64,000 bases of DNA from Emticicia sp. BO119. Lineage in GTDB: Bacteria; Bacteroidota; Bacteroidia; Cytophagales; Spirosomataceae. Under the pieces are notes generated by a model. That model was not told the origin of the DNA. It searched no databases and was given only the letters and a program-made list of their open reading frames with translations. Below are positions 1-64,000 of this stretch, piece after piece (position 1 is the stretch's first letter; each line of letters begins with the position of its first letter). The stretch covers positions 930,001-994,000 of the forward strand of contig NZ_JACETV010000001.1 of the NCBI RefSeq assembly GCF_013912375.1, in the 5' to 3' direction. The position numbers were made by a program, and so were the translations under genes.

Positions 1-558
1 GGCCATGTAATTGTATTAAATACCTCGGCGGCCACCATTGAAAAATTCTTCCGTTTGTTAGGAGCAGCAAAAGATTTTGAGTATCAATCAATAGTGTTCA
101 TAGTAGACGATAAGGAGGCTATTGAAGAGCAGATTAAGAGCTATTACAGAGTAGTAAAAGCAGCCGGTGGCGTGGTATTTAACCATGAAAACAAAATTCT
201 GATGATGCACCGTCTTGGCAAATGGGATCTGCCTAAAGGTAAACGCGATGACGATGAGAAGTCGAAAGATACAGCGGTAAGAGAGGTAGCCGAAGAATGT
301 AACATTACTGTGGTTTTGGGTGAAAAAATTTGCACTACCTGGCATACTTATGCTATGGGAGGCAGCAGAATACTTAAACGCACCAAATGGTATAGAATGA
401 ATTGCATAGATGACTCTGAAATGAGACCTCAATTAGAAGAAGATATTGAAGAGCTACAATGGATGGATGATAAGCAGATTCAAAAGGCTTTGCTTAATTC
501 TTATAGTTCTATTCGTTTTGTTTTTGATGAGTTGAGGAAACGGGAAAAAGAGCTTTGA
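1..558 (+). CDS. NUDIX hydrolase, 5'-truncated by window edge
   Basis: The frame is open from base 1, so the gene starts upstream; 185 residues are visible. A NUDIX box is present near visible residue 80: G, five residues, E, seven residues, then REVAEE followed by C-N-I. It fits the family pattern except that the usual late glycine is Asn. NUDIX enzymes hydrolyse nucleoside diphosphates linked to another group and use Mg2+ held by the box glutamates. About 60 residues of a non-NUDIX N-terminal part lie before the box, as in the roughly 200-residue Bacteroidetes members. The TTG at 55 would give a shorter protein, but upstream codons look coding, so I do not take it as the start. The substrate cannot be told. 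Confidence 0.85.
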   Translation, partial: GHVIVLNTSAATIEKFFRLLGAAKDFEYQSIVFIVDDKEAIEEQIKSYYRVVKAAGGVVFNHENKILMMHRLGKWDLPKGKRDDDEKSKDTAVREVAEECNITVVLGEKICTTWHTYAMGGSRILKRTKWYRMNCIDDSEMRPQLEEDIEELQWMDDKQIQKALLNSYSSIRFVFDELRKREKEL

Positions 559-678
559 TTTTTTTGCATATATATCAACAGATCAGAGTTGAAGTCGAAT
601 CTATTAAATGAACTATGTTTATTATAAATCTTTTGAATGATAACCCACAACAAAATAATAAAATTGAATATTAATCAA

Positions 679-2271
679 ATGGGCAAGTCTATCCATTTGA
701 TTAATAGTTTATTGTTTTTTGCTATTTTACAAAGCGTCAATGCCCAATCCTGCAATCCCTCTGATTTTCAATTAAGCCCAAGTACACAAAACAAAACCAT
801 AGAATGGCAGAAATTTCCGGAATTTAATCTTCCTTTTCAGGTAATTTATGGAGGGCCAAGATTTAATGATACTCAAAGGCAGCCACTCAAACATGGCTTT
901 AGTCATTTGGCTACTTTTGAAGGCGCCGACGATAATTTGCCTAAGAACCAAAGAGCATTAGTATGGTATGGTGTAGCTTATACAGGTACAAATCAACCTT
1001 GGGAGAGTGTCAGAAGCCCCTGGAATAATAATCTTGAAGGCTATAAGGCCAAATGGCACCATGAACTCGCCACCATGCCAGAGGTTGATTTGTTAGTTCC
1101 TGATATTGAGCGCCAAATCAAATCAAATGATTCTATTCTTGTGCTGAAAAACCATTCGGCTACTCCGTTAGCTTATCAGAATCTGGATAATAACTCTTTT
1201 ATAACTCAGTATAAACAAGATTTGCAAAACCTTTATGCTGAAGCTTTTGGTTTTACAAAGAGTAATAAATCGGCCCGGATAGCTGGGTATTCAGATTCCC
1301 CGATTCTAAATACTTACATTAATATTCCGGGCAATTCCTGGCAAAAATGGATAACTGATCCAAGTTTATTGAATTACCTGTTTTATGATTTTTCAGGCAA
1401 TAAAATAGGGGGGAAGGTTTTTGACCGACAGGATTTTTTCAGCCCATCAGCGTATTATTACTATGATTATCCTAACCCATTAGCGCCTGATTATCTGGCT
1501 TATCTTTTGTTTCAGATTGAAGTAAACAAGGCCTGGGCACCAGATAAATCTATCATTCCTTTTGTATGGTTAAGATATAGTTATGTAACAGATGCGGCCA
1601 GAAAATTCATTAAGCCTTTTATGGCAGAGGCTACTGCGATTTTCCCTTTTTTCTCAGGTGCCAATGGGTTATGGTTATGGGATGACCCGGCTTTGTTTGC
1701 CAATAATGAAAATTTTGCCACTTACGAGTATTTTATTAATGGACTCTATCGTCTGTCAAAATATAAAGATATGTTTGCAGGAGATTATCGACTGGTAATT
1801 CCGCAACCTGCTCACAACTATATTGATAAACGAAAACCTATCTGGAGAGGTATTGCCAAAGGAACAGATTTTTTAGTAGTGGCGCATAATCCATATGCAA
1901 AAGATGAAAATGAAATTGTGATTGTTGAAGCTACTTACAATAACTGGAAAGTAAATATAACTCTTAAAGGGTATGAGGTTTTTCTTTGTAAATTTGATAT
2001 GACCTTACTGGCCAATGAGCCTGAGCAACCACTTTCATTGTTTAATGTATTCCCAAATCCTTCACAAGAAAGTCTTACAATCAAAATCAATAGTTTACTT
2101 TATCAAACCGGAAAACTTGAAATTGTTGATGTAAAAGGTGAAATTTTACATCAGGAAAATATTGATTTACAACCGGGTGAAAATAATAAGACAATTAAAA
2201 TTAGTCATTATCTAAGTGGAACATATTTTGTGAGAGTTTTAGAGTCTACTAAGAAATTTATTAAAGAGTAG
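679..2271 (+). CDS. secreted protein with C-terminal T9SS type A sorting domain
   Basis: About 530 residues. The ATG at 679 places a hydrophobic signal peptide (INSLLFFAILQSVNA, then QSC) at the very N-terminus; an ATG at 637 would add 14 polar residues and is less likely. The last 75 residues carry the type IX secretion pattern: FNVFPNPSQESLTI, a LEIVDVKGE strand, and a final SGTYFVRV segment. The protein should therefore cross the outer membrane by T9SS and be anchored or released. The 400-residue middle is rich in W, Y and D, with acidic strand ends such as VDLLVPDIE, and could be a TIM-barrel glycan-active domain. I do not recognise the family and assign no activity. It stands alone between a NUDIX gene and the SSP411-like gene. 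Confidence 0.75.
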   Translation: MGKSIHLINSLLFFAILQSVNAQSCNPSDFQLSPSTQNKTIEWQKFPEFNLPFQVIYGGPRFNDTQRQPLKHGFSHLATFEGADDNLPKNQRALVWYGVAYTGTNQPWESVRSPWNNNLEGYKAKWHHELATMPEVDLLVPDIERQIKSNDSILVLKNHSATPLAYQNLDNNSFITQYKQDLQNLYAEAFGFTKSNKSARIAGYSDSPILNTYINIPGNSWQKWITDPSLLNYLFYDFSGNKIGGKVFDRQDFFSPSAYYYYDYPNPLAPDYLAYLLFQIEVNKAWAPDKSIIPFVWLRYSYVTDAARKFIKPFMAEATAIFPFFSGANGLWLWDDPALFANNENFATYEYFINGLYRLSKYKDMFAGDYRLVIPQPAHNYIDKRKPIWRGIAKGTDFLVVAHNPYAKDENEIVIVEATYNNWKVNITLKGYEVFLCKFDMTLLANEPEQPLSLFNVFPNPSQESLTIKINSLLYQTGKLEIVDVKGEILHQENIDLQPGENNKTIKISHYLSGTYFVRVLESTKKFIKE

Positions 2272-2433
2272 TTTCTTAATAGAAAATTCCATAACCTATG
2301 TACGAAACCGGGCTGAAATACAAAACTATGCTTTGCGGCAATTGAGTAAATAGAAAAACGAGTTAATTGCTATGGAAAACTGAACAAATCAAATTTTGTG
2401 ATGTTTTAACATCTAAACCATTCCTTTTAAAAT

Positions 2434-4446
2434 ATGCCCAATCAACTCATTCATGAAACAAGTCCGTATCTATTACAACACGCACACAACCCTGTTGACT
2501 GGTATCCATGGGGTGAGGCGGCGTTAACTAAAGCTAAGACTGAAAATAAACCAATATTAGTTAGTATTGGTTATTCGGCTTGCCATTGGTGCCATGTAAT
2601 GGAAAGAGAATCGTTTGAAAATAATCAGATAGCTGCTTTAATGAATGAGCATTTGGTATGTATAAAAGTGGATAGGGAAGAACGCCCTGATGTTGATGCC
2701 ATTTATATGGAATCGCTGCAATCAATGGGAGTAAGAGGAGGATGGCCATTAAATGTATTTCTGATGCCCAATGCACAACCATTTTATGGCGGCACTTACT
2801 TTCCGCCACAAAACTGGGCTAATTTAGTGGTGAGTATTAAACGTGCTTTTGACGAAAACTATGATAAATTGCAGGAGTCAGCTGAGGGCTTTACACAGAA
2901 TATGCTTTTTAAAGAGTCAGAGAAGTATGGATTAAGTGCCGATGAAGAACTGACTTTTACAGAAGAAGAGCTGGTGACGATTTTTAATAGAATCAGAGTA
3001 GATTTTGATTATGAAAAAGGGGGTATGAACCGCGCTCCAAAATTTCCGATGCCAAGTATCTGGAAATTTCTGCTTCGCTATTATGCTGCTACCAGAGATG
3101 AAAGAGCATTACAACATATTTCGTTGACACTTGATAGATTATCATTAGGAGGCATATATGATATTTTAGGCGGTGGCTGGACACGTTACTCGACGGATGA
3201 AGACTGGAAAGTGCCACATTTTGAGAAAATGCTCTATGATAACGGTCAATTAGTTTCTCTTTACTCAGAAGCTTATGCCCTTACAAAAGATCATCTATAT
3301 AAAGATAAAGTTACTCAGACTATTGAATGGATAGAAAGAGAAATGACCAGTGAAGAAAATGGATTTTATTCAGCTTTAGATGCTGATAGCGAAGGAGAAG
3401 AGGGCAAATACTATATCTGGTCAAAAAGGGAAATTGATTATATATTGGCAGAGCAGTCGAAAGAGTTTTGTGAAGTATTTGGCATAACAGAAGGGGGAAA
3501 TTGGGAGCATGGAAACAATATTCTGCATTTGGAAGATCGCCTTTGGGCTGTAGATACTGCTAAATGGAATAAACTATATGCTCAATTATTAAAACAAAGA
3601 AATACAAGAGTACGACCGGGACTGGATGACAAAATACTTTGCTCTTGGAATGGACTGATGATGAAAGGGTTGGTTGATGCTTATCGTTATATTAATAACC
3701 CTGAGTTTTTAAGGCTGGCAATAGCTAATGCTAATTTTTTAAAAGAAAAAATGACTTCAAAGGTTTTAACTGAAGAAGGCAAAGAGGGTAGAGGTTTATG
3801 GCATAATTATAAAAATGGTAAGTCCACACTAATTGCTTATCTGGAAGACTATGCAAGTGTAATAGATGCCTATACGGCACTTTATCAGATAACTTTTGAC
3901 GAACAATGGCTCAGAGAAGCAGAAATGCTTGCTGACTATACCATTGCCAATTTTTATGATGCTGAAGATGAATTTTTCTATTTTACTGATAGCCAAGGTG
4001 AGCAATTGATAGCCCGGAAGAAAGAATTGTTTGATAATGTGATTCCAGCTTCAAATTCAATTATGGCGAGTAATCTTTATAATTTAGGGTTGATTCTTGA
4101 TCGTCAGGATTTTTTAGCAATAAGTAAAAAAATGTTGGGTAAAATGAAGAAACTGGTGCTGACCGAAACCCAATGGCTCACCAATTGGGCAACCTTAGCT
4201 ACCCAACTCGCCAGACCTACAGCCGAAGTAGCGATTGTAGGTAAAGATTTGCAGAATGTAAGAGCAATTTTGGATGAAACTTATGCTCCTAATAAAGTAT
4301 ATGTCGGTGCCGAATATGCATCGGAATTACCATTGCTGCAAAACCGGACTGCTAAAAATGCAGAAACAATGATATATGTCTGCTATGACAAAACCTGCCA
4401 ATTACCGACATCAGACATTGGCCAAGCACTTAAATTGATGAACTGA
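2434..4446 (+). CDS. thioredoxin domain-containing protein, SSP411/YyaL (DUF255) family
   Basis: 670 residues, the usual length for the family. The N-terminal 150 residues form a thioredoxin-like domain with the family signature [20 protein letters not shown] and a C50-H-W-C53 motif. The rest (about 170-650) is an alpha/alpha-barrel region with motifs such as [28 protein letters not shown] and [14 protein letters not shown]. The family is widespread and cytosolic; its physiological role is not settled, and members resemble N-acylglucosamine epimerases in the C-terminal fold. No signal peptide is seen. The stop is 15 bases before the likely start of pxpB, so the two may be co-transcribed. Confidence 0.9.
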
Positions 4447-4461
4447 TCGACTATTTAAAGA

Positions 4462-5136
4462 CTGATACCACCTTATAAAATATTTCCGTTAAGTGACTCT
4501 TCAATCACTATCGACTTCGGTGCAGTAATTGATGTCGGCATTAATATGCTTGTTTCTAAGCTATTTGATTATTGTAAAAATCGCCCATTTAAGGGTTTTA
4601 TTGAAGCTGTGCCAGCTTATGCTTCTTTGACAATTTTTTATGATGTTATAGAAGTACGAAATGCCTGTATATTTGCTAATACATCGTATGCTATTGTTGA
4701 AAATTATTTGACGATTGCTTTGGATAACTTAAATCTATCGGAAATAAAAGAACCAGAATTAATTGAAATCCCTGTTTTATATGATGGGGAGGATTTGGCT
4801 TTTGTAGCAGAATATAATCAATTAAGTATAAAAGACGTAATACAAATACATGCCCAATCCACTTATCGTGTATATATGATTGGCTTTTTACCCGGTTTTG
4901 CTTATTTAGGTGGTATGGATGAAAGAATTGCTACCCCAAGAAAGTCAAACCCACGCACTAAAGTGCCTGCTGGGAGTGTAGGCATAGCAGGTAAACAAAC
5001 AGGCATTTATCCCCTCGAAAGCCCTGGTGGTTGGCAATTGATTGGTAAAACTTCATTGTCATTATTTGATAGAGAGTCTGCATCACCCTCACTTTTGAAG
5101 GCTGGAGATTTAGTGAGGTTTATAAAAATTGAGTAG
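4462..5136 (+). CDS. pxpB: 5-oxoprolinase subunit PxpB (KipI-like)
   Basis: Subunit of the ATP-dependent bacterial 5-oxoprolinase PxpABC, which opens 5-oxoproline (pyroglutamate) to glutamate. Family motifs are clear: GFLPGFAYLGGMDERIATPR and VPAGSVGIAGKQTGIYP, then SPGGWQLIG. The first in-frame ATG (4546) would give only 196 residues and remove the conserved N-terminal strand. The frame stays open upstream to a TAA at 4456-4458 and encodes YKIFPLSDSSITIDFG, the expected PxpB start region. No ATG, GTG or TTG lies there. CTG 4462 (or ATA 4465) is the only reasonable initiator and gives about 224 residues, normal for the family. pxpC and pxpA lie 4 kb downstream rather than adjacent. Confidence 0.85.
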   Translation: MIPPYKIFPLSDSSITIDFGAVIDVGINMLVSKLFDYCKNRPFKGFIEAVPAYASLTIFYDVIEVRNACIFANTSYAIVENYLTIALDNLNLSEIKEPELIEIPVLYDGEDLAFVAEYNQLSIKDVIQIHAQSTYRVYMIGFLPGFAYLGGMDERIATPRKSNPRTKVPAGSVGIAGKQTGIYPLESPGGWQLIGKTSLSLFDRESASPSLLKAGDLVRFIKIE

Positions 5137-5229
5137 TCATAATGTCTATTGTTAGAAATTAGTTTTATCAAATTATTAATAAAAAATTCAACTATCTTTG
5201 AGCCTATCAACTCTATTTACTAATAACCT

Positions 5230-6336
5230 ATGATACATGCAAAAGCCGCTATTGCAAACGGAGGAGGAGATTTTTCTATTCAAACGATTGAAGTTGATGA
5301 TGTACCGGTATGGGATGAGGTATTAATACAAGTAAAAGCCGCAGGTATATGCCATACCGATTGGGATTCTCAATCATGGGGTAAACCTCTGATTATGGGG
5401 CATGAGGGAGCAGGAATAATTGTAAGAGTAGGCCCGGAAGTGAAAAATCTACAAGTAGGTGATAAAGTGATACTCAATTGGGCGATTCCTTGCTACCAAT
5501 GCTTTCAATGTCAGGAAGGTAATCAGCATATTTGCGAAGTTAATTCACCTGTTACAGCAGGTAATAAAGTTTCAGGTGGGCATGCTCGTTTAGAAGCTTC
5601 AACTTTTAATGCTATTCCAGTCGAGCGTTCTTTTAGCCTTGGAACCATGTCAGAATATACCTTAGTTCGTGAAGCTGCTTGTGTAAAAATAAATGTGGAT
5701 ATACCTTTTGCTTCTGCGGCCATTATTAGTTGTGGAGTTATGACAGGCTATGGGTCAGTGGTGAATGCCGCTAAAGTAAAACCAGGCTCTTCTGTTGTAG
5801 TATTAGGTACAGGCGGAGTGGGGTTAAATGTGATACAGGGTGCAAGAATTGCTGGAGCCGCCAAAATTATAGCTATTGATATTAATCCTTCCCGGCTTGA
5901 AATGGCAGTGGAATATGGAGCCACGCATACAATATTAGCCTCAAAAGATGATATTGGCCTAATAGAGGCAGCAAAAAAAGTAAAAGAACTCACACATCGT
6001 GGAGCAGATTATGCATTTGAGTGTACTGCTATTCCAGCCTTAGGTGCAGCCCCTTTGGCAATGGTACGTAATGCAGGTATGGCAGTTCAGGTTAGTGGTA
6101 TTGAGCAGGAAATTAATATAGATATGAATCTTTTTGAGTGGGATAAGGTATACATTAACCCGCTTTATGGCAAGGCCCGTCCACAAATTGATTTCCCGGT
6201 TTTACAGGAACTTTACAAAAAAGGTGATTTAATTTTGGACAAAATGGTAACACAAACTTATAGCCTTTATGAGCTCAATATTGCTTTTTCCGATATGCAC
6301 CAGGGTTTGAATGCCAAAGGTGTGATTGTATTTTAG
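5230..6336 (+). CDS. zinc-dependent alcohol dehydrogenase (MDR family)
   Basis: 368 residues, medium-chain dehydrogenase/reductase of the class III-like type. Catalytic zinc ligands are C41 (GICHTDW) and H58-E59 (GHEG). The structural zinc site is C88, C91, C94 and C102. The NAD-binding fold has GTGGVGLNVIQG near residue 190, followed by an acidic strand end (AIDIN) that favours NAD over NADP. It oxidises a primary alcohol, or an adduct such as S-hydroxymethyl thiol; the substrate is not determined by sequence. A TATCTTTG at 5193-5200 matches the Bacteroidetes -7 element, but no good TTTG lies at the right distance upstream. The gene sits between pxpB and the rest of the 5-oxoprolinase genes. 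Confidence 0.9.
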   Translation: MIHAKAAIANGGGDFSIQTIEVDDVPVWDEVLIQVKAAGICHTDWDSQSWGKPLIMGHEGAGIIVRVGPEVKNLQVGDKVILNWAIPCYQCFQCQEGNQHICEVNSPVTAGNKVSGGHARLEASTFNAIPVERSFSLGTMSEYTLVREAACVKINVDIPFASAAIISCGVMTGYGSVVNAAKVKPGSSVVVLGTGGVGLNVIQGARIAGAAKIIAIDINPSRLEMAVEYGATHTILASKDDIGLIEAAKKVKELTHRGADYAFECTAIPALGAAPLAMVRNAGMAVQVSGIEQEINIDMNLFEWDKVYINPLYGKARPQIDFPVLQELYKKGDLILDKMVTQTYSLYELNIAFSDMHQGLNAKGVIVF

Positions 6337-6376
6337 CAAAATAAGTAATGCGAAATCCTGAGAAAGAATTGAAACC

Positions 6377-6787
6377 TCAATGAACGGCCATAATTTTTAC
6401 TTTTTTAATGCCTTTCAGATGAACTTCAATATGTCGGTCTTTAGCTTTATTTTCATACTCACTAATCGCTTCGACAATATCATAGTCAATAAAATTACAC
6501 TCACTACCATCAATAGTTAAAACGCTATACTCTTCAATCTGGTCAAGTGATTTTCTTAAATTTACCTTGTTTAAAAAAGTAACATTAGTGTTTAGTTTGA
6601 TGTAATAATGTGATATCCCCTGTTGTATAGATGTCGTAATTTTATATTCAGCCTTGAAATTATTCTGTATAATAAAATAAGCACTTAAAAGAAGCCCGAT
6701 ACCGACACCAATCAAGAGGTCTGTCAAGAGAATAGTTACGATTGTAATGATAAAAGGCAGAAACTGTTTCAAGCCCAGGCTCCACAT
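6377..6787 (-). CDS. SulP anion transporter, C-terminal fragment (last membrane segments plus STAS domain)
   Basis: 136 codons that continue the SulP transporter read in the neighbouring frame. They begin MWSLGLKQFLPFIITIVTIL, which matches the region after transmembrane segment 10-11 of SulP proteins. Then comes another hydrophobic helix and a STAS domain of about 85 residues, with the SVLTIDGSECNFIDYDIVEA strand-helix unit. The preceding codons in this frame, read back into the overlap, give Tyr-Lys-Asp before the Met, so the fragment joins smoothly to the upstream piece after a one-base shift. Translation on its own is unlikely to give a working protein. It is a broken gene, or a sequencing error in an intact one. 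Confidence 0.7.
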   Translation of the reverse strand: MWSLGLKQFLPFIITIVTILLTDLLIGVGIGLLLSAYFIIQNNFKAEYKITTSIQQGISHYYIKLNTNVTFLNKVNLRKSLDQIEEYSVLTIDGSECNFIDYDIVEAISEYENKAKDRHIEVHLKGIKKVKIMAVH

Positions 6788-7887
6788 ATCTTTATAAAGT
6801 TTGACTTTCTCAGATTATATCCGGTTACCAAGAGTATTGAGGCAAGCGAAGCAAATGGTATTATATTTAATAAAAACGGAACAAGGCTTACGGTAAGCAG
6901 TAAAAAAATACTATGAGTTAAAGCCGCAAATCTTGTTTTTGCACCAGCATCAATATTGGCCGCACCTCTAACAACTACTGCAGTAACCGGAATCCCCCCA
7001 AGCAATCCGCATAATATATTCCCGATACCCTGGGCAAATAATTCTCTGTTTACTGGTGTGATCCGGTTGTGTCTATCCAGTTTATCAATGGCTTCAACAC
7101 TTAAGAGTGTTTCTATACTTGCTAAAAGGCCTATGGTTAAACCAAATTGCCATATTTCTGTATGTAAGAATATTTTTGAAAATGCAGGATATTGAATATT
7201 AGTAATGCTGTTTTTGGGAACATTTACAAACTGATGCGGCTTAAGCTGAAAATGAGGGAAGTAAATCTGAAGAAGATTACTAATAATTATACCAACAATG
7301 ACAATTAATAAAGGAAGTGGAATGCTTTTGAGAACTTTGAACTGAAGCTTTTCTAATATCATATAAAGCGTTAGTGAGATGATGGAAATTAGTAGGACAC
7401 CAACATTTGCATTTGAGAAACTATTTAAAAAGAATGTATGCCAGAAATCTGCCTGGTCGAAGCCAAGCATGATAGGTATTTGTTTTGAAATCAGAATTAT
7501 CCCGATTACTGATAACATACCTTTAATAATTGCGGAAGGAAAATAGTTGACAATTATCCCAAGTTTTAATACTGCTAACAATAGCTGAAGGAGACCAGCA
7601 ATAATAACAGTAAGTAAAAACATAGGAAAGTCACCCAACGAGAGTATTGCCTCTGCGACAACCGTACTTAAACCAGCAGCAGGACCGGAAACGCTTAATT
7701 CTGAACCGCTTAATAATGAAATTACAGATCCTCCGATGATTCCCGATATGAGTCCACTGTATAGTGGTGCCCCAGAGGCCAGGGCAATTCCAAGGCATAA
7801 GGGTAGGGCTACTAAAAAAACTGACAGACCAGCCGGGAGGTCATGCCTGATCCAAAGAAACCGATAGTATTTGAGTGTTCGTTTCAT
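6769..7887 (-). CDS. SulP family inorganic anion transporter, N-terminal fragment (frameshifted)
   Basis: 372 codons covering most of the SulP membrane domain (sulfate, bicarbonate or a related anion). The opening LRHDLPAG-like segment (RHDLPAGLSVFLVALPLCLG), the SGPAAGLS motif, and GGIPVTAVVVRGAANIDAGA near residue 300 are typical. The normal protein is about 500 residues. Here the frame ends at KICGAWA soon after LVTGYNLRKSNF, while the missing C-terminus continues in the frame one base back, overlapping by 19 bases. Adding one base in AAAGATATG (near 6788-6796) would restore a single 500-residue protein. No carbonic anhydrase gene adjoins, so the ion is unknown. As written the transporter would be inactive. 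Confidence 0.8.
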   Translation of the reverse strand: MKRTLKYYRFLWIRHDLPAGLSVFLVALPLCLGIALASGAPLYSGLISGIIGGSVISLLSGSELSVSGPAAGLSTVVAEAILSLGDFPMFLLTVIIAGLLQLLLAVLKLGIIVNYFPSAIIKGMLSVIGIILISKQIPIMLGFDQADFWHTFFLNSFSNANVGVLLISIISLTLYMILEKLQFKVLKSIPLPLLIVIVGIIISNLLQIYFPHFQLKPHQFVNVPKNSITNIQYPAFSKIFLHTEIWQFGLTIGLLASIETLLSVEAIDKLDRHNRITPVNRELFAQGIGNILCGLLGGIPVTAVVVRGAANIDAGAKTRFAALTHSIFLLLTVSLVPFLLNIIPFASLASILLVTGYNLRKSNFIKICGAWA

Positions 7888-8343
7888 TAATAAACTGACT
7901 GATAAGATTTTATGTGGAGTGTTTTGTTAAAAGTTTATTCGGGCAGAAATTCCTTCAGCAATTGGTAAGGATAGCCTAAATCTGAAGGAGAGGCAAATTT
8001 TACGTAACCTGATACGGATTGAAATAAACAGAAATTAGACTCATTTCTGGAAAAAATTGAAGTGTAAATATTCAGACAGGCAAAATTTAAATATCAGCCA
8101 GCTCCAATATAGTGGAATGAGTTCCAGCTAATTGTGCTGTGTGATTAAAAATCGGCTAAAAGTAATAAACTAAATAAATCTATTTTATGATTTTTGTCAT
8201 ATATTGAGCAAGAAGACTATTAAGTTGAAAGATAATTCGATTAATTTGGAAATTTGAATTAATTTATTGCTGAATAAGTGGTAGGCTTATTACGATAACT
8301 TATGTAATAATTGAGTATTTTGTCAATTGTTTTAAATTTTACA
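7888..8343. other. intergenic region between divergent SulP and esterase genes
   Basis: About 455 bases, AT-rich and without a convincing reading frame on either strand. It must hold the promoters for the SulP gene (leftward) and the esterase gene (rightward). I see no consensus -33/-7 pair, no strong dyad and no RNA structure. Confidence 0.5.
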
Positions 8344-9150
8344 ATGTCAAACTTCTTCACAATAGAAATATCTGACCCCATTTATGAGTTTGATAATCTC
8401 CGCTGGGTTACTGTCAAGAGCAATGCCCTTAAAAAAAGAGCTGATGTAAGTGTTTTTATTCCGAAAGGAGTAGTACCCCAAGACATTAAAGGAATAGTTA
8501 TTCTATTACATGGTGTTTATGGCTCACATTGGGCTTGGTCTTTGAAAGGGGGCGTGCACAGAATTACACAAAAATTGATTGATGATTTTAAGATACAACC
8601 CATGCTCTTAATTATGCCGTCTGATGGATTATTTGGTGATGGAAGTGGTTACTTATCTCATCATACAGAAAACTATGAACAATGGATTGTGGAGGACCTG
8701 AAAAATCTTATTCATGAAATTCAATCTGATTTAAAGCCTGATTTGCCCTTTTTTATCACAGGGTTGTCGATGGGAGGCTTTGGTGCCATGAGATTAGGTG
8801 CTAAATATCCACAAGTATTCAAGTCCTTTTCAGGTTTATCTTCAATCACAGAGTTTTCGCAGCTCAGACAGTTTTTAGAAAATAATGACGATTCGGTTTT
8901 AAAAGAAAATGTATTGGCCGAAGAAAATACCTTGCAATGGATATTAGCCCATAAAAGCCAGTTGCCTCTTTTTAGATTCGATTGTGGTAAAGATGATTTA
9001 TTAGTTGAGCCTAACAGAAAACTTCATCAGGAATTAGAGTCAAATGGTATCCCTCATATTTATGAAGAGTATGAAGGATCGCATGATTGGCCTTACTGGC
9101 AAGGGCATATAACAGACACTTTATTGTTTTTCAGCAAATTTATTGAGTGA
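8344..9150 (+). CDS. alpha/beta hydrolase, esterase D/tributyrin-esterase type
   Basis: 268 residues from the ATG at 8344; a TTG at 8311 would add 11 hydrophobic residues and is less likely. It has the oxyanion segment VILLHGVYGSHWAW, the nucleophile elbow GLSMGGFG (Ser near 142), an acidic residue in DCGKDDLL and the catalytic His in GSHDWPYW. This is the pattern of esterase D, S-formylglutathione hydrolase and mycolyltransferase-like esterases. No signal peptide is seen, so it is probably cytosolic. It could pair with the alcohol dehydrogenase at 5230 in aldehyde detoxification, but the two are separated by an oppositely oriented gene, so that link is weak. The substrate is unknown. Confidence 0.85.
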   Translation: MSNFFTIEISDPIYEFDNLRWVTVKSNALKKRADVSVFIPKGVVPQDIKGIVILLHGVYGSHWAWSLKGGVHRITQKLIDDFKIQPMLLIMPSDGLFGDGSGYLSHHTENYEQWIVEDLKNLIHEIQSDLKPDLPFFITGLSMGGFGAMRLGAKYPQVFKSFSGLSSITEFSQLRQFLENNDDSVLKENVLAEENTLQWILAHKSQLPLFRFDCGKDDLLVEPNRKLHQELESNGIPHIYEEYEGSHDWPYWQGHITDTLLFFSKFIE

Positions 9151-9240
9151 TTTAGAAATTAAGAGAATAGGCTCACTTTTTGACTTTTCTGATAGGAAGT
9201 TATTTTACGTAATATTAATCGTTCAATCAATTATTTAACT

Positions 9241-10197
9241 GTGCAATTCTTAAAATCCGGCATACTAAGTACCTATCAGGATTCGGGAAGGAAAGGTTAT
9301 TGCTATTCAGGCATTAATCCGAATGGTGCTATGGATATAATAGCTGTTAGATTGTTGAATATTATTTTGCAGAATTCTGAAAAAGAAGCGGCTATTGAAA
9401 TACATTTTCCAGGTCCTGAAATTTTTTTTGAAAAAGATACCCTTATTGCCATCGGAGGTGCTGATTTTTCGCCCTTTCTTATTACGGATAGCAAACAAAT
9501 AGTAGAAATGAATAATTGGCAATGTACATGGGTGTCAGCAGGAAGCATATTGAAGTTTAAAAAACGTTCCTTTGGGCAAAGAGCTTATATTGCGATCAAA
9601 GGCGGTGCATCTGTAAAAGAGTGGTTAGGAAGTAAAAGTACCAATGGATTGCTTGATTTCAATACTATCAAGGCCAATAGTCAGATTGATACTCAATTGT
9701 TTCCAAAGCCTGATTTTTTCCCATATTTAGCTTTTTCTCTTCTACCACCTTATTCGGACTCACCCATTATCAGACTTATCAAAGGCAATGAATATGATTT
9801 ATTAACTCATGAAAGTAAGACCTTATTAGAAAACCAACCATTTGGTATCAGTCTAAACTCCAATCGTATGGGGATCAGATTAGAGGGGGTGGCGTTAAAC
9901 TTAGAAAATAAATTAGAACTGATTTCGTCTGCAGTAGATTTCGGTACTGTTCAATTATTACCAGATGGCCAGTTGATTATTCTGATGGCAGACCATCAAA
10001 CCACTGGAGGATATCCTCGTTTAGGCAATGTAGTTTCTGTTGACCTCCCGATTTTAGCCCAATGTGGAGCACAGGATACAATTCAGTTTCGATTTATTTC
10101 TTTATCCGAAGCTGAGGAATTGTTAATTTTAAGAGAAAAAGAGATAAGAAAACTAAAGGTAACCTTTAGCCTTTTAAGCGGAAACAGCATTAAATAA
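9241..10197 (+). CDS. pxpC: 5-oxoprolinase subunit PxpC (biotin-dependent carboxyltransferase/KipA-like family)
   Basis: 318 residues starting at GTG 9241; no ATG gives the expected N-terminus. The family opening is seen (LKSGILSTYQDSGRKGY, then GAMD near residue 30), with IAIGGADFSPFL, KGGASVKEWLGSKSTN, and a C-terminal MADHQTTGGYPRLGNVVSVD. PxpC forms the catalytic complex with PxpB, which phosphorylates and opens 5-oxoproline. The databank name biotin-dependent carboxyltransferase reflects fold similarity, not a biotin site here. pxpA follows after 11 bases, so the two are co-transcribed. pxpB lies 4 kb upstream on the same strand. Confidence 0.92.
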   Translation: MQFLKSGILSTYQDSGRKGYCYSGINPNGAMDIIAVRLLNIILQNSEKEAAIEIHFPGPEIFFEKDTLIAIGGADFSPFLITDSKQIVEMNNWQCTWVSAGSILKFKKRSFGQRAYIAIKGGASVKEWLGSKSTNGLLDFNTIKANSQIDTQLFPKPDFFPYLAFSLLPPYSDSPIIRLIKGNEYDLLTHESKTLLENQPFGISLNSNRMGIRLEGVALNLENKLELISSAVDFGTVQLLPDGQLIILMADHQTTGGYPRLGNVVSVDLPILAQCGAQDTIQFRFISLSEAEELLILREKEIRKLKVTFSLLSGNSIK

Positions 10198-10208
10198 CAA
10201 CATATATA

Positions 10209-10967
10209 ATGAACCAAAGTATTGACCTGAACTGTGATATGGGTGAGTCATTCGGGATTTGGACAATGGGTAATGATGAAGTACTGATGAATTACATTTC
10301 ATCGGCAAATATTGCCTGCGGTTTTCATGCAGGAGATGCTACCATTATGAGAAAGACTGCTGCGTTTGCTCTGCACAAAGGTGTTGCTATTGGTGCTCAC
10401 CCGGGTTTTCCAGATTTACAGGGTTTTGGTCGCAGAAATATGCACCTAAATGCACAGGAAGTTTATGATATATGTATTTATCAGATAGGAGCGATGCTAA
10501 ATGTGGTAAGAGCTTTGGGTACAGCCTTACATCATGTAAAGCCTCATGGGGCAATGTATAATTTGGGGGCAAAAGAGGTAAAATTAGCAAACGCTATTGC
10601 ACAGGCCACCAAGGACAGTCATCCCGATTTAATTCTTTATGGTCTATCTGGTAGTTTTCTGATTAGGGAAGCCGAAAAAATAGGTTTGAAGACCGCTTCA
10701 GAAGTTTTTGCTGACAGAACCTATCAGAATGATGGTAGTCTTACACCACGCACGCAAGCCAATGCTATGATTGAAAATACAGACGATGCTGTGAATCAGA
10801 TTATCAGAATGGTCAAAGAGAAAACAGTTGTTTCAACCGATGGAAATATTGTTACTATTAAAGCTGATACTATTTGTTTACATGGTGATGGAACCCATGC
10901 TGTTGAATTTGCCAAAGCCTTGAACAGGAGACTCAGAACAGAAGGATTGCAAGTGAAGACATTATAG
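10209..10967 (+). CDS. pxpA: 5-oxoprolinase subunit PxpA (LamB/YcsF family)
   Basis: 252 residues, normal length. Hallmarks are DLNCDMGESFG at the N-terminus, SSANIACGFHAGD, GVAIGAHPGFPDLQGFGRR, HHVKPHGAMYN, SEVFADRTYQNDGSL and a final CLHGDGTHAVEFA. PxpA completes the PxpABC 5-oxoprolinase with PxpB and PxpC and acts in the cytosol to recycle spontaneously formed 5-oxoproline to glutamate. It is translated 11 bases after pxpC, and a hairpin at 11000-11034 closes the operon before the convergent M56 gene. Confidence 0.95.
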   Translation: MNQSIDLNCDMGESFGIWTMGNDEVLMNYISSANIACGFHAGDATIMRKTAAFALHKGVAIGAHPGFPDLQGFGRRNMHLNAQEVYDICIYQIGAMLNVVRALGTALHHVKPHGAMYNLGAKEVKLANAIAQATKDSHPDLILYGLSGSFLIREAEKIGLKTASEVFADRTYQNDGSLTPRTQANAMIENTDDAVNQIIRMVKEKTVVSTDGNIVTIKADTICLHGDGTHAVEFAKALNRRLRTEGLQVKTL

Positions 10968-10999
10968 ATATAAGTGAATGGTACTTTATTTGAAAAAGA

Positions 11000-11034
11000 A
11001 ACTTCCGGAATAGAAATTAGTTTATCCGGAAGTT
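11000..11034 (+). terminator. hairpin after pxpA
   Basis: Arms AACTTCCGGA and TCCGGAAGTT (10 bp, perfect) with a 15-base loop are followed by CATTTTT. They lie between pxpA and the convergent M56 gene, and probably terminate pxpCA. Confidence 0.7.
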
Positions 11035-11109
11035 CATTTTTAAGCACACGTCTTCTCTTACATTCTGAGTAATATTTCAGAAATAGGGATTTAAAGTAAT
11101 TTTATCTGA

Positions 11110-12372
11110 TTATTCTTTTGTTGGCACAGGAGGCGGTGGAGGGGGCGGAAGTTGCTCTGTTGCTCCTTGTGAGGATTTTTTAACCTTTTGAAGAAGTAGA
11201 GTCTGTTTTGGTTGGTCCTGAGCTGGTTTATCTAATACTAATTTTGTCGCGATAAATTCAACTTCTTTGGCTCCTTCCTTTTTCATAAGCCTTTTCTGAG
11301 CCTGACCATCAGGCATTAATACAAACTCTCTACTAAGTTTTGACTTAAACTGAACAAGTTCAGTTTCGTCTATTTTTTTTAGTTGAAGTTGAGTCGGAGA
11401 GTCAAATTCTATTTCTGGATCTCTTAGGTCCGACTTAAGTTTCAAGGTAATTGCTTCGTCCATTTTTTTGAGTTCTGGTGGTATCTCAGTTGTCTGATCA
11501 TTCATGCAACTGAACACAAACATCAAAACTAAAATCAAAGGGATAAAAAGCAGGAACCTCGAATACTGCAATTGATTCGATTTGTTCTGATTCATTTTAC
11601 TGATTCTGGTTTTAAGTGAATAAAAATTGAAATTGGTTACTAAACTAAAATAATTATTGCCGGAAAAATGCAGAAGCAAATACTGGTAGGATTTTTTGTC
11701 AATACCTTTCCCAATTACTAAAGCATCTGTTAAAAATTCAAGATTGTCTCTAACTGAATTTTTTAGAAACCAGGCGAATGGATTAACCCAGTTAACAATT
11801 CTGATAAACTCAGCTAATAGTACATCTAAACTATGATTCTGTTGAATATGTATAGACTCATGCAAAAGAATTTTTGTAATTTCAGAATTTGTCAAAGCAC
11901 TCTCCGAAATAAATATCGACTTTCCAAAAGAGAATGGTAGAATGTCGTGATGTACTACATACACTTTTAGCCCACAAACTTCTTTTATATAGGCGTTCCG
12001 TTTAAGTTTCAGATATGATAGGTACTGAATAGCCTGATGAATACTGAAAGCAGTTATACCAGAAAAATAGATAATCAAAAAAATCGGGCTTAAGACAATC
12101 AATTTGGTAATTGGATTAAAAAAGTGCTGGCCTGAGGTCTGAACTGAAGGGACATATTGACCTAAATCAGTAGTGCCAAAATGTTGGTTGAATAAAACAC
12201 CAATCCAGTTAAAGTGTCCAACGGCTAAGAAAAAAGCAAAGAATATAGTAATCAGAAAGAAAAAACGGTTTGAATTGAAAAAAGTGAGTTTTTCTAAAAA
12301 CAGTTTATAGAAAACCCAAATACCCGTTATATTCAGGCTGAATTTCAATAATATAAGTAAGATAGTTGTCAT
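11110..12372 (-). CDS. M56 family (BlaR1/MecR1-like) membrane metallopeptidase
   Basis: 420 residues. Three N-terminal membrane helices (about 5-20, 35-52, 90-115) precede a cytosolic zinc protease domain with HESIH at 171-175 and a downstream E in NLEFLTDA as third ligand. A fourth helix near 278-295 (FLLFIPLILVLMFVFSCM) comes next. The extracytoplasmic tail is about 125 residues with no penicillin-binding domain, so this is not a classical beta-lactam sensor. It ends in a run of seven prolines (QLPPPPPPPVPTKE). The protease presumably cleaves the BlaI repressor encoded just upstream; the two genes overlap by ATGA. The signal sensed is unknown. Confidence 0.88.
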   Translation of the reverse strand: MTTILLILLKFSLNITGIWVFYKLFLEKLTFFNSNRFFFLITIFFAFFLAVGHFNWIGVLFNQHFGTTDLGQYVPSVQTSGQHFFNPITKLIVLSPIFLIIYFSGITAFSIHQAIQYLSYLKLKRNAYIKEVCGLKVYVVHHDILPFSFGKSIFISESALTNSEITKILLHESIHIQQNHSLDVLLAEFIRIVNWVNPFAWFLKNSVRDNLEFLTDALVIGKGIDKKSYQYLLLHFSGNNYFSLVTNFNFYSLKTRISKMNQNKSNQLQYSRFLLFIPLILVLMFVFSCMNDQTTEIPPELKKMDEAITLKLKSDLRDPEIEFDSPTQLQLKKIDETELVQFKSKLSREFVLMPDGQAQKRLMKKEGAKEVEFIATKLVLDKPAQDQPKQTLLLQKVKKSSQGATEQLPPPPPPPVPTKE

Positions 12373-12731
12373 TTTTTTTCAGATTCAATCATTGAAATAA
12401 TTTCCTTTAACTCACCAGGGGTTAGTTTGTTGTTTTCCACAAAAAAGTTAACCATCTGCTGATAGCTGCTATCAAAATAATCTTCAACGAATCGATTAAG
12501 AAATGAGTTTTTATAGACAGTCTCGGTAATAAGAGGGGTGTATAAGCTTACGTTTCCAATTTTACGGCTTTTCAGAAAACCTTTCTTTTCAAGGTTTTTA
12601 ATTGTTGAGGCAAGAGTAGTGTAGGGAATTTCTTCTTCACCTACCTGGTCTAAAATAGCTCTTATGTGAGTCTCTCCCAACTGCCATATCACTTTCATGG
12701 CTTCCTCTTCTTGTAACGTAAGTTTTTGCAT
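12369..12731 (-). CDS. BlaI/MecI/CopY family transcriptional repressor
   Basis: 120 residues with a winged helix in the first 75 (LTLQEEEAMKVIWQLGETHI, then IPYTTLASTIKNLEKKGFL) and a C-terminal dimerisation and cleavage region. Proteins of this family bind dyads as dimers and are inactivated by cleavage by the partner M56 protease. The stop overlaps the start of the M56 gene by four bases, so the pair is translationally coupled. The start codon lies inside the left arm of a 17-bp inverted repeat (12725-12781), which implies tight autorepression. No separate output gene is obvious nearby, so the main target may be elsewhere. Confidence 0.92.
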   Translation of the reverse strand: MQKLTLQEEEAMKVIWQLGETHIRAILDQVGEEEIPYTTLASTIKNLEKKGFLKSRKIGNVSLYTPLITETVYKNSFLNRFVEDYFDSSYQQMVNFFVENNKLTPGELKEIISMIESEKK

Positions 12732-12781
12732 AATCTACGAATTGTTTTTCAAATCTACGATATTTTCGTAGATTATGCAAA
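12725..12781. promoter_or_regulatory. BlaI autoregulatory operator: nested inverted repeats
   Basis: A perfect 17-bp inverted repeat (TTTGCATAATCTACGAA at 12725-12741 and its complement at 12765-12781) has a 23-base spacer. Inside it, ATCTACGA at 12753-12760 pairs with TCGTAGAT at 12766-12773 around TATTT. Thus three copies of ATCTACGA are present in two registers, and the left arm covers the blaI ATG. The TACGA/TCGTA core resembles the TACA/TGTA logic of BlaI operators. Confidence 0.8.
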
Positions 12782-12973
12782 TATTTCGTAATAAATATTT
12801 TATTCATGTTTAGCATCTATTTTTTGCCCAAATAAATGCTTAAAATGCACTGTGGAGAACGTTTTTGTTTTCTGTTAGTTTAGTATACTATTTTTTAATA
12901 AATTGCTTCGTCGGTAAAGAAATATCATTCGTTTTTGCCGGCTATATGTAAAAACTAAATACCTACCTTAGAA

Positions 12974-14290
12974 ATGTTTCAAAAGAATCAGAAGAAAGTA
13001 CTGACTGCCTGGACTATGTACGACTGGGCAAATTCGGTACACAATCTCGTTATTATTACTGTTGTTTTCCCGATGTATTTTTTAGCAACAACCACTGTTA
13101 AGGATGCAGAAGGGAAAATTATTGACGATGTGGTAAATTTCTTTGGTTTTCATGTCCAGAATTCTGTTCTCTATTCTTATGCTATTTCCGGGGGCACTTT
13201 ATTATTGGTTTTATTGAACCCCATTCTTACACCTTTGGCCGATTCCAGCGGGCGTCGCAAGTTTTTCATGAAACTATTCTGTTATTTAGGGGCGGCCAGT
13301 TGTGCATATTTTTATTTTTTTACCAAAGATAATGTCTCATGGGTAGTTATTGCTTTTGGGTTATCTGTTGTAGGGTGGGGCGGGAGTATTGTTTTTTATA
13401 ATTCATTTTTGCCAGAAATTGCTACTGAAGACCGTTTTGATAATCTGAGTGCACGAGGTTTTATGATGGGCTATATAGGTAGTGTATTATTATTGATTTT
13501 TAATCTTGTTATGATCATGAAACCGGAGTTTGTCGGCCTCTCACAAGCAGATAGTGATTCAGGGTTTACGGCCCGGATTTCTTTTCTCACAGTTGGATTG
13601 TGGTGGGCCTTATTTGCACAGATTCCCTTTTATTATCTGCCCAAAGACCATGTGAAACCATTACAAGGCAATTGGTTGAGCAGTAGTTTTCATGAATTGG
13701 GTAAAGTTCTTAAAGAAGTGAGACAAAACAAATTGGTTACCAAGTTTTTATTAGCCTTCTTCTTCTTTGATATGGGAGTAATGACAGTTATTTATGTTGC
13801 CACTATTTTTGCTGATAAAGAATTACATATTGAAAAAACAGGACTTATTGTGACACTTCTGTTAATTCAGTTAATTGCAATTCCCGGGTCGTTTTTAGCC
13901 TCATGGTTATCGGGCAAGTTAGGTAACACCAAAGCCCTGTTGATAGAGATTTTTGTATGGGCTTTGATGCCTTTGGCGGCTTATTTTACAACCACCGAAA
14001 AGGAATTTTATGTAATTGCCGCTGTAGTTGGTTTAGTAATGGGGGGGATTCAGTCGCTTTCACGCTCCACTTACGCCAAACTGATTCCGGAAAATACTGA
14101 AGACACTGCTTCTTATTTTGGGTTTTATGATATTGTTGAAAAAATGGCTATTACTCTTGGAACATTGTTATTTGGCTTTGTAGAACAAATAACTGGCAAT
14201 ATGAGAAATTCGGTACTCGTAATTCTGGTATTTTTTATTGTTGGCTTTTTATTGTTGATGCGTATTCCGTCAAAAAAGATTTATAATTAG
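12974..14290 (+). CDS. MFS transporter, UMF1/Atg22-like family
   Basis: 438 residues with about 12 membrane helices. The family signature is at the N-terminus: TAWTMYDWANSVHNLVIITV followed by FPMYF. The cytosolic loop motif LADSSGRRKFFM follows helix 2, and SLSRSTYAKLIPENTEDTAS lies in the second half. UMF1 proteins (PF11700) relate to yeast Atg22, a vacuolar amino acid effluxer; bacterial substrates are mostly unknown. It is a single gene with 240 bases upstream that also contain the BlaI operator, so coregulation by BlaI is possible but unproven. Confidence 0.88.
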   Translation: MFQKNQKKVLTAWTMYDWANSVHNLVIITVVFPMYFLATTTVKDAEGKIIDDVVNFFGFHVQNSVLYSYAISGGTLLLVLLNPILTPLADSSGRRKFFMKLFCYLGAASCAYFYFFTKDNVSWVVIAFGLSVVGWGGSIVFYNSFLPEIATEDRFDNLSARGFMMGYIGSVLLLIFNLVMIMKPEFVGLSQADSDSGFTARISFLTVGLWWALFAQIPFYYLPKDHVKPLQGNWLSSSFHELGKVLKEVRQNKLVTKFLLAFFFFDMGVMTVIYVATIFADKELHIEKTGLIVTLLLIQLIAIPGSFLASWLSGKLGNTKALLIEIFVWALMPLAAYFTTTEKEFYVIAAVVGLVMGGIQSLSRSTYAKLIPENTEDTASYFGFYDIVEKMAITLGTLLFGFVEQITGNMRNSVLVILVFFIVGFLLLMRIPSKKIYN

Positions 14291-14516
14291 AGAATTGCTC
14301 GAGTATTTCGGGAAATTATTACCTATACTTTTATAGCAGAAATGTTCTCTTTTTTATTATTTTTGCCAGTATTAACGGATAGCGAGTTAGTTTTGTCAGA
14401 ATATACTTTTCTATCATAATGTTTAATATTTTTAAGTAGTTTAAATAATGTGTAGGTAATTTTGCTTTTAATGTTTTCCTAAACAACGATATATCCTACA
14501 TACTTGACCTTTTTTT

Positions 14517-15632
14517 ATGAGAGTCCTTTTTGATCATCAATCATTTTCCGGGGCAAAATTTGGGGGTGTAGCAAGATATTTTTATGACTTGATGCACAAT
14601 CTGAAATATCATCAGGAAGTTGAGGTGAGCCTGTCTTTGCTTTTTTCCAATAACGAATATCTGAAAAGTGCCGATGTAAAAAAGGTTTTCCCTTTTAGTT
14701 ATTTTTTAGGGTATGGGCTTACCAATACATTTTTCTCTCATGTTAACCGGGCAAATAGTGCATTTCAGATAACAAGACATAATTATGACCTATTTCATCC
14801 AACCTATTTTAACGATTATTTTCTGAATTTTTTGGGAAAAAAGCCTTATGTTATTACGCATCATGATACTATTCCTGAAAAATTTGCGACACAATACGCC
14901 GAACTTGACGGTTTTGATAAAGCCTATAAACAACGTGTATTAGACAAAGCGGCAAAAATCATTGCAGTTTCGGAAAACACAAAAAATGATTTATTAGATA
15001 TTTTTCATTTAGCTCCTGAAAAAATAGAGGTTATTCATCATTCTACCCATTTTGCTACATATAAACCGGCAGATGATTTTGATATTGCTACTCCTGAAAG
15101 GTATCTTTTGTATGTTGGTAATCGTGAAAACTATAAAAACTTCGATGTATTTCTTAAAGCCATTGCTCCCATTCTTCTAAGGCAATCTGATCTATACCTG
15201 CTCTGTGCCGGAAGCTATAGTTTTAATGATAATGAGCAGAAACTATTCAATGAGTTAGGTATTAGTACAAAGATTCTGCATTATGAAATACAGAATGATG
15301 AAGTATTGTTCAGAGTTTATCAGAAGGCAATTGCTTTTGTTTATCCTTCATTATATGAAGGTTTCGGCATACCTATTCTGGAAGCCTTTGCCTGCGGTTG
15401 CCCTGTTGCATTGAGTGATCGTTCCTGTTTCCCTGAGGTTGCGCAAAATGCAGCCATATACTTTAACCCTGACAATCTTGAAAGTATTGCTTTTGGAGTT
15501 GAAAGACTGATTGATAGTGCAGAATTAAGATTGAATTTAGTTAAGAAGGGCTACCAGAGATTAAAAGATTTTTCGCCTGAAAATACAGCAAAAAAGACTT
15601 TGGATGTCTATCGAAGTGTGCTTAATAGATAA
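14517..15632 (+). CDS. glycosyltransferase, GT4-like family 1
   Basis: 371 residues, GT-B fold. The N-terminal glycine loop is FSGAKFGGVARYFYDL; THHDTIPEKF and AVSENTKNDLL follow; the C-terminal domain has LYVGNRENYKNFDVFLKA. The nucleotide-sugar site is YPSLYEGFGIPILEAFACGC (near residue 280), with the E-x7-E pattern of retaining family 4 enzymes, then PVALSDRSCFPEVA. It transfers a sugar from a nucleotide donor to a growing glycan at the inner membrane. It is followed after 106 bases by a second glycosyltransferase, and the region continues with an epimerase and an acetylation pair, which suggests a surface polysaccharide set. Confidence 0.9.
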   Translation: MRVLFDHQSFSGAKFGGVARYFYDLMHNLKYHQEVEVSLSLLFSNNEYLKSADVKKVFPFSYFLGYGLTNTFFSHVNRANSAFQITRHNYDLFHPTYFNDYFLNFLGKKPYVITHHDTIPEKFATQYAELDGFDKAYKQRVLDKAAKIIAVSENTKNDLLDIFHLAPEKIEVIHHSTHFATYKPADDFDIATPERYLLYVGNRENYKNFDVFLKAIAPILLRQSDLYLLCAGSYSFNDNEQKLFNELGISTKILHYEIQNDEVLFRVYQKAIAFVYPSLYEGFGIPILEAFACGCPVALSDRSCFPEVAQNAAIYFNPDNLESIAFGVERLIDSAELRLNLVKKGYQRLKDFSPENTAKKTLDVYRSVLNR

Positions 15633-15738
15633 ATGGCATTCCGTTTCTGCTACTTTATCACCAAACTACTTAATTTATTACCAATATTACGAATTTTCGT
15701 AATTATTTTATTATTAATCAGATTTCATCAGACAAATT

Positions 15739-16923
15739 ATGCGAATTATTATCTGTGATATATATGTGAAATTAGTGGGGCATAATTTAGGACATATTCA
15801 AAATATCTTACGCTTTTTAGAATTAAATCCTGATGAGACCGAATACGTTTTTTTACTGAACCCAGAAGCCAAAAGTATTCCTTCAATACGCACCTCTGCA
15901 AAAAATATACAAATAATTTTCTTCACTGAGGAAGAGTTTGCTCCACATAATTCAGGTATGAGCCTGATAAAATCAACCCAATTCCTGTGGAAATCAATAA
16001 TGAAATATGTCAGTGACTGGAAAGCAGACAAATTGCTATTAATGATGGTTGATATGTTTCAGCATACTATTGGGAGTAGTCGATCGTCGTGCGAAATTAC
16101 CGGTATCATGTTTAATCCATATCCAAGGGTAATTCCAGCCCTGGGTACACTTCGTGCCAAGCAACAAACAGCTGTTACCAAGGCCCGTAAATTGTTCACT
16201 TCCTGGTGGATGCTTCGGAATAAACAGTTAAAGAAAGTATTTATCTTTAATGATAAGCAAACGGTCAAATCCATGAATGAAACATTAGGTACAAAAATAT
16301 TTACCTATCTGCCCGATCCAGTATATGACTATCCTTCAAGATCTGGATTAGTGATCAGAGAGAAATACAAGATTGATCCAAACAGGAAAATTCTTTTGGC
16401 TTTTGGCATGATAGACAGTAAAAAAAATGTAGTTAATTTACTGAGGGCCTTACAGGAATTATCGGCTGAGGAAGCGGCTAATAGCTGTTTGCTTATAGTA
16501 GGAAAAGTGAGACCAGAGTATCAGGATTTATTAACTGAAGCTGTTAGAGAAGCAAAAAAACTACGACCAGAATTACTCGTGGTTTCAGAGAGTAGATTTG
16601 TTGATGATGATGAAATGGAGTCTTTTGTGCAACAAAGTGATGTCATCTCCTTAGTATATATTAATTTCTATTCATCAAGCGGTGTCATAGGATTGGCTTC
16701 CCGCCACAATAAACCTATTATTGCTACTAAGTTTGGGGTGGTGGGAGACCAAACGCGTGAATACAAATTAGGTTTGACCGTAGATGGGCACAAACCTGAA
16801 GAAATAAAAGAGGCCTTTCAATATTTTCTTTATACACCAAAAGTAGTCTATCCAGAAAAAGCCGGACAATTCATAAAAGACCATACCGGTGAGGCTTTTA
16901 TTAGGACCCTGTTAGAATTATAA
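15739..16923 (+). CDS. glycosyltransferase, GT-B type (divergent)
   Basis: 394 residues. The N-terminal half is weakly conserved. The C-terminal half is GT4-like: LLAFGMIDSKKNVVNLLRAL, LLIVGKV, then VISLVYINFYSSSGVIGLAS and KPIIATKFGVVGDQTREYKL. The acidic E-x7-E motif of typical GT4 enzymes is replaced by a serine-rich SSSGVIGLA segment, a variant seen in some capsule and exopolysaccharide transferases. No signal or membrane segments are seen, so it acts at the cytosolic face. The gene converges on nth with a 5-base gap. Confidence 0.75.
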   Translation: MRIIICDIYVKLVGHNLGHIQNILRFLELNPDETEYVFLLNPEAKSIPSIRTSAKNIQIIFFTEEEFAPHNSGMSLIKSTQFLWKSIMKYVSDWKADKLLLMMVDMFQHTIGSSRSSCEITGIMFNPYPRVIPALGTLRAKQQTAVTKARKLFTSWWMLRNKQLKKVFIFNDKQTVKSMNETLGTKIFTYLPDPVYDYPSRSGLVIREKYKIDPNRKILLAFGMIDSKKNVVNLLRALQELSAEEAANSCLLIVGKVRPEYQDLLTEAVREAKKLRPELLVVSESRFVDDDEMESFVQQSDVISLVYINFYSSSGVIGLASRHNKPIIATKFGVVGDQTREYKLGLTVDGHKPEEIKEAFQYFLYTPKVVYPEKAGQFIKDHTGEAFIRTLLEL

Positions 16924-16928
16924 AAACT

Positions 16929-17591
16929 CTATCTGTGCATCGTTACTCCAACTTGCTCGCAAAATTCCAATACGGGGCAGGTGGAGCATTTAGGTAAATT
17001 GCCAGTGCAGATATGTTTTCCAAATGGCATTAAGAGCCTGTTGATGTCAATCCATTGTTTGACGGGCACTTTGGCTTCTAATTGTTTTAATGTTTTTTCA
17101 GGTTGATTTGCCTGTATAAACCCCCACCTGTTCACTACCCGATGTACATGAATGTCTACACTTATGGCAGCTTGCTTTGAAGCAACCCCTAATGCAAGGT
17201 TAGCACATTTAGGCCCAATACCTTTCATCTCAGTTAGTTTTTCAAAATCAGCAGGTAACTCTCCTTCATATTGTTCAATTGCGGTTTTAGCAATACCAAG
17301 CATAGTGTAAGCTTTTTGCTCGGAATATGAACTTCCGTAAAGTAACTCAACTAATCTTGTAGGGCTTAATTTCAGCATTTGATCTGGAGTTCTGGCTACT
17401 TCAAAAAGCCTCAGAGAAACAGGAATGGTTGTTTCGTCGAATGTACGAATAGAGATGATACAAGAAATTAACTGTTCAAATAATGAGGTATATCCTCGTT
17501 CAACCAATTCAAACATGGCAGCTTTCGGAAACGGCCTGATAGCTTCTTCAATACGGGCAAGCATCAAATCAAGATTAAAGCCTGGCTTCAT
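16929..17591 (-). CDS. nth: endonuclease III-type DNA glycosylase
   Basis: 220 residues, HhH-GPD superfamily. The hairpin-helix-hairpin MKGIGPKCANLALG contains the catalytic Lys (K128), and VDIHVHRV holds the catalytic Asp (D146). A 4Fe-4S cluster is formed by C195, C202, C205 and C211 with the standard 6-2-5 spacing. It excises oxidised pyrimidines in base excision repair. The family match is strong, but the N-terminal part is more divergent than in the usual Nth, so a related endonuclease III-domain protein is possible. It is convergent with the glycosyltransferase. Confidence 0.88.
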   Translation of the reverse strand: MKPGFNLDLMLARIEEAIRPFPKAAMFELVERGYTSLFEQLISCIISIRTFDETTIPVSLRLFEVARTPDQMLKLSPTRLVELLYGSSYSEQKAYTMLGIAKTAIEQYEGELPADFEKLTEMKGIGPKCANLALGVASKQAAISVDIHVHRVVNRWGFIQANQPEKTLKQLEAKVPVKQWIDINRLLMPFGKHICTGNLPKCSTCPVLEFCEQVGVTMHR

Positions 17592-17724
17592 ATCATATAA
17601 AGAGTTTTATTATAAACACGATATGAATAACAAAAATACGTGCCACGTTTATAAAGGCATTTATATAAAAAAGGGTGACTGAGATTACCTCAACCACCTT
17701 GATAAAAATATCGTCAACAGTATT

Positions 17725-18702
17725 TTAAACTAATTCTACTACTTCTTTATTTGCTTGTTCTGCAATCCATTGATAAGTTTTGGTGATGCCTTCTTTCAAT
17801 GATTGAGAAGGTGCCCAACCCAGTTTCTCCTGAATCAGGGCGTTGTCTGAGTTGCGACCACGCACCCCTTGTGGACCCGGAATATTTTTGATAGTTATTT
17901 TTTTGCCAGAAATTTCAGCAATCATTTTTGCGAAATCATTAATAGAAATCATTTCTTCTGAACCTATATTCACCGGGCCAGAGAAATCAGATTCCATCAA
18001 ACGACGTACACCATCTACACATTCATCAACATATAAGAACGAACGGGTTTGCTTGCCATCACCCCAGATTTCGATAGTACCACCGTCTTCTGCTTCAATC
18101 ACTTTACGACAGATAGCTGCAGGTGCTTTTTCTTTACCACCTTTCCAAGTGCCTTGCGGGCCAAAGATATTATGAAAACGGGCTACTTTTACTGTGATGC
18201 CTAAATTGCGTTGGTAAGTAAGATACAGGCGTTCACTGAATAGTTTTTCCCAACCGTATTCGCTATCAGGAGCAGCAGGGTAAGCTGATTCTTCCGAACA
18301 TTTAGGGTTTTCAGGGTCAAGCTGATTGTATTCAGGATACATACAAGCTGAAGATGAATAGAAGATTTTTTTCACACCTGCCTGTTGTGCTGCATGCAGC
18401 ATATGTAAATTACAAAGTGCTGAATTGTGCATCACGGCAGCATCATTCTCACCTGTAAAAATATATCCTGCACCACCCATATCAGCCGCTAATTGATATA
18501 CTTCATCAAATCCACCTTCTAAAACATTTTTACAAACTACCGGATCTGTCAAATCACCAATCACAAAATCATCTGCATTTCCGTTACCGTATTCATTATA
18601 TTTTAAATCGACTCCTCTTACCCAATACCCTTCACTCTTTAAGCGATTAACCAAATGGCCACCAATAAAACCACCTGCTCCACAAACTAATGCTCTTTTC
18701 AT
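17725..18702 (-). CDS. NAD-dependent epimerase, GDP-mannose 3,5-epimerase-like
   Basis: 325 residues, extended SDR. The NAD-binding GAGGFIGGHL is at the N-terminus. AADMGGAGYIF near residue 72 is distinctive for GDP-mannose 3,5-epimerase, as are SSSACMYPEYNQ, the catalytic Y-x3-K (YGWEK) and RFHNIFGPQGTWKGGKEKAP. GDP-mannose 3,5-epimerase makes GDP-L-galactose and GDP-gulose; bacterial members supply unusual sugars to surface glycans. Glycosyltransferases and an O-acetylation pair nearby support a glycan role. Start ATG at 18702; no other gene overlaps it. Confidence 0.88.
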   Translation of the reverse strand: MKRALVCGAGGFIGGHLVNRLKSEGYWVRGVDLKYNEYGNGNADDFVIGDLTDPVVCKNVLEGGFDEVYQLAADMGGAGYIFTGENDAAVMHNSALCNLHMLHAAQQAGVKKIFYSSSACMYPEYNQLDPENPKCSEESAYPAAPDSEYGWEKLFSERLYLTYQRNLGITVKVARFHNIFGPQGTWKGGKEKAPAAICRKVIEAEDGGTIEIWGDGKQTRSFLYVDECVDGVRRLMESDFSGPVNIGSEEMISINDFAKMIAEISGKKITIKNIPGPQGVRGRNSDNALIQEKLGWAPSQSLKEGITKTYQWIAEQANKEVVELV

Positions 18703-18782
18703 AGAAAAATTATGCTATTATTTATAAAATAAACATCTAAATAAAGTACAAATTTAGTGAACGTAGCCGTATAAAAAAAATA

Positions 18783-19769
18783 TTATAGTTTCTGATTTAC
18801 AGCATTAATCCATATCTCCTTGCCTTCGCAGTTCCAATGAGTATCGCCTACATCATATAGCATTTTTCTTGAAGTGCTGAAAGGTGTATAAATATCGAAG
18901 ATTGGCATATGTAAAGAAGGGTTTTTCTGAATGCGTTCAATAAGGTGGTTGTATTCACCTAAATCCTTACCCAGAATAGAACTCTTATTAGGTGCAATCG
19001 TCAGATATACTTCATCGAAGCCGTTCTGTTTGTAAAAATCGTATGTACGATTGACATTTTCTACCAAAAGCGCAATTTCTTTGTCAGAAATTTTATCAAA
19101 CGTAGAGGTAATGCCATTCGATCGGGCGTCCAGTTCATAAAAAATGTTCTTTTTGTCTTTCGATACTACCACATTACCATCAGTTCTGTCAAACAATCTG
19201 TCATTTAGAATAGCCTTCCATTCTTTAATAGTCAGGAAAAAATCAGATGCAAACAAAACGGACTCATGGCGTTCGGTATTATACCAGAAGTCTGATTTTA
19301 ACTGTTTCAGCTTCGCATCCAGATTTTGTTTCGTACTTGGTTCTTTAAAAGTCAGGTTTTTATAAGGTGTTGCAAACCGCTCTCTGAAATGGCGTTCTAC
19401 AGTTTCTATAATCAATACATTTTTCTTAGTTTTGTCTAATTTAATATATGGCTGATGCCCGATAAAGAACCTTTTAAAACTACCACTTATAAAATCCTGA
19501 GCTTCGATACGACCTTCTTCTGTAAAACTATCTCCAATCAGATATAGAGCCGTATTAGGTTGACTGACCTCTTTTTTTTCGGATATGCAAGGTTGTTTCA
19601 GAACTCTGAATTGTGGTAGATTAGAAAAACGATATAAATCTCCGTAACGATAATCGTCTTTGATTAGTCCTTTTTCGTAGAGCCATTTAGAAATATGTGT
19701 CGAGAATCCCAACAACCATAATAAGGAAAAGACGATTAGAGCTGTATATTTTAGTATTTTAGTATTCAT
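18783..19769 (-). CDS. AlgX/AlgJ-like SGNH-type protein, probable polysaccharide O-acetylation partner
   Basis: 328 residues with one N-terminal membrane anchor (about 8-25) and an extracytoplasmic domain. YLIGDSFTE near residue 76 supplies a Ser in a GDS motif. GDTHWNCEGKEIWINAV near the C-terminus supplies the D-x-H pair, as in AlgX/AlgJ acetyltransferase-like proteins. The gene directly follows an AlgI-type MBOAT gene on the same strand (153-base gap). In alginate and related systems MBOAT passes acetyl groups across the membrane to such a partner, which puts them on the polymer. The family call is inferred from motifs and context. Confidence 0.7.
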   Translation of the reverse strand: MNTKILKYTALIVFSLLWLLGFSTHISKWLYEKGLIKDDYRYGDLYRFSNLPQFRVLKQPCISEKKEVSQPNTALYLIGDSFTEEGRIEAQDFISGSFKRFFIGHQPYIKLDKTKKNVLIIETVERHFRERFATPYKNLTFKEPSTKQNLDAKLKQLKSDFWYNTERHESVLFASDFFLTIKEWKAILNDRLFDRTDGNVVVSKDKKNIFYELDARSNGITSTFDKISDKEIALLVENVNRTYDFYKQNGFDEVYLTIAPNKSSILGKDLGEYNHLIERIQKNPSLHMPIFDIYTPFSTSRKMLYDVGDTHWNCEGKEIWINAVNQKL

Positions 19770-19922
19770 TAAAATTATATCCCATTACTATAATTTGTGA
19801 TTTACTCTAATTTTGAAGAAATATATAGTAGGAAATTTATGGTATTTTGAAACTTCTTTGCAAATATATTTCAAGGTTCCGGAAGGTATTGTGAGAAATA
19901 TCACAATTAATCCTTGTTAGTT

Positions 19923-21332
19923 TTAAAACTGAAAATAAATAAACTGATTTGATTCAAATACCCCAAAGAAATAGCAAACTATCATTAAAACGATAAATAA
20001 TAGATAAAATCTTGGGGTATTTGTAGTATCAATAATTTTATAAAACTTTTCTTTTAATAATAGACCAGCAATGAGTAACCAGCAGAAAATCATTTCAACA
20101 TTATTTAATGGCGAGTGGATAGTATTGCCATAGTTGCCAAATGAAAATATTTTTTGCAGAATAATTTTTGCATTGGTTAAACCTTTTGCCCGGAAAAATA
20201 CCCAGGTAAGCATTACTAAAATAAAGGTAAATATCAGATTAATAGGCTTACTTAGAAAGCGGGGTAGGATAGAAGTTTTGAGTTTAAAATATTTATCCCG
20301 TATTTGTGCCAGAATGAGATATAAACCATGCAAAGCTCCCCAGATTACAAATGTCCAGGCAGCACCATGCCAAAGCCCACTCATCATAAAAACGAAGAAA
20401 CGATTGAAATACATACGTTTCTCACCTACTCTATTGCCACCCATTGGAATATACAGATAGTCTCTGAACCAACCCGATAATGATATATGCCATCTACGCC
20501 AGAACTCAGAAATGGAGGTAGAAAAATAAGGGGTATCAAAATTTTCCATCAGTTTAAAACCCATAACCCGGGCAGTTCCAATAGCAATATCAGAGTAACC
20601 CGAAAAATCACAATATATCTGGAAAGTAAAGAAAATCGTACCTATAAGTAGCGTTAATCCATTATGATCTTGTGGGTTATCGTAGCAATAATCAACCATT
20701 AAAGCCAACCGATCGGCTATTACAACTTTCTTGAACATACCCCAGGCAATACGTATCAAACCCTCTTTCAGATTACCAAAATCGTATTTAAAATAGCTAT
20801 GAAATTGCCATAACAGGTTCTGCGGTCGCTCAATTGGTCCGGCCACCAATTGTGGATAAAACATTACATAAAGTGCATAAATTATAAAGTCTTTTTCAGC
20901 TTTCTGATTTCTCCTATAAACTTCAATCGTATAACTCATGGCCTGAAAAGTATGGAATGATAAACCAATTGGGAGCGCAAAGTCTAAGAAAGCAAATGGA
21001 GTAGGGGTATCGAATTTTGAAAGAATAATAGCGAGATTGGTATTAAGGAAATTATAGTACTTAAAATAAGCTAAAAAACCAATATTGGTTATAAGACTCA
21101 GAATCAACAGCCACTTGCGTTTTTTGCCTGTGGCATCAGCAATAAGGATACCTGCAAAATAATCAACAACAATTGTTACAAATAGGATAAGGATATATAT
21201 AGGCTTAAAAACGGCATAAAAATAGCAACTTGCCAGGAGCAACAACCAGATTCTGCCCCGATGTGGTAAACTGAAATAAGCTAAAGTAACAACGATAAAA
21301 AAGAATATGAACTGTAATGAATTAAATAGCAT
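19923..21332 (-). CDS. MBOAT family O-acyltransferase (AlgI/DltB-like)
   Basis: 469 residues with about 11-12 membrane helices. Conserved elements are PIGLSFHTFQAMSYTIEVYR near 121-140, AGPIERP, YCDFSGYSDIAIG near 240-252, WRRWHISLSGWFRDYLYIP around H282, and SGLWHGAAWTFVIWG with the catalytic H322. AlgI-type proteins move acetyl groups from a cytosolic donor to an extracytoplasmic acceptor protein. The next gene on this strand encodes an AlgX-like protein, so the pair is likely an O-acetylation unit for an exported glycan. It lies 180 bases upstream of tRNA-Arg on the opposite strand. Confidence 0.93.
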   Translation of the reverse strand: MLFNSLQFIFFFIVVTLAYFSLPHRGRIWLLLLASCYFYAVFKPIYILILFVTIVVDYFAGILIADATGKKRKWLLILSLITNIGFLAYFKYYNFLNTNLAIILSKFDTPTPFAFLDFALPIGLSFHTFQAMSYTIEVYRRNQKAEKDFIIYALYVMFYPQLVAGPIERPQNLLWQFHSYFKYDFGNLKEGLIRIAWGMFKKVVIADRLALMVDYCYDNPQDHNGLTLLIGTIFFTFQIYCDFSGYSDIAIGTARVMGFKLMENFDTPYFSTSISEFWRRWHISLSGWFRDYLYIPMGGNRVGEKRMYFNRFFVFMMSGLWHGAAWTFVIWGALHGLYLILAQIRDKYFKLKTSILPRFLSKPINLIFTFILVMLTWVFFRAKGLTNAKIILQKIFSFGNYGNTIHSPLNNVEMIFCWLLIAGLLLKEKFYKIIDTTNTPRFYLLFIVLMIVCYFFGVFESNQFIYFQF

Positions 21333-21515
21333 CCAAAGGGTTTTGTTAGTTCAGAAATCAAGTTTCAAAGTTCACAGTAATTATCAAAGTTTCAAAGGTA
21401 TTTTTGTAGAGAATATTTATTGGGAGTAAATTTCTAAAAGGATTTTTAAAATGAGTTTTGGAAGATAAAATGAAACCGCTATATTTGCACCCACATTCGG
21501 GAAAACACCCGGAAT

Positions 21516-21589
21516 GGATCCGTAGCTCAGCTGGATAGAGCAACAGATTTCTAATCTGTGGGTCGCAGGTTCGAATCCTGCCGGGTTCA
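21516..21589 (+). tRNA. tRNA-Arg (anticodon TCT)
   Basis: 74 bases fold as a full cloverleaf. The acceptor GGATCCG pairs with CGGGTTC (two G-T wobbles). The D arm contains AGCTCAGCTGGATAGAG, the anticodon stem is ACAGA/TCTGT with loop TTTCTAA, and the T loop is GGTTCGAATCC. The discriminator is A, and CCA is not encoded. The anticodon TCT reads AGA, a common Arg codon in this AT-rich DNA. Confidence 0.96.
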
Positions 21590-21601
21590 CATTAATACTC
21601 A

Positions 21602-21624
21602 AGCCGCTTAATAGCGGCTTTTTT
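21602..21624 (+). terminator. intrinsic terminator of tRNA-Arg
   Basis: The perfect 7-bp stem AGCCGCT/AGCGGCT with loop TAAT is followed directly by six T. It lies 12 bases after the tRNA. Confidence 0.9.
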
Positions 21625-21716
21625 GTTTTATATACTTTTAAATTTGTAAATGGAATAAACAAGGTACGTACTTTAATAGTTAATAGTATTCAGACAGAAT
21701 ATTAACTGAAAAAAGT

Positions 21717-22214
21717 ATGAAAACAAACTTAGTATTCGATTTTACGGTAAACGAAGACAACAGTACCGTTGATGTAACACGTGAATTCCCCGCAGACCTC
21801 GAAACAGTTTGGGATGCCTGGACTAAGGCCGGACTTCTCGACCAATGGTGGGCTCCAAAGCCCTGGCGGGCACAAACCAAACGATTTGATTTTGAAGAAG
21901 GAGGGATATGGCTATATGCTATGATTGGCCCTGAGAACGAAAAGCACTGGAGTAAAGCTAAATATGAGAAAATCAAAGAGAAAAGATTCATTTCATGGAA
22001 AGATGCCTTCTGCGATGAAGATGGAGAGGAAAATACTGGCATGGCTGGTTCGTTCTGGACTATTATTTTCAACGAGGAAAATGGAAATACAACAGTTGAT
22101 ATTACTATACAACACGAAAGCTCTACAGATATGCAAGCGGTGCTGGACATGGGCTTTAAAGAAGGCTTTACAATGGGATTAGATAACCTGGAAGAGTTAT
22201 TGCTGAGAAGATAA
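21717..22214 (+). CDS. SRPBCC (AHSA1/START-like) domain protein
   Basis: 165 residues. A single AHSA1-type domain has TREFPADLETVWDAWTKAGL, then DQWWAPKPW and FEEGGIWLYAMIGPE, and a C-terminal helix GFKEGFTMGLDNLEELL. These small cytosolic proteins bind hydrophobic ligands in a helix-grip cavity; no specific function follows from sequence. A second family member is encoded at 32336. The gene is alone, with a hairpin terminator at 22244-22269. Confidence 0.88.
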   Translation: MKTNLVFDFTVNEDNSTVDVTREFPADLETVWDAWTKAGLLDQWWAPKPWRAQTKRFDFEEGGIWLYAMIGPENEKHWSKAKYEKIKEKRFISWKDAFCDEDGEENTGMAGSFWTIIFNEENGNTTVDITIQHESSTDMQAVLDMGFKEGFTMGLDNLEELLLRR

Positions 22215-22243
22215 GTATTGTTTTATGTTCTTTTGTTTATTGC

Positions 22244-22269
22244 AAGTCGTCAGTCATTGGCGACTTTTT
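22244..22269 (+). terminator. intrinsic terminator after SRPBCC gene
   Basis: The 9-bp stem AAGTCGTCA/TGGCGACTT (one T-G wobble) with loop GTCAT runs into five T. It follows the SRPBCC stop by 30 bases. Confidence 0.75.
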
Positions 22270-22389
22270 CTTTTATACTACTTCTCATCATTGTCCTTCA
22301 CATACACCTGATGCCTCTCATTTTGTTGATTCACAACGATATACACTTGTTTTTTATATCTTTGTATAAATCAACTAAACTCTACCGTT

Positions 22390-23445
22390 ATGCTAAAAAA
22401 ACTTCTTTTGTTTGCGCTGCTTTTTAGTGGTGCAGTCTACTTAAATAGTTGTCAGAAGTCAGACTCAACACAAAATACAACACTTAGCGAGTATTTTAAA
22501 GACTCAACTTCAGGTGTTAAAACCGGAGGTATCCAGATTGTAAGTATTAACACTCCCAACGGGAAATTTAATGTATGGACTAAAAGAATCGGTAATAATC
22601 CAGGTATTAAATTATTGGTACTCAATGGTGGGCCTGGTGGTACGCACGAGTATTTTGAATGTATGGAAAGTTTTCTACCTGCCGAAGGTATTGAATTGAT
22701 TTACTATGATCAGTTGGGCTGTGGTAATTCTGATAACCCAAACGACACTACTTTCTGGCAGTTGCCAAGATTTGTTGAAGAGGTGGAGCAGGTGCGACAG
22801 GCATTAAAACTCGACAATACTAATTTTTATCTTCTCGGACATTCCTGGGGAGGGATTCTTGCTATGGAGTACTCATTGAAATACCAGCAACATATCAAGG
22901 GTCTTATAATCTCTAATATGATGAGTAGCTGTCCTGAATATGGTAAGTATGCCGATAGTGTTTTAGCACCACAATTCGACCCTAAAGTACTGGCACGAAT
23001 TAAAGAAATAGAAGCTAAAAAAGACTTCTCCAACCCTGAATATATGGAACTACTCATGCCCAATTTCTACACCAAGCATATCTGCCGCATGCCGCTTGAC
23101 CAATGGCCTGAGCCAGTAAATCGTACATTCAGCAAGATGAACAATTCGTTGTATGTTACCATGCAAGGCCCAAGTGAGTTTGGTATTGGAGGAAATCTGG
23201 CAAATTGGGACCGCAAAGCTCAATTAAAAAATATTAGCATACCAACACTGGTTATCGGTGCCAAACATGATACAATGGATCCTAATCATATGCAATGGAT
23301 GAGCACACAAGTGCAAAACGGAAGCTACCTGTTTTGTCCGAATGGAAGCCACATGGCTATGTATGATGACCAGCAAACTTATATGGCAGGACTAATTAAA
23401 TTCCTGAAAGGTACAAATGATGGGAAGAAGAAAGTGGTATTGTAA
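22390..23445 (+). CDS. proline iminopeptidase-family alpha/beta hydrolase, lipoprotein
   Basis: 351 residues. The N-terminus is a lipoprotein signal (LLLFALLFSGAVYLNSC, lipid Cys at 21), so the enzyme should be anchored in the cell envelope. Family motifs are LNGGPGG (79-84), YYDQLGCGNS, the nucleophile elbow GHSWGG (Ser 152) and the C-terminal NGSHMAMYDD with the catalytic His. Proline iminopeptidases release N-terminal proline from peptides; related enzymes hydrolyse other amides and esters. It is transcribed alone and ends at a bidirectional hairpin shared with katG. Confidence 0.87.
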   Translation: MLKKLLLFALLFSGAVYLNSCQKSDSTQNTTLSEYFKDSTSGVKTGGIQIVSINTPNGKFNVWTKRIGNNPGIKLLVLNGGPGGTHEYFECMESFLPAEGIELIYYDQLGCGNSDNPNDTTFWQLPRFVEEVEQVRQALKLDNTNFYLLGHSWGGILAMEYSLKYQQHIKGLIISNMMSSCPEYGKYADSVLAPQFDPKVLARIKEIEAKKDFSNPEYMELLMPNFYTKHICRMPLDQWPEPVNRTFSKMNNSLYVTMQGPSEFGIGGNLANWDRKAQLKNISIPTLVIGAKHDTMDPNHMQWMSTQVQNGSYLFCPNGSHMAMYDDQQTYMAGLIKFLKGTNDGKKKVVL

Positions 23446-23467
23446 AACCATAAATCTTTATTTCTGC

Positions 23468-23498
23468 AAAAACAGCCTCCGATAAGAAGGCTGTTTTT
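23468..23498. terminator. bidirectional terminator between convergent hydrolase and katG
   Basis: AAAAACAGCCT pairs with AGGCTGTTTTT (11 bp, perfect, 9-base loop). Each strand gives a G+C stem followed by T, fitting termination of both convergent genes. Confidence 0.9.
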
Positions 23499-23518
23499 AC
23501 TTATAATCAAATTTGGAT

Positions 23519-25819
<2,301 letters not shown>

Positions 25820-25851
25820 TTATGAATTGTGATTGTATCTGAATTACTTTG

Positions 25852-25882
25852 TTTCGTATAAAATTATAAACCTTATACGAAA
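25852..25882. promoter_or_regulatory. dyad upstream of katG
   Basis: TTTCGTATAA and TTATACGAAA form a perfect 10-bp inverted repeat with an 11-base spacer, 54-84 bases before the katG start. This position suits an operator. It does not match a PerR or OxyR consensus closely enough to name the regulator. Confidence 0.45.
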
Positions 25883-26186
25883 GCTGAATTATTACAATAG
25901 TAATTTTATCAGAGGGTATTATTTATGATAACCATTATGCGCACCCATGATATTTATCCTGTTAGCCATATTCTAAAATAGATTTATGGAAAACCGTTCC
26001 TGGGTAGTGTTTTATCTGGCAGTAAAATTATGGGTTTTAATAGTATAATCAAAATCGATAAATTCTATACTTTAATAGATTTTGTCTATACTACTATCTT
26101 TTCTTATTTTTAAATTTAAGCATTATAAAATCACACCTTGTATTTCTATTAGCTTATTTTTTAAAGCTACCATAGGCAATTCTAAT
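25883..26186. other. intergenic stretch without recognised content
   Basis: AT-rich sequence between the katG upstream dyad and the hairpin repeats. I see no gene, RNA or strong dyad. The leftward frame from 26359 to 26123, which overlaps the hairpins, ends in this stretch. Confidence 0.4.
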
Positions 26187-26218
26187 AAAAAGGTTCCCAC
26201 CATATTGGTAACCTTTTT
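26187..26218. repeat. hairpin repeat, copy 1
   Basis: AAAAAGGTT and AACCTTTTT enclose a second small dyad (ACCA-TAT-TGGT), so the 32 bases can form one long stem with a CCC bulge. An almost identical copy lies at 26319-26349 and a degenerate one at about 26276-26304, all in the same orientation. On the minus strand each encodes KVTNMVGTFL or a variant. Confidence 0.75.
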
Positions 26219-26318
26219 AGGTTGCTCTTTAATGGCTAAATAGAATAAAATCAGTCTTTTAAAGTCGTTTCTCAACAAGATTTCAACCGAATTGGTAATC
26301 TTTTCTGGGTTCTCTGTC

Positions 26319-26349
26319 AAAAAGGTTCCCACCATATTGGTAACCTTTT
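26319..26349. repeat. hairpin repeat, copy 2
   Basis: Identical to copy 1 over 31 bases (one T shorter at the end). The centre-to-centre distance is 132 bases, with a degenerate copy between. The nested dyad structure is preserved. Confidence 0.75.
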
Positions 26350-26359
26350 GAGATTCTGC

Positions 26360-26665
26360 CTAAATGATTTTTACTTTTACAATTTCTGAAAATCTCTGGT
26401 GATAAGAAGGGTCAATTGCTCTTCTAAACAACCTTTCTGCCACCTTTATATCGGCCAGACTTTTTCTGTTTCTCACAGACTCCTGAAAGTGCGTATTATT
26501 CTGTGTATATTTTTTTATAGTAGTAGAAAACATTCCCAAGAGATTGATGAGGGTCTTACTGATTGCGCCAATCAGGCAATAATCGGCGGCTTGCCATACA
26601 TATCCGGGGGTATAGTTAGCCAGGCTTTTGTCTCTTCTCTTATTTTCCTCTCTTTTTTCAGTCAT
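26360..26665 (-). CDS. hypothetical small protein, possibly remnant
   Basis: 101 residues from ATG 26665 (an ATG at 26713 would add 16). It is basic and mixed in composition, with no signal peptide and no family I recognise. After its TAG the same frame stays open for 78 more codons, with the repeated KVTNMVGTFL units. Just upstream, a different frame (about 26726-26845) carries 40 coding-like codons without a start. The pattern suggests a decayed longer gene on the minus strand. The gene call itself is weak. Confidence 0.3.
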   Translation of the reverse strand: MTEKREENKRRDKSLANYTPGYVWQAADYCLIGAISKTLINLLGMFSTTIKKYTQNNTHFQESVRNRKSLADIKVAERLFRRAIDPSYHQRFSEIVKVKII

Positions 26666-26947
26666 ATAAATAGTTGTTATGAAAACCGCTACATGCGGAC
26701 GACTATTTGTCAATTGTTATCCTCTAAATTTCCGGTTTTAGATTGTGCTTTCAAAATGCTTAGCAAGATTTTCGGAATAATCAAACTGTTATGCTTTTCT
26801 TCAATATCCCGTACAGTAAAGTCTAAAAAATAGTTCTAAAGGCATGAGCATAAAAATGATAAAGAATCTATCAGAACTTAGTCAAAAGCCTTTCTGAAAA
26901 GCTCAGTTTATGAGTATATGGTATTGGTAAATTTTTTTTAAATTTTT

Positions 26948-26993
26948 ACTTTGAAATACAAAGTACTTTTGTTTAACTTTGTGGTGCAAAGTT
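26948..26993 (+). promoter_or_regulatory. Bacteroidetes-type promoter overlapped by two dyads
   Basis: TTTG at 26950-26953, a 20-base spacer, and TAACTTTG at 26974-26981 match the Bacteroides -33/-7 consensus exactly. The -33 lies in the dyad ACTTTG-AAATA-CAAAGT (26948-26964), and the -7 lies in AACTTTG-TGGTG-CAAAGTT (26975-26993). A repressor dimer on either dyad would block the serine hydrolase gene. Confidence 0.75.
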
Positions 26994-27106
26994 CTTTGAA
27001 TAAGCAAACCTGTTTTTTTAAGTAAAATCTCTTATCAGATATGAAAAAGCATTACAAGACTTTTTATTGTTCATTATTTTTAAATGTTCTAAGCCCGACC
27101 GAGAGA

Positions 27107-28444
27107 ATGAAAAAGCTTTTCATTGTCTTTTTTCTTATGCTATCATTGTGTAGGGCAGGGTACGGACAGCCAATTGATAAAGCTAAACTTGACCAGTTTT
27201 TTGACAGACTTAACGATAAAAACAAGGCAATGGGCAGCCTTGTCATTGCTAAAAATGGCGAAATACAATATGAACGCTTTATTGGTTATGGCATGATTAA
27301 CGTAAACGATAAAAAACTATTGACTGAGAAGAGTCGGTTCAGAATTGGGTCAATAACGAAGATGTTTACAGCCGCTATAATTATGCAACTGGTTGAGGAA
27401 GGAAAATTAAAACTGAATGAGAACCTTGATAGATTTTTACCGCAGATGCCGAACGCTCATAAAATCACTATTCTGCATATACTGAGGCATCGCAGTGGTA
27501 TTCCTAATGTAAAACGAGTTCAGAATGAACAAGAAAATGTAAATACATTGCCAATAACCAAAGAAGAAATGCTTGCTCTTATTGTCGGAGCCACGCCTGA
27601 TTTTGAGCCTGATACCAGACATTCCTACAGTAATTCGGCCTATCTTGTTTTAGGTTTTGTCATTGAAAAAATAACAGGTAAATCTTATGAGGAGGTTCTC
27701 AATGAAAGAATTATCTCAAAAATCGGGCTCAAAGATACTTATCTGGCAACCGGAAATATAGATGTGACTAAAAACGAAGTGCTTAGTTATATGAATCTTG
27801 GAAATGCGTGGAAACAGTTGCCTGAAACACATCCAAGTATGCTTTTCAGTGCAGGTGCTATTGTTTCTACGCCAGCTGAAATGGCTAAATTCATTCAGGC
27901 ATTGTTCGATGGTAAAATCGTATCAAAGTCAAGTCTTGAGCAAATGATGGTAATAAAAGAAGGCGATGGTTTAGGTATGGAACCTTTTACTTTTGCCGGA
28001 AGAACCTTTTACGGGCATACGGGCGGGGTTGACAATTATGGATCATGGTTAGCTTATTTGCCAGAAGAACAACTGGTGTTTTCTTATACCACAAACGCAA
28101 AGGTTTATCCAGTGGGTAAAATCCTCGACGGTATAGCCGATATTTATTTTAATAAACCCTTTACAATTCCGACTTTTGAATCATTTGCAGTTAGCACCGA
28201 AATTCTTGATAAATATGTTGGAGTTTATGCAAGTATTGAGGCTCCGGTAAAATTTACTATTACAAGAAAAGGAGAGGAAATTTTCTTTAAGCCACCCGGA
28301 GAGTCTGCTCCTGTTGCTCTTGAAGCTATCTCAGAAAACAGATTTCAAATAGAGGGGGCGATTGTTGTTGAGTTCGACTCAACAAAAAAACAAATGACAA
28401 TAAAGCGGCGTAATGGAGAAAGAACATTTATAAAAGAAGATTAA
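27107..28444 (+). CDS. serine hydrolase, beta-lactamase/PBP4* family, exported
   Basis: 445 residues from ATG 27107, which puts the signal peptide (MKKLFIVFFLMLSLCRAGYG) at the N-terminus; an ATG at 27041 adds 22 residues and buries it. The class C beta-lactamase-like domain has S-I-T-K (Ser 82, Lys 85), YSNSAY as the second motif and HTGG near the C-terminal end of the domain. A small beta-rich C-terminal domain follows. Such exported enzymes act as D-amino acid peptidases or esterases. It lies behind a strong promoter with two dyads. The TAA stop overlaps the first base of a MITE-like repeat. Confidence 0.9.
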   Translation: MKKLFIVFFLMLSLCRAGYGQPIDKAKLDQFFDRLNDKNKAMGSLVIAKNGEIQYERFIGYGMINVNDKKLLTEKSRFRIGSITKMFTAAIIMQLVEEGKLKLNENLDRFLPQMPNAHKITILHILRHRSGIPNVKRVQNEQENVNTLPITKEEMLALIVGATPDFEPDTRHSYSNSAYLVLGFVIEKITGKSYEEVLNERIISKIGLKDTYLATGNIDVTKNEVLSYMNLGNAWKQLPETHPSMLFSAGAIVSTPAEMAKFIQALFDGKIVSKSSLEQMMVIKEGDGLGMEPFTFAGRTFYGHTGGVDNYGSWLAYLPEEQLVFSYTTNAKVYPVGKILDGIADIYFNKPFTIPTFESFAVSTEILDKYVGVYASIEAPVKFTITRKGEEIFFKPPGESAPVALEAISENRFQIEGAIVVEFDSTKKQMTIKRRNGERTFIKED

Positions 28445-28518
28445 GAAACTGTTTGAGTTAAATTTTGAAAATAAAAAGAGTGATTTTTCATTCAATAAGA
28501 TTGACTCAAACAGTTTCT
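28444..28518 (-). repeat. 75-bp MITE-like repeat, copy A
   Basis: Terminal inverted repeats AGAAACTGTTTGAGTTAA (left) and its complement with one mismatch (right) flank 39 AT-rich bases. It is nearly identical to copy C at 41460-41534, but inverted. The first base forms part of the TAA stop of the serine hydrolase gene. Confidence 0.85.
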
Positions 28519-28569
28519 AAATAGATAATGAACATAGAATAATTAAAGCAGATACAAAATAAAACTATT

Positions 28570-28908
28570 ATGACAGCGAAAAACAATTTAACAGCCCAAG
28601 GTTCTCAGACAAATTTATTAGTAAAACGTGTACTATTGGGTGCTGCACTCGGCTTGGCAATTATATTATTTTTTGTGTTAATTACTAAAAATCCCAAGCC
28701 AGAGTGGGGGAAGTACTGGATGATAAGACCATTAATTATTACTCCTTTGGCCGGTGCAATGGCGGGTGTATGCAATCATCTGCTGGATGCTTTACGTAAT
28801 CAGGGAGGTTCTAAAAAGTTAATAGCCAGCATTCTCATGATAGTTATATATCTGATTGGGTTATGGTTGGGTACTGTATTGGGTCTTGATGGTACTTTGT
28901 GGGATTAA
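28570..28908 (+). CDS. small membrane protein, paralogue 1 (KefB-named Bacteroidetes family)
   Basis: 112 residues with three predicted helices: LLVKRVLLGAALGLAIILFF, LIITPLAGAMAGVCNHLL and ILMIVIYLIGLWLGTVLG, ending GLDGTLWD. A protein with the same opening (MTAKNNLT), the same W-G-x-Y-W centre and the same length is encoded at 29406. From memory, relatives in Bacteroidetes genomes are labelled potassium transporter KefB, but at 112 residues this cannot be a KefB antiporter, so the label is misleading. Function unknown. The gene lies between a MITE-like repeat and another small membrane protein gene. Confidence 0.8.
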   Translation: MTAKNNLTAQGSQTNLLVKRVLLGAALGLAIILFFVLITKNPKPEWGKYWMIRPLIITPLAGAMAGVCNHLLDALRNQGGSKKLIASILMIVIYLIGLWLGTVLGLDGTLWD

Positions 28909-28964
28909 TATTGTAGATTCTTATAGTTTTAGAAAATTTTTTAACATTTATATTAAATACAATT

Positions 28965-29171
28965 ATGAAAAACATTGCGGGTAAAATCATCGGGTTCGCC
29001 ATTGGTATGGCTGGTTTTCTCTTTCTTTTCAAGATTCTGATTCTTGATAAAACGTCTCCGGCAGACGAACTTGCTCCGGGGATGGTGATGATTATGGCGG
29101 TAATAAGTGGCGTGCTATTTGGATTTACGGGTAATCTGGTTCAAAACTATCTGAGAAAGAGCAAAGCCTGA
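28965..29171 (+). CDS. hypothetical small membrane protein (68 aa)
   Basis: Two hydrophobic helices (IIGFAIGMAGFLFLFKILIL and GMVMIMAVISGVLFGFTGNL) are joined by an acidic loop, with a basic C-terminus (YLRKSKA). The loop and second helix recall part of the 112-residue neighbours, and it lies between the two, 56 bases after the first. The three may form one functional set in the inner membrane. I do not recognise a family. Confidence 0.65.
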   Translation: MKNIAGKIIGFAIGMAGFLFLFKILILDKTSPADELAPGMVMIMAVISGVLFGFTGNLVQNYLRKSKA

Positions 29172-29202
29172 ATTTTAATAAGAATCTGATAGATAAACTT
29201 TA

Positions 29203-29380
29203 AGAAACTGTTTGAGTTAATCTTATTGAACTAAAAAAGTCGCTTTTTGTTCAATACTGCGCTTTAAAAATCCTCATTTAGCTCTGTTAAACTCCGGTTT
29301 TTAAATCTTGTCTTGAAGCAAAAATCGCCGCGTCGGCGGACCGCTCTTTTTATTTTCAAAATTTAACTCAAACAGTTTCT
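29203..29380 (+). repeat. 178-bp MITE-like repeat, copy B (long form)
   Basis: It has the same 18-bp terminal inverted repeats as copies A and C, and the same subterminal bases (TCTTATTGAA; TTTTTATTTTCAAAATTTAA). The centre is about 100 bases longer and includes a CGCCG-CGT-CGGCG hairpin. Copies A and C look like internal deletions of a form like this. No coding capacity is seen. Confidence 0.8.
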
Positions 29381-29405
29381 AAGAATAATAAAATACTTTA
29401 CGAAT

Positions 29406-29744
29406 ATGACAGCGAAAAACAATTTAACATCACAGAGCTTTATTACTGCTCTGTTAATCAAACGTGTACTGATTGGTGCAGCTATTGGCCTTGCCGTAAT
29501 TCTCTTTTTTGTATTAAGGGTAAGTCCGAATCACCCCGATTGGGGACAATACTGGTTGGTTCAACCATTGGTCGTTACGCCGCTGGCAGGGGCAGCAGCA
29601 GGATTGTGTAATCATTTTCTGGATTTTCTACGCAAAGAGGGTGGCACCCAAAAAATAGTGGCTAATATTCTGGCTGTGCTTATATACATGGTAGGTCTTT
29701 GGATGGGCATTGTTTTAGGCTTACATGGCACTATGTGGAATTAA
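29406..29744 (+). CDS. small membrane protein, paralogue 2
   Basis: 112 residues that align end to end with the protein at 28570: the same MTAKNNLT start, VKRVLxGAAxGLAxILFFVL-type first helix, W-G-x-Y-W, TPLAGAxAGxCNHxLDxLR and GLxLGxVLGLxGTxW end. The two are clearly tandem duplicates with many substitutions, so the duplication is not recent. A MITE-like repeat lies just upstream and an intrinsic terminator 40 bases downstream, closing the small membrane protein group. Function unknown. Confidence 0.8.
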   Translation: MTAKNNLTSQSFITALLIKRVLIGAAIGLAVILFFVLRVSPNHPDWGQYWLVQPLVVTPLAGAAAGLCNHFLDFLRKEGGTQKIVANILAVLIYMVGLWMGIVLGLHGTMWN

Positions 29745-29783
29745 GATTATGTTGAAACTTGATTTTTTGGTGTAAATGCAATC

Positions 29784-29813
29784 AAGCCTCTTCGGTATTG
29801 AAGAGGCTTTTTT
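29784..29813 (+). terminator. intrinsic terminator after small membrane protein group
   Basis: The perfect 10-bp stem AAGCCTCTTC/GAAGAGGCTT with loop GGTATT continues into six T. It follows the second 112-residue gene. Confidence 0.92.
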
Positions 29814-29904
29814 ATTATTGTAAGATAGCAACCATCATTTAAATATATATGATTGTGCAATACCCAAAAATAGAATGCCGACCCAAATAGATTGTTTATT
29901 AAGC

Positions 29905-30717
29905 CTAAACTGATTTGATTAAGCTTTGAGGAGGGTAACCAAAGTGATTTTTAAAGGCATAGGAGAAATGTGAAAGATTCTCAAACCCTACTTCAATATA
30001 TACATCGCTGGGTTTCCGTTGTTTCACTACAATATGGTAGTGCGCCAGTTGCAGCCGCTTTTTCTGCAACCATTTTTGTGGGGTAGTCTGATAAATTCTT
30101 ACAAAATCACGCCTATAAGTAGCCAGACTTCGACCTGTCAGATAAGCAAATCTATTCAGGCTCATATTAAACATATAATGTCGCTCCATAAAATCAGATA
30201 AATTGATTTTACCAGGCTCCTCAAAATCGGCTAATATACCATCCACGCTTCTATCAATGGATCTTAGAATACTAATAGCCTCTTTAATCTTAATATCGGC
30301 TAAATCTAACGGAAGATTTTCACCCAAATCAAAATAATGAATTAATGAGGCCAGACAACTTTCCAGTAAAGGATGTTTATTGAAACTATATACCTTTTGT
30401 AAAGGGTGTGTACGCCCGATAGCTTTATGTGTTGAATAAAAATCCTTTAGTTTTTTCAGAGTCAGATACATAGCCACAGCCTTATGAGGCTTCCCGTCTT
30501 TCGGGTAATTAATAACCGTGGTCAGTTGATTACGCGGAATCAGAAATACATCTCCGGCATTAAACGTAAAGACAGCATCTGCTTGTATAATTTTGGTTTC
30601 ACCAGAGATGAACCATACCAGAATATGATGTTCAAACATCACTTCTGTCTTAAAAAACTTGCCTGTAAACTCTGAGAGTTTAATATCGGGTGCAATATAA
30701 TGGGTCTCAAATTCCAT
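29905..30717 (-). CDS. AraC family transcriptional regulator
   Basis: 270 residues from ATG 30717 (MEFETHYIAPD); an ATG 18 bases upstream is less likely. The N-terminal 150 residues are a cupin-like sensing domain (GDVFLIPRNQLTTVINYPKDG). The C-terminal 100 residues hold the two AraC helix-turn-helix units: LNRFAYLTGRSLATYRRDF and YIEVGFENLSHFSYAFKNHF, followed by GYPPQS. It lies 77 bases after the SDR gene on the same strand, so it probably controls that gene or a shared transcript. The inducer is unknown. Confidence 0.9.
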   Translation of the reverse strand: MEFETHYIAPDIKLSEFTGKFFKTEVMFEHHILVWFISGETKIIQADAVFTFNAGDVFLIPRNQLTTVINYPKDGKPHKAVAMYLTLKKLKDFYSTHKAIGRTHPLQKVYSFNKHPLLESCLASLIHYFDLGENLPLDLADIKIKEAISILRSIDRSVDGILADFEEPGKINLSDFMERHYMFNMSLNRFAYLTGRSLATYRRDFVRIYQTTPQKWLQKKRLQLAHYHIVVKQRKPSDVYIEVGFENLSHFSYAFKNHFGYPPQSLIKSV

Positions 30718-30794
30718 GGTTCGGTATATGTACAAATTAAACCAAACCGAACGTAATTGCCCGGCCTGGTTTGATGATTTATATTATTCCTCTC

Positions 30795-31817
30795 TTAATT
30801 TACAAGAAAAGAAACTCCTGTCAACTCTTCACTTAATGTCCACAATTGCTTAGCGCTTTCAGCGTCCAGCGAATATGGTTTTACTCCTCGGAGTGTTACA
30901 GGGTTATCATAATTGATATTCAGGTTTCCTTCATCGAGTTCGGCAATATCGGCATTTTCACAATAAACCCCTCCAAACCCATTGAGCTGAGGGCTGGTAG
31001 CGCACCACACAGTTGTAGCGGCTCCTTGTGGAATAGTTTTGAGTCTGGCAGCTACTTCTGGTTTGATATTTCCGTTTGCATCATGTGTACCCATCTGTTG
31101 AAACAAAGCCATTGGAGCAACACGGCCTAAGTCAGTTCCGTTCACCGAGCCCGGATGTAAAGAAAAAGCTCTTACCCGAAAGTCCTTTCCTCGATGGTCT
31201 AACTCAACCGTAAAAAGATTATTAGCGGTTTTGGATTGACCATAGCCTTGTAGCGTCTCATACTCCCGGTGCAGAAAATTCGGGTCTTCAAAATTAAACG
31301 GTGCCATCTGATGCCCGAATGAAGATACATTAACCACCCTTGCACCGCCATTCGCTTTAAGCGCAGGCCAAAGTCTGGCCGTTAACTGAAAATGTCCCAG
31401 ATGATTAGTCGCCAGTTGTGATTCATACGCGCGTTTGTCCCGTATTAAAGGCACCCACATAATACCGGCATTATTTACAAGAATATCAAGGGTATGAAAG
31501 GACTTTAGAAATCTTTCTGCAAAAGTGTCAATAGAACCAGTATTCATCAAATCCATCGGCTCTATGCTTATATTTGGTATGCCATTCAGGTTCTTAGCTG
31601 CTTTTTCTACATCTCTGGCAGGTACAATTACTTTTGCGCCTGCTTCTACAAAAGTCTTTACGGTTTCTAAGCCTATGCCAGCATAGCCACCTGTTACTAT
31701 GGCTATTTTGCCATTTAAATTGATGCCTTTTATTACATCCTGAGTTGTAGATTGAGCATTAAAGCCCGACTGAATGGGTTCTTGTAGAACTCCGTTGTAA
31801 TTATCTTTTAATTCCAT
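30795..31817 (-). CDS. SDR family oxidoreductase
   Basis: 340 residues. The Rossmann motif TGGYAGIGLET is near residue 43 and NNAG near 115; the catalytic Ser lies in VVNVSSFGHQMAPF, and Y-G-Q-S-K (YxxxK) is near 198. The extra length and the sequence IVPARDVEKAAKN resemble the retinol dehydrogenase or protochlorophyllide reductase-like SDR group. It is cytosolic and NAD(P)-dependent; the substrate is unknown. An AraC regulator follows on the same strand. Upstream it is divergent from the arsR-like gene, with the two ArsR operators between them. Confidence 0.88.
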   Translation of the reverse strand: MELKDNYNGVLQEPIQSGFNAQSTTQDVIKGINLNGKIAIVTGGYAGIGLETVKTFVEAGAKVIVPARDVEKAAKNLNGIPNISIEPMDLMNTGSIDTFAERFLKSFHTLDILVNNAGIMWVPLIRDKRAYESQLATNHLGHFQLTARLWPALKANGGARVVNVSSFGHQMAPFNFEDPNFLHREYETLQGYGQSKTANNLFTVELDHRGKDFRVRAFSLHPGSVNGTDLGRVAPMALFQQMGTHDANGNIKPEVAARLKTIPQGAATTVWCATSPQLNGFGGVYCENADIAELDEGNLNINYDNPVTLRGVKPYSLDAESAKQLWTLSEELTGVSFLVN

Positions 31818-31954
31818 CTTGTTATTTATTTAATAAGACAAAATTAGCGGATACCTCATAAACGCATTTTGCTCAGAAAGTCAAATTACTTTGTTCTAAG
31901 CGTCAAATTTTTTATTAATGGAATAATGCTGAAAAAAAATTTAAATAAAATTTG

Positions 31955-31998
31955 TGCAAGCAAATGCTTGCATATATATTTGCAAGCAAATACTTGCA
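31955..31998 (+). promoter_or_regulatory. tandem ArsR operators
   Basis: Two 18-bp dyads, TGCAAGC-AAAT-GCTTGCA (31955-31972, perfect) and TGCAAGC-AAAT-ACTTGCA (31981-31998), lie 26 bases apart centre to centre, ending 6 bases before the regulator ATG at 32005. Their spacing of about 2.5 helical turns suggests binding by two dimers. Autoregulation is the simplest reading. Confidence 0.8.
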
Positions 31999-32004
31999 TA
32001 TTTT

Positions 32005-32355
32005 ATGGAATCAAGACGAGATGTTTTTCAGGCGATTGCAGACCCGACACGTCGACAGATAATAGAAATGTTGTTAAAGAAACCTTTGAATGTAAATGAA
32101 ATAGCCGAAAACTTTGATGTTACACGCCAGGCAGTTTCTCTACATGTCAAAATTTTGGCCGAATGCGACCTTATTTTAATAAAAAAACAAGGCCGAGAGC
32201 GGTATTGCGAAGTTAAAATAGAAGAACTCAATCAGGTAGCTAAATGGGTGAATTATTGCCGCCAGTTCTGGAAAGAACAATTCGGTGAGTTAGACAAATA
32301 TCTTACAAAAATACAATCTAATAAACTTTCAGATCATGACAGCACAGAACAATAG
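32005..32355 (+). CDS. ArsR-type winged-helix repressor
   Basis: 116 residues from ATG 32005 (MESRRDVFQAIADPTRRQII, the usual opening of this subgroup); an ATG at 31954 would translate through both operators and is rejected. The DNA-binding helix is VNEIAENFDVTRQAVSLHVK. No metal-binding ELCVC motif is present, so it belongs to the non-metal, SRPBCC-linked ArsR branch. The SRPBCC gene overlaps its end by 20 bases, so the two are translated from one transcript, and the ligand-binding partner may tune the same response. Confidence 0.93.
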   Translation: MESRRDVFQAIADPTRRQIIEMLLKKPLNVNEIAENFDVTRQAVSLHVKILAECDLILIKKQGRERYCEVKIEELNQVAKWVNYCRQFWKEQFGELDKYLTKIQSNKLSDHDSTEQ

Positions 32356-32842
32356 TAGGGATTTCGTTATCAGCTATGAGTTTAATGCACCTAAAGCAAA
32401 AGTCTTTAATGCATTCAGTACAGCAGAAGCCCTAAACGAATGGTGGGGACCTGTACAAACTAAAAACAGTGTAGTAAGTTTCGAATTCAAATCAGGCGGT
32501 ATTTTTCATTTTAAGATGGAATCACCCGGCGGAACAAACTACGGAAGATTTGTCTTTGGCAAAATTCAACCCTATGACCTCCTTGAATTTACCAACTCAT
32601 TTGCCGACGAACATGCCAATGTAGTGCCTGCACCTTTTGATATATCAATACCAGACCGAATCTTTTACCGGATAATTTTTACTGAGAATAATGGCAAAAC
32701 TACTATTACCATGACTGGCCAGCCTGTTGATGCTACACCAGAGCAGGAAGTAGGATTTATTTCTATTAATAAAGGTATGCAAGAAGGCTTCGGCGCTTCT
32801 TTTACTCAATTAGCCACTTATTTAGATAAATCAAATGCTTAA
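32336..32842 (+). CDS. SRPBCC (AHSA1-like) domain protein, ArsR partner
   Basis: 168 residues with the AHSA1 pattern: YEFNAPKAKVFNAFSTAEAL, then NEWWGP, FKSGGIFHFKMESPGG and a C-terminal helix KGMQEGFGASFTQLATYL. Coupled ArsR-SRPBCC pairs are common, and the SRPBCC protein is thought to bind a small hydrophobic ligand. The start overlaps the arsR-like gene. It is similar in type to the protein at 21717 but has no ArsR-independent context. A strong hairpin follows the stop. Confidence 0.9.
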   Translation: MTAQNNSRDFVISYEFNAPKAKVFNAFSTAEALNEWWGPVQTKNSVVSFEFKSGGIFHFKMESPGGTNYGRFVFGKIQPYDLLEFTNSFADEHANVVPAPFDISIPDRIFYRIIFTENNGKTTITMTGQPVDATPEQEVGFISINKGMQEGFGASFTQLATYLDKSNA

Positions 32843-32853
32843 AAAGTAGCGGT

Positions 32854-32885
32854 AGTTCTCTGACAGCTATCAGAGAACTGCTTTT
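32854..32885. terminator. bidirectional hairpin between SRPBCC gene and tag
   Basis: AGTTCTCTGA and TCAGAGAACT form a perfect 10-bp stem with loop CAGCTA, followed by GCTTTT. It separates two convergent genes. Confidence 0.85.
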
Positions 32886-33432
32886 ATACCTGGCTCCAAA
32901 GGGGTTTTTCCACTAAAATCTTTTCATGAACAGGGCAGGAGGCAGTATGGGCGCCAGGCAGATAGCCTATGCTCATCAAAAATTCATTCACAATTTCGCC
33001 GCCTGTAAAACGGAAAGTTTTCTTAAACAACTTTACCCATTCATCCTTAGTACGTGGGTGATTGGCCTCCAGCCATTTTTCAAATGACCCGTGAGATTGT
33101 TGTAAAGTTAGGATTGTTCTGGCATTTTCAATAGCGGCATTGATTTTTAATCGGTTTCTGATAATTCCTGCATCAGCCATAAGCCTATCCCGGTCGGCTT
33201 CGGTATAATTGGCTACTATTTCTATGGTAAAATTATCATAGGCCGTTCTGAAAGACTGCTCTTTACGCAGAATAGTCTCCCAACTCAAACCCGCCTGATT
33301 GATTTCCAGTATCAATCTGCCAAAAAGCTCATTATCATCATGAATCGGGAAACCGTAATGGTTGTCGTGGTAGTTTTTATGAAGCTCTTTCTGCGCACCA
33401 CTCATGCGGTCAATAGCAAAGCAATAAGACAT
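32884..33432 (-). CDS. tag: DNA-3-methyladenine glycosylase I
   Basis: 182 residues. Family features are the N-terminal zinc Cys (C4), YHDNHYGFPIHDD with a zinc His, LFGRLILEINQAGLSWETIL in the catalytic helix, the glutamate in that helix, and a C-terminal GAHTASCPVHE giving the last His and Cys zinc ligands. It excises 3-methyladenine from alkylated DNA. The start ATG is at 33432; the convergent SRPBCC gene is separated by a hairpin. Confidence 0.94.
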   Translation of the reverse strand: MSYCFAIDRMSGAQKELHKNYHDNHYGFPIHDDNELFGRLILEINQAGLSWETILRKEQSFRTAYDNFTIEIVANYTEADRDRLMADAGIIRNRLKINAAIENARTILTLQQSHGSFEKWLEANHPRTKDEWVKLFKKTFRFTGGEIVNEFLMSIGYLPGAHTASCPVHEKILVEKPLWSQV

Positions 33433-33632
33433 TTCGTATAAGGTTTAGAAATGCAAAGATAGACCCTATAAGACAAAAAACGCTACACAAAACGTATAGT
33501 TATCTCCGATTTCTCCGCAAGATATTGTCAACGAAATTCAGGCTCAACTGCCATTTAAAAATAAATTCTCACCTGAAACTAAACCATTCTCAACCTTCTT
33601 TGTCAAAGCCTGACAATCTTATTTAAAAGCGA

Positions 33633-34790
33633 ATGACCTACAAGACATCTACCTTAGAATCTCCAAAACCGCCGGTAAAGGCAAAAAAAAAGAAGTCTCC
33701 TTTTCGTGAATGGCTCGACTCTATTGTGTTTGCTGTTGTTGCAGCCACGCTTATCCGATGGTTATTATTTGAGCCTTATACAATACCCAGTGGCTCTATG
33801 GAAAAAAGCCTACTGACAGATGATTTTATTTTTGTGAGTAAATTCCATTATGGTACACGCACTCCGAAAACGATTCTACAGATCCCGTTGACGCATCAGA
33901 AAATATGGTTTACTGAGATTCCTTCTTTTTTGGACTGGATTCAGTTACCACAATATCGGTTACCTGGTTTTACGCATGTAAAAAATGGTGATGTTGTGGT
34001 ATTCAACTATCCGGGTTGCCCTGAAAGGCCTGATGACTTTGGCGGATATGATAAATATCCAGTTGATTTAAGAACTAATTATATCAAGCGTTGCATTGGT
34101 ATTCCGGGTGATGTTGTTGAAATGCAAGAAGGGCAGACTTTTGTTAACGGGAAGGTTTTCAGTAATACTATAGGAATGCAGATGGAGTATGAAATTGAAA
34201 CTAATACTCAGGTAAGCGACAAAGTTTTTCAAAAATATGGTATTATTGAGTTTGCGCAGGAACTAAGTGCGGAGGATAAAACTCTTTATTTAGTAAAAGC
34301 TACTGAGCAGTCTGTTAATGAAATGAAAAGTCTTGATTTTGTGAAGAACATAACCCCAGTTGTACAAGCGAAAGGGGATATTTCTAACCCTAACTATAAT
34401 ATTTTTCCGTATAACTCAAGCCTATTCCCATACAATCGTGACAATTTTGTTATTACTGTACCGAAGAAAGGTGTTACGATTAAATTAGATGAAAAAAACA
34501 TTGCTATGTATAAGGGTATCATTACCACTTTTGATGGAAACGATGATGCCAAATACATAAACGGGCAGATTGTGCTCAATGGCAGGCCTATTACTTCTTA
34601 TACTTTTAAGCAGAATTATTATTTTATGGTGGGTGATAACCGGCATGGTTCTGATGATTCTCGTTTCTGGGGATTTGTGCCCGAAGACCACATTGTGGGT
34701 AAAGCCGTGATGGTGTGGATGTCACTCGACAAAAAAGGCAGTTTCTTCAATAAAATCCGTTGGAATCGGCTGTTTAGTATTATCAGATAA
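33633..34790 (+). CDS. lepB: signal peptidase I
   Basis: 385 residues. One membrane helix (about 28-45, SIVFAVVAATLIRWLLF) precedes the catalytic Ser in IPSGSM (S55) and the general-base Lys in YIKRCIGIPGD (K153). Box E (YYFMVGDNRHGSDDSRFWGF) is near the C-terminus. It has a single N-terminal helix plus a lysine-rich cytosolic start (KAKKKKSPFREW). A 140-residue insertion between the catalytic boxes and box E, typical of Bacteroidetes enzymes, makes it longer than E. coli LepB. It cleaves signal peptides on the outer face of the inner membrane. The gene is monocistronic. Confidence 0.95.
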   Translation: MTYKTSTLESPKPPVKAKKKKSPFREWLDSIVFAVVAATLIRWLLFEPYTIPSGSMEKSLLTDDFIFVSKFHYGTRTPKTILQIPLTHQKIWFTEIPSFLDWIQLPQYRLPGFTHVKNGDVVVFNYPGCPERPDDFGGYDKYPVDLRTNYIKRCIGIPGDVVEMQEGQTFVNGKVFSNTIGMQMEYEIETNTQVSDKVFQKYGIIEFAQELSAEDKTLYLVKATEQSVNEMKSLDFVKNITPVVQAKGDISNPNYNIFPYNSSLFPYNRDNFVITVPKKGVTIKLDEKNIAMYKGIITTFDGNDDAKYINGQIVLNGRPITSYTFKQNYYFMVGDNRHGSDDSRFWGFVPEDHIVGKAVMVWMSLDKKGSFFNKIRWNRLFSIIR

Positions 34791-34836
34791 AAACCAGAAT
34801 GCATTTCAGAATATTAAACATAGCATACCGATAAAC

Positions 34837-35541
34837 TCAAATCAAGGTTTCTTGTTTAAAACTATAGAGATAAGGTGCCTTATGCGCTTTGCCGGAATAT
34901 TGTTTGTCGTGGCGTTGCAGAATATTCAGACTTAGCATTTTGCGTTGAAAAGTGGTTCGGCGTAGCTTTTCTCCTAAGATTGCTTCATATACTTTCTGTA
35001 GGTCGTTCATAGTGAACAGGGGTGATAAAAGATTCACTCCAACTAATTTTCTTTCAAGATTATCTCGTAAGGTTTGCAAGGCTTTTTCTACTATTAGCTG
35101 GTGGTCTTGCATGAGTGCAGGGAGCTTATTCAGTGAATACCAATCGCACGAGTCAGATAAAGCATCAGGTGTGGGTACTACTTTCTCAAAGTTGATTAAG
35201 GCGTAATATGCTATTGAAATAAATCTATCAAGCATCCAGTGATTCTCAGGTACATCATGCCCATTGGCTTCTAATATGGTTTTCATGGCCTCTGGTTGAT
35301 ACCGGGATACATCTCCAAATGTATAAAACTGCTCCAGATAAATATTATCTAATCCGGTTCGTTCTTTCAGTCCTCTTCTTACAGCTGCATTGAGGTCTTC
35401 ATCAATCTTTACAAATCCACCGGGTAAGGCAAATAAACCAGTATTATGGTATTTCATAATCAGTATTTTAAGCTGGTTACCTGAGAATCCAAAAATCACA
35501 GAATCGTAAGCAATATGAGGTAAATATCTTTTCTCTTCCAC
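34837..35541 (-). CDS. NUDIX-domain transcriptional regulator (NrtR-like)
   Basis: 234 residues. An N-terminal NUDIX fold (about 1-140) is followed by a winged helix (LFTMNDLQKVYEAILGEKLR, TTFQRKMLSLNILQ), as in NrtR-type regulators. The NUDIX box is degenerate: in GGFVKIDEDLNAAVRRGLKE the R-E pair has become R-G, and the second Glu of the EE pair is Arg (KERTGL). It is therefore unlikely to hydrolyse anything and probably senses a sugar or nucleotide ligand. It is divergent from the carboxylesterase gene at 35663, with a dyad at 35619-35643 between them. It likely controls the esterase-transporter cluster. Confidence 0.88.
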   Translation of the reverse strand: MEEKRYLPHIAYDSVIFGFSGNQLKILIMKYHNTGLFALPGGFVKIDEDLNAAVRRGLKERTGLDNIYLEQFYTFGDVSRYQPEAMKTILEANGHDVPENHWMLDRFISIAYYALINFEKVVPTPDALSDSCDWYSLNKLPALMQDHQLIVEKALQTLRDNLERKLVGVNLLSPLFTMNDLQKVYEAILGEKLRRTTFQRKMLSLNILQRHDKQYSGKAHKAPYLYSFKQETLI

Positions 35542-35618
35542 TTCTCTGAGGTGTGTTTAAATCAGATACGAATATAAATTTTTCAAAAATAAGTATGATT
35601 ATTTCAAAAAACCAATTA

Positions 35619-35643
35619 TTATTGTCACGAATTGAGACAATAA
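35619..35643. promoter_or_regulatory. candidate operator for the NUDIX-type regulator
   Basis: TTATTGTC and GACAATAA (8 bp, perfect) lie around a 9-base spacer in the divergent promoter region, 20 bases before the esterase gene. No other strong dyad is present there. Confidence 0.6.
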
Positions 35644-35662
35644 CTAAATTTTATTAAAAAAA

Positions 35663-37300
35663 ATGAAGAAAATATGCTATTTGATTAGCCTGTTTTTTGC
35701 GTGTAACATGATGGCACAGGCACAGAATAATAATGCATTTGCCGTACAGACTACTATCGAAAACGGTATAATTGAAGGGAATTATGATACCAAGACAGGT
35801 ATTCAGACTTATTTCGGGATACCATTTGCCAAACCACCTGTGGGGAATTTAAGATGGAGAGCGCCCCAACCTGTTGAAAACTGGAAAGGAGTAAAAGAAA
35901 CTAAAAAATTTTCGGCAAGGCCAATGCAGACGGTTGTGTTTGGTGATATGAATTCGCGCTCGAACGGTGTAAGTGAAGATTGCCTTTATCTGAATGTCTG
36001 GACACCTGCCAAACGCAATACTAAAGATTTACCTGTATTGGTATATTTTTTTGGAGGTGGCTTTGTGGCAGGTGATGCCTCTGAACCACGTTATGATGGG
36101 GAAGCAATGGCAAAAAAAGGAATTGTTGCTGTGACAGTAAATTACCGTTTGAATATCTTCGGATTTTTTGCTCATCCTGAACTAAGCGCAGAAGCACCTT
36201 ATAAGGCATCTGGCAATTATGGGTTGTTAGACCAGGCTGCTGCCTTGAAATGGGTTCAGAAAAATATTGCTGCCTTTGGTGGAGACCCTAAAAAGGTAAC
36301 TATAGCCGGAGAATCTGCAGGTTCTATTTCAGTAAGTGCACAAATGGCTTCACCTTTATCAAGAAATTTAATTGCAGGTGCTATCGGTGAAAGCGGCGCA
36401 GGTATCAACCCAACACTTGCCCCTGTACCATTGGCAGAAGCAGAGAAAGTAGGGGCAGAGTTTGCAAAAAATGCTGGTTACCCATCGTTAGCAAAATTAA
36501 GAGCATTAAGCACCCGAGAGGTTTATGAGATTTATAATGAATCAAAAAGATTCGGTTTCCCTACTGTTATCGATGGCTATTTTTATCCTAAAACCATTCC
36601 GCAAATCTTTAATGCCAGAGAGCAGGCACAAGTACCGCTTCTTCTGGGTTGGAACTCGGCCGAAATTCCCGGGGCAGCCTTTATGTTCGGTCAGCCATAT
36701 AAAGATGATGCTTATATAGCCCGTGTGAAAAAAGAATATCCGAATGATTCAGAGGAAGTGCTGAAATTGTATCCGCATGGGTCAGAGAAAGAAATTGAAT
36801 TGTCTGCTACAGCTCTGGCTTCTGACCGTTTCATTGCCTACAGTACATGGAAATGGTTTGATCTGCACCGTAACAATAGTTCTCAGCCTGTTTACAGATA
36901 TTTATATAGCAAAGTGCGTCCGCCGTTGGTTGATCAGACATTGGCATCAGGTTTAGCAGGGGGTACTGTTAAAAAAGATGGTAGTACGCCTAAAGCTCCA
37001 GAACCTGTTGGCGCACCTCATGCCTGCGAGATTGAATACTGTATGGGTAATCTGCATTTGATTAAAGAATATGCCTGGACTGCCGATGACTACAAGGTAT
37101 CTGAAACTATGATGAACTATTTTGCTAATTTTATCAAAACCGGAAACCCGAATGGAGCTAAATTACCTGATTGGCCAGCGGCTAAAGCAGGTGATACAAC
37201 CCCACCGGTGATGATACTAAACGCAGAATCGAAAACAGAAAACGCCAAAGATGATGCACGTTATCTGTTTTTGGATAAGGCTTACGGAAATAATAAATAA
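35663..37300 (+). CDS. type B carboxylesterase/lipase family protein, exported
   Basis: 545 residues with an N-terminal signal peptide (ICYLISLFFACNMMAQAQ). It has the type B carboxylesterase sequence GIPFAKPPVGNLRWRAPQPV, the oxyanion region FFGGGFVAG, the nucleophile GESAG (Ser 218) and the catalytic His region PHACEIEYCMG. It probably hydrolyses esters in the periplasm or outside the cell. It is the first gene of a rightward group with a second, diverged carboxylesterase, an alpha/beta hydrolase, a CitMHS transporter and AtuA-type proteins, so the target ester is likely a carboxylic acid that CitMHS then imports. Confidence 0.92.
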   Translation: MKKICYLISLFFACNMMAQAQNNNAFAVQTTIENGIIEGNYDTKTGIQTYFGIPFAKPPVGNLRWRAPQPVENWKGVKETKKFSARPMQTVVFGDMNSRSNGVSEDCLYLNVWTPAKRNTKDLPVLVYFFGGGFVAGDASEPRYDGEAMAKKGIVAVTVNYRLNIFGFFAHPELSAEAPYKASGNYGLLDQAAALKWVQKNIAAFGGDPKKVTIAGESAGSISVSAQMASPLSRNLIAGAIGESGAGINPTLAPVPLAEAEKVGAEFAKNAGYPSLAKLRALSTREVYEIYNESKRFGFPTVIDGYFYPKTIPQIFNAREQAQVPLLLGWNSAEIPGAAFMFGQPYKDDAYIARVKKEYPNDSEEVLKLYPHGSEKEIELSATALASDRFIAYSTWKWFDLHRNNSSQPVYRYLYSKVRPPLVDQTLASGLAGGTVKKDGSTPKAPEPVGAPHACEIEYCMGNLHLIKEYAWTADDYKVSETMMNYFANFIKTGNPNGAKLPDWPAAKAGDTTPPVMILNAESKTENAKDDARYLFLDKAYGNNK

Positions 37301-37301
37301 A

Positions 37302-37404
37302 ATATCTTGAATTTTGAATCAGCGTGATTTTGCTGAATGCATTTCAGATTGGAATCTTGAATTGATTTGTCTCTCAAAATCAGGTTAACCGAAATTCAAA
37401 TATC
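37302..37404. repeat. imperfect inverted repeat after esterase 1
   Basis: ATATCTTGAATTTT near the left end and GAAATTCAAATAT near the right end form an imperfect dyad, with an inner TGATTTTG/CAAAATCA pair. It fills the gap between the two carboxylesterase genes. Similar gap dyads occur at 39048-39159 and 56871-57048. Confidence 0.4.
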
Positions 37405-37426
37405 ACTCAATATCTATCCTTAAACA

Positions 37427-39031
37427 ATGAAAAAAATTATCATTTCACTATTAGCATTCTACATTACAGCAGGTGCTTCAGCGCAATTACAAACCGGAGA
37501 AGACGTAGCTGTAACTAATACAGATGCCGGTAAAGTCAGAGGCTATGTACATAATAGCATTTACACTTATAAAGGTATCCCATATGCAGAAGCCAAACGT
37601 TTTGAGTCTCCACAAAAACCAAAACCCTGGTCTGGTGTTCGTAGCTCTTTGACTTATGGCCCTGTAGCTCCTTTAATGGTACCAACTACAACTGTTCAAG
37701 ACGAATCAGAATTCGTATTTCATCATGACTGGGGTTATACAAGTGAAGACTGTATGCGCCTTAATGTCTGGACTCCCGGCATTAATGATGGTAAAAAAAG
37801 ACCAGTATTATTCTGGATACACGGGGGTGGTTTTACAGCAGGTTCATCTCAGGAGCTACCCTCTTATGATGGTGAAAACCTGGCGAAGAAAGGCGATGTA
37901 GTGGTAGTATCTATCAATCACCGCCTGAATATCTTAGGCTATCTTGATTTATCAGCTTATGGAGATAAATACAAACAATCGGCAAACCTGAGTATAGTGG
38001 ATATGGTTGCGGCTCTGGAATGGGTAAAAGCGAATGCAGGCAATTTTGGTGGTGACCCTAATAACGTAACTATCTTTGGTCAATCAGGTGGTGGTGCTAA
38101 AGTGAATACCCTGATGGCTACACCGTCAGCCAAAGGATTGTTCCACAAAGCGGTTAATCAGAGTGGGGCATTCCGGACAACACTTTTAGAAAAATCAGAT
38201 ACACAGTTAGTTGGTGTAGAGGTATTGAAAGCCTTAAACATTGAGCCTGGCCAGATTGATAATATACAAAAAGTGGCTTATGCTGACCTGGTAGCAGCGG
38301 GAAATAAGGCTCTGAAAATAGTAGGTGATAAACTGAAAGCCGAAGGCAAAAACTTAGGTGCTTTTGGGGGGCTAAGCTGGGGACCAAGCCGTGATGGTGA
38401 GTTTTTACCTTATCAGTTTACTGACCCACAGGCAGTGGAATTATCTAAAAATATTCCACTATTGATTGGTACGGTTAAAAATGAATTTATGGCTTCATTA
38501 TTCAGCGGAATGTCAAATGCAAGTGCTGATAAGGTAAATGATTTTTTGAAAAACAGATATAAAGATAAAACTGATGCTTACATTGCCGCTGTTAAAAAAG
38601 CATTTCCAAATGATACAAAACCAACTGATTTGATGGATATTGACATGATGTTCCGTCCTGGTGCTGTTACACAAGCTAAAGCTAAATCTTCGGCTGGCGG
38701 AGCACCTGTTTATATGTATCTTTTCGCCTGGCAATCGCCTGTATTAGGAGGGAAGTACAAAGCTCTACACTGCATGGAAATACCTTTTGTATTCAATAAT
38801 ATTGCCCGTTGCGAGGAAATGACAGGTGGCGGCAAAGAGGCCCATGCCTTAGCCGATAAAATGAGTCAATCGTGGATAAACTTTGCCAAAACTGGCAACC
38901 CTAATGCAAATGGTCTACCGAAATGGGAGCCTTACACAGCTGAAAAGGGCGCAACCATGTTTTTTGATAATACAAGTACTATCCGCTACCACCATGATAA
39001 AGAATTATTAGAAGTAGTGGCGCAACCTTAA
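37427..39031 (+). CDS. carboxylesterase family protein 2, exported
   Basis: 534 residues with a signal peptide (MKKIIISLLAFYITAGASAQ). It is a type B carboxylesterase with SEDCMRLNVWTPG, FWIHGGGFTAGS, a nucleophile elbow that reads GQSGGG (Ser 220) instead of the usual GESAG, and HCMEIPFVFNN for the catalytic His. The Glu-to-Gln change at the elbow may alter chemistry or specificity. It is similar in build to the gene 5' of it but clearly diverged, so the two may attack different ester bonds of one substrate. It is followed by the PF20091-like hydrolase after 330 bases. Confidence 0.9.
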   Translation: MKKIIISLLAFYITAGASAQLQTGEDVAVTNTDAGKVRGYVHNSIYTYKGIPYAEAKRFESPQKPKPWSGVRSSLTYGPVAPLMVPTTTVQDESEFVFHHDWGYTSEDCMRLNVWTPGINDGKKRPVLFWIHGGGFTAGSSQELPSYDGENLAKKGDVVVVSINHRLNILGYLDLSAYGDKYKQSANLSIVDMVAALEWVKANAGNFGGDPNNVTIFGQSGGGAKVNTLMATPSAKGLFHKAVNQSGAFRTTLLEKSDTQLVGVEVLKALNIEPGQIDNIQKVAYADLVAAGNKALKIVGDKLKAEGKNLGAFGGLSWGPSRDGEFLPYQFTDPQAVELSKNIPLLIGTVKNEFMASLFSGMSNASADKVNDFLKNRYKDKTDAYIAAVKKAFPNDTKPTDLMDIDMMFRPGAVTQAKAKSSAGGAPVYMYLFAWQSPVLGGKYKALHCMEIPFVFNNIARCEEMTGGGKEAHALADKMSQSWINFAKTGNPNANGLPKWEPYTAEKGATMFFDNTSTIRYHHDKELLEVVAQP

Positions 39032-39358
39032 AAGTAATCTTCAAACTATGATTTACATGATTGAAGGATTTCGCTGATTGTTTGTAAAAGTGAATTGTAA
39101 TATTCAGCATTATCATTTTTGAGTAAAAATCTGATTAGTCATTTAGTCAGGTAAATCATTGTTCAAGATTAAAAACAAAACATATTTCATACGCTTGGTT
39201 GATTAAATATATTTGATGGCTGAACTTATCAGATTCCGTCAATTAATATTTTGGTTTCTTATTCTTCAGCAGATATATTCGCTGATTCATTCTTAAATAA
39301 CTCTCTGCTAATTTTTTGGTCAGAGAGTTATTTGTTACAATCAAACTTTCTTACCCCT
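39032..39358. other. intergenic region with imperfect dyad
   Basis: 327 bases between the second carboxylesterase and the large hydrolase. The only structure I see is the imperfect inverted repeat at 39048-39159. An open frame from 39251 exists, but its first 36 codons do not look coding and a signal peptide starts at 39359. Confidence 0.5.
39048..39159. repeat. imperfect inverted repeat before the large hydrolase gene
   Basis: ATGATTTAC on the left pairs with GTAAATCAT on the right, with a looser continuation inwards. The left arm also carries GATTTCGCTGATT, a word shared in type with the dyad at 56871-57048. Confidence 0.4.
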
Positions 39359-41329
39359 ATGAAAAAAGTACTTCCGATATTAGTATTCCTGTGTCATTGG
39401 GTAGTCTTTAGCGAAGCTAAGATTATCAGAATTGTGATTGATAAGACTGAACCTTATGCCAACGGTAAACTATTTGGTAAAACCGGAAAATATGAACGGT
39501 TAACAGGGAGAGCTTTCGGAGAGGTAAGTCCTACAGATATACACAATGCTATTATACAAGATATTGCATTAGCACCTCTCAACGAGAGAGGAATGGTAGC
39601 ATATGAAATGGAATTTGTACTCTTGAAACCTGTTGACCTAAGCAGGAGCAATCATCTTTTATTTTATAATGTCCCTAATCGTGGTAATATTTTTCCGGCA
39701 GATACTACACTTCTGAAAAGAGGATATATTTATCTGTGGGGAGGTTGGCAAGGAGATATTATTGGTGATAACAAACTGAAAATTAAAGTTCCGATCGCTA
39801 CTGAAAATGGTAAAGAGATTATCGGGAGACTCCACGCTGAACTGATTGTAAGTGAAAATACACCTACGCAAAATCTCAGTGGGGGTGCTTTTAGTGCACA
39901 ATTTCACAAAGCTTATGAAACTGTTTCGTTAGACAACGCAACTGCCATCTTGACCAGACGTATTCATGCTTCTGATGAACCTATCAGAATACCAGATTCG
40001 GACTGGGCTTTTGCTGATTGTAGTAAAGAAGTATTTCCGGGCAAGCCCAGTACCACTCAGGTTTCAGTAAAAGGTGGCTTTACCCCTGATTATATTTACG
40101 AATTAGATTATACAGCCAAAAATCCCCTAATTCTTGGGTTAGGATTTGCTGCAACCCGCGATATTGTGTCTTTTTTCAGATATACTCAACAAGCTGAAAA
40201 TCCATTAGCTAATCAAACTGAAGCAGCTATTGCGGTAGGCGTATCGCAATGTGGTAATTTTCTGCGCAGTTTCCTACATTTAGGTTTCAATGCAGATGAA
40301 GATAATAAACCTGTTTTTGAAGGGATGAATGTACATATAGGCCCAAGAAGAATTACGCTCAATGTTCGGTTCGGTCGTCCAGGTGGCGGAGGTATGCAAC
40401 ACGAAGAAGTGTTTTTTCCGGGTAATGAACCACCATTTACCTGGTCAAGTACTTTAGATCCTCTTTCAGAAATAGAGGGAGGTATTTTAGATGCCTGCCA
40501 GAGGCAGGGTTTTATGCCTAAAATTATGCATACCTTAAGTTCAACAGAATACTGGCAATCCCGTATGTCATTGCGTACTACTGATGTTTATGGTACTACA
40601 GATCTGAGGATACCTGAAAATGTAAGAATTTACTTATTTTCAAGTACTCAGCATACGCCGGCTTTTAACTCAAATATTAATAAACTAACAGGATTCCCAT
40701 CAAACCCGAACTCTTATATGGATTCATGGAGAGCCTTGCAGATAGCTTTAGAACAATGGGTTTTAACCGGGAAGATGCCTCCAAAAAGCATTTATCCTAC
40801 TATAGGTAGCAAAACCTTGGTTAGAGCGAATGAAATCGGTTGGCAAACTATGTTTAATGTGCCTTTCAGAGGTTTGGTGAACGAATTGCAGGTAAGGGAT
40901 TTCGGCCCACAATTTGACGAAAAAATGATGTCAGGTATCGTCGGCGAAAATCCGGTGGTGAAACATGATAAAAAATATACTGTATTAGTGCCAAAAGTAG
41001 ATAAAGATAATAACGAAACAGGTGGTTTAGCTTCTCTTACCTTACGAGTTCCTTTAGGGACTTATACTGGCTGGAGCTTACGCAAAGCTGGTTATGGAGA
41101 AGGCGATCTGGCGGTTTTAGAAGGTATGTATATACCTTTTGCCCGAACAAAAGCTGAGAGACTGGTAAATAGTGATACACGTTTATCTCTGGAGGAACGG
41201 TATCAATCAAATGAAAATTATGTAAAAAAGGTAAAGAAAGCAGCAAAGAGAATGGTGAAACAAAGGTTGATGTTGCCAGAAGATGCGGACCGGGAAATTA
41301 AGAAAGCAGAAAACTTGAAATTGTTTTAA
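39359..41329 (+). CDS. exported alpha/beta hydrolase domain protein (PF20091-like)
   Basis: 656 residues from ATG 39359, where a signal peptide (VLPILVFLCHWVVFSEA) begins. The middle has GVSQCGNFLRSFLHLGF (nucleophile Ser near 295) and the family string FEGMNVHIGPRR, NVRFGRPGGGGMQHEE and STEYWQS, ending DVYGTTDLRIPENVRIYLFSSTQH. These large exported hydrolases are common in Bacteroidetes and Proteobacteria beside esterases and carriers; most lack a known substrate. The stop TAA overlaps an ATG (TAATG) of a short ORF cut by a MITE-like repeat. It belongs to the esterase-transporter cluster. Confidence 0.88.
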   Translation: MKKVLPILVFLCHWVVFSEAKIIRIVIDKTEPYANGKLFGKTGKYERLTGRAFGEVSPTDIHNAIIQDIALAPLNERGMVAYEMEFVLLKPVDLSRSNHLLFYNVPNRGNIFPADTTLLKRGYIYLWGGWQGDIIGDNKLKIKVPIATENGKEIIGRLHAELIVSENTPTQNLSGGAFSAQFHKAYETVSLDNATAILTRRIHASDEPIRIPDSDWAFADCSKEVFPGKPSTTQVSVKGGFTPDYIYELDYTAKNPLILGLGFAATRDIVSFFRYTQQAENPLANQTEAAIAVGVSQCGNFLRSFLHLGFNADEDNKPVFEGMNVHIGPRRITLNVRFGRPGGGGMQHEEVFFPGNEPPFTWSSTLDPLSEIEGGILDACQRQGFMPKIMHTLSSTEYWQSRMSLRTTDVYGTTDLRIPENVRIYLFSSTQHTPAFNSNINKLTGFPSNPNSYMDSWRALQIALEQWVLTGKMPPKSIYPTIGSKTLVRANEIGWQTMFNVPFRGLVNELQVRDFGPQFDEKMMSGIVGENPVVKHDKKYTVLVPKVDKDNNETGGLASLTLRVPLGTYTGWSLRKAGYGEGDLAVLEGMYIPFARTKAERLVNSDTRLSLEERYQSNENYVKKVKKAAKRMVKQRLMLPEDADREIKKAENLKLF

Positions 41330-41460
41330 TGCCGGGAATTATTGAGTTGGATGACTGGCCGGATTTTGGCTTCGGCTTCACCACGGAGAACCCTTTTACA
41401 TTTTTGGGTGATACTGAGACAAAGACATTTTCAAAAGATACCTGCCACATTAAAGTCTAA
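41329..41460 (+). CDS. short ORF (43 codons) translationally coupled, cut at a MITE-like repeat
   Basis: The ATG overlaps the stop of the preceding hydrolase (TAATG). The peptide begins MPGIIELDDWPDFGFGF and includes ENPFTFLGDTETKTF; it looks like the start of a real protein rather than random sequence. It ends in TAA, whose last A is the first base of repeat copy C. No coding sequence continues beyond the repeat. It is probably the 5' remnant of a gene damaged by the repeat, or else a small coupled peptide. Confidence 0.4.
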   Translation: MPGIIELDDWPDFGFGFTTENPFTFLGDTETKTFSKDTCHIKV

Positions 41461-41534
41461 GAAACTGTTTGAGTTAATCTTATTGAATGAAAAATCACTC
41501 TTTTTATTTTCAAAATTTAACTTAAACAGTTTCT
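41460..41534 (+). repeat. 75-bp MITE-like repeat, copy C
   Basis: Terminal inverted repeats AGAAACTGTTTGAGTTAA and TTAACTTAAACAGTTTCT have one mismatch. The inside is the complement of copy A. The left end again contributes the last base of a TAA stop, here for the short ORF at 41329. Confidence 0.85.
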
Positions 41535-41574
41535 AAAAGAATAATTTTTATTAACCTAATTTTAAAACCTTACT

Positions 41575-42870
41575 ATGCTTGCCCTTTCAGGATTTGCAAC
41601 CATTATTGTTTTTTTATTTTTAATAATCACAAAAAGGCTGTCGGTTATCACTGCCTTAGTTATCATTCCTATTATGTTCGGACTGATTGCTGGTTTTAAT
41701 CCTAAGGAATTAGGCGAGATGATGCTAACGGGTATCAAACAAGTGGCGCCAACGGGTATTCTGTTAATGTTTGCGGTTTTATATTTTGCAACCATGCTTG
41801 ATGCAGGATTATTTGACCCTGTTATCGCTTTTATTATTCGCTCCGTAAAAGGTGACCCTATGAAAGTTATCATCGGAACGGCTATCCTGACTATGATTGT
41901 GCATTTAGATGGTGATGGTACTGCTACTTTTATGATAGTTCTTTCTGCGTTTCTGCCAATTTATAAACAATTAAAAATAAATCGACTGGTGTTGTCGGGG
42001 ATAGTAGCTCTTAGTGTGGGGCCATTGCATTTAGTTCCCTGGTCGGGTACTTCTGCAAGAGCTATTTCAACACTCAAATCTGATGCAGTACATATATTTA
42101 ATCCTAATATTCCGGCTATTTTTGGAGGTATTATCTGGGTTTTGTTTGTAGCGTATATTCTCGGTAAAAGAGAGCGTAAACGTTTGGGAGTTCTTGATTT
42201 TGAATATAATCATCAAAAAAACCTTACTGATACACAGAAAGAATTAAGAAGGCCCAAACTGATATGGGTTAATGCTATGATGACTATTGCATTGATTATT
42301 ACGCTGATGAAAGGGTGGGTTCCTGCGCCTGTTTTATTCGTAATTGCCAGTATGATTGCCTTGTTAGTGAACTATTTCAAATTATCTGACCAGCAAAAGG
42401 TATTGAAGAGTCATGGAACAAATATATTCATGGTATCGAGTATGATATTTGCCGCAGGTATTTTTTCAGGTATCCTTACGGGTTCTAAAATGATAGAGGC
42501 AATGGCAACTACTTTAGTTTCTTTTATACCTGAGCATCATGCAGGCTGGCTACCTACCCTGACAGCATTGACAAGTATGCCAGCAAGTATGCTTTTTACA
42601 CCTGATGCCTATTATTTTGGGGTAGTGCCTGTTCTGAGTCAAACTGCTACCCAATTTGGTATTGACCCATTAGAAATTGGTCGGGCAGCTTTGCTTGGAC
42701 AAATGACTGTGGGTTTTCCACTGAGCCCTTTAACTGCATCGACGTTTCTATTAATAGGTTTGTCGGAGGTTGAATTAGGCGAGCATCAGAAATTTATCTT
42801 TAAATGGGCGTGGGGCACTACGATTGTAATGACTATTGTTGCTTTATTGACGGGTTCATTGCATATTTAA
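41575..42870 (+). CDS. CitMHS family carboxylate:H+ (divalent metal) symporter
   Basis: 431 residues with about 11-12 membrane helices. Family landmarks are MIVHLDGDGTATFMIV near residue 105, GPLHLVPWSGTSARA near 140, FTPDAYYFGVVPVLSQTA and GFPLSPLTASTFLLIGLSEV. CitMHS carriers import citrate or related di- and tricarboxylates in complex with Mg2+ or Ca2+. Here it lies downstream of three exported ester hydrolases and 10 bases before an AtuA-type gene, so it probably takes up the freed acid. The exact acid is unknown. Confidence 0.93.
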   Translation: MLALSGFATIIVFLFLIITKRLSVITALVIIPIMFGLIAGFNPKELGEMMLTGIKQVAPTGILLMFAVLYFATMLDAGLFDPVIAFIIRSVKGDPMKVIIGTAILTMIVHLDGDGTATFMIVLSAFLPIYKQLKINRLVLSGIVALSVGPLHLVPWSGTSARAISTLKSDAVHIFNPNIPAIFGGIIWVLFVAYILGKRERKRLGVLDFEYNHQKNLTDTQKELRRPKLIWVNAMMTIALIITLMKGWVPAPVLFVIASMIALLVNYFKLSDQQKVLKSHGTNIFMVSSMIFAAGIFSGILTGSKMIEAMATTLVSFIPEHHAGWLPTLTALTSMPASMLFTPDAYYFGVVPVLSQTATQFGIDPLEIGRAALLGQMTVGFPLSPLTASTFLLIGLSEVELGEHQKFIFKWAWGTTIVMTIVALLTGSLHI

Positions 42871-42880
42871 ACAGGTAGCT

Positions 42881-44203
42881 ATGAAACAAAAAATAAGAAT
42901 AGGTTGTGGCGCAGGGTTCTCTGGCGATAGATTGGAGCCTGCTATTGTGCTTGCAGAAAAAGGGGGGCTTAATTATCTGGTGTTGGAATGTCTTGCGGAG
43001 CGCACCATCGCACTGGCACAAAAACGTAAACTTCAAGACCAATCCAAGGGGTATGACCCATTGCTTGAAAGGAGAATTGATAGTCTGTTGCCACTATTGA
43101 TTCAGAACAATATTTGCCTGATTACGAATATGGGTGCGGCCAATCCTATAGCTGGAGCAAAGAAAATCGTAGAAATAGCCCAAAAGAAAGGCTTATCAAT
43201 AAAAGTAGCAGCAGTTTATGGTGATGATGTTTTTGAGTATATCTCTCAAGATACATTGGCTATTGAAACAAGCGAGCCTTTAATACAAAGTGGAGAGTTA
43301 GTTTCTGCCAATGCTTATTTAGGGGTTGAAGGTATTCTATCAGCCTTGCAAGCAGACGCGCAGATTATAATCACAGGCCGTGTCGCCGACCCATCCTTAT
43401 TTCTTGCCCCTATGATACATGAATTTGGTTGGAAGACGGATAATTATGATTTAATGGGCAAAGGAACAGTAATAGGGCATTTATTGGAATGTGCCGGACA
43501 TATCACAGGTGGTTATTTTGCCGACCCTGTGAAAAAGCCAGTGGAGGACATGGATAAGTTGGGTCATCCCTTTGCGGATGTGTTTGAAGATGGATCGGCT
43601 ATTATCAGTAAAGTTGAAGGAACTGGTGGGGTGGTAAATTTACAAACTGCCAAAGAACAGTTGTTGTACGAAGTGATTAATCCGCACGAATACTATACAC
43701 CTGATGTAATCGCTGATTTTACGACAGTTTATCTCAAAGAAATAGGAGAGAACCAGGTACAGGTAACAGGAGGAACCGGTACACCCAAACCACAAGCCTA
43801 TAAAGTAAGCGTTGGCTACAAAGCCTTTTATTTAGGAGAAGGAGAAATTGCCTACGCTGGCGCATCAGCTTTAGAGCGAGCAAAATTAGCTGGAGAAATC
43901 ATTGGAAAAAGACTTAAAAGCCAGTTTCATGATTTAAGAATTGACTATATAGGCAGCAAAGCTATTCACAGAACTAATTTTGGTAACACTGCAATTCCTT
44001 ATGAAATACGATTAAGAGTGGCAGGAAAAGCCAGTAACCCAACTGATGCAGCCTTAGTAGGTGAAGAAGTAGAAGCCCTATACACCAACGGCCCGGCCGG
44101 AGGCGGAGGTGCAAGGAAATATGTAACAGAGGTAATGGGCATAGTATCAACTCTGATAGACAGACAAAATATCCAACCCCAAATACAAGTATTTGAATCT
44201 TAG
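42881..44203 (+). CDS. AtuA family protein (acyclic terpene utilisation, DUF1446)
   Basis: 440 residues. The opening RIGCGAGFSGDRLEPAIVLA and the motifs YLVLECLAERTIALAQ, TNMGAANPIAGA and ITGRVADPSLFLAPMIHEFG identify DUF1446 (PF07287). AtuA was named in citronellol degradation, but the family is broad and its chemistry is not settled. The gene starts 10 bases after the CitMHS gene, so it is in the same operon. A small AtuA-like protein follows after 46 bases; in many genomes the two are separate genes or fused domains. It likely acts on the imported acid or its CoA ester in the cytosol. Confidence 0.88.
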   Translation: MKQKIRIGCGAGFSGDRLEPAIVLAEKGGLNYLVLECLAERTIALAQKRKLQDQSKGYDPLLERRIDSLLPLLIQNNICLITNMGAANPIAGAKKIVEIAQKKGLSIKVAAVYGDDVFEYISQDTLAIETSEPLIQSGELVSANAYLGVEGILSALQADAQIIITGRVADPSLFLAPMIHEFGWKTDNYDLMGKGTVIGHLLECAGHITGGYFADPVKKPVEDMDKLGHPFADVFEDGSAIISKVEGTGGVVNLQTAKEQLLYEVINPHEYYTPDVIADFTTVYLKEIGENQVQVTGGTGTPKPQAYKVSVGYKAFYLGEGEIAYAGASALERAKLAGEIIGKRLKSQFHDLRIDYIGSKAIHRTNFGNTAIPYEIRLRVAGKASNPTDAALVGEEVEALYTNGPAGGGGARKYVTEVMGIVSTLIDRQNIQPQIQVFES

Positions 44204-44249
44204 TTAATCACCATTCACCAATTTGCTATTCATTATTCACAATTGAAAC

Positions 44250-44549
44250 ATGAAACTTTATGAAATAGCTCATAGCCGGGCAGGAGACAAAGGCAATACA
44301 CTTACACTTTCTCTGATTCCATATAAAGAATCTGATTACCCTATGCTTTGCAAAACTGTAACTGCTGAGACTGTTAAAAATCATCTATCCGCGATTGTAT
44401 CAGGTGAAATCATTCGGTATGAATTGCCGAATATTCATTCTCTACTTTTTGTTTGCCATAATGCGCTTTTAGGGGGTGTGACTACTTCACTAGCGATTGA
44501 TACGCATGGGAAGGCTTTGAGTTATGCATTGTTAGAGATGGAGGTCTGA
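44250..44549 (+). CDS. AtuA-like small protein
   Basis: 99 residues with the family opening KLYEIAHSRAGDKGNTLTLS and a central RYELPNIHSLLFVCHNALLGGV. This is the small partner domain that in other bacteria follows or is fused to AtuA. It is cytosolic and lies directly downstream of the AtuA gene. It probably forms a complex with AtuA. The following gene is convergent with a 3-base gap, so this ends the operon. Confidence 0.85.
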   Translation: MKLYEIAHSRAGDKGNTLTLSLIPYKESDYPMLCKTVTAETVKNHLSAIVSGEIIRYELPNIHSLLFVCHNALLGGVTTSLAIDTHGKALSYALLEMEV

Positions 44550-44552
44550 ATC

Positions 44553-45506
44553 TCACTCATCCCAAAGATTCGCCAAAGTATAATCACTTCCTTCCAGACA
44601 CCAGAAATCTCCCTTAATATAACGATAATGTTTGTCTAATTGACTCATTCTGTCCATTTGTCCTGCAGAAAGCACAATATCTGCGGCCTCTAAATTTTCC
44701 TTCAAACGAGTTGGATTAACCGATTTCGGAATCACAGAAGTGCCTCTGTTTACTGCCCATGCCAACATCACCTGTGCTGGAGAGCATCCTTTTTCCTGAG
44801 CAATATTCAAAATCGTTTTGTTTTCAAATAACTTTGGTTCATTGGGTGAAACCCTGCTTGCAGGACGGTCTGCTGAACCTAAAGGACAAAACCCTGTAAT
44901 GGCTATATTATTTTGTCTGGTAAATTCTACTAAGGGTTTTTGTTGGTGAAAGGGTTGTAATTCCACCTGCAATGCTTCCGGTAAAACACCCACTTCATCT
45001 CTTAACTGGCTGATTTTTTGGATGCTGAAATTAGAAACGCCTATATGTTTAGCTAAGCCTTTTTCTTTTAAATCAATCACGGCTTGCCATGTTTTACTTA
45101 AGGGTAAATCATCCAGGCTTATTAAATCATCGGCTTTTTGCGGATAATTCACACCGTACACCAAGGCAACAGGCCAATGGACAAGGTACAAATCCAGGTA
45201 ATCTATTTGCAGGTTTTTCAATGACGTTTCAATGGCAGGCTGCACATCTTGTGTTCGGTGGCGGTTGTTCCAGAGTTTTGAAGTAATCCAGAGGTCTTCG
45301 CGTTTTACCTCATTATTTTTAATGGCGTCAGCAATGGCTTGTCCTATTTCTTCTTCATTGCCATAGATATGTGCACAGTCAAAATGTCTGTAGCCAATTT
45401 CAATGGCAGTCCTGATATTCTGGTAAATTTCTCCTTTGGTTGATTTCCAGGTTCCTAAGCCTATGGCGGGCATTAAATCACCGTTGCTGAATTGTAGATA
45501 TTTCAT
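44553..45506 (-). CDS. aldo/keto reductase
   Basis: 317 residues, TIM barrel. The catalytic tetrad is visible: Asp in FDCAHIYGNE and its Tyr, Lys in LWITSKLWNN, and His in YLVHWPVAL. The NADPH-binding end is SVIPKSVNPTRLKENL. It resembles the aldose reductase/alcohol dehydrogenase AKR group. It reduces a carbonyl with NADPH in the cytosol; the substrate is unknown. It is convergent with the AtuA-like gene. Confidence 0.93.
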   Translation of the reverse strand: MKYLQFSNGDLMPAIGLGTWKSTKGEIYQNIRTAIEIGYRHFDCAHIYGNEEEIGQAIADAIKNNEVKREDLWITSKLWNNRHRTQDVQPAIETSLKNLQIDYLDLYLVHWPVALVYGVNYPQKADDLISLDDLPLSKTWQAVIDLKEKGLAKHIGVSNFSIQKISQLRDEVGVLPEALQVELQPFHQQKPLVEFTRQNNIAITGFCPLGSADRPASRVSPNEPKLFENKTILNIAQEKGCSPAQVMLAWAVNRGTSVIPKSVNPTRLKENLEAADIVLSAGQMDRMSQLDKHYRYIKGDFWCLEGSDYTLANLWDE

Positions 45507-45844
45507 TATTTTAAGTTAGGGGTTAGATTTTTGCGAAAATACTGAAATGTCTTTATAAAAAAAATTAACGTCTTTGTTGTTAACAGTTTAATTCAGGGCT
45601 TCATTGTGAGTTGTATAACTAATCCGTACGACATTCACCCAACTGTGCGCATTTTCAAACTCCCGGATAAATTCTTTACTAATTTAACACAGGTTACAGA
45701 AAATATTTTTTCTGTAAATTGTTTATTATCAATTGAGTGCGCTAATTTTAATAAAATTTTATTACTTTTTTTAAAATTCTATGTAACCTTTCTTTCTTTA
45801 CAGGGTTTCCACTACGAATTTGATAACCAACATATCTTAAACGT
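45507..45844. other. upstream region of the ECF sigma operon, with a 10-bp dyad
   Basis: 338 bases between the divergent aldo/keto reductase and sigma factor genes. At 45694-45717, TTACAGAAAA and TTTTCTGTAA form a perfect 10-bp inverted repeat around TATT, about 130 bases before the sigma start. The frame open at 45606 does not look coding. No -33/-7 consensus is evident, which fits an ECF-type promoter of unknown consensus. Confidence 0.5.
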
Positions 45845-46414
45845 GTGAATACACAAGATAATCTATTAATGCTCCAGGTAAAGGCGGGCGACCTCGATAA
45901 AATGGGTCTGCTGTTTGAGCGGTATCACCGCCCTTTGTTTGGGTTTTTGTATCACATGACAGGTGATACCCAGACAAGTGAAGACCTGGTTCAGAATGTA
46001 TTTTATCGGATGTTGAAATATCGACACACTTTTACGGCTGAGGGGGAGTTTCATACCTGGATGTATCATTTAGCACGCAATGTGATGAATGATTCTTACA
46101 GACAGAACAAACACTCATCGCAGCATTATGCTTTAGAGAATTATGCAGAAAGGGTTGGGGGGGGCATAGCTGCCGATGAAGAATTAGAAAAAAGGCAGGA
46201 GACAGAAATGTTGCAACGCGCCATAGATAAGTTAAGTCCTGAACACAAAGAAGTATTGATAATGAGCAGGTATCAGGAATTAAAGTATGAAGAAATTGCA
46301 ACGATTCTGAATACTACCGAAGGTGCCATAAAAGTAAGAGTGCACCGTGCCATGAATGAATTAAAAAAACACTTTTTAAAAATTGAAAATGGAAGCAAAG
46401 CTCATGAATTGTGA
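45845..46414 (+). CDS. ECF-type RNA polymerase sigma factor
   Basis: 189 residues starting at GTG 45845. Region 2 is visible as LLFERYHRPLFGFLYHMTGD, then EDLVQNVFYRML and FHTWMYHLARNVMNDSYR. Region 4 is LSPEHKEVLIMSRYQELKYE and EIATILNTTEGAIKVRVHRA. This is an extracytoplasmic function sigma factor. The anti-sigma gene overlaps its end by about 26 bases and two DUF4097 genes follow, a typical Bacteroidetes envelope-related arrangement. It probably drives its own operon. Confidence 0.95.
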   Translation: MNTQDNLLMLQVKAGDLDKMGLLFERYHRPLFGFLYHMTGDTQTSEDLVQNVFYRMLKYRHTFTAEGEFHTWMYHLARNVMNDSYRQNKHSSQHYALENYAERVGGGIAADEELEKRQETEMLQRAIDKLSPEHKEVLIMSRYQELKYEEIATILNTTEGAIKVRVHRAMNELKKHFLKIENGSKAHEL

Positions 46415-47240
46415 ACACGCCAGTGAAATGATGGTAGATTGGTTGAATAACCAGATGCCTGCAGCTGAGAGGGCAGCTTTTGAAGTCCACCTGAACGAGT
46501 GCCCCGATTGCCAGAGAGAATTAAAGGCTACCCGCCAGCTTTGGGAGGTAATGGGGAATGTAACCATACCAAAACCAAGTGATAATCTTCCGATTCAGTT
46601 CTATACTATGCTTGAAGGTTTTAAGGGAACTGAAAATAAGAAAGTAGAGAAAACTGCTTTCTGGGATGACCTGAAATATAAAATAGAGTCGTTTTTTACA
46701 CCAAGATTATTATTGAGAGTATCTTATAGTATGTGTTTGTTATTGTTGGGCCTGGGTGGCGGTTATTTTTTAAGCAGGCAACAAACGCCTGACTATCAGG
46801 CGCAGATTAAGGAATTATCTAATCAGGTACAGGAGATGAATGAGAAGATGATGCTGACTTTATTGGAGAATGAGAACTCTTCTGCTACCGAACGTCTGCA
46901 AGCGGTAAGTTATACCAAAGAAATTGATAAGGTAGATGGAAAAGTTCTTGAAGCCCTCTTGAGCACACTAAATAATGATGAAAACGTAAATGTACGTTTA
47001 GTAACTCTCGAAGCACTGGCGCAACTGGCTGATAACCCGAGAGTAAGAGAAGGGCTGGTTCAATCTATTTTAAAACAGGATACCCCATTAGTACAGGCTG
47101 CCCTTGCCGATGTAATGGTTAAACTGGAAGAAAAACGCTCAATTAAACCTTTACAACGGCTATTGGAAAAAGACGATACAGACGTGATAGTGAAGACCAA
47201 AATCAAAGAGACCCTCAAGGCATTGTCTTACAGAGTATAA
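46389..47240 (+). CDS. anti-sigma factor: zinc-finger HC2 domain, one helix, HEAT-like C-terminus
   Basis: 283 residues from ATG 46389 (a TTG at 46383 and an ATG at 46404 are alternatives). An N-terminal zinc-binding anti-sigma domain has H34-x3-C38-x2-C41 (HLNECPDC) preceded by CEHASEMM. One transmembrane helix lies near 106-128 (LLLRVSYSMCLLLLGLGGGY), followed by a coiled-coil (QIKELSNQVQEMNEKMMLTL). The last 120 residues are HEAT-like helical repeats (VRLVTLEALAQLADNPRVRE; VQAALADVMVKLEEKRSIKP). It should hold the sigma factor at the membrane; the HEAT part is outside and may read the signal. Confidence 0.88.
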   Translation: MEAKLMNCEHASEMMVDWLNNQMPAAERAAFEVHLNECPDCQRELKATRQLWEVMGNVTIPKPSDNLPIQFYTMLEGFKGTENKKVEKTAFWDDLKYKIESFFTPRLLLRVSYSMCLLLLGLGGGYFLSRQQTPDYQAQIKELSNQVQEMNEKMMLTLLENENSSATERLQAVSYTKEIDKVDGKVLEALLSTLNNDENVNVRLVTLEALAQLADNPRVREGLVQSILKQDTPLVQAALADVMVKLEEKRSIKPLQRLLEKDDTDVIVKTKIKETLKALSYRV

Positions 47241-47256
47241 AATAAACATACAAAAT

Positions 47257-48123
47257 ATGAAACAGTTGTTAATCCTACTTTTAGCAGGAGTGGTGCTTGC
47301 TTGTGCCCCTGCTACGGCTCAGAAGCCACAATTTAAAGAGCATTTAAGTAAGCAATTTGACCTGAAAAAACCAGCCAGCCAAACTGTATTAGGCATCTAT
47401 AATGTAGATGGGTTTATTAAGGTAGAAAGCTATGCTGGCAACAAAGTGATGATAGAAATTGATAAAACGATTTCTGGTAAAACGCAGGATATTGTTGACG
47501 AAGGCAAAGCAGAGTTTAAGCTGGAATTTGCAGAAACAGGCGATAGTATTCTGGTGTACATTACTGAACCTTATGATACAAGGCCTGACCGAGAAAAAAG
47601 AAACCGTAACTGGAATCGCAGAATTGAGTATCGAAGTACCTTGAATTATACTGTAAAAGTACCAGCCGATATTAATCTTCATGTTTCAACTATCAACAAT
47701 GGTGATATTGAGGTAAAGGATGTAACGGGGGCGATTAAAGCTAATAATATCAATGGAGGTATTTCATTAAGCAATGCTAAAGGTGCTACCGAGGTGCATA
47801 CTATCAATGGCGATGTAACCATCAATTACCTGGCGAGTCCTCCTGAAAAATCATCTTATTATACCCTTAACGGTAATATCAGAGTAACTTATCCGGCGTC
47901 TTTTTCAGGAGACTTACAGTTTAAGAGTTTTAATGGGCAGTTCTTTACTGATTTCCCGGATACCCAATTATTAGCACCGGAAGTTACCAAAAATATAGAG
48001 CATAGAGGCGATGGCACTGTCTATAAGCTCGACAAAAAGACCTCTATCCGCATTGGCAACGGAGGCAGAAAATTCAAATTTGAAACGTTCAACGGAAACA
48101 TTTATATTAAAAAACAATCGTAA
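47257..48123 (+). CDS. DUF4097 beta-strand repeat protein 1
   Basis: 288 residues with a signal peptide (QLLILLLAGVVLACAPATAQ; a lipobox-like LACA is possible). The body is a series of short beta repeats with N-G turns: TINNGDIEVKDVTGAIKANN, INGGISLSNAKGATEVHT, INGDVTINY, LNGNIRVTYPASF. DUF4097 proteins form right-handed beta-solenoid-like folds; their job is unknown. It starts 16 bases after the anti-sigma gene and ends two bases before its paralogue, so it is in the sigma operon. A role as sensor or envelope target of the sigma factor is inferred from context. Confidence 0.87.
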   Translation: MKQLLILLLAGVVLACAPATAQKPQFKEHLSKQFDLKKPASQTVLGIYNVDGFIKVESYAGNKVMIEIDKTISGKTQDIVDEGKAEFKLEFAETGDSILVYITEPYDTRPDREKRNRNWNRRIEYRSTLNYTVKVPADINLHVSTINNGDIEVKDVTGAIKANNINGGISLSNAKGATEVHTINGDVTINYLASPPEKSSYYTLNGNIRVTYPASFSGDLQFKSFNGQFFTDFPDTQLLAPEVTKNIEHRGDGTVYKLDKKTSIRIGNGGRKFKFETFNGNIYIKKQS

Positions 48124-48125
48124 AA

Positions 48126-48956
48126 ATGAAAAATAGTAAAGCAATCATCGCAGTCTTAGTGCTAATGTCAATGAGTATAATCACACCTGTATTTGCTCAG
48201 AATGAAATCAAAGAGCAGTTAGTGGTACCATTAAGCGACCCTGCCAAATCGGGGACATTAAACGTAGGATTAATCAATGGGTCTATAAAGGTAACAGGAT
48301 ATGCCGGAAAAGAGGTTGTTATTGATGCTGAAACTACTCCTATAACCAATAAAAAGGAAAAAGTAGATGAGTCGGCAACCGGTATGAAACGCATTAACCC
48401 TCGGGGAGGTCTTGAATTATCTGCTGAAGAGAAAAATAACAAGGTAAATGTAAGCTCAAGTAGCCATCGCCAACCTGTTAATTTAGCAATCAAGGTACCA
48501 CAACAATTTTCCTTAAAAGTAAGTACTGTCAATAATGGAGATATTGTGATCGACAATGTAACTGGTGAATTGGAAATTACTAATGTAAATGGAGACATTA
48601 CTATGACCAATGTTGCAGGGTCAGCCGTTGCAAACACTGTAAATGGCATCATTAAGGCCAATTTCAAAACGGTAACTGATGCACCAATGGCGTTTACAAC
48701 CCTGAATGGAAATGTTGATGTCACTTTTCCGTCAAATGCTAAAATGAACGTTAAAGTAAAATCTGATCGTGGAGAAGTTTACAGCGATTTCGACATGGAT
48801 ATTGACAAATCTGCACCTAAAGGAGTTCGAAGCAACCAGAATGGCATGTACAAAGTAAGTATCGAAGAGTGGATACAAGGTAAAGTGAATGGTGGCGGTA
48901 GCGAAGTAATGATGAAAAATATGCACGGAAATATTTATATCCGCAAGGCTAAATAA
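48126..48956 (+). CDS. DUF4097 beta-strand repeat protein 2
   Basis: 276 residues, paralogue of the preceding gene, with its own signal peptide (KAIIAVLVLMSMSIITPVFA). The same beta repeats are seen (LINGSIKVTGYAGKEVVIDA; TVNNGDIVIDNVTGELEITN; VNGDITMTNVAGSAVANTVN). It lies two bases after the first and ends the operon before a strong hairpin terminator at 48993. Both end in GNIYI(R/K)K followed by a few residues, which suggests a shared terminal strand. Exported; no enzyme motif. Confidence 0.87.
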   Translation: MKNSKAIIAVLVLMSMSIITPVFAQNEIKEQLVVPLSDPAKSGTLNVGLINGSIKVTGYAGKEVVIDAETTPITNKKEKVDESATGMKRINPRGGLELSAEEKNNKVNVSSSSHRQPVNLAIKVPQQFSLKVSTVNNGDIVIDNVTGELEITNVNGDITMTNVAGSAVANTVNGIIKANFKTVTDAPMAFTTLNGNVDVTFPSNAKMNVKVKSDRGEVYSDFDMDIDKSAPKGVRSNQNGMYKVSIEEWIQGKVNGGGSEVMMKNMHGNIYIRKAK

Positions 48957-48992
48957 TACAGTGTTAAACTCCTCTACAAAATTATGAAAAAC

Positions 48993-49027
48993 GGTGCAAT
49001 CCGGGATTTTAGAAGCCGGATTGCACC
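48993..49027 (+). terminator. hairpin after the sigma factor operon
   Basis: GGTGCAATCCGG pairs with CCGGATTGCACC (12 bp, perfect, 11-base loop). No T-run follows directly, only ATTATAAAG, but the stem is strong enough to end the operon. Confidence 0.7.
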
Positions 49028-49220
49028 ATTATAAAGATTTTATTGGTTTATGTCTGCACAACTTAACTCAATTTAGAAGATAATGGATTACCTTTAACCC
49101 CTTCTTTAAAAACCGAGATGGGGTTAATTTTTTTCAGGTAGACAAATTTGCCGTCATTATTGTAGCATCTCCTGACAAAAATCCTGATTTTTACCTGAAC
49201 CCAAATGTATTTTTCCTGAA

Positions 49221-50642
49221 ATGAAAAAAGTAATCATTATACTCAGTATAATTATCAACATCTGCCTTTTGGCAAATGCCCAGAAAAAACCAAGTAAAAG
49301 TAAACAGATTAATACCTTTATTTCAACGATACATAGAGATGGGCAGTTTTCAGGAGGATTGCTGGTTGTTGAAAAAGGTAGAGTTATTTATAAAAAAGGC
49401 TTTGGGTACGCTAACCGAGAAACCAAAGAACTCTTTACAACGGCTACTCCTTGCTATATAGGCTCTGTCAGCAAACAGTTTACAGCTATGGGGATTATGA
49501 TTTTACAGGAAAGAAGGAAACTGAGCTATGATGAGTCTATCCGTAGTTATTTCCCAGATTTACCTGTGTGTATGCAAAAGGTTACTATTTTACACTTGCT
49601 TCATCATTCTGGCGGCTTAGCCTTGTTCGGCGATTTTCCTGATATGAACGAAAAAGACGTGTTTGATATACTGCTGAAACAGCAAAGTCTGCATTTTAAT
49701 CCGGGTGAAAAATTTGAGTACTGCAATGCCGGATACACTTTACTGGGTATGATTATAGAAAAAGTATCAGGTGAATCTCTTAATGATTTTCTTACAAAAA
49801 ATGTATTTCTTCCTGTGGGTATGAAAAATACTTACGTAAACAGCCCGGCTTCACACAACAAAAAGAGAGCCGTGGGGTATTATTTATTTGGTGATGAAAA
49901 TAATTATGATACTTTTATAGGTGGAGCAGCTTCGGTTGTATCAACTATTGACGATCTTTATCTTTGGGATAAAATGTTATACGCTCCTACTATTATTTCA
50001 GCAAAGACCTTAGAAAAAGCCTTTGAGAGGGATAAATTAACAAATCCTGATGAAATGTATGGGGTAAAAGGCTATGGTTTTGGCTGGTTTGTCTCTTTGA
50101 AAGATGGTAAAAAAATTATACAGCATGATGGCGGCTTCGGAGGTTTTCGTTCGTACATCGAACGTCAGCCACTATCACGTAACAGCATAATTTTTTTAAG
50201 CAATGTAAGGCATTCAATCACCGGACAGTTACGTGAGGGAATTAATAATATTCTAAAGGGCAAGCCTTATTTGATCCCTGGAAAATCTTGGGCTAATAAG
50301 ATTATTGAAGAGGCAAATACTATTGGCATGGAACAGGCTATTGCTAATTTTAAACAAAATAAAAACAATAAAGAGAACAATAGATATTATTTCAGCGAAA
50401 GTGAGGTCAATTCTTTGGGTTATTATCTGATGAATCACAAACGGTTGAACGATGCAATTCTTTTTTTTACATTAAATACCGAAGAAAATCCTACATCTTC
50501 AAATGCCTTTGATAGCCTTGGTGAAGCCTACATGAATGAAGGAAATAAAGAATCAGCGATTAGTAATTATAAAAAATCATTTCAGTTAAATCCGCTCAAC
50601 GACAACGCGAAGCAAATGATTGAAAAACTTGATAAAGAATAA
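49221..50642 (+). CDS. exported serine hydrolase (beta-lactamase family) with C-terminal TPR
   Basis: 473 residues. Signal peptide (VIIILSIIINICLLANA), then a class C beta-lactamase-like domain with S-V-S-K (Ser 82, Lys 85), YCNAGY as the second motif and HDGGFGGFRSY for the HxG-type third motif. The last 70 residues hold about one and a half tetratricopeptide repeats (AFDSLGEAYMNEGNKESAIS, NYKKSFQLNP). The TPR tail is common in Bacteroidetes members and probably binds a partner. Peptidase or esterase action on cell wall peptides is likely but unproven. It is similar in type to the gene at 27107. Confidence 0.9.
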   Translation: MKKVIIILSIIINICLLANAQKKPSKSKQINTFISTIHRDGQFSGGLLVVEKGRVIYKKGFGYANRETKELFTTATPCYIGSVSKQFTAMGIMILQERRKLSYDESIRSYFPDLPVCMQKVTILHLLHHSGGLALFGDFPDMNEKDVFDILLKQQSLHFNPGEKFEYCNAGYTLLGMIIEKVSGESLNDFLTKNVFLPVGMKNTYVNSPASHNKKRAVGYYLFGDENNYDTFIGGAASVVSTIDDLYLWDKMLYAPTIISAKTLEKAFERDKLTNPDEMYGVKGYGFGWFVSLKDGKKIIQHDGGFGGFRSYIERQPLSRNSIIFLSNVRHSITGQLREGINNILKGKPYLIPGKSWANKIIEEANTIGMEQAIANFKQNKNNKENNRYYFSESEVNSLGYYLMNHKRLNDAILFFTLNTEENPTSSNAFDSLGEAYMNEGNKESAISNYKKSFQLNPLNDNAKQMIEKLDKE

Positions 50643-50725
50643 ATGGGTTGGGGTGATAATGATTGATTAAGACAATAATTACACTCATGTAAAACGTTAA
50701 TGATTGAAATTAATCAAGGAAGAAA

Positions 50726-51214
50726 TTGAAAACCAAATCTATTAAAGTAATCCATATTCTTTGTATTTTGCTATTAGGCTTTTTATCACCCTCTTGTGCC
50801 CAAAGCAATGATTCTGAGGAAGATTTTTCGATAATGGAGCAGTCTATTTTAGAAGAAGTAAATGCTTACAGGGCTACTAAACGATTGAAACCCTTGCAGA
50901 TGATGCCACTTATAACTGATGCAGCAACAAAGCATAGTAAAGATATGGGAAGGGGTAGAGTGCCTTTTGGACATGATGGTTTCGATAATCGCATGGACAA
51001 AATCATGCGAAAGATTGAAAATGCCAATGCCTGTGCAGAAAACGTAGCTTTTGGGAAATTTACAGCAAAAGAGGTTGTAAAAAGATGGATACAAAGCCCA
51101 GGGCATAGAAAGAATATTGAGGGTAATTATAACCTGACTGGAATAGGTGTTGTAAGAGGGAAAGATGGTTATCCTTATTTTACTCAGATATTTATAAATC
51201 AACGAGCCATGTAA
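50726..51214 (+). CDS. CAP domain lipoprotein (SCP/PR1 family)
   Basis: 162 residues starting at TTG 50726; no ATG would keep the signal, and GGAAG lies a few bases upstream. A lipoprotein signal (VIHILCILLLGFLSPSC) comes first. The CAP domain has VNAYRATKRLKPLQ, then AATKHSKDMGRGRVPFGHDG, WIQSPGHRKNIEGNY and YFTQIFI. The His/Glu cluster (HSKDM, SPGHR) is kept. CAP proteins bind lipids or metals and are often in the envelope; the function here is unknown. A rho-independent terminator follows at 51242. Confidence 0.88.
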   Translation: MKTKSIKVIHILCILLLGFLSPSCAQSNDSEEDFSIMEQSILEEVNAYRATKRLKPLQMMPLITDAATKHSKDMGRGRVPFGHDGFDNRMDKIMRKIENANACAENVAFGKFTAKEVVKRWIQSPGHRKNIEGNYNLTGIGVVRGKDGYPYFTQIFINQRAM

Positions 51215-51241
51215 TATTTATGGCAAAAAACATTTCTGTTG

Positions 51242-51271
51242 ATCCCTGTCGAAGTCGGCAGGGATTTTTTA
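51242..51271 (+). terminator. intrinsic terminator after the CAP gene
   Basis: The 9-bp stem ATCCCTGTC/GGCAGGGAT (one T-G wobble) with loop GAAGTC is followed by TTTTTT. It lies before ATG 51346, which argues against an earlier start for the next gene. Confidence 0.88.
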
Positions 51272-51345
51272 TTTCTATATCATTTCTTTTAATTTTTAAG
51301 CTGGTAAATTGTATTTCTATCAGAATAATTTTACTAATTTTAAGC

Positions 51346-52275
51346 ATGAACAGACGACATTTTATAGGCACAGCCATAACTGGTAGTATTTTAGCAAAAA
51401 ATAATATTGTTTTTGCAAAACCAGCCAATGAGATGAAAATCAGTGTATTTTCAAAAACACTTCATTGGATTCCAGACTATAACAAACTGGCCGAAACCGT
51501 TGCCGGAATCGGTTTTGATGGTATTGATCTGACGGTCCGACCTGATGGGCACGTACTTCCTGAAAAAGTAGCTGATGACCTACCGAAGGTTGTAGAAGCC
51601 TGCAAAAAGGCGAATATCAGTGTACCGATGATAGTTACGAATATTTTAGAAGCGAATCCGATTTCGGAGTTAGTTCTGAAAACGGCTTCATCATTGGGTA
51701 TCAAGCATTATCGGATGGGTTGGTATGGTTTTGATGTCAAAAAAGATATTCTGACACAGGTAGCTACTTTTGAAGAAAAAATGAGAGGAGTAGCCGCTCT
51801 TAATAAAAAGTATAATATTTCAGGCGAATACCAGAACCACGCCGGCTTGTTTTTGGGAGCAACCATCTGGGATTTAGAACCTATCCTTAAAAAAATCAAT
51901 TCTCCGTTATTGGGTTGTCAGTACGATGTACATCATGCTACGCACGAAAGTGAAACATCCTGGGAAATAGGGTTCAGAATCATAGAGCCTTATATCAAAT
52001 CAATTGCTGTTAAGGATTTCAGACGTGTATTAAAAGATGACAAGTTGGTAAAAGAAGGTTGTCCTCTCGGACAAGGTGTTGTCAATTATAGTAAATATTT
52101 ATCATTATTAAAGCAGTACAATGTTTCTGTACCTATTACCATGCACTTTGAGTATAAATTGGGTGGGGCTGAAAATGGTGCAAAAAACATCACAATTGAC
52201 CCAAAAGAGGTAACCACAGCCATGAAAAAAGACCTGACCGTCTTTAAAGGCTGGCTGAAAGATACTGGTTTATAA
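51346..52275 (+). CDS. sugar phosphate isomerase/epimerase family TIM barrel, exported
   Basis: 309 residues from ATG 51346, which starts a Tat/Sec-like signal (MNRRHFIGTAITGSILA). The AP-endonuclease 2/xylose isomerase-like fold is recognisable from KISVFSKTLHWI, GFDGIDLTVRPDGHV, EYQNHAG (metal site region), YDVHHATHE and VKDFR. Metal-binding Glu and His residues are in the expected order. Relatives include sugar isomerases and deglycosidases acting on 3-keto-glycosides. It begins the 51-60 kb carbohydrate group and is followed by a second exported TIM barrel of the same superfamily. Confidence 0.85.
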   Translation: MNRRHFIGTAITGSILAKNNIVFAKPANEMKISVFSKTLHWIPDYNKLAETVAGIGFDGIDLTVRPDGHVLPEKVADDLPKVVEACKKANISVPMIVTNILEANPISELVLKTASSLGIKHYRMGWYGFDVKKDILTQVATFEEKMRGVAALNKKYNISGEYQNHAGLFLGATIWDLEPILKKINSPLLGCQYDVHHATHESETSWEIGFRIIEPYIKSIAVKDFRRVLKDDKLVKEGCPLGQGVVNYSKYLSLLKQYNVSVPITMHFEYKLGGAENGAKNITIDPKEVTTAMKKDLTVFKGWLKDTGL

Positions 52276-52364
52276 ATAATTTTATCCTACTATCCAAAGC
52301 TCAACTTACGATTAATAAACATTAAGGCAGAGCTTCAATAATATTCACCCCTAAAAATTCTACT

Positions 52365-53222
52365 ATGAATAAACTACTTTATTCTGTTATTCTTTTTATT
52401 GTCAGCATCAGCCCGTTGGCCGCACAAAAAAAGAAACTGATTTTTCCGGATAAGCCCGGAATGGTATCTTACACTTATCGTAAAAGTCTTGCAAAAGATG
52501 CTGCCGCTACTTTAGATACAATCAAAAACCTGGGAATTACCGACATGGAGTTTTCGAGTCTGTTTGGTAAAACAGCACAAGAGATGCGGGCTTTATTAGA
52601 CGCAAGAGGTATTAAATGTTCTTCTTATGGTGTTGGCTATCCTGATTTGCAAAATAAAATTACCGAGGTAGCACAAAATGCCAAGACTTTAGGTGCTTCT
52701 TTTGTTCGGGTTGCATGGATTCCCCATCAAGGAGATTTTACGCTTGCTATGGCACAAAAAACGGTTGAAGATTTTAACCGGTTTGGCAAAATACTAAAAG
52801 ATGAACATGGACTCACTTTCTGTTATCATAATCATGGATATGAGTTTCAACCGCACGAAGGAGGTACCCTGTTTGATTATATTGTTCAGAATACCAATCC
52901 TAATTATGTGAGTTTTGAAATGGATATTCTCTGGACTTTCTTTCCGGGTCAGGATCCTGCTGCTTTGCTTAATAAATATGGCAACCGGTTTAAACTAATG
53001 CACCTGAAAGATTTGAAGAAAGGGGTAGCAGGCAATATGTCAGGCGGAACATCACCTGAAAATGATGTGCCTTTGGGAACCGGACAATTAGATATACCTG
53101 CGATTCTGATCGCAGCTAAAAAAGCAGGAGTTGAACATTATTATATAGAGGATGAAAGCTCCAGTATTGCTACTCAGGTGCCTCAAACCATTGCTTACTT
53201 AAAAAATCTGAAAAAAAAATAA
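52365..53222 (+). CDS. sugar phosphate isomerase/epimerase family TIM barrel 2, exported
   Basis: 285 residues with a signal peptide (LLYSVILFIVSISPLAAQ). Motifs are LGITDMEFSSLFG, GLTFCYHNHGYEF (metal-binding His region), VSFEMDILWTFFPGQDPAAL, KLMHLKDLKKG and HYYIEDESS near the C-terminus. The second Glu/His set is the usual metal site of the family. It is only 25 percent or so like the preceding gene by eye, so they are not recent duplicates. It ends 10 bases before the GH88-like gene. The substrate is a sugar or keto-sugar, not known. Confidence 0.85.
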   Translation: MNKLLYSVILFIVSISPLAAQKKKLIFPDKPGMVSYTYRKSLAKDAAATLDTIKNLGITDMEFSSLFGKTAQEMRALLDARGIKCSSYGVGYPDLQNKITEVAQNAKTLGASFVRVAWIPHQGDFTLAMAQKTVEDFNRFGKILKDEHGLTFCYHNHGYEFQPHEGGTLFDYIVQNTNPNYVSFEMDILWTFFPGQDPAALLNKYGNRFKLMHLKDLKKGVAGNMSGGTSPENDVPLGTGQLDIPAILIAAKKAGVEHYYIEDESSSIATQVPQTIAYLKNLKKK

Positions 53223-53232
53223 TATCCATCTG

Positions 53233-54618
53233 ATGATTCGTATTAATTACAAACTTAAACCTACCGACTTATCTGATAAATTGAAGAGATTCTGGGAGCT
53301 TTCAGGTGAGAAAATTTCTTTGATCGAGCAAAACTATGATGCTACTAAGGGGTCACCTGTATTTACGGCCGATGGAAAATATACAACACGTGGCTGGACT
53401 GAATGGACACAAGGTTTTCAGTTTGGTTCAGCAATCCTACAATTTGATGCTACTGGTGATAATAGTTTTTTAGAAATGGGTCGTCAGAAAACCATTGAAG
53501 TAATGGCTCCGCATATCAGCCATATCGGCGTACATGACCATGGTTTTAATAACGTGAGCACCTATGGTAATTTATTGAGGTTGATGCAGGAAAGTAAAAT
53601 TGAGACCAATAAATGGGAAAAAAATTTTTACGAATTAGCACTGAAAATATCTGGGGCGGTACAGGCAAGCCGCTGGACAAACATAAAGACAGGAGGTTTT
53701 ATTCATTCTTTTAATGGTGCTCATTCATTGTTTGTAGATACCATTCGCTCGTGTCGGGCCTTAATGTTGAGCCATAAATTAGGCCATGTGTTTCAGGGAG
53801 AGGGAGATGTGAAAATCAGTTTATTAGAAAGAGCCTTAGCTCATATTAAAGCTACTGCTGATTACTCTGTGTTTTATGGGGAAGGCCGTGATTCTTACGA
53901 CATCTGGGGACGTACGGCACATGAAAGTATATTCAATACAAAAGATGGAAATTTCAGATGTCCAAATTCACAACAGGGATATACAGGATTCACTACATGG
54001 ACACGTGGTTTGGCCTGGGCTATCTGTGGTTTCCCGGAAGAACTGGAGTTTCTGAGTATTCTGAGCGATGAAGAATTAGAGCCTTATGGTGGGAGAGCGG
54101 TCATTGAGAATTATATGCTGAGAGCGGCTCGTGCTACTTGTGATTTTTATATAGAATATACTCCAATAGATGGTGTACCTTATTGGGATACCGGTGCACC
54201 GAACCTACACAAATTAGGTGATTACTTAAATCAACCTGCTAATCCGTTCAATGATTATGAGCCTGTGGATAGTTCGGCCGCGGCCATTGCCGCACAGGGA
54301 CTTTTACGCCTGGGTAGATATTTAATAAATAAAGGTGAAGTAGAAGCAGGGGAAAAATACTGGCAGACAGGTTTAACTGTGCTGGATACCATTTTTCAGG
54401 AACCATATTTAAGTACCAATCCTGATCATCAGGGTATTTTATTACATTCTATTTACCACCAACCCAATGGTTGGGATTATGTGCCGGAAGGTAGCAAAAT
54501 TGCTTTTGGGGAGTCGAGTATGTGGGGCGATTACCATGCCCGGGAAGTGGCTCTTTATCTACAGAAAATTATTGATAATGATATCTATTATACGTTTTAT
54601 AACTGTTTAGACAGATAA
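53233..54618 (+). CDS. GH88-like unsaturated glucuronyl hydrolase-type protein
   Basis: 461 residues, alpha/alpha-barrel. The pattern resembles glycoside hydrolase family 88: VHDHGFNNVSTYGNLLRLM, FIHSFNGAHSLFVDTIRSCR (catalytic Asp candidate), QGYTGFTTWTRGLAWAI, then DTGAPN and DSSAAAIAAQGLLRLG. GH88 enzymes hydrate unsaturated uronyl sugars. No signal peptide is seen, so it should be cytosolic, unlike the two upstream TIM barrels. It begins 10 bases after the second TIM barrel gene and ends 18 bases before the OYE gene. The family call is by motif memory and moderate in strength. Confidence 0.7.
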   Translation: MIRINYKLKPTDLSDKLKRFWELSGEKISLIEQNYDATKGSPVFTADGKYTTRGWTEWTQGFQFGSAILQFDATGDNSFLEMGRQKTIEVMAPHISHIGVHDHGFNNVSTYGNLLRLMQESKIETNKWEKNFYELALKISGAVQASRWTNIKTGGFIHSFNGAHSLFVDTIRSCRALMLSHKLGHVFQGEGDVKISLLERALAHIKATADYSVFYGEGRDSYDIWGRTAHESIFNTKDGNFRCPNSQQGYTGFTTWTRGLAWAICGFPEELEFLSILSDEELEPYGGRAVIENYMLRAARATCDFYIEYTPIDGVPYWDTGAPNLHKLGDYLNQPANPFNDYEPVDSSAAAIAAQGLLRLGRYLINKGEVEAGEKYWQTGLTVLDTIFQEPYLSTNPDHQGILLHSIYHQPNGWDYVPEGSKIAFGESSMWGDYHAREVALYLQKIIDNDIYYTFYNCLDR

Positions 54619-54636
54619 ACATTTACGATTGAATAT

Positions 54637-56088
54637 ATGAGTGGCAAGTTTAAACCAAAATATACAAGAGTAGCGCAATTAAAGACTGCCGCCGATTTGC
54701 GGAAGTACCTGGAAGATGGGCAGGTTGATTTAGATTTTGATGATGAGTTGATAGATGCCGCAAAATCTCCCTTTGCAGAATCTTTAACCCTCAAGTCTGG
54801 CAAATTAATTGGTAACCGTTTCTGTATTCTTCCAATGGAAGGGTGGGATGGTACGAAAGATGGCAAACCAAGTGAATATACCAAACGCCGCTGGGAGAAT
54901 TTTGCCATTAGCGGGGCTAAATTATTATGGGGTTGCGAGGCTGCTGCTGTACGGCATGACGGACGTGCAAACCCCAATCAGCTTTTGATTAATGAAGAAA
55001 ATCTTCCAGAGTTTGAAGCCTTGTTCCAAATGGTGATGAGCAAGCACGCCGAGAAGTTTGGAAGTACTGATGATCTGGTGGTTGGCTTGCAATTAACACA
55101 CTCGGGCAGATTCTGTAAACCTAATAGCCATACAAAGTTTGAGTCTAAGATTTTATATAATCATCCTATATTGGACAAAAAGTATCATTTAGGTGAAAAT
55201 TACCCCTTGATGACCGATGATGAGATTGATGCTCTGGTAAAGGATTTTGTAAAAGCGGCTGTATTGGCTCAAAAAGCAGGTTTTCATTTTGTAGATTTAA
55301 AGCATTGCCATGGATATTTAGGGCATGAGTTTCTGAGTTCGTTCAATAGAGAAGGTAAATATGGAGGTAGCTTTGAAAATCGTACCCGATTCCTGAGAAA
55401 TATAGTTGAGGGAATAAAAAAAGAAGCACCTGGGCTGGAAATGGGGATTCGTTTGAGTGCTTTTGATTGGGTGCCATTTAAGAAAGACAGCGAAGGGCAA
55501 GGAGAACCTGATTATTCAGCAGGTGAAAAATATCATTATGCCTTTGGCGGCACTGGGCAAGGAACAACCATTGATTTAGAAGAACCAAAAGCATTTCTGG
55601 CATTGGCACAGGAATTAGGCATTCAGTTGATATGTATTACAGTGGGTAGTCCTTATTATAACCCACATCTGATGCGCCCGGCCACATTTCCACCTTCGGA
55701 TGGGTATTATCCGCCAGAAGAACCATTTCTGGGTGTAGCAAGACAAATCAATGTAACCAACGAACTGAAACAGGCATTCCCTGAATTAGTAATAGTTGGG
55801 TCGGCGTATTCATACGCTCAGGATTGGTTGCCAAACGTTGGTCAATATGTTTTAAGAAACAATATGGCCGATTTTATTGGTTTAGGCAGGATGGTATTAT
55901 CCTATCCAACCTTACCCGATGATGTATTGAACAACCGACCAATGCAGCGTAAATTGATTTGTCGTACCTTCTCAGACTGTACAACAGCACCTCGAAATGG
56001 TTTGATTTCAGGTTGTTTTCCGTTAGATCCGATATACAAAAATTTGGATATTGCCGACACTTTAAAAAAAATTAAAGAACAACAGTGA
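54637..56088 (+). CDS. NADH:flavin oxidoreductase (Old Yellow Enzyme family)
   Basis: 483 residues. FMN barrel motifs include KLIGNRFCILPMEGWDGTKD, VGLQLTHSGRF, the active-site DLKHCHGYLGHEFLSSFNRE, ENRTRFLRNIVEGI, and FIGLGRMVLSYPTLPDD. A C-terminal Cys-rich stretch (CRTFSDC, then GLISGC) resembles the iron-sulfur region of dienoyl-CoA-type enzymes, but the FAD/NAD domain is absent. OYE proteins reduce activated C=C bonds. Here the enzyme may act on an unsaturated sugar or keto-sugar. It overlaps the SDR start by four bases (GTGA). Confidence 0.87.
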   Translation: MSGKFKPKYTRVAQLKTAADLRKYLEDGQVDLDFDDELIDAAKSPFAESLTLKSGKLIGNRFCILPMEGWDGTKDGKPSEYTKRRWENFAISGAKLLWGCEAAAVRHDGRANPNQLLINEENLPEFEALFQMVMSKHAEKFGSTDDLVVGLQLTHSGRFCKPNSHTKFESKILYNHPILDKKYHLGENYPLMTDDEIDALVKDFVKAAVLAQKAGFHFVDLKHCHGYLGHEFLSSFNREGKYGGSFENRTRFLRNIVEGIKKEAPGLEMGIRLSAFDWVPFKKDSEGQGEPDYSAGEKYHYAFGGTGQGTTIDLEEPKAFLALAQELGIQLICITVGSPYYNPHLMRPATFPPSDGYYPPEEPFLGVARQINVTNELKQAFPELVIVGSAYSYAQDWLPNVGQYVLRNNMADFIGLGRMVLSYPTLPDDVLNNRPMQRKLICRTFSDCTTAPRNGLISGCFPLDPIYKNLDIADTLKKIKEQQ

Positions 56089-56855
56089 GAAAAGTAGCAT
56101 TTATTACGGGTGGAAGCAGGGGTATTGGCCTTGGCATAGCCGAACATCTGGCAAAGGCAGGGTTTAATCTGGCTATTAATGGTATGCGCCCGGAAGACGC
56201 GGTTAAAGAGATAATGATCAATTTATCAAGATTGGGTGCCGAGGTTATTTATTGTCAGGGAGATATTGCTTCAGCTGAAGATAGAAAAATAATGCTTCAG
56301 CAAATAAAGGCCCATTATGGTCATTTGCACGTATTAGTAAATAATGCGGGAGTAGCTCCAAAACAGCGAAATGATATTTTAGATGCAACAGAAGAAAGCT
56401 TTGATTTTGTGATTTCAACTAATCTGAAAGGGACTTACTTCTTAACACAGGCAGTAGCCAACTGGATGATAGAACAACGGAATAAGGATTTGACATTTTG
56501 CGGTTGCATTATCAATGTTTCTTCTATTTCGGCCACTGTAGCATCGGTCAATAGGGGAGAATATTGTCTGTCAAAAGCAGGATTAAGTATGGCAACCCAA
56601 CTTTTTGCTGTTCGGTTGGGTGAGTATAACATCCCTGTATATGAGGTGCGTCCGGGAGTAATTAAAACTGATATGACTGCAGGAGTGACTGCCAAATATG
56701 ACCAGCTGATAGAAAATGGTTTGTGTGTACAGAAACGATGGGGGTTTCCTGACGATGTCGGGAAAGCAGTAACAGCCTTAGCCAAAGGGGATTTTCCTTA
56801 CTCAACGGGGCAGGTACTTATGGTAGATGGAGGGATGACTTTGGCGAGGCTTTAG
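56085..56855 (+). CDS. SDR family oxidoreductase (FabG-like)
   Basis: 256 residues starting at GTG 56085, coupled to the OYE gene by a 4-base overlap. Classical SDR: TGGSRGIGLGIAEHL, NNAGVAP, the catalytic Ser in IINVSSISATVAS, YCLSK for Tyr and Lys, and VDGGMTLARL at the end. Often named 3-ketoacyl-ACP reductase in annotations, but the operon context argues for a sugar or keto-sugar substrate. It is cytosolic and NAD(P)-dependent. Confidence 0.93.
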   Translation: MRKVAFITGGSRGIGLGIAEHLAKAGFNLAINGMRPEDAVKEIMINLSRLGAEVIYCQGDIASAEDRKIMLQQIKAHYGHLHVLVNNAGVAPKQRNDILDATEESFDFVISTNLKGTYFLTQAVANWMIEQRNKDLTFCGCIINVSSISATVASVNRGEYCLSKAGLSMATQLFAVRLGEYNIPVYEVRPGVIKTDMTAGVTAKYDQLIENGLCVQKRWGFPDDVGKAVTALAKGDFPYSTGQVLMVDGGMTLARL

Positions 56856-56870
56856 GAATTTAATAATTGC

Positions 56871-57048
56871 GTGATTTAGTGAATGAGTGGTTAGTCTGAA
56901 CTGTGATTTAATGGATTAACCTGATTTCACTGATTCTGAGAAAAGTGAAAGTTATTAACACTTAATTTTGTTAAAGTATTTTCAGCGAAATCAAATCAAT
57001 CAGCTAAATCACCGTTCAGACAAAATAATCGCTCATTCACTCAATCAC
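56871..57048. repeat. long imperfect inverted repeat in the operon gap
   Basis: The left arm (GTGATTTAGTGAATGAG..., then GTCTGAAC.GTGATTTA and TGATTTCACTGA) matches the complement of the right arm with scattered mismatches over about 70 bases. The centre is 57 bases. The gap between the SDR and Gfo/Idh genes (233 bases) holds little else. Confidence 0.6.
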
Positions 57049-57088
57049 CAAATAAATTCAATCTTTCAACCTTTTAACTTTTTATACT

Positions 57089-58387
57089 ATGAAAAAATTC
57101 TCGAGAAGAGATATGCTTAAAACAGCCCTACCTGGCTCGTTGGCAGTCATGTCTATTCCCACTATTATTCCGTCTACCGCTTTTGGAGCTAACGATAGGC
57201 TTCGGGTAGCTGTAATTGGTATCAACGGCCGTGGGAAAGACCACATTTCAGGTTTTATGAAGCAGGAAAATGTTGAAGTTGCTACCCTTTGCGATGTCGA
57301 TAAAGTTGTGTTGCAGGAAAGAGCTACTGACTTTGAGAAGAAATATTCAAAGAAAGTGCAAATGGAACAGGATTTAAGAAAAGTTTATGAAGACAAAACC
57401 ATTGATGCGGTAAGTATTGCAACGCCTAACCATTGGCATGCTTTAGCGGCTATCTGGGCTTGTCAGGCCGGGAAAGATGTTTACGTAGAAAAACCAGCCT
57501 GTCATAATCTTTACGAAGGCCGTAAACTGGTTGAAGCAGCTACTAAATACAACAGAATCGTACAACATGGGGTACAGTTAAGAAGTTCAGCAGCTATTCA
57601 GGAAGCCATTAAGCATTTAAGAGATGGGCTTATTGGAAAAGTATATATGGCCCGCGGAACCGTGTATAAATGGAGACCGGATATTGGTAATCAGGGACCT
57701 TCGCCTGTGCCTGAAGGCTTAGACTGGGATTTATGGCAAGGGCCGGCTCAGGCCAGAGAATTCAGCAAAAATTATGTTCACTATAACTGGCACTGGTTCT
57801 GGGATTATGGCAATGGTGACATAGGAAACCAAGGTATTCATGAAACAGACCTTTGTATGTGGGGGTTAGATGTAGGTTTGCCGGAAGAAATTACTTCTGC
57901 TGGAGGTAAATATCTATGGAATGACTGTAAAGAGACTCCAGAGGTATTGACTTCAACCTACAATTATCCAAAACAAGGTAAGGTAATTCAGTTTGAAGTT
58001 CGCCCATGGATGACCAACAAAGAAGATGGGGTAGAAGTAGGAAATATTTTCTATGGAGATAAGGGTTATATGGTTATTAATGGATACAATGACTATAAGA
58101 CTTTTCTGGGAAGAAACCGTGAACCGGGCCCTGCAAGAAATGCCGGAGGCGACCACTACAAAAACTTTGTAGATGCAGTGAGAGCTAAGAATAAATCATT
58201 GTTAAACGGCCCTATTGAAACCGGACATTTAGCTGCGAGCATTGCTCATCTTGGGAATATTGCTTATCGATTAGGCAGAAGTTTAAAGTTTGACCCTAAA
58301 ACAGAAACATTCCCTGGTGACAAGGAAGCAAATGCAATGCTAACCCGCAGGTATCGTGCGCCTTATCTGATTCCTAATAAGGTGTAA
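57089..58387 (+). CDS. Gfo/Idh/MocA family oxidoreductase, exported (twin-arginine-type signal)
   Basis: 432 residues. The N-terminus KKFSRRDMLKTALPGSLAVM is a twin-arginine-like signal, so it folds with cofactor and is then exported. The NAD(P) fold has VAVIGINGRGKDHI, then EKPACHN with the family Lys. The C-terminal domain has motifs YNWHWFWDYGNGDIGNQGIH and CMWGLDVG, typical of the Bacteroidetes exported group. These enzymes oxidise or epimerise sugars, some making 3-keto-glycosides. With the two exported TIM barrels it could act on a glycoside outside the cytosol. Confidence 0.92.
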   Translation: MKKFSRRDMLKTALPGSLAVMSIPTIIPSTAFGANDRLRVAVIGINGRGKDHISGFMKQENVEVATLCDVDKVVLQERATDFEKKYSKKVQMEQDLRKVYEDKTIDAVSIATPNHWHALAAIWACQAGKDVYVEKPACHNLYEGRKLVEAATKYNRIVQHGVQLRSSAAIQEAIKHLRDGLIGKVYMARGTVYKWRPDIGNQGPSPVPEGLDWDLWQGPAQAREFSKNYVHYNWHWFWDYGNGDIGNQGIHETDLCMWGLDVGLPEEITSAGGKYLWNDCKETPEVLTSTYNYPKQGKVIQFEVRPWMTNKEDGVEVGNIFYGDKGYMVINGYNDYKTFLGRNREPGPARNAGGDHYKNFVDAVRAKNKSLLNGPIETGHLAASIAHLGNIAYRLGRSLKFDPKTETFPGDKEANAMLTRRYRAPYLIPNKV

Positions 58388-58501
58388 CAACTTTTATCCC
58401 GTATTCCGACCTTCCCGAGCAATGAGGGGAAATTACAACCGAAACCTCACTGTCAGGGAAGGGTATTGGATTCTTATTTAACCCTATCCTATAACCTTTT
58501 C

Positions 58502-59740
58502 ATGACCAATTCTACGACAAACTCGCAAAATATACTTAAACAACTCTTACAACTACCCGTACTTGTTGCCGCATTGGGCTATCTGGTTGATATGTATGAC
58601 CTTTTTCTTTTCAATGTGGTTAGAGTACCAAGCCTGAAAGAATTAGGGTTTGAAGGGGACCAATTATTTGAAGAGGGTGCCAGACTACTTAATATACAAA
58701 TGGCAGGAATGCTTATTGGCGGTATTATCTGGGGCGTAATGGGTGATAAAAGAGGACGCTTATCAGTACTTTTTGGTTCAATAATTATTTATTCGCTTGC
58801 TAATATTGCTAATGGCATGGTTGGTACTATTCCGCAATATGCTATTTGCCGGTTTATAGCAGGAGTTGGTCTGGCTGGTGAGTTAGGTGCGGGAGTGACC
58901 CTGGTAACAGAAATATTGCCCCGACAAATCAGAGGTTATGGAACAACTATTGTTGCTACTTTAGGGTTAGTCGGTGCCATAGCTGCTTATTTTGTAGCCG
59001 AGCTTTTTGCCTGGCGTGTTTCTTACTATGTGGGAGGTGGTATGGGTTTGTTATTATTAATTTTGCGTATCAATGTATTTGAATCCAGAATATTTGTTGA
59101 TGCTAAAAATAAGCATGTTTCGAGAGGGAATCTGCTGATGCTTTTTAATAATAGAACCCGATTTATCAAATACCTGATGTCGATACTTGTGGGCTTGCCA
59201 ATCTGGTTCGTTGTTGGTATCCTGATTACTTTCTCACCCGAATTTGCTAAAGCTGCCGGAATAGTGGAGCCTATTAATGCCGGTAAGGCTGTCATGCTGA
59301 CCTTTACGGGACAAGTATTTGGCGATATAGCAAGTGGTTTTTTGAGTCAGTATATGCAAAGCCGAAAGAAAGTAATATTACTTTTTATTTTACTTTCATT
59401 GGCATTTGTATTAGTGTATCTTTTAATTCCTGTAAGCAGTAGTTATAGCTTCTACGTAATATGTGCCTTTTTGGGCTTCTGTAACGGTTACTGGACGCTA
59501 TTCATTACAATTGCTGCTGAATTGTTTGGTACAAATCTCCGGGCAACAGTTGCCACTACAGTACCTAATTTTGTTCGTGGAGCAACCATTCCGTTATTAG
59601 CTATTTTCAAGTTTCTTAAACCTGATATGGGTATTATGTATGCAGCTTTGGTAATTGGTGTTTGTACCTCTGCCATTGCCCTGATTGCGCTGTGGAATAT
59701 TGATGAGACTTTTACCAAAGAAATGGATTATGTGGAATAA
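58502..59740 (+). CDS. MFS transporter (sugar/organic acid type)
   Basis: 412 residues from ATG 58502; a TTG 36 bases upstream is less likely. About 12 helices. Motif A-like GVMGDKRGRLSVLFGS follows helix 2, and VGLAGELGAGVTLVTEILPR lies in helices 4-5, as in the metabolite:H+ symporter group. It ends with WNIDETFTKEMDYVE. It probably imports the product of the exported enzymes upstream. It is the last gene of the group; a long palindrome follows. Confidence 0.88.
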   Translation: MTNSTTNSQNILKQLLQLPVLVAALGYLVDMYDLFLFNVVRVPSLKELGFEGDQLFEEGARLLNIQMAGMLIGGIIWGVMGDKRGRLSVLFGSIIIYSLANIANGMVGTIPQYAICRFIAGVGLAGELGAGVTLVTEILPRQIRGYGTTIVATLGLVGAIAAYFVAELFAWRVSYYVGGGMGLLLLILRINVFESRIFVDAKNKHVSRGNLLMLFNNRTRFIKYLMSILVGLPIWFVVGILITFSPEFAKAAGIVEPINAGKAVMLTFTGQVFGDIASGFLSQYMQSRKKVILLFILLSLAFVLVYLLIPVSSSYSFYVICAFLGFCNGYWTLFITIAAELFGTNLRATVATTVPNFVRGATIPLLAIFKFLKPDMGIMYAALVIGVCTSAIALIALWNIDETFTKEMDYVE

Positions 59741-60060
59741 TCTTTATGAAAATACGCTGAGGATTCATGATTATCGTTTTTCTGATTTTAAATCAGAAAA
59801 ACGATAAAATATTTTGTTTCTGGTAACTATAAATCCAATGATTTACTTCAGTTTTCAATAAACTGAAATTAATGTAATTTTTAAAAAATTCACATCTATA
59901 GATTATTGCCAGCTTCTTTGTGTATCATGTTCTACTAAAAACCCGAATCAATTCTTTGTTTGTGTAAAATGCCGAACTAAATTTGTTGTAGTTTAAAATT
60001 CGATTGTATAATTGTTTTTTTTACTTCTCGATAGAATTATAACTAAGTCCGGATTATATA
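59741..60060. other. intergenic region after the MFS gene
   Basis: 320 bases, AT-rich. The only strong structure is the 37-base palindrome at 59771-59807. No frame, RNA or promoter consensus is seen before the small exported protein gene. Confidence 0.5.
59771..59807. terminator. 18-bp palindrome after the MFS gene
   Basis: TTATCGTTTTTCTGATTT and AAATCAGAAAAACGATAA are perfect complements around one T, 30 bases after the stop. It probably ends the 51-60 kb transcript. Confidence 0.7.
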
Positions 60061-60411
60061 ATGAAAAAGCTTGCTTTACTGATAATATTACTGTTGGTTG
60101 GAGGTACTTTAAGTGCGCAAGAGAAAAAAAAGAAATTCTTTGTAGCAGAGAAGGTGAATTATGAGGCTAAGAGTGTTAAAGAAAACCAGGAAAATGACGA
60201 TGAATTGAAAGATGAAATGACTAATTTTCTGGGTTTTGGTTTCAGATTATCTATAACCAATATGGAAGAAAAAGTAAATGATCCGGCTAATAAAGATAAA
60301 AAGAAAATGGGTTTGCGATTTCAGATAGGTTTTCAAATGCCCAAATTTATTAAAACTAACCCACCCCAGAAACTCTTCAAAGCTGGAATGGACGTAGGAA
60401 TTGTGAAATAA
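60061..60411 (+). CDS. hypothetical small exported protein (116 aa)
   Basis: 116 residues with a clear signal peptide (LALLIILLLVGGTLSAQ). The mature part is highly charged and lysine-rich (EKKKKKFFVAEKV; NPPQKLFKAGMDVGIVK), with no family I recognise. It is transcribed toward the DUF5916 gene and separated from it by a 24-bp hairpin. Function unknown. Confidence 0.65.
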   Translation: MKKLALLIILLLVGGTLSAQEKKKKFFVAEKVNYEAKSVKENQENDDELKDEMTNFLGFGFRLSITNMEEKVNDPANKDKKKMGLRFQIGFQMPKFIKTNPPQKLFKAGMDVGIVK

Positions 60412-60417
60412 ATACGG

Positions 60418-60466
60418 ATAAGTTCAATTTCCAGAAACACCTGGTGTTTCTGGAAATTGAACTTAT
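60418..60466. terminator. 24-bp perfect hairpin between convergent genes
   Basis: The left arm at 60418-60441 and the right arm at 60443-60466 are exact complements (core TTCAATTTCCAGAAACACC) around a single base. It ends two bases before the stop of the DUF5916 gene and serves both strands. Confidence 0.88.
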
Positions 60467-60467
60467 T

Positions 60468-62948
60468 CTACTCTTTTCGCTTCAATTTCTTCAACTGCAA
60501 ATAATCTAAAAAGTATATCACTTTCAATGAGAAATTATTGTTTTGCTCGGTTTGGAGTGTATTTTGTAAATTATCAAAATAGTTGTTGGTAGCCAGTTTA
60601 GAGTCTATAAAACCGGCTTCTTTCCATACAATATTCAAGAAACTTCCCGGAGCAAATTGCCAGGTATAGACCATGTCAATATTAAAGAAATTAACATTAC
60701 GGTTAAGATTGTCAGTAATATTGTTTTTGGGTGTTAGCTTACCATTATCAGTAAGCGTGAAAAATTCCTTAGTTTTTACTACACTTGCATAATGTCTGGC
60801 TCTGAAAGTAAGTCCCATTTTATTGGTGAAATTATATTTCAAATATAATATGTGGTCAATGGAATTAACGTTTCTAAGAGCAAACAAAGGAGTATTGTTC
60901 TCGAGTAGTGTTGAAAAACCAAGGCCAGTTGGTCTGCCTTGATATTCAACAGAATGCCTGATTGAAAACTTACTGTTGAATCGGTATTGATGCGAGAAAA
61001 ATATATCTGCTCCGTTCAGGTCATAAAAGTTCATATATACTCTTTCGGCTATCTGAGCATTTACAGAATATTTTTTGGCGTAGTTACTTTCAATCCACGC
61101 ACCAGCCATCATGCTCGCTCCACGTTTAAAAACTTTTCCAGTTACACGAGGTTCGTAGAAGTCATTTTGTTTAGGCGTAAAATTGGCAAATATACCAAAC
61201 CAATGCAATTTCTTGGTTTGGGCGTTCAAATTTACATTAATATTAGATTGTTGGTATTTTGATTTAATATCTCCAATCGGGGAGTAGAGAGAACTTAGCG
61301 TGGCATTAAAATTATAAAATAGCCGATTATACCATTTTTTTGGCTCTGTGTAACGATAACCTACATACAAAGTATGGTCAATGAAATTATTGTTAGTGAA
61401 ATAGCCTAAATCGTTACTTGTATATTTTGTGTCGGTCAGTTGTTGTGAAATGTTAAAATTAAATCTTCCACTTGTTTTAGCAAACCCGAATGAATGACTA
61501 TATCCGGTTGTGGTCTTTTTATCTGGTATTTTATAAGTGAGATTACTGATAGCAACACTGCCCGTCCAGTTATAAGTATTTTTCTTGTCAAAAAAACTGA
61601 ACAAACCTGAACTTACATTGGCATTATAATTATTGTTGCTTCTTAATACACTGGTATTAATGAAACTCACGCTTGAATTATGTTTCAGGGTCTGGTCAAG
61701 TACTAAAATGTTGTAGTTAGTAGTGGGGTCGGTTTCAACTTTTCGCCTTTCTCCGGTTTCAGAATTTTCAATAATGGCATATTGCGGTCGAGTAATGGCA
61801 TTCAGCAAACCAATGCCTAACCCACCTTTCATACGTCCTGAAATTTTGGAGGCATTGATTAATTTGGATTCTGTTGGATTCTTAATTACTTTCTCTTCAG
61901 GCTTTAAATTATTGTAGGCTTCTCCAGAATTAATTGGAGAGCCGCCAATTCTTCTTGAATAGAACAAATTTCCCTTATTAAATAACTCTGTGCCTTCTGT
62001 AAAGAAACTGCGGTATTCGTTATATTTTACTTCAAAGGGTGTGAGATTGAGTACCCGATTATCACTTTGAACCTGACCGAAATCCGGGATGAGGGTAGCA
62101 TCTAAAGTAAAAGCCTGGCTTAAACCTAATTTTAAATCTAATCCGCCTGAAACCTGATTTGTCCAGTTTTTCTGGTCGGCCTGATTCAATGGAAAATGAT
62201 TGGCATAAACAGAAAAATAAGGAGAGAGTTGTAAACGAATCGGAGGTTTTATATCTGAAATGCCTGTCCAGAGGCCTTCCTGGGTTAAGAAACCGTTTAC
62301 ATTGGGGTCAATTGCACTCCAGGTATTCTGTTGTTCAGTTTTGCGTCTTCTTCTGGTAATATTTACGCCCCAATCCTGTATTTTGTCTTTGCTGAAACGA
62401 ATAGCCGAATAAGGCAGGAATATCTCAAATGACCAGCCTTTATCATGTATCACTACGGCACTTTTCCAGACCGCATTCCAACTAAAATCTTCCCCGCCAT
62501 TATCGCTATTAGTGTTTGAGGTCATCTTGGCATCCCATTGCTCACCTAAGGGGGTGATAAAATATTCAAAACCGTTGAGTTTATCGTTATATGTATCGAA
62601 AATAATTCCGATATAATCGTTTGCCCCAAAGCCATCACGACCGACCAACTCTTTTGAAATACTGTCAAGGCTTCGTTCGTAACAGGTGCCACCAAAATAT
62701 ATTCCTGCGTCATCATACATCAGGTAGGCTTCTGTACGATTAGCATATTCTTCTTTACGACCTATTACCGGACGAAATTCGGTATAGTCATCAAGAAGAG
62801 AGGCATCCTGCCAGGCAGGTTCATTCAATCGACCATCAATTACAACAGATTTGTCAGTACGCCTGGCTTCTAATCGCTTAGGTACTATCTGGGCAAACAG
62901 GGAAGTATAACCCGCAAAGGTTAAAGTGAGTAATAATAGCTTTTTCAT
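60468..62948 (-). CDS. DUF5916 protein with N-terminal carbohydrate-binding-like domain
   Basis: 826 residues with a signal peptide (LLLLTLTFAGYTSLFAQ). An N-terminal CBM9-like sugar-binding domain (about 30-230) has VVIDGRLNEPAWQDASLLDD, the usual opening. The rest is a DUF5916 outer-membrane beta-barrel-like region with alternating strands and many aromatic residues (QVQSDNRVLNLTPFEVKYNE; FFTEGTELFNKGNLFYSRR). These proteins sit in the outer membrane of Bacteroidetes; function is not known. It is monocistronic, with the hairpin at 60418-60466 after its stop. Confidence 0.9.
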   Translation of the reverse strand: MKKLLLLTLTFAGYTSLFAQIVPKRLEARRTDKSVVIDGRLNEPAWQDASLLDDYTEFRPVIGRKEEYANRTEAYLMYDDAGIYFGGTCYERSLDSISKELVGRDGFGANDYIGIIFDTYNDKLNGFEYFITPLGEQWDAKMTSNTNSDNGGEDFSWNAVWKSAVVIHDKGWSFEIFLPYSAIRFSKDKIQDWGVNITRRRRKTEQQNTWSAIDPNVNGFLTQEGLWTGISDIKPPIRLQLSPYFSVYANHFPLNQADQKNWTNQVSGGLDLKLGLSQAFTLDATLIPDFGQVQSDNRVLNLTPFEVKYNEYRSFFTEGTELFNKGNLFYSRRIGGSPINSGEAYNNLKPEEKVIKNPTESKLINASKISGRMKGGLGIGLLNAITRPQYAIIENSETGERRKVETDPTTNYNILVLDQTLKHNSSVSFINTSVLRSNNNYNANVSSGLFSFFDKKNTYNWTGSVAISNLTYKIPDKKTTTGYSHSFGFAKTSGRFNFNISQQLTDTKYTSNDLGYFTNNNFIDHTLYVGYRYTEPKKWYNRLFYNFNATLSSLYSPIGDIKSKYQQSNINVNLNAQTKKLHWFGIFANFTPKQNDFYEPRVTGKVFKRGASMMAGAWIESNYAKKYSVNAQIAERVYMNFYDLNGADIFFSHQYRFNSKFSIRHSVEYQGRPTGLGFSTLLENNTPLFALRNVNSIDHILYLKYNFTNKMGLTFRARHYASVVKTKEFFTLTDNGKLTPKNNITDNLNRNVNFFNIDMVYTWQFAPGSFLNIVWKEAGFIDSKLATNNYFDNLQNTLQTEQNNNFSLKVIYFLDYLQLKKLKRKE

Positions 62949-63094
62949 AAAGATTAATCATACGTATAAATACCCGGCAAATTTAAAGCAATTTGTCTTA
63001 AGCCTCTATTAAATTATGTTAAAAGGCTGATTATTCAGGTTATCAAGAGAAGTATTGACTATAAAAAGACAGAAGAAAGGATAAAATGTTGCAT

Positions 63095-63131
63095 AGAAGC
63101 AGATTTTATTTGATTTCTAAAATCTGCTTCT
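63095..63131. terminator. hairpin after the glutaminase gene
   Basis: AGAAGCAGATTTTA and TAAAATCTGCTTCT (14 bp, perfect) with a 9-base loop lie 43 bases after the glutaminase stop on the minus strand. No T-run follows on that strand, so it may instead protect the transcript end. Confidence 0.55.
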
Positions 63132-63173
63132 TGTATGATGATAGATGGCTTCTGAAAAATCAGTAGTGAGTTT

Positions 63174-64000
63174 TTATTTTCCTTTCAGCTTATTTTCCAA
63201 TACTTTCATAAAGTACCCCCCAACCACACTTCTTGCCTGAAAACCTACCATTTTTCCAGTAGTAGTTTCGTGCCAGTCGCTAATAGGTACACGAGAAATA
63301 GTCTGAGTAGCGTATTTATACATAGGTTCTGCAATAGCTTTAAAATCTTCTGGTCTGCTTGCTAAAACGGAAGTCCAAATTATCCAGTCCGACTTAGTAT
63401 ATGTTTTACGGCTGTCTAATGGCAAACCAAAGGCATTTTGTTTGGTGAGATAATAAGCTACTTCTTTTTCGTAAACTTCTTTCGGGAAAAGATTCATTTT
63501 CAAGAGCTTATCCCAAACCAAATTGTATTTCTGACTCCAGGTCCCTTTGTCGTTAAATGTCAGAGAGTAATGGTCACCATCAGTAGCCATTTCCATCCAT
63601 TTAGATGCCATGTTTTTTGTAATATTACGATACTTCAATGCAGTTTGTTTTTCCCCTAACTGTTCTGCCATTTGAGCATACCCACCTAAAGCTACTATTG
63701 CCTTCATTGACAGGTTGGCATTTCGGGCTAAATGTCCGGCAAAATCATCTGTACATAACTGAAGTGCGGGGTCAAGCCCTTCTTTGCTAAGATAGTCAGC
63801 CCATATTGAGAGCGTTTTCCAGTGTTTTTTTGCATAAAGTGCATTGCCTTCAATTCGGGCAATTGCAGCTGTCAGAACAATCATATTTCCGCACTCTTCC
63901 ACAGGCATATCTTCGCCATAAGTCTGACCATTTGCTAAAGGATAAGTGCCTAAATCATGGGCAGCAAAAGGTTTTGTCCAATTCCCGCTTTCGCTATAAT
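63174..64000 (-). CDS. glutaminase family protein (DUF4965/DUF1793 type), 3' part, 5' end outside the window
   Basis: 275 residues are visible and the frame is open to the window edge, so the gene continues upstream. The seen part is the C-terminal alpha/alpha-barrel region: [60 protein letters not shown] and [12 protein letters not shown], ending with [20 protein letters not shown]. The full protein is usually about 800 residues and exported. Such enzymes release ammonia from glutamine, and homologues occur in fungi. The ATG at 63908 is internal. It is on the minus strand, 225 bases after the DUF5916 start. Confidence 0.92.

What the first reader, a model, noticed from the sequence alone, without database searches (positions are those of the whole stretch)
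34837..44549. Candidate undescribed catabolic module: ester hydrolases, CitMHS importer, AtuA pair, NUDIX-type regulator
A degenerate NUDIX regulator is divergent from two exported carboxylesterases, an exported PF20091-like hydrolase, a CitMHS transporter and AtuA plus AtuA-like proteins. Reading by location: esters are cut outside the inner membrane, the acid enters by CitMHS, and AtuA proteins process it. CitMHS suggests a di- or tricarboxylate, AtuA a branched or beta-hydroxy acid. I know of no described pathway with this set. The AtuA pair has no clear chemistry.
Basis: inference. Interest (0 to 1): 0.75.

Follow-up and report, generated by a model that had tools for sequence, protein, structure and literature searches.

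The report
Ester-to-acetoacetate uptake and lyase operon
A conserved bacterial operon of exported esterases, a citrate-type importer and a two-part enzyme related to citramalate lyase, which most likely cuts a small plant-derived acid (probably 3-hydroxy-3-methylglutarate) into acetoacetate and acetate, giving a chemical job to a protein family that lacked one.

Summary
At 34837-44549 a degenerate NUDIX/NrtR-type regulator is divergent from two PF00135 esterases, a PF20091 hydrolase, a CitMHS symporter and an AtuA/AtuA-ferredoxin pair. The core is CitMHS-AtuA-AtuAfd: in 150 of the family's 222 genomes the CitMHS and AtuA sets are identical (62 and 62). Hydrolases swap family but stay: 57 of 70 module loci versus 3 of 38 random stretches.

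The AtuA pair does have chemistry. Predicted structures of its two subunits each have one significant PDB match: chains A and B of the citramalate lyase-ADP-pyruvate complex 9evf. So it is a two-subunit C-C lyase.

The product is probably acetoacetate. Genes after the pair encode acetoacetate-CoA ligase (2 loci), SCOT-like CoA-transferase (2), or CoA-transferase A-B plus thiolase (L296). A sister AtuA clade sits with degradative HMG-CoA reductase or MCC-like carboxylases, in genomes mostly without recognisable HMG-CoA lyase.

Best reading: exported esterases free 3-hydroxy-3-methylglutarate (HMG), CitMHS imports it, AtuA/AtuAfd splits it to acetoacetate plus acetate. Substrate inferred, not shown. 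Citrate or citramalate remain rivals.

The parts
34837..35541 (-). NrtR/AraR-type regulator: degenerate NUDIX domain plus NrtR winged helix (NudR)
   Evidence: PF21906 63 bits, PF00293 34 bits, PF19368 27 bits; Nudix box without two catalytic Glu
35619..35643 (.). Candidate operator TTATTGTCACGAATTGAGACAATAA between NudR and the first esterase
   Evidence: same arms at the same place in L031, L032, L118, a variant in L216, not in L148 or L276; one of two exact arm matches in the genome
35663..37300 (+). Type-B carboxylesterase, signal-peptide-like N-terminus (by eye), GESAG motif
   Evidence: PF00135 377 bits
37427..39031 (+). Type-B carboxylesterase, signal-peptide-like N-terminus (by eye), GQSGG motif; close homologues recur beside the core in other genera
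   Evidence: PF00135 326 bits
39359..41329 (+). Alpha/beta hydrolase PF20091 (Abhydrolase_10), signal-peptide-like N-terminus (by eye)
   Evidence: 107 bits (cut-off 23)
41575..42870 (+). CitMHS citrate-type symporter, proposed importer of the free acid
   Evidence: TIGR00784 528 bits (cut-off 259.7); same 62 of 150 genomes as AtuA
42881..44203 (+). AtuA, large subunit of the lyase (CmlA-like)
   Evidence: PF07287 498 bits; profile to 9erq_A E 1e-7; model to 9evf_A E 6.4e-25, TM 0.72/0.70; hhalign 97.5% to a CmlA homologue
44250..44549 (+). AtuA-ferredoxin domain protein, small subunit of the lyase (CmlB-like fold)
   Evidence: PF23544 123 bits; model to 9evf_B E 1.9e-4, TM 0.72/0.68; 9erq_B is DUF4387/CmlB

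Best explanation
An uptake-and-cleavage operon for an esterified tertiary beta-hydroxy acid. Exported esterases release the free acid outside the inner membrane. CitMHS, a citrate-type symporter, imports it. AtuA and AtuAfd form one two-subunit lyase of the citramalate-lyase (CmlAB) type that splits the free acid into acetate and an oxo acid. The oxo acid is most likely acetoacetate, so the acid is most likely 3-hydroxy-3-methylglutarate (HMG), a citrate analogue. Acetoacetate is then activated by acetoacetate-CoA ligase or a 3-oxoacid CoA-transferase and split by thiolase to acetyl-CoA. The NUDIX regulator probably represses the operon from the palindrome at 35619-35643. Shown by computation: gene content, co-conservation, homology of the large subunit to CmlA and fold match of the small one to CmlB, adjacency of acetoacetate-activating genes in some relatives. 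Inferred: export, direction of transport, complex formation, substrate, reaction, repression. Likelihoods: C-C lyase on a tertiary hydroxy acid about 0.9; HMG as the substrate about 0.55-0.6.
For: Lyase class: 9evf_A is the only E<=0.001 PDB match of the AtuA model and 9evf_B the only one of the AtuAfd model; 9evf/9erq are titled citramalate lyase, subunits CmlA (AtuA family) and CmlB (DUF4387). Profile match to CmlA E 1e-7, hhalign 97.5% to a CmlA homologue. Shared stretches GRxxDP, LEC, LYExxxP. One enzyme: PF07287 and PF23544 fused in L107 and L090. Import: CitMHS and AtuA sets identical in 150 genomes. Esters: hydrolases in 57 of 70 loci versus 3 of 38. Acetoacetate: the gene after AtuAfd is acetoacetate-CoA ligase in L120 and L149 (710 and 777 bits, cut-off 520.9) and SCOT-like in L279 (474 bits to SCOT 3dlx); L134 has one after an MFS gene. 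In clostridial L296, fetched after the hypothesis was formed, the order is sigma54 regulator-CitMHS-AtuA-AtuAfd-CoA-transferase A-B-thiolase. Control: 0 of 38 random stretches hold the ligase or CoA-transferases. HMG: in sister clade II a degradative HMG-CoA reductase follows AtuAfd in L212 and L300 (463 and 476 bits, cut-off 260); an MCC-like carboxyltransferase is in 15 of 54 loci of that branch; of 29 clade II genomes tested, 2 have HMG-CoA lyase over cut-off. The window's genome has acetoacetate-CoA ligase (734 bits).
Against: No assay and no direct evidence of substrate. Acetoacetate genes follow the pair in only 4 of the 76 Bacteroidota module loci (three at +1, one at +2) and lie beside the core in 2 of 17 clade I clostridial loci; in the batch fetched as a test, 1 of 5 clade I loci showed them. 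The SCOT label is soft: an aromatic-cluster CoA-transferase (L271) also has SCOT as its best PDB match, with 347 bits, and the NCBIfam match of L134 is only to the general 3-oxoacid CoA-transferase family. The solved relative is named for citramalate, not HMG. CitMHS is named for citrate. 13 of 70 loci have no counted hydrolase, and clostridial cores show at most isolated hydrolase-like genes (L295, L297, by eye). 4 of 17 clade I clostridial loci lack CitMHS beside the pair. Some loci adjoin hydroxybenzoate/protocatechuate-like or hydroxycinnamate-like genes instead, which could mean a phenolic conjugate. 32 of 54 clade II loci show no carboxylase or hydratase gene of the kind sought. The window's genome keeps a 158-bit HMG-CoA lyase relative, below the 246-bit cut-off. 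The AtuAfd/DUF4387 sequence comparison found nothing, so the small-subunit match rests on fold alone.
Confidence: 0.57

Rival explanations
1. Same machine, other acid: the pair is a citramalate or citrate lyase. CitMHS imports citrate or citramalate freed from esters and the lyase gives acetate plus pyruvate or oxaloacetate.
For: The only solved relatives are named citramalate lyase. CitMHS passes the citrate symporter model. L055 carries a true CmlA/CmlB pair in the same locus as its AtuA gene, with tricarboxylate-type receptor genes (by eye) between.
Against: Window AtuA is 16% identical to CmlA over the structural alignment and the CmlA homologue lies on a very long branch apart from it, so specificity need not carry over. 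Neither product explains acetoacetate-CoA ligase, CoA-transferase plus thiolase, or HMG-CoA reductase as neighbours. An aerobe with aconitase needs no citrate lyase (general knowledge).
Confidence: 0.2
2. The acid is part of a phenolic conjugate: a hydroxycinnamate, hydroxybenzoate or benzyl ester of a citrate-like or benzyl-malate acid. Esterases release both halves, the phenol goes to the cou/pob/pca-like genes and the acid goes to CitMHS and the lyase.
For: Aromatic-acid-MFS-like, crotonase, acyl-CoA-synthetase, SDR and amidohydrolase genes precede the core in three loci, L124, L125 and L128 (L043 and L044 are the same contigs as the first two) (only the crotonase passes its NCBIfam cut-off). 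PobA/Pca-like genes by eye adjoin the core in L056, L271, L273. The window genome has a pca-like cluster elsewhere (L288, by eye).
Against: Each of these gene clusters is in at most 7 of the 63 loci mapped. Clostridial modules have the same core without aromatic genes that I could see. It does not explain acetoacetate genes. It is compatible with HMG being one acyl group among others.
Confidence: 0.12
3. AtuA/AtuAfd works on a CoA thioester (HMG-CoA) also in this module, the acid being activated by an unlinked CoA-transferase or ligase.
For: Clade II relatives sit with CaiB-type CoA-transferase, HMG-CoA reductase or MCC-like carboxylases, all CoA enzymes. The literature tentatively assigns AtuA as a 3-hydroxy-3-isohexenylglutaryl-CoA lyase (PMC4847356, passages).
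Against: No acid-activating gene belongs to the clade I core; where activating genes adjoin it they are of the acetoacetate type. The solved relative is by title a lyase of a free acid.
Confidence: 0.15

Closest known systems
CmlAB citramalate lyase (PDB 9erq, 9evf; AtuA family plus DUF4387)
   Same: Two subunits of similar sizes (456 and 105 residues against 440 and 99); large subunit homologous by profile and fold, small subunit alike in fold; GRxxDP, LEC and LYExxxP stretches in common
   Different: 15-16% identity in structural alignments; small subunit is PF23544, not DUF4387, with no detectable sequence similarity; here paired with CitMHS and esterases; substrate probably different
AtuA of acyclic terpene utilisation in Pseudomonas/Thauera
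   Same: Same Pfam family name; tentative role as a 3-hydroxy-3-isohexenylglutaryl-CoA lyase on a similar tertiary hydroxy diacid (PMC4847356, passages)
   Different: Listed there as one 615-residue chain in a CoA pathway with geranyl-CoA carboxylase; here two chains, no carboxylase, free-acid importer
HMG-CoA lyase (LiuE/MvaB type)
   Same: Proposed product acetoacetate; some clade II AtuA genes lie in MCC-like clusters where this enzyme would be expected
   Different: The window AtuA matches only PF07287 in Pfam and no NCBIfam model; no CoA step proposed
BtAraR/NrtR regulators of Bacteroidota
   Same: Degenerate NUDIX plus winged helix beside the catabolic genes it is thought to control (PMC4666351, passages)
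   Different: Operator and ligand not shown; effector unknown here

Membership tests
AtuA family PF07287 | Match over Pfam gathering score | tested here: met
   497.7 bits against 22.8
CmlAB-type lyase | Large subunit with the CmlA fold | tested here: met
   9evf_A E 6.4e-25, TM 0.72/0.70; E 1e-7 by profile
CmlAB-type lyase | Small subunit with the CmlB fold | tested here: met
   9evf_B E 1.9e-4, TM 0.72/0.68; sequence similarity not found
CmlAB-type lyase | Small subunit is DUF4387 | tested here: not met
   PF23544 only
CmlAB-type lyase | Cleaves free citramalate to acetate and pyruvate | not testable with these tools
   needs enzyme assay
HMG-CoA lyase | Belongs to the known HMG-CoA lyase protein family | tested here: not met
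   AtuA matches only PF07287 and no NCBIfam model
CitMHS symporters | TIGR00784 over cut-off | tested here: met
   528 against 259.7 bits
CitMHS symporters | Transports metal-citrate | not testable with these tools
   needs uptake assay; recalled family function
NrtR-family regulators | NUDIX plus NrtR winged helix with impaired Nudix box | tested here: met
   signature as quoted in PMC4666351
NrtR-family regulators | Binds a palindromic operator near its targets | tested here: inconclusive
   conserved palindrome in 4 loci and a variant in a fifth; not seen in L148 and L276, L146 too short to judge; genome-wide count not above the reversed control (14 against 12)

The most novel reading that the evidence does not exclude
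A CoA-independent HMG lyase, a new enzyme activity, that together with exported esterases and a citrate-type importer forms an undescribed route by which environmental and gut bacteria live on HMG esters of plants. The wider AtuA family would then be an unrecognised alternative to HMG-CoA lyase in many phyla.
Probability: 0.5. Interest if true: 0.82.

Novelty: new variant of a known kind. Interest (0 to 1): 0.72.

Why it matters
AtuA (DUF1446) proteins occur in many phyla with no agreed activity. If the reading holds, the family is a set of C-C lyases for tertiary hydroxy acids: citramalate for CmlAB, HMG for this module, HMG-CoA-type thioesters for clade II. That would fill an apparent gap in leucine-type carboxylase clusters whose genomes mostly lack a recognisable HMG-CoA lyase, and would make the DUF1446 gene noted in PMC4682846 a candidate for the unexplained fate of citramalate in enterobacteria (passages; not tested here). 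It would also explain how bacteria use HMG groups of plant flavonoids. A few assays on two proteins would settle it.

Tried and rejected
Terpene-acid reading: MCC/GCC-like genes are absent from the 60 module loci searched for them, so a citronellol-type pathway is unlikely here. AtuAfd as a remote DUF4387 by sequence: hhalign against a single sequence gave nothing; the fold search did. Regulon by operator: the pattern with up to 2 mismatches gave 14 forward sites against 12 for the reversed control, so no wider regulon is claimed; one 2-mismatch site lies beside a paralogous NUDIX/esterase locus (L287). A 43-residue ORF at 41329 was rejected as chance: I saw nothing like it in the stretch before CitMHS in L031 and L032. 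CoA-transferases in L056, L271 and L273 lie in aromatic (pob/pca-like, by eye) gene runs and were not counted as acetoacetate evidence. CoA-transferase loci of three rumen genomes (L302-L304) lie in what looks by eye like a lysine-fermentation run, not near AtuA, and bear on nothing here. The second structural aligner could not be run.

Literature: no paper of the library holds both AtuA and CitMHS; searches for DUF1446/PF07287/PF23544, acyclic terpene genes, DUF4387, citramalate lyase/CmlA, free HMG breakdown, and AtuA with HMG-CoA lyase listed no description of this module or of the solved structure, as far as titles, abstract starts and the passages read show. The library is open-access only, and two of these searches listed only part of their hits.

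Dropped rows and limits of the counts: the 76 Bacteroidota module loci include the window; 6 (L034, L036, L115, L122, L272, L279) were left out of the hydrolase count because their stretches are short. Of 40 stretches fetched, L243 was left out as it overlaps a module region and L262 as it was not random; one control (L230) starts about 11 kb from its genome's module. Loci were not de-duplicated by species. The hydrolase profiles were built from module-linked proteins, so the control may be undercounted. In one search, 4 of 67 loci (L048-L051) were lost because a simple ORF picker missed AtuA; they were redone. HMG-CoA lyase was sought in 26 of the 54 loci's genomes of the 35-40% branch plus 3 clostridial ones, mostly MAGs. 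L106 was dropped from alignment A1 for a stop codon. 10 of the 17 clade I clostridial loci are in the tree; the other 7 are called clade I by 51-52% identity to the window AtuA. The tree has very long branches for the CmlA homologue and L058, and its root is for drawing only.

The main odds went from 0.58 to 0.57 for the SCOT caveat; others unchanged.
Full report
WHAT IS THERE. The window lies at G000:C1:930001-994000 of a 6.57-Mb genome. The nearest named relatives of its AtuA are Emticicia (88 and 87% identity), so the host is probably an Emticicia (inference). From 34837 to 44549 there are a NUDIX/NrtR-type regulator on the minus strand and, on the plus strand, two type-B carboxylesterases, a PF20091 hydrolase, a CitMHS symporter, an AtuA protein and a 99-residue AtuA-ferredoxin protein. 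CitMHS and AtuA are 10 bp apart. The following aldo-keto reductase is on the other strand; its close homologue recurs near the core in 4 loci only.

THE CORE IS CONSERVED AND THE ESTERASES SWAP. In 150 of the family's 222 genomes AtuA is found in 62 (E<=0.001) and CitMHS (E<=1e-100) in the same 62, with none discordant. In the 63 loci mapped CitMHS is found in 57, nearly always directly before AtuA or one ORF further, and AtuAfd directly after in 56. By record titles the core recurs in Saprospiraceae, Ferruginibacter, Algoriphagus and Clostridia. Around it the hydrolases vary: PF00135, PF00756, PF20091, BD-FAE/Abhydrolase_3 and sometimes a sulfatase. At least one such hydrolase (sulfatase not counted) is in 57 of 70 module loci against 3 of 38 random 17.3-kb stretches of genomes that carry the module (Fisher p 3e-14; mean 2.13 against 0.08). 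Swapping enzyme families while keeping the step is what a shared ester-cleavage function would look like. Caveats: profiles were built from module-linked proteins and loci were not de-duplicated by species.

THE AtuA PAIR IS A LYASE OF THE CITRAMALATE-LYASE KIND. phmmer finds one relevant solved sequence, 9erq/9evf, named AtuA family protein and citramalate lyase subunit A (E 0.0014). A profile of 39 AtuA proteins hits it at E 1e-7. The AlphaFold2 model (pLDDT 93.2) has one PDB match at E<=0.001: 9evf_A, citramalate lyase-ADP-pyruvate complex, E 6.4e-25, TM 0.72/0.70. The small protein (pLDDT 85.5) also has one match at E<=0.001: 9evf_B, E 1.9e-4, TM 0.72/0.68. Chain B is DUF4387, citramalate lyase subunit B. 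Two independent searches thus land on the two chains of one complex, although PF23544 and DUF4387 show no sequence similarity. GRxxDP, LEC and LYExxxP stretches are shared with CmlA in the printed alignments and lie near 166, 202 and 263 of the window protein. In L107 and L090 both domains are one chain, so the pair is probably one enzyme. The role of the nucleotide in 9evf is unknown to me.

THE PRODUCT IS PROBABLY ACETOACETATE. The gene after AtuAfd is acetoacetate-CoA ligase in L120 and L149 (710 and 777 bits, cut-off 520.9). In L279 it is a SCOT-like CoA-transferase (474 bits to SCOT 3dlx), and L134 has one after an intervening MFS gene. The SCOT label is soft, since the CoA-transferase of an aromatic run in L271 also has SCOT as its best PDB match (347 bits). 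In clostridial L048 a 3-oxoacid CoA-transferase pair lies on the far side of the sigma54 regulator. I then fetched further clostridial loci as a test. L296 shows sigma54 regulator-CitMHS-AtuA-AtuAfd-CoA-transferase A-CoA-transferase B-thiolase in one run, supported by NCBIfam (CoA-transferase A 243 against 128.5 bits, B 311 against 243.6, thiolase TIGR01930 482 against 240.6). The other four clade I loci of that batch (L295, L297, L298, L299) did not show it. Overall: 4 of 76 Bacteroidota loci (three at +1, one at +2) and 2 of 17 clade I clostridial loci. None of 38 random stretches holds these enzymes. Two unrelated ways of activating acetoacetate at nearly the same position is a strong hint, from few loci. 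The window's genome has its own acetoacetate-CoA ligase elsewhere (734 bits).

WHY HMG. A citramalate-lyase-type cut (tertiary hydroxy acid to acetate plus oxo acid) that yields acetoacetate implies 3-hydroxy-3-methylglutarate. HMG has the citrate backbone with a methyl in place of the central carboxylate, which fits a CitMHS importer (general chemistry). The sister AtuA clade supports this. The tree separates clade I (24 rows, 94/96, the module type) from clade II (29 rows, 98/100). In clade II, L212 and L300 have degradative HMG-CoA reductase right after AtuAfd (463 and 476 bits, cut-off 260), with TctBA-like genes beyond (by eye; no NCBIfam model matched the larger one of L212). L213, L214 and L301 have a CaiB-type CoA-transferase there (the L301 protein matches models of that kind below their cut-offs), and L213 and L301 also a CitMHS (34 and 37%). 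A carboxyltransferase like that of the MCC-like cluster in L107 is in 15 of 54 loci of that branch; 22 of 54 have a carboxylase or hydratase gene of this set. Of 29 clade II genomes tested, 2 hold HMG-CoA lyase over cut-off, a third just misses (232.6 against 246), and 26 have nothing above 64.4 bits. Of the 13 with carboxylase genes in the AtuA locus, 11 are among those 26. These are mostly MAGs of untold completeness, and a 158-bit relative in the window's own genome shows that a genuine lyase may fall under the cut-off, so absence is weak evidence. HMG esters of flavonoids exist in plants (PMC11044239, abstract start seen in the listing).

REGULATION. The regulator has the NrtR architecture with a degraded Nudix box, as described for BtAraR (PMC4666351, passages read). 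A 25-bp palindrome sits at 35619-35643 and, with the same arms, at the same place in L031, L032 and L118, with a variant in L216; it was not seen in L148 and L276. Genome-wide the pattern is not over-represented. Most clostridial modules mapped have a sigma54-activator-like gene next to the core instead (by eye; the L296 one matches such models below cut-off). A NudR homologue is in 8 of 70 module loci and 1 of 38 controls.

LINK TO PHENOLICS. Some modules adjoin hydroxycinnamate-type genes (three loci: L124, L125, L128) or PobA/Pca-like genes (L056, L271, L273; by eye). This fits exported esterases acting on acylated phenolic glycosides, and leaves open a phenolic conjugate as the real substrate.

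VERDICT. Observation confirmed. Lyase class about 0.9; full HMG reading about 0.57. It is a new variant of a known kind: a CmlAB-like lyase in an ester-uptake setting that I could not find described.

Noticed in passing
L287:3-10295 (G000:C24): A second NUDIX-type regulator divergent from a carboxylesterase, with a 2-mismatch copy of the operator at L287:9446-9470, followed by more esterase-like genes and a GMC-oxidoreductase-like gene, but no CitMHS or AtuA seen (families by eye).
   Followed up: partly
L057-L110 (35-40% AtuA branch): AtuA lies in MCC-like carboxylase/hydratase clusters in part of these loci, in genomes that mostly lack a recognisable HMG-CoA lyase, suggesting it replaces that enzyme.
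   Followed up: partly
L055:5784-11341: A true CmlA/CmlB pair (E 5.5e-120 and 9.3e-25 to 9erq) and an AtuA gene lie in one locus, with tricarboxylate-type receptor genes (by eye) between.
   Followed up: partly
L206, L210, L297, L299: Clade I AtuA/AtuAfd pairs without an adjacent CitMHS; other transporter-like genes lie near some (SSF-like, TRAP-like, ABC-like, by eye), so the importer may be exchangeable in Clostridia.
   Followed up: no
L297:655-2388: A CocE/NonD-like hydrolase gene (by eye) directly after AtuAfd in a clostridial locus, perhaps a cytoplasmic ester-cleaving step.
   Followed up: no
L208:2859-7566: 2-oxoacid:ferredoxin oxidoreductase-like, phosphotransbutyrylase-like and butyrate-kinase-like genes (by eye) convergent with a clostridial CitMHS-AtuA-AtuAfd core.
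   Followed up: no
L288:3536-11029 (G000:C12): A protocatechuate/beta-ketoadipate-like gene run (PcaH, PcaG, PcaB, PcaD, PobA, PcaIJ, PcaF by eye) in the window's genome.
   Followed up: no
window 45845-48956: Sigma-factor-like, anti-sigma-like and two exported adhesin-like proteins in a row downstream of the module (by eye).
   Followed up: no
window 41329-41460: A 43-residue ORF overlapping the stop of the PF20091 gene; nothing like it seen in L031 or L032, probably chance.
   Followed up: yes
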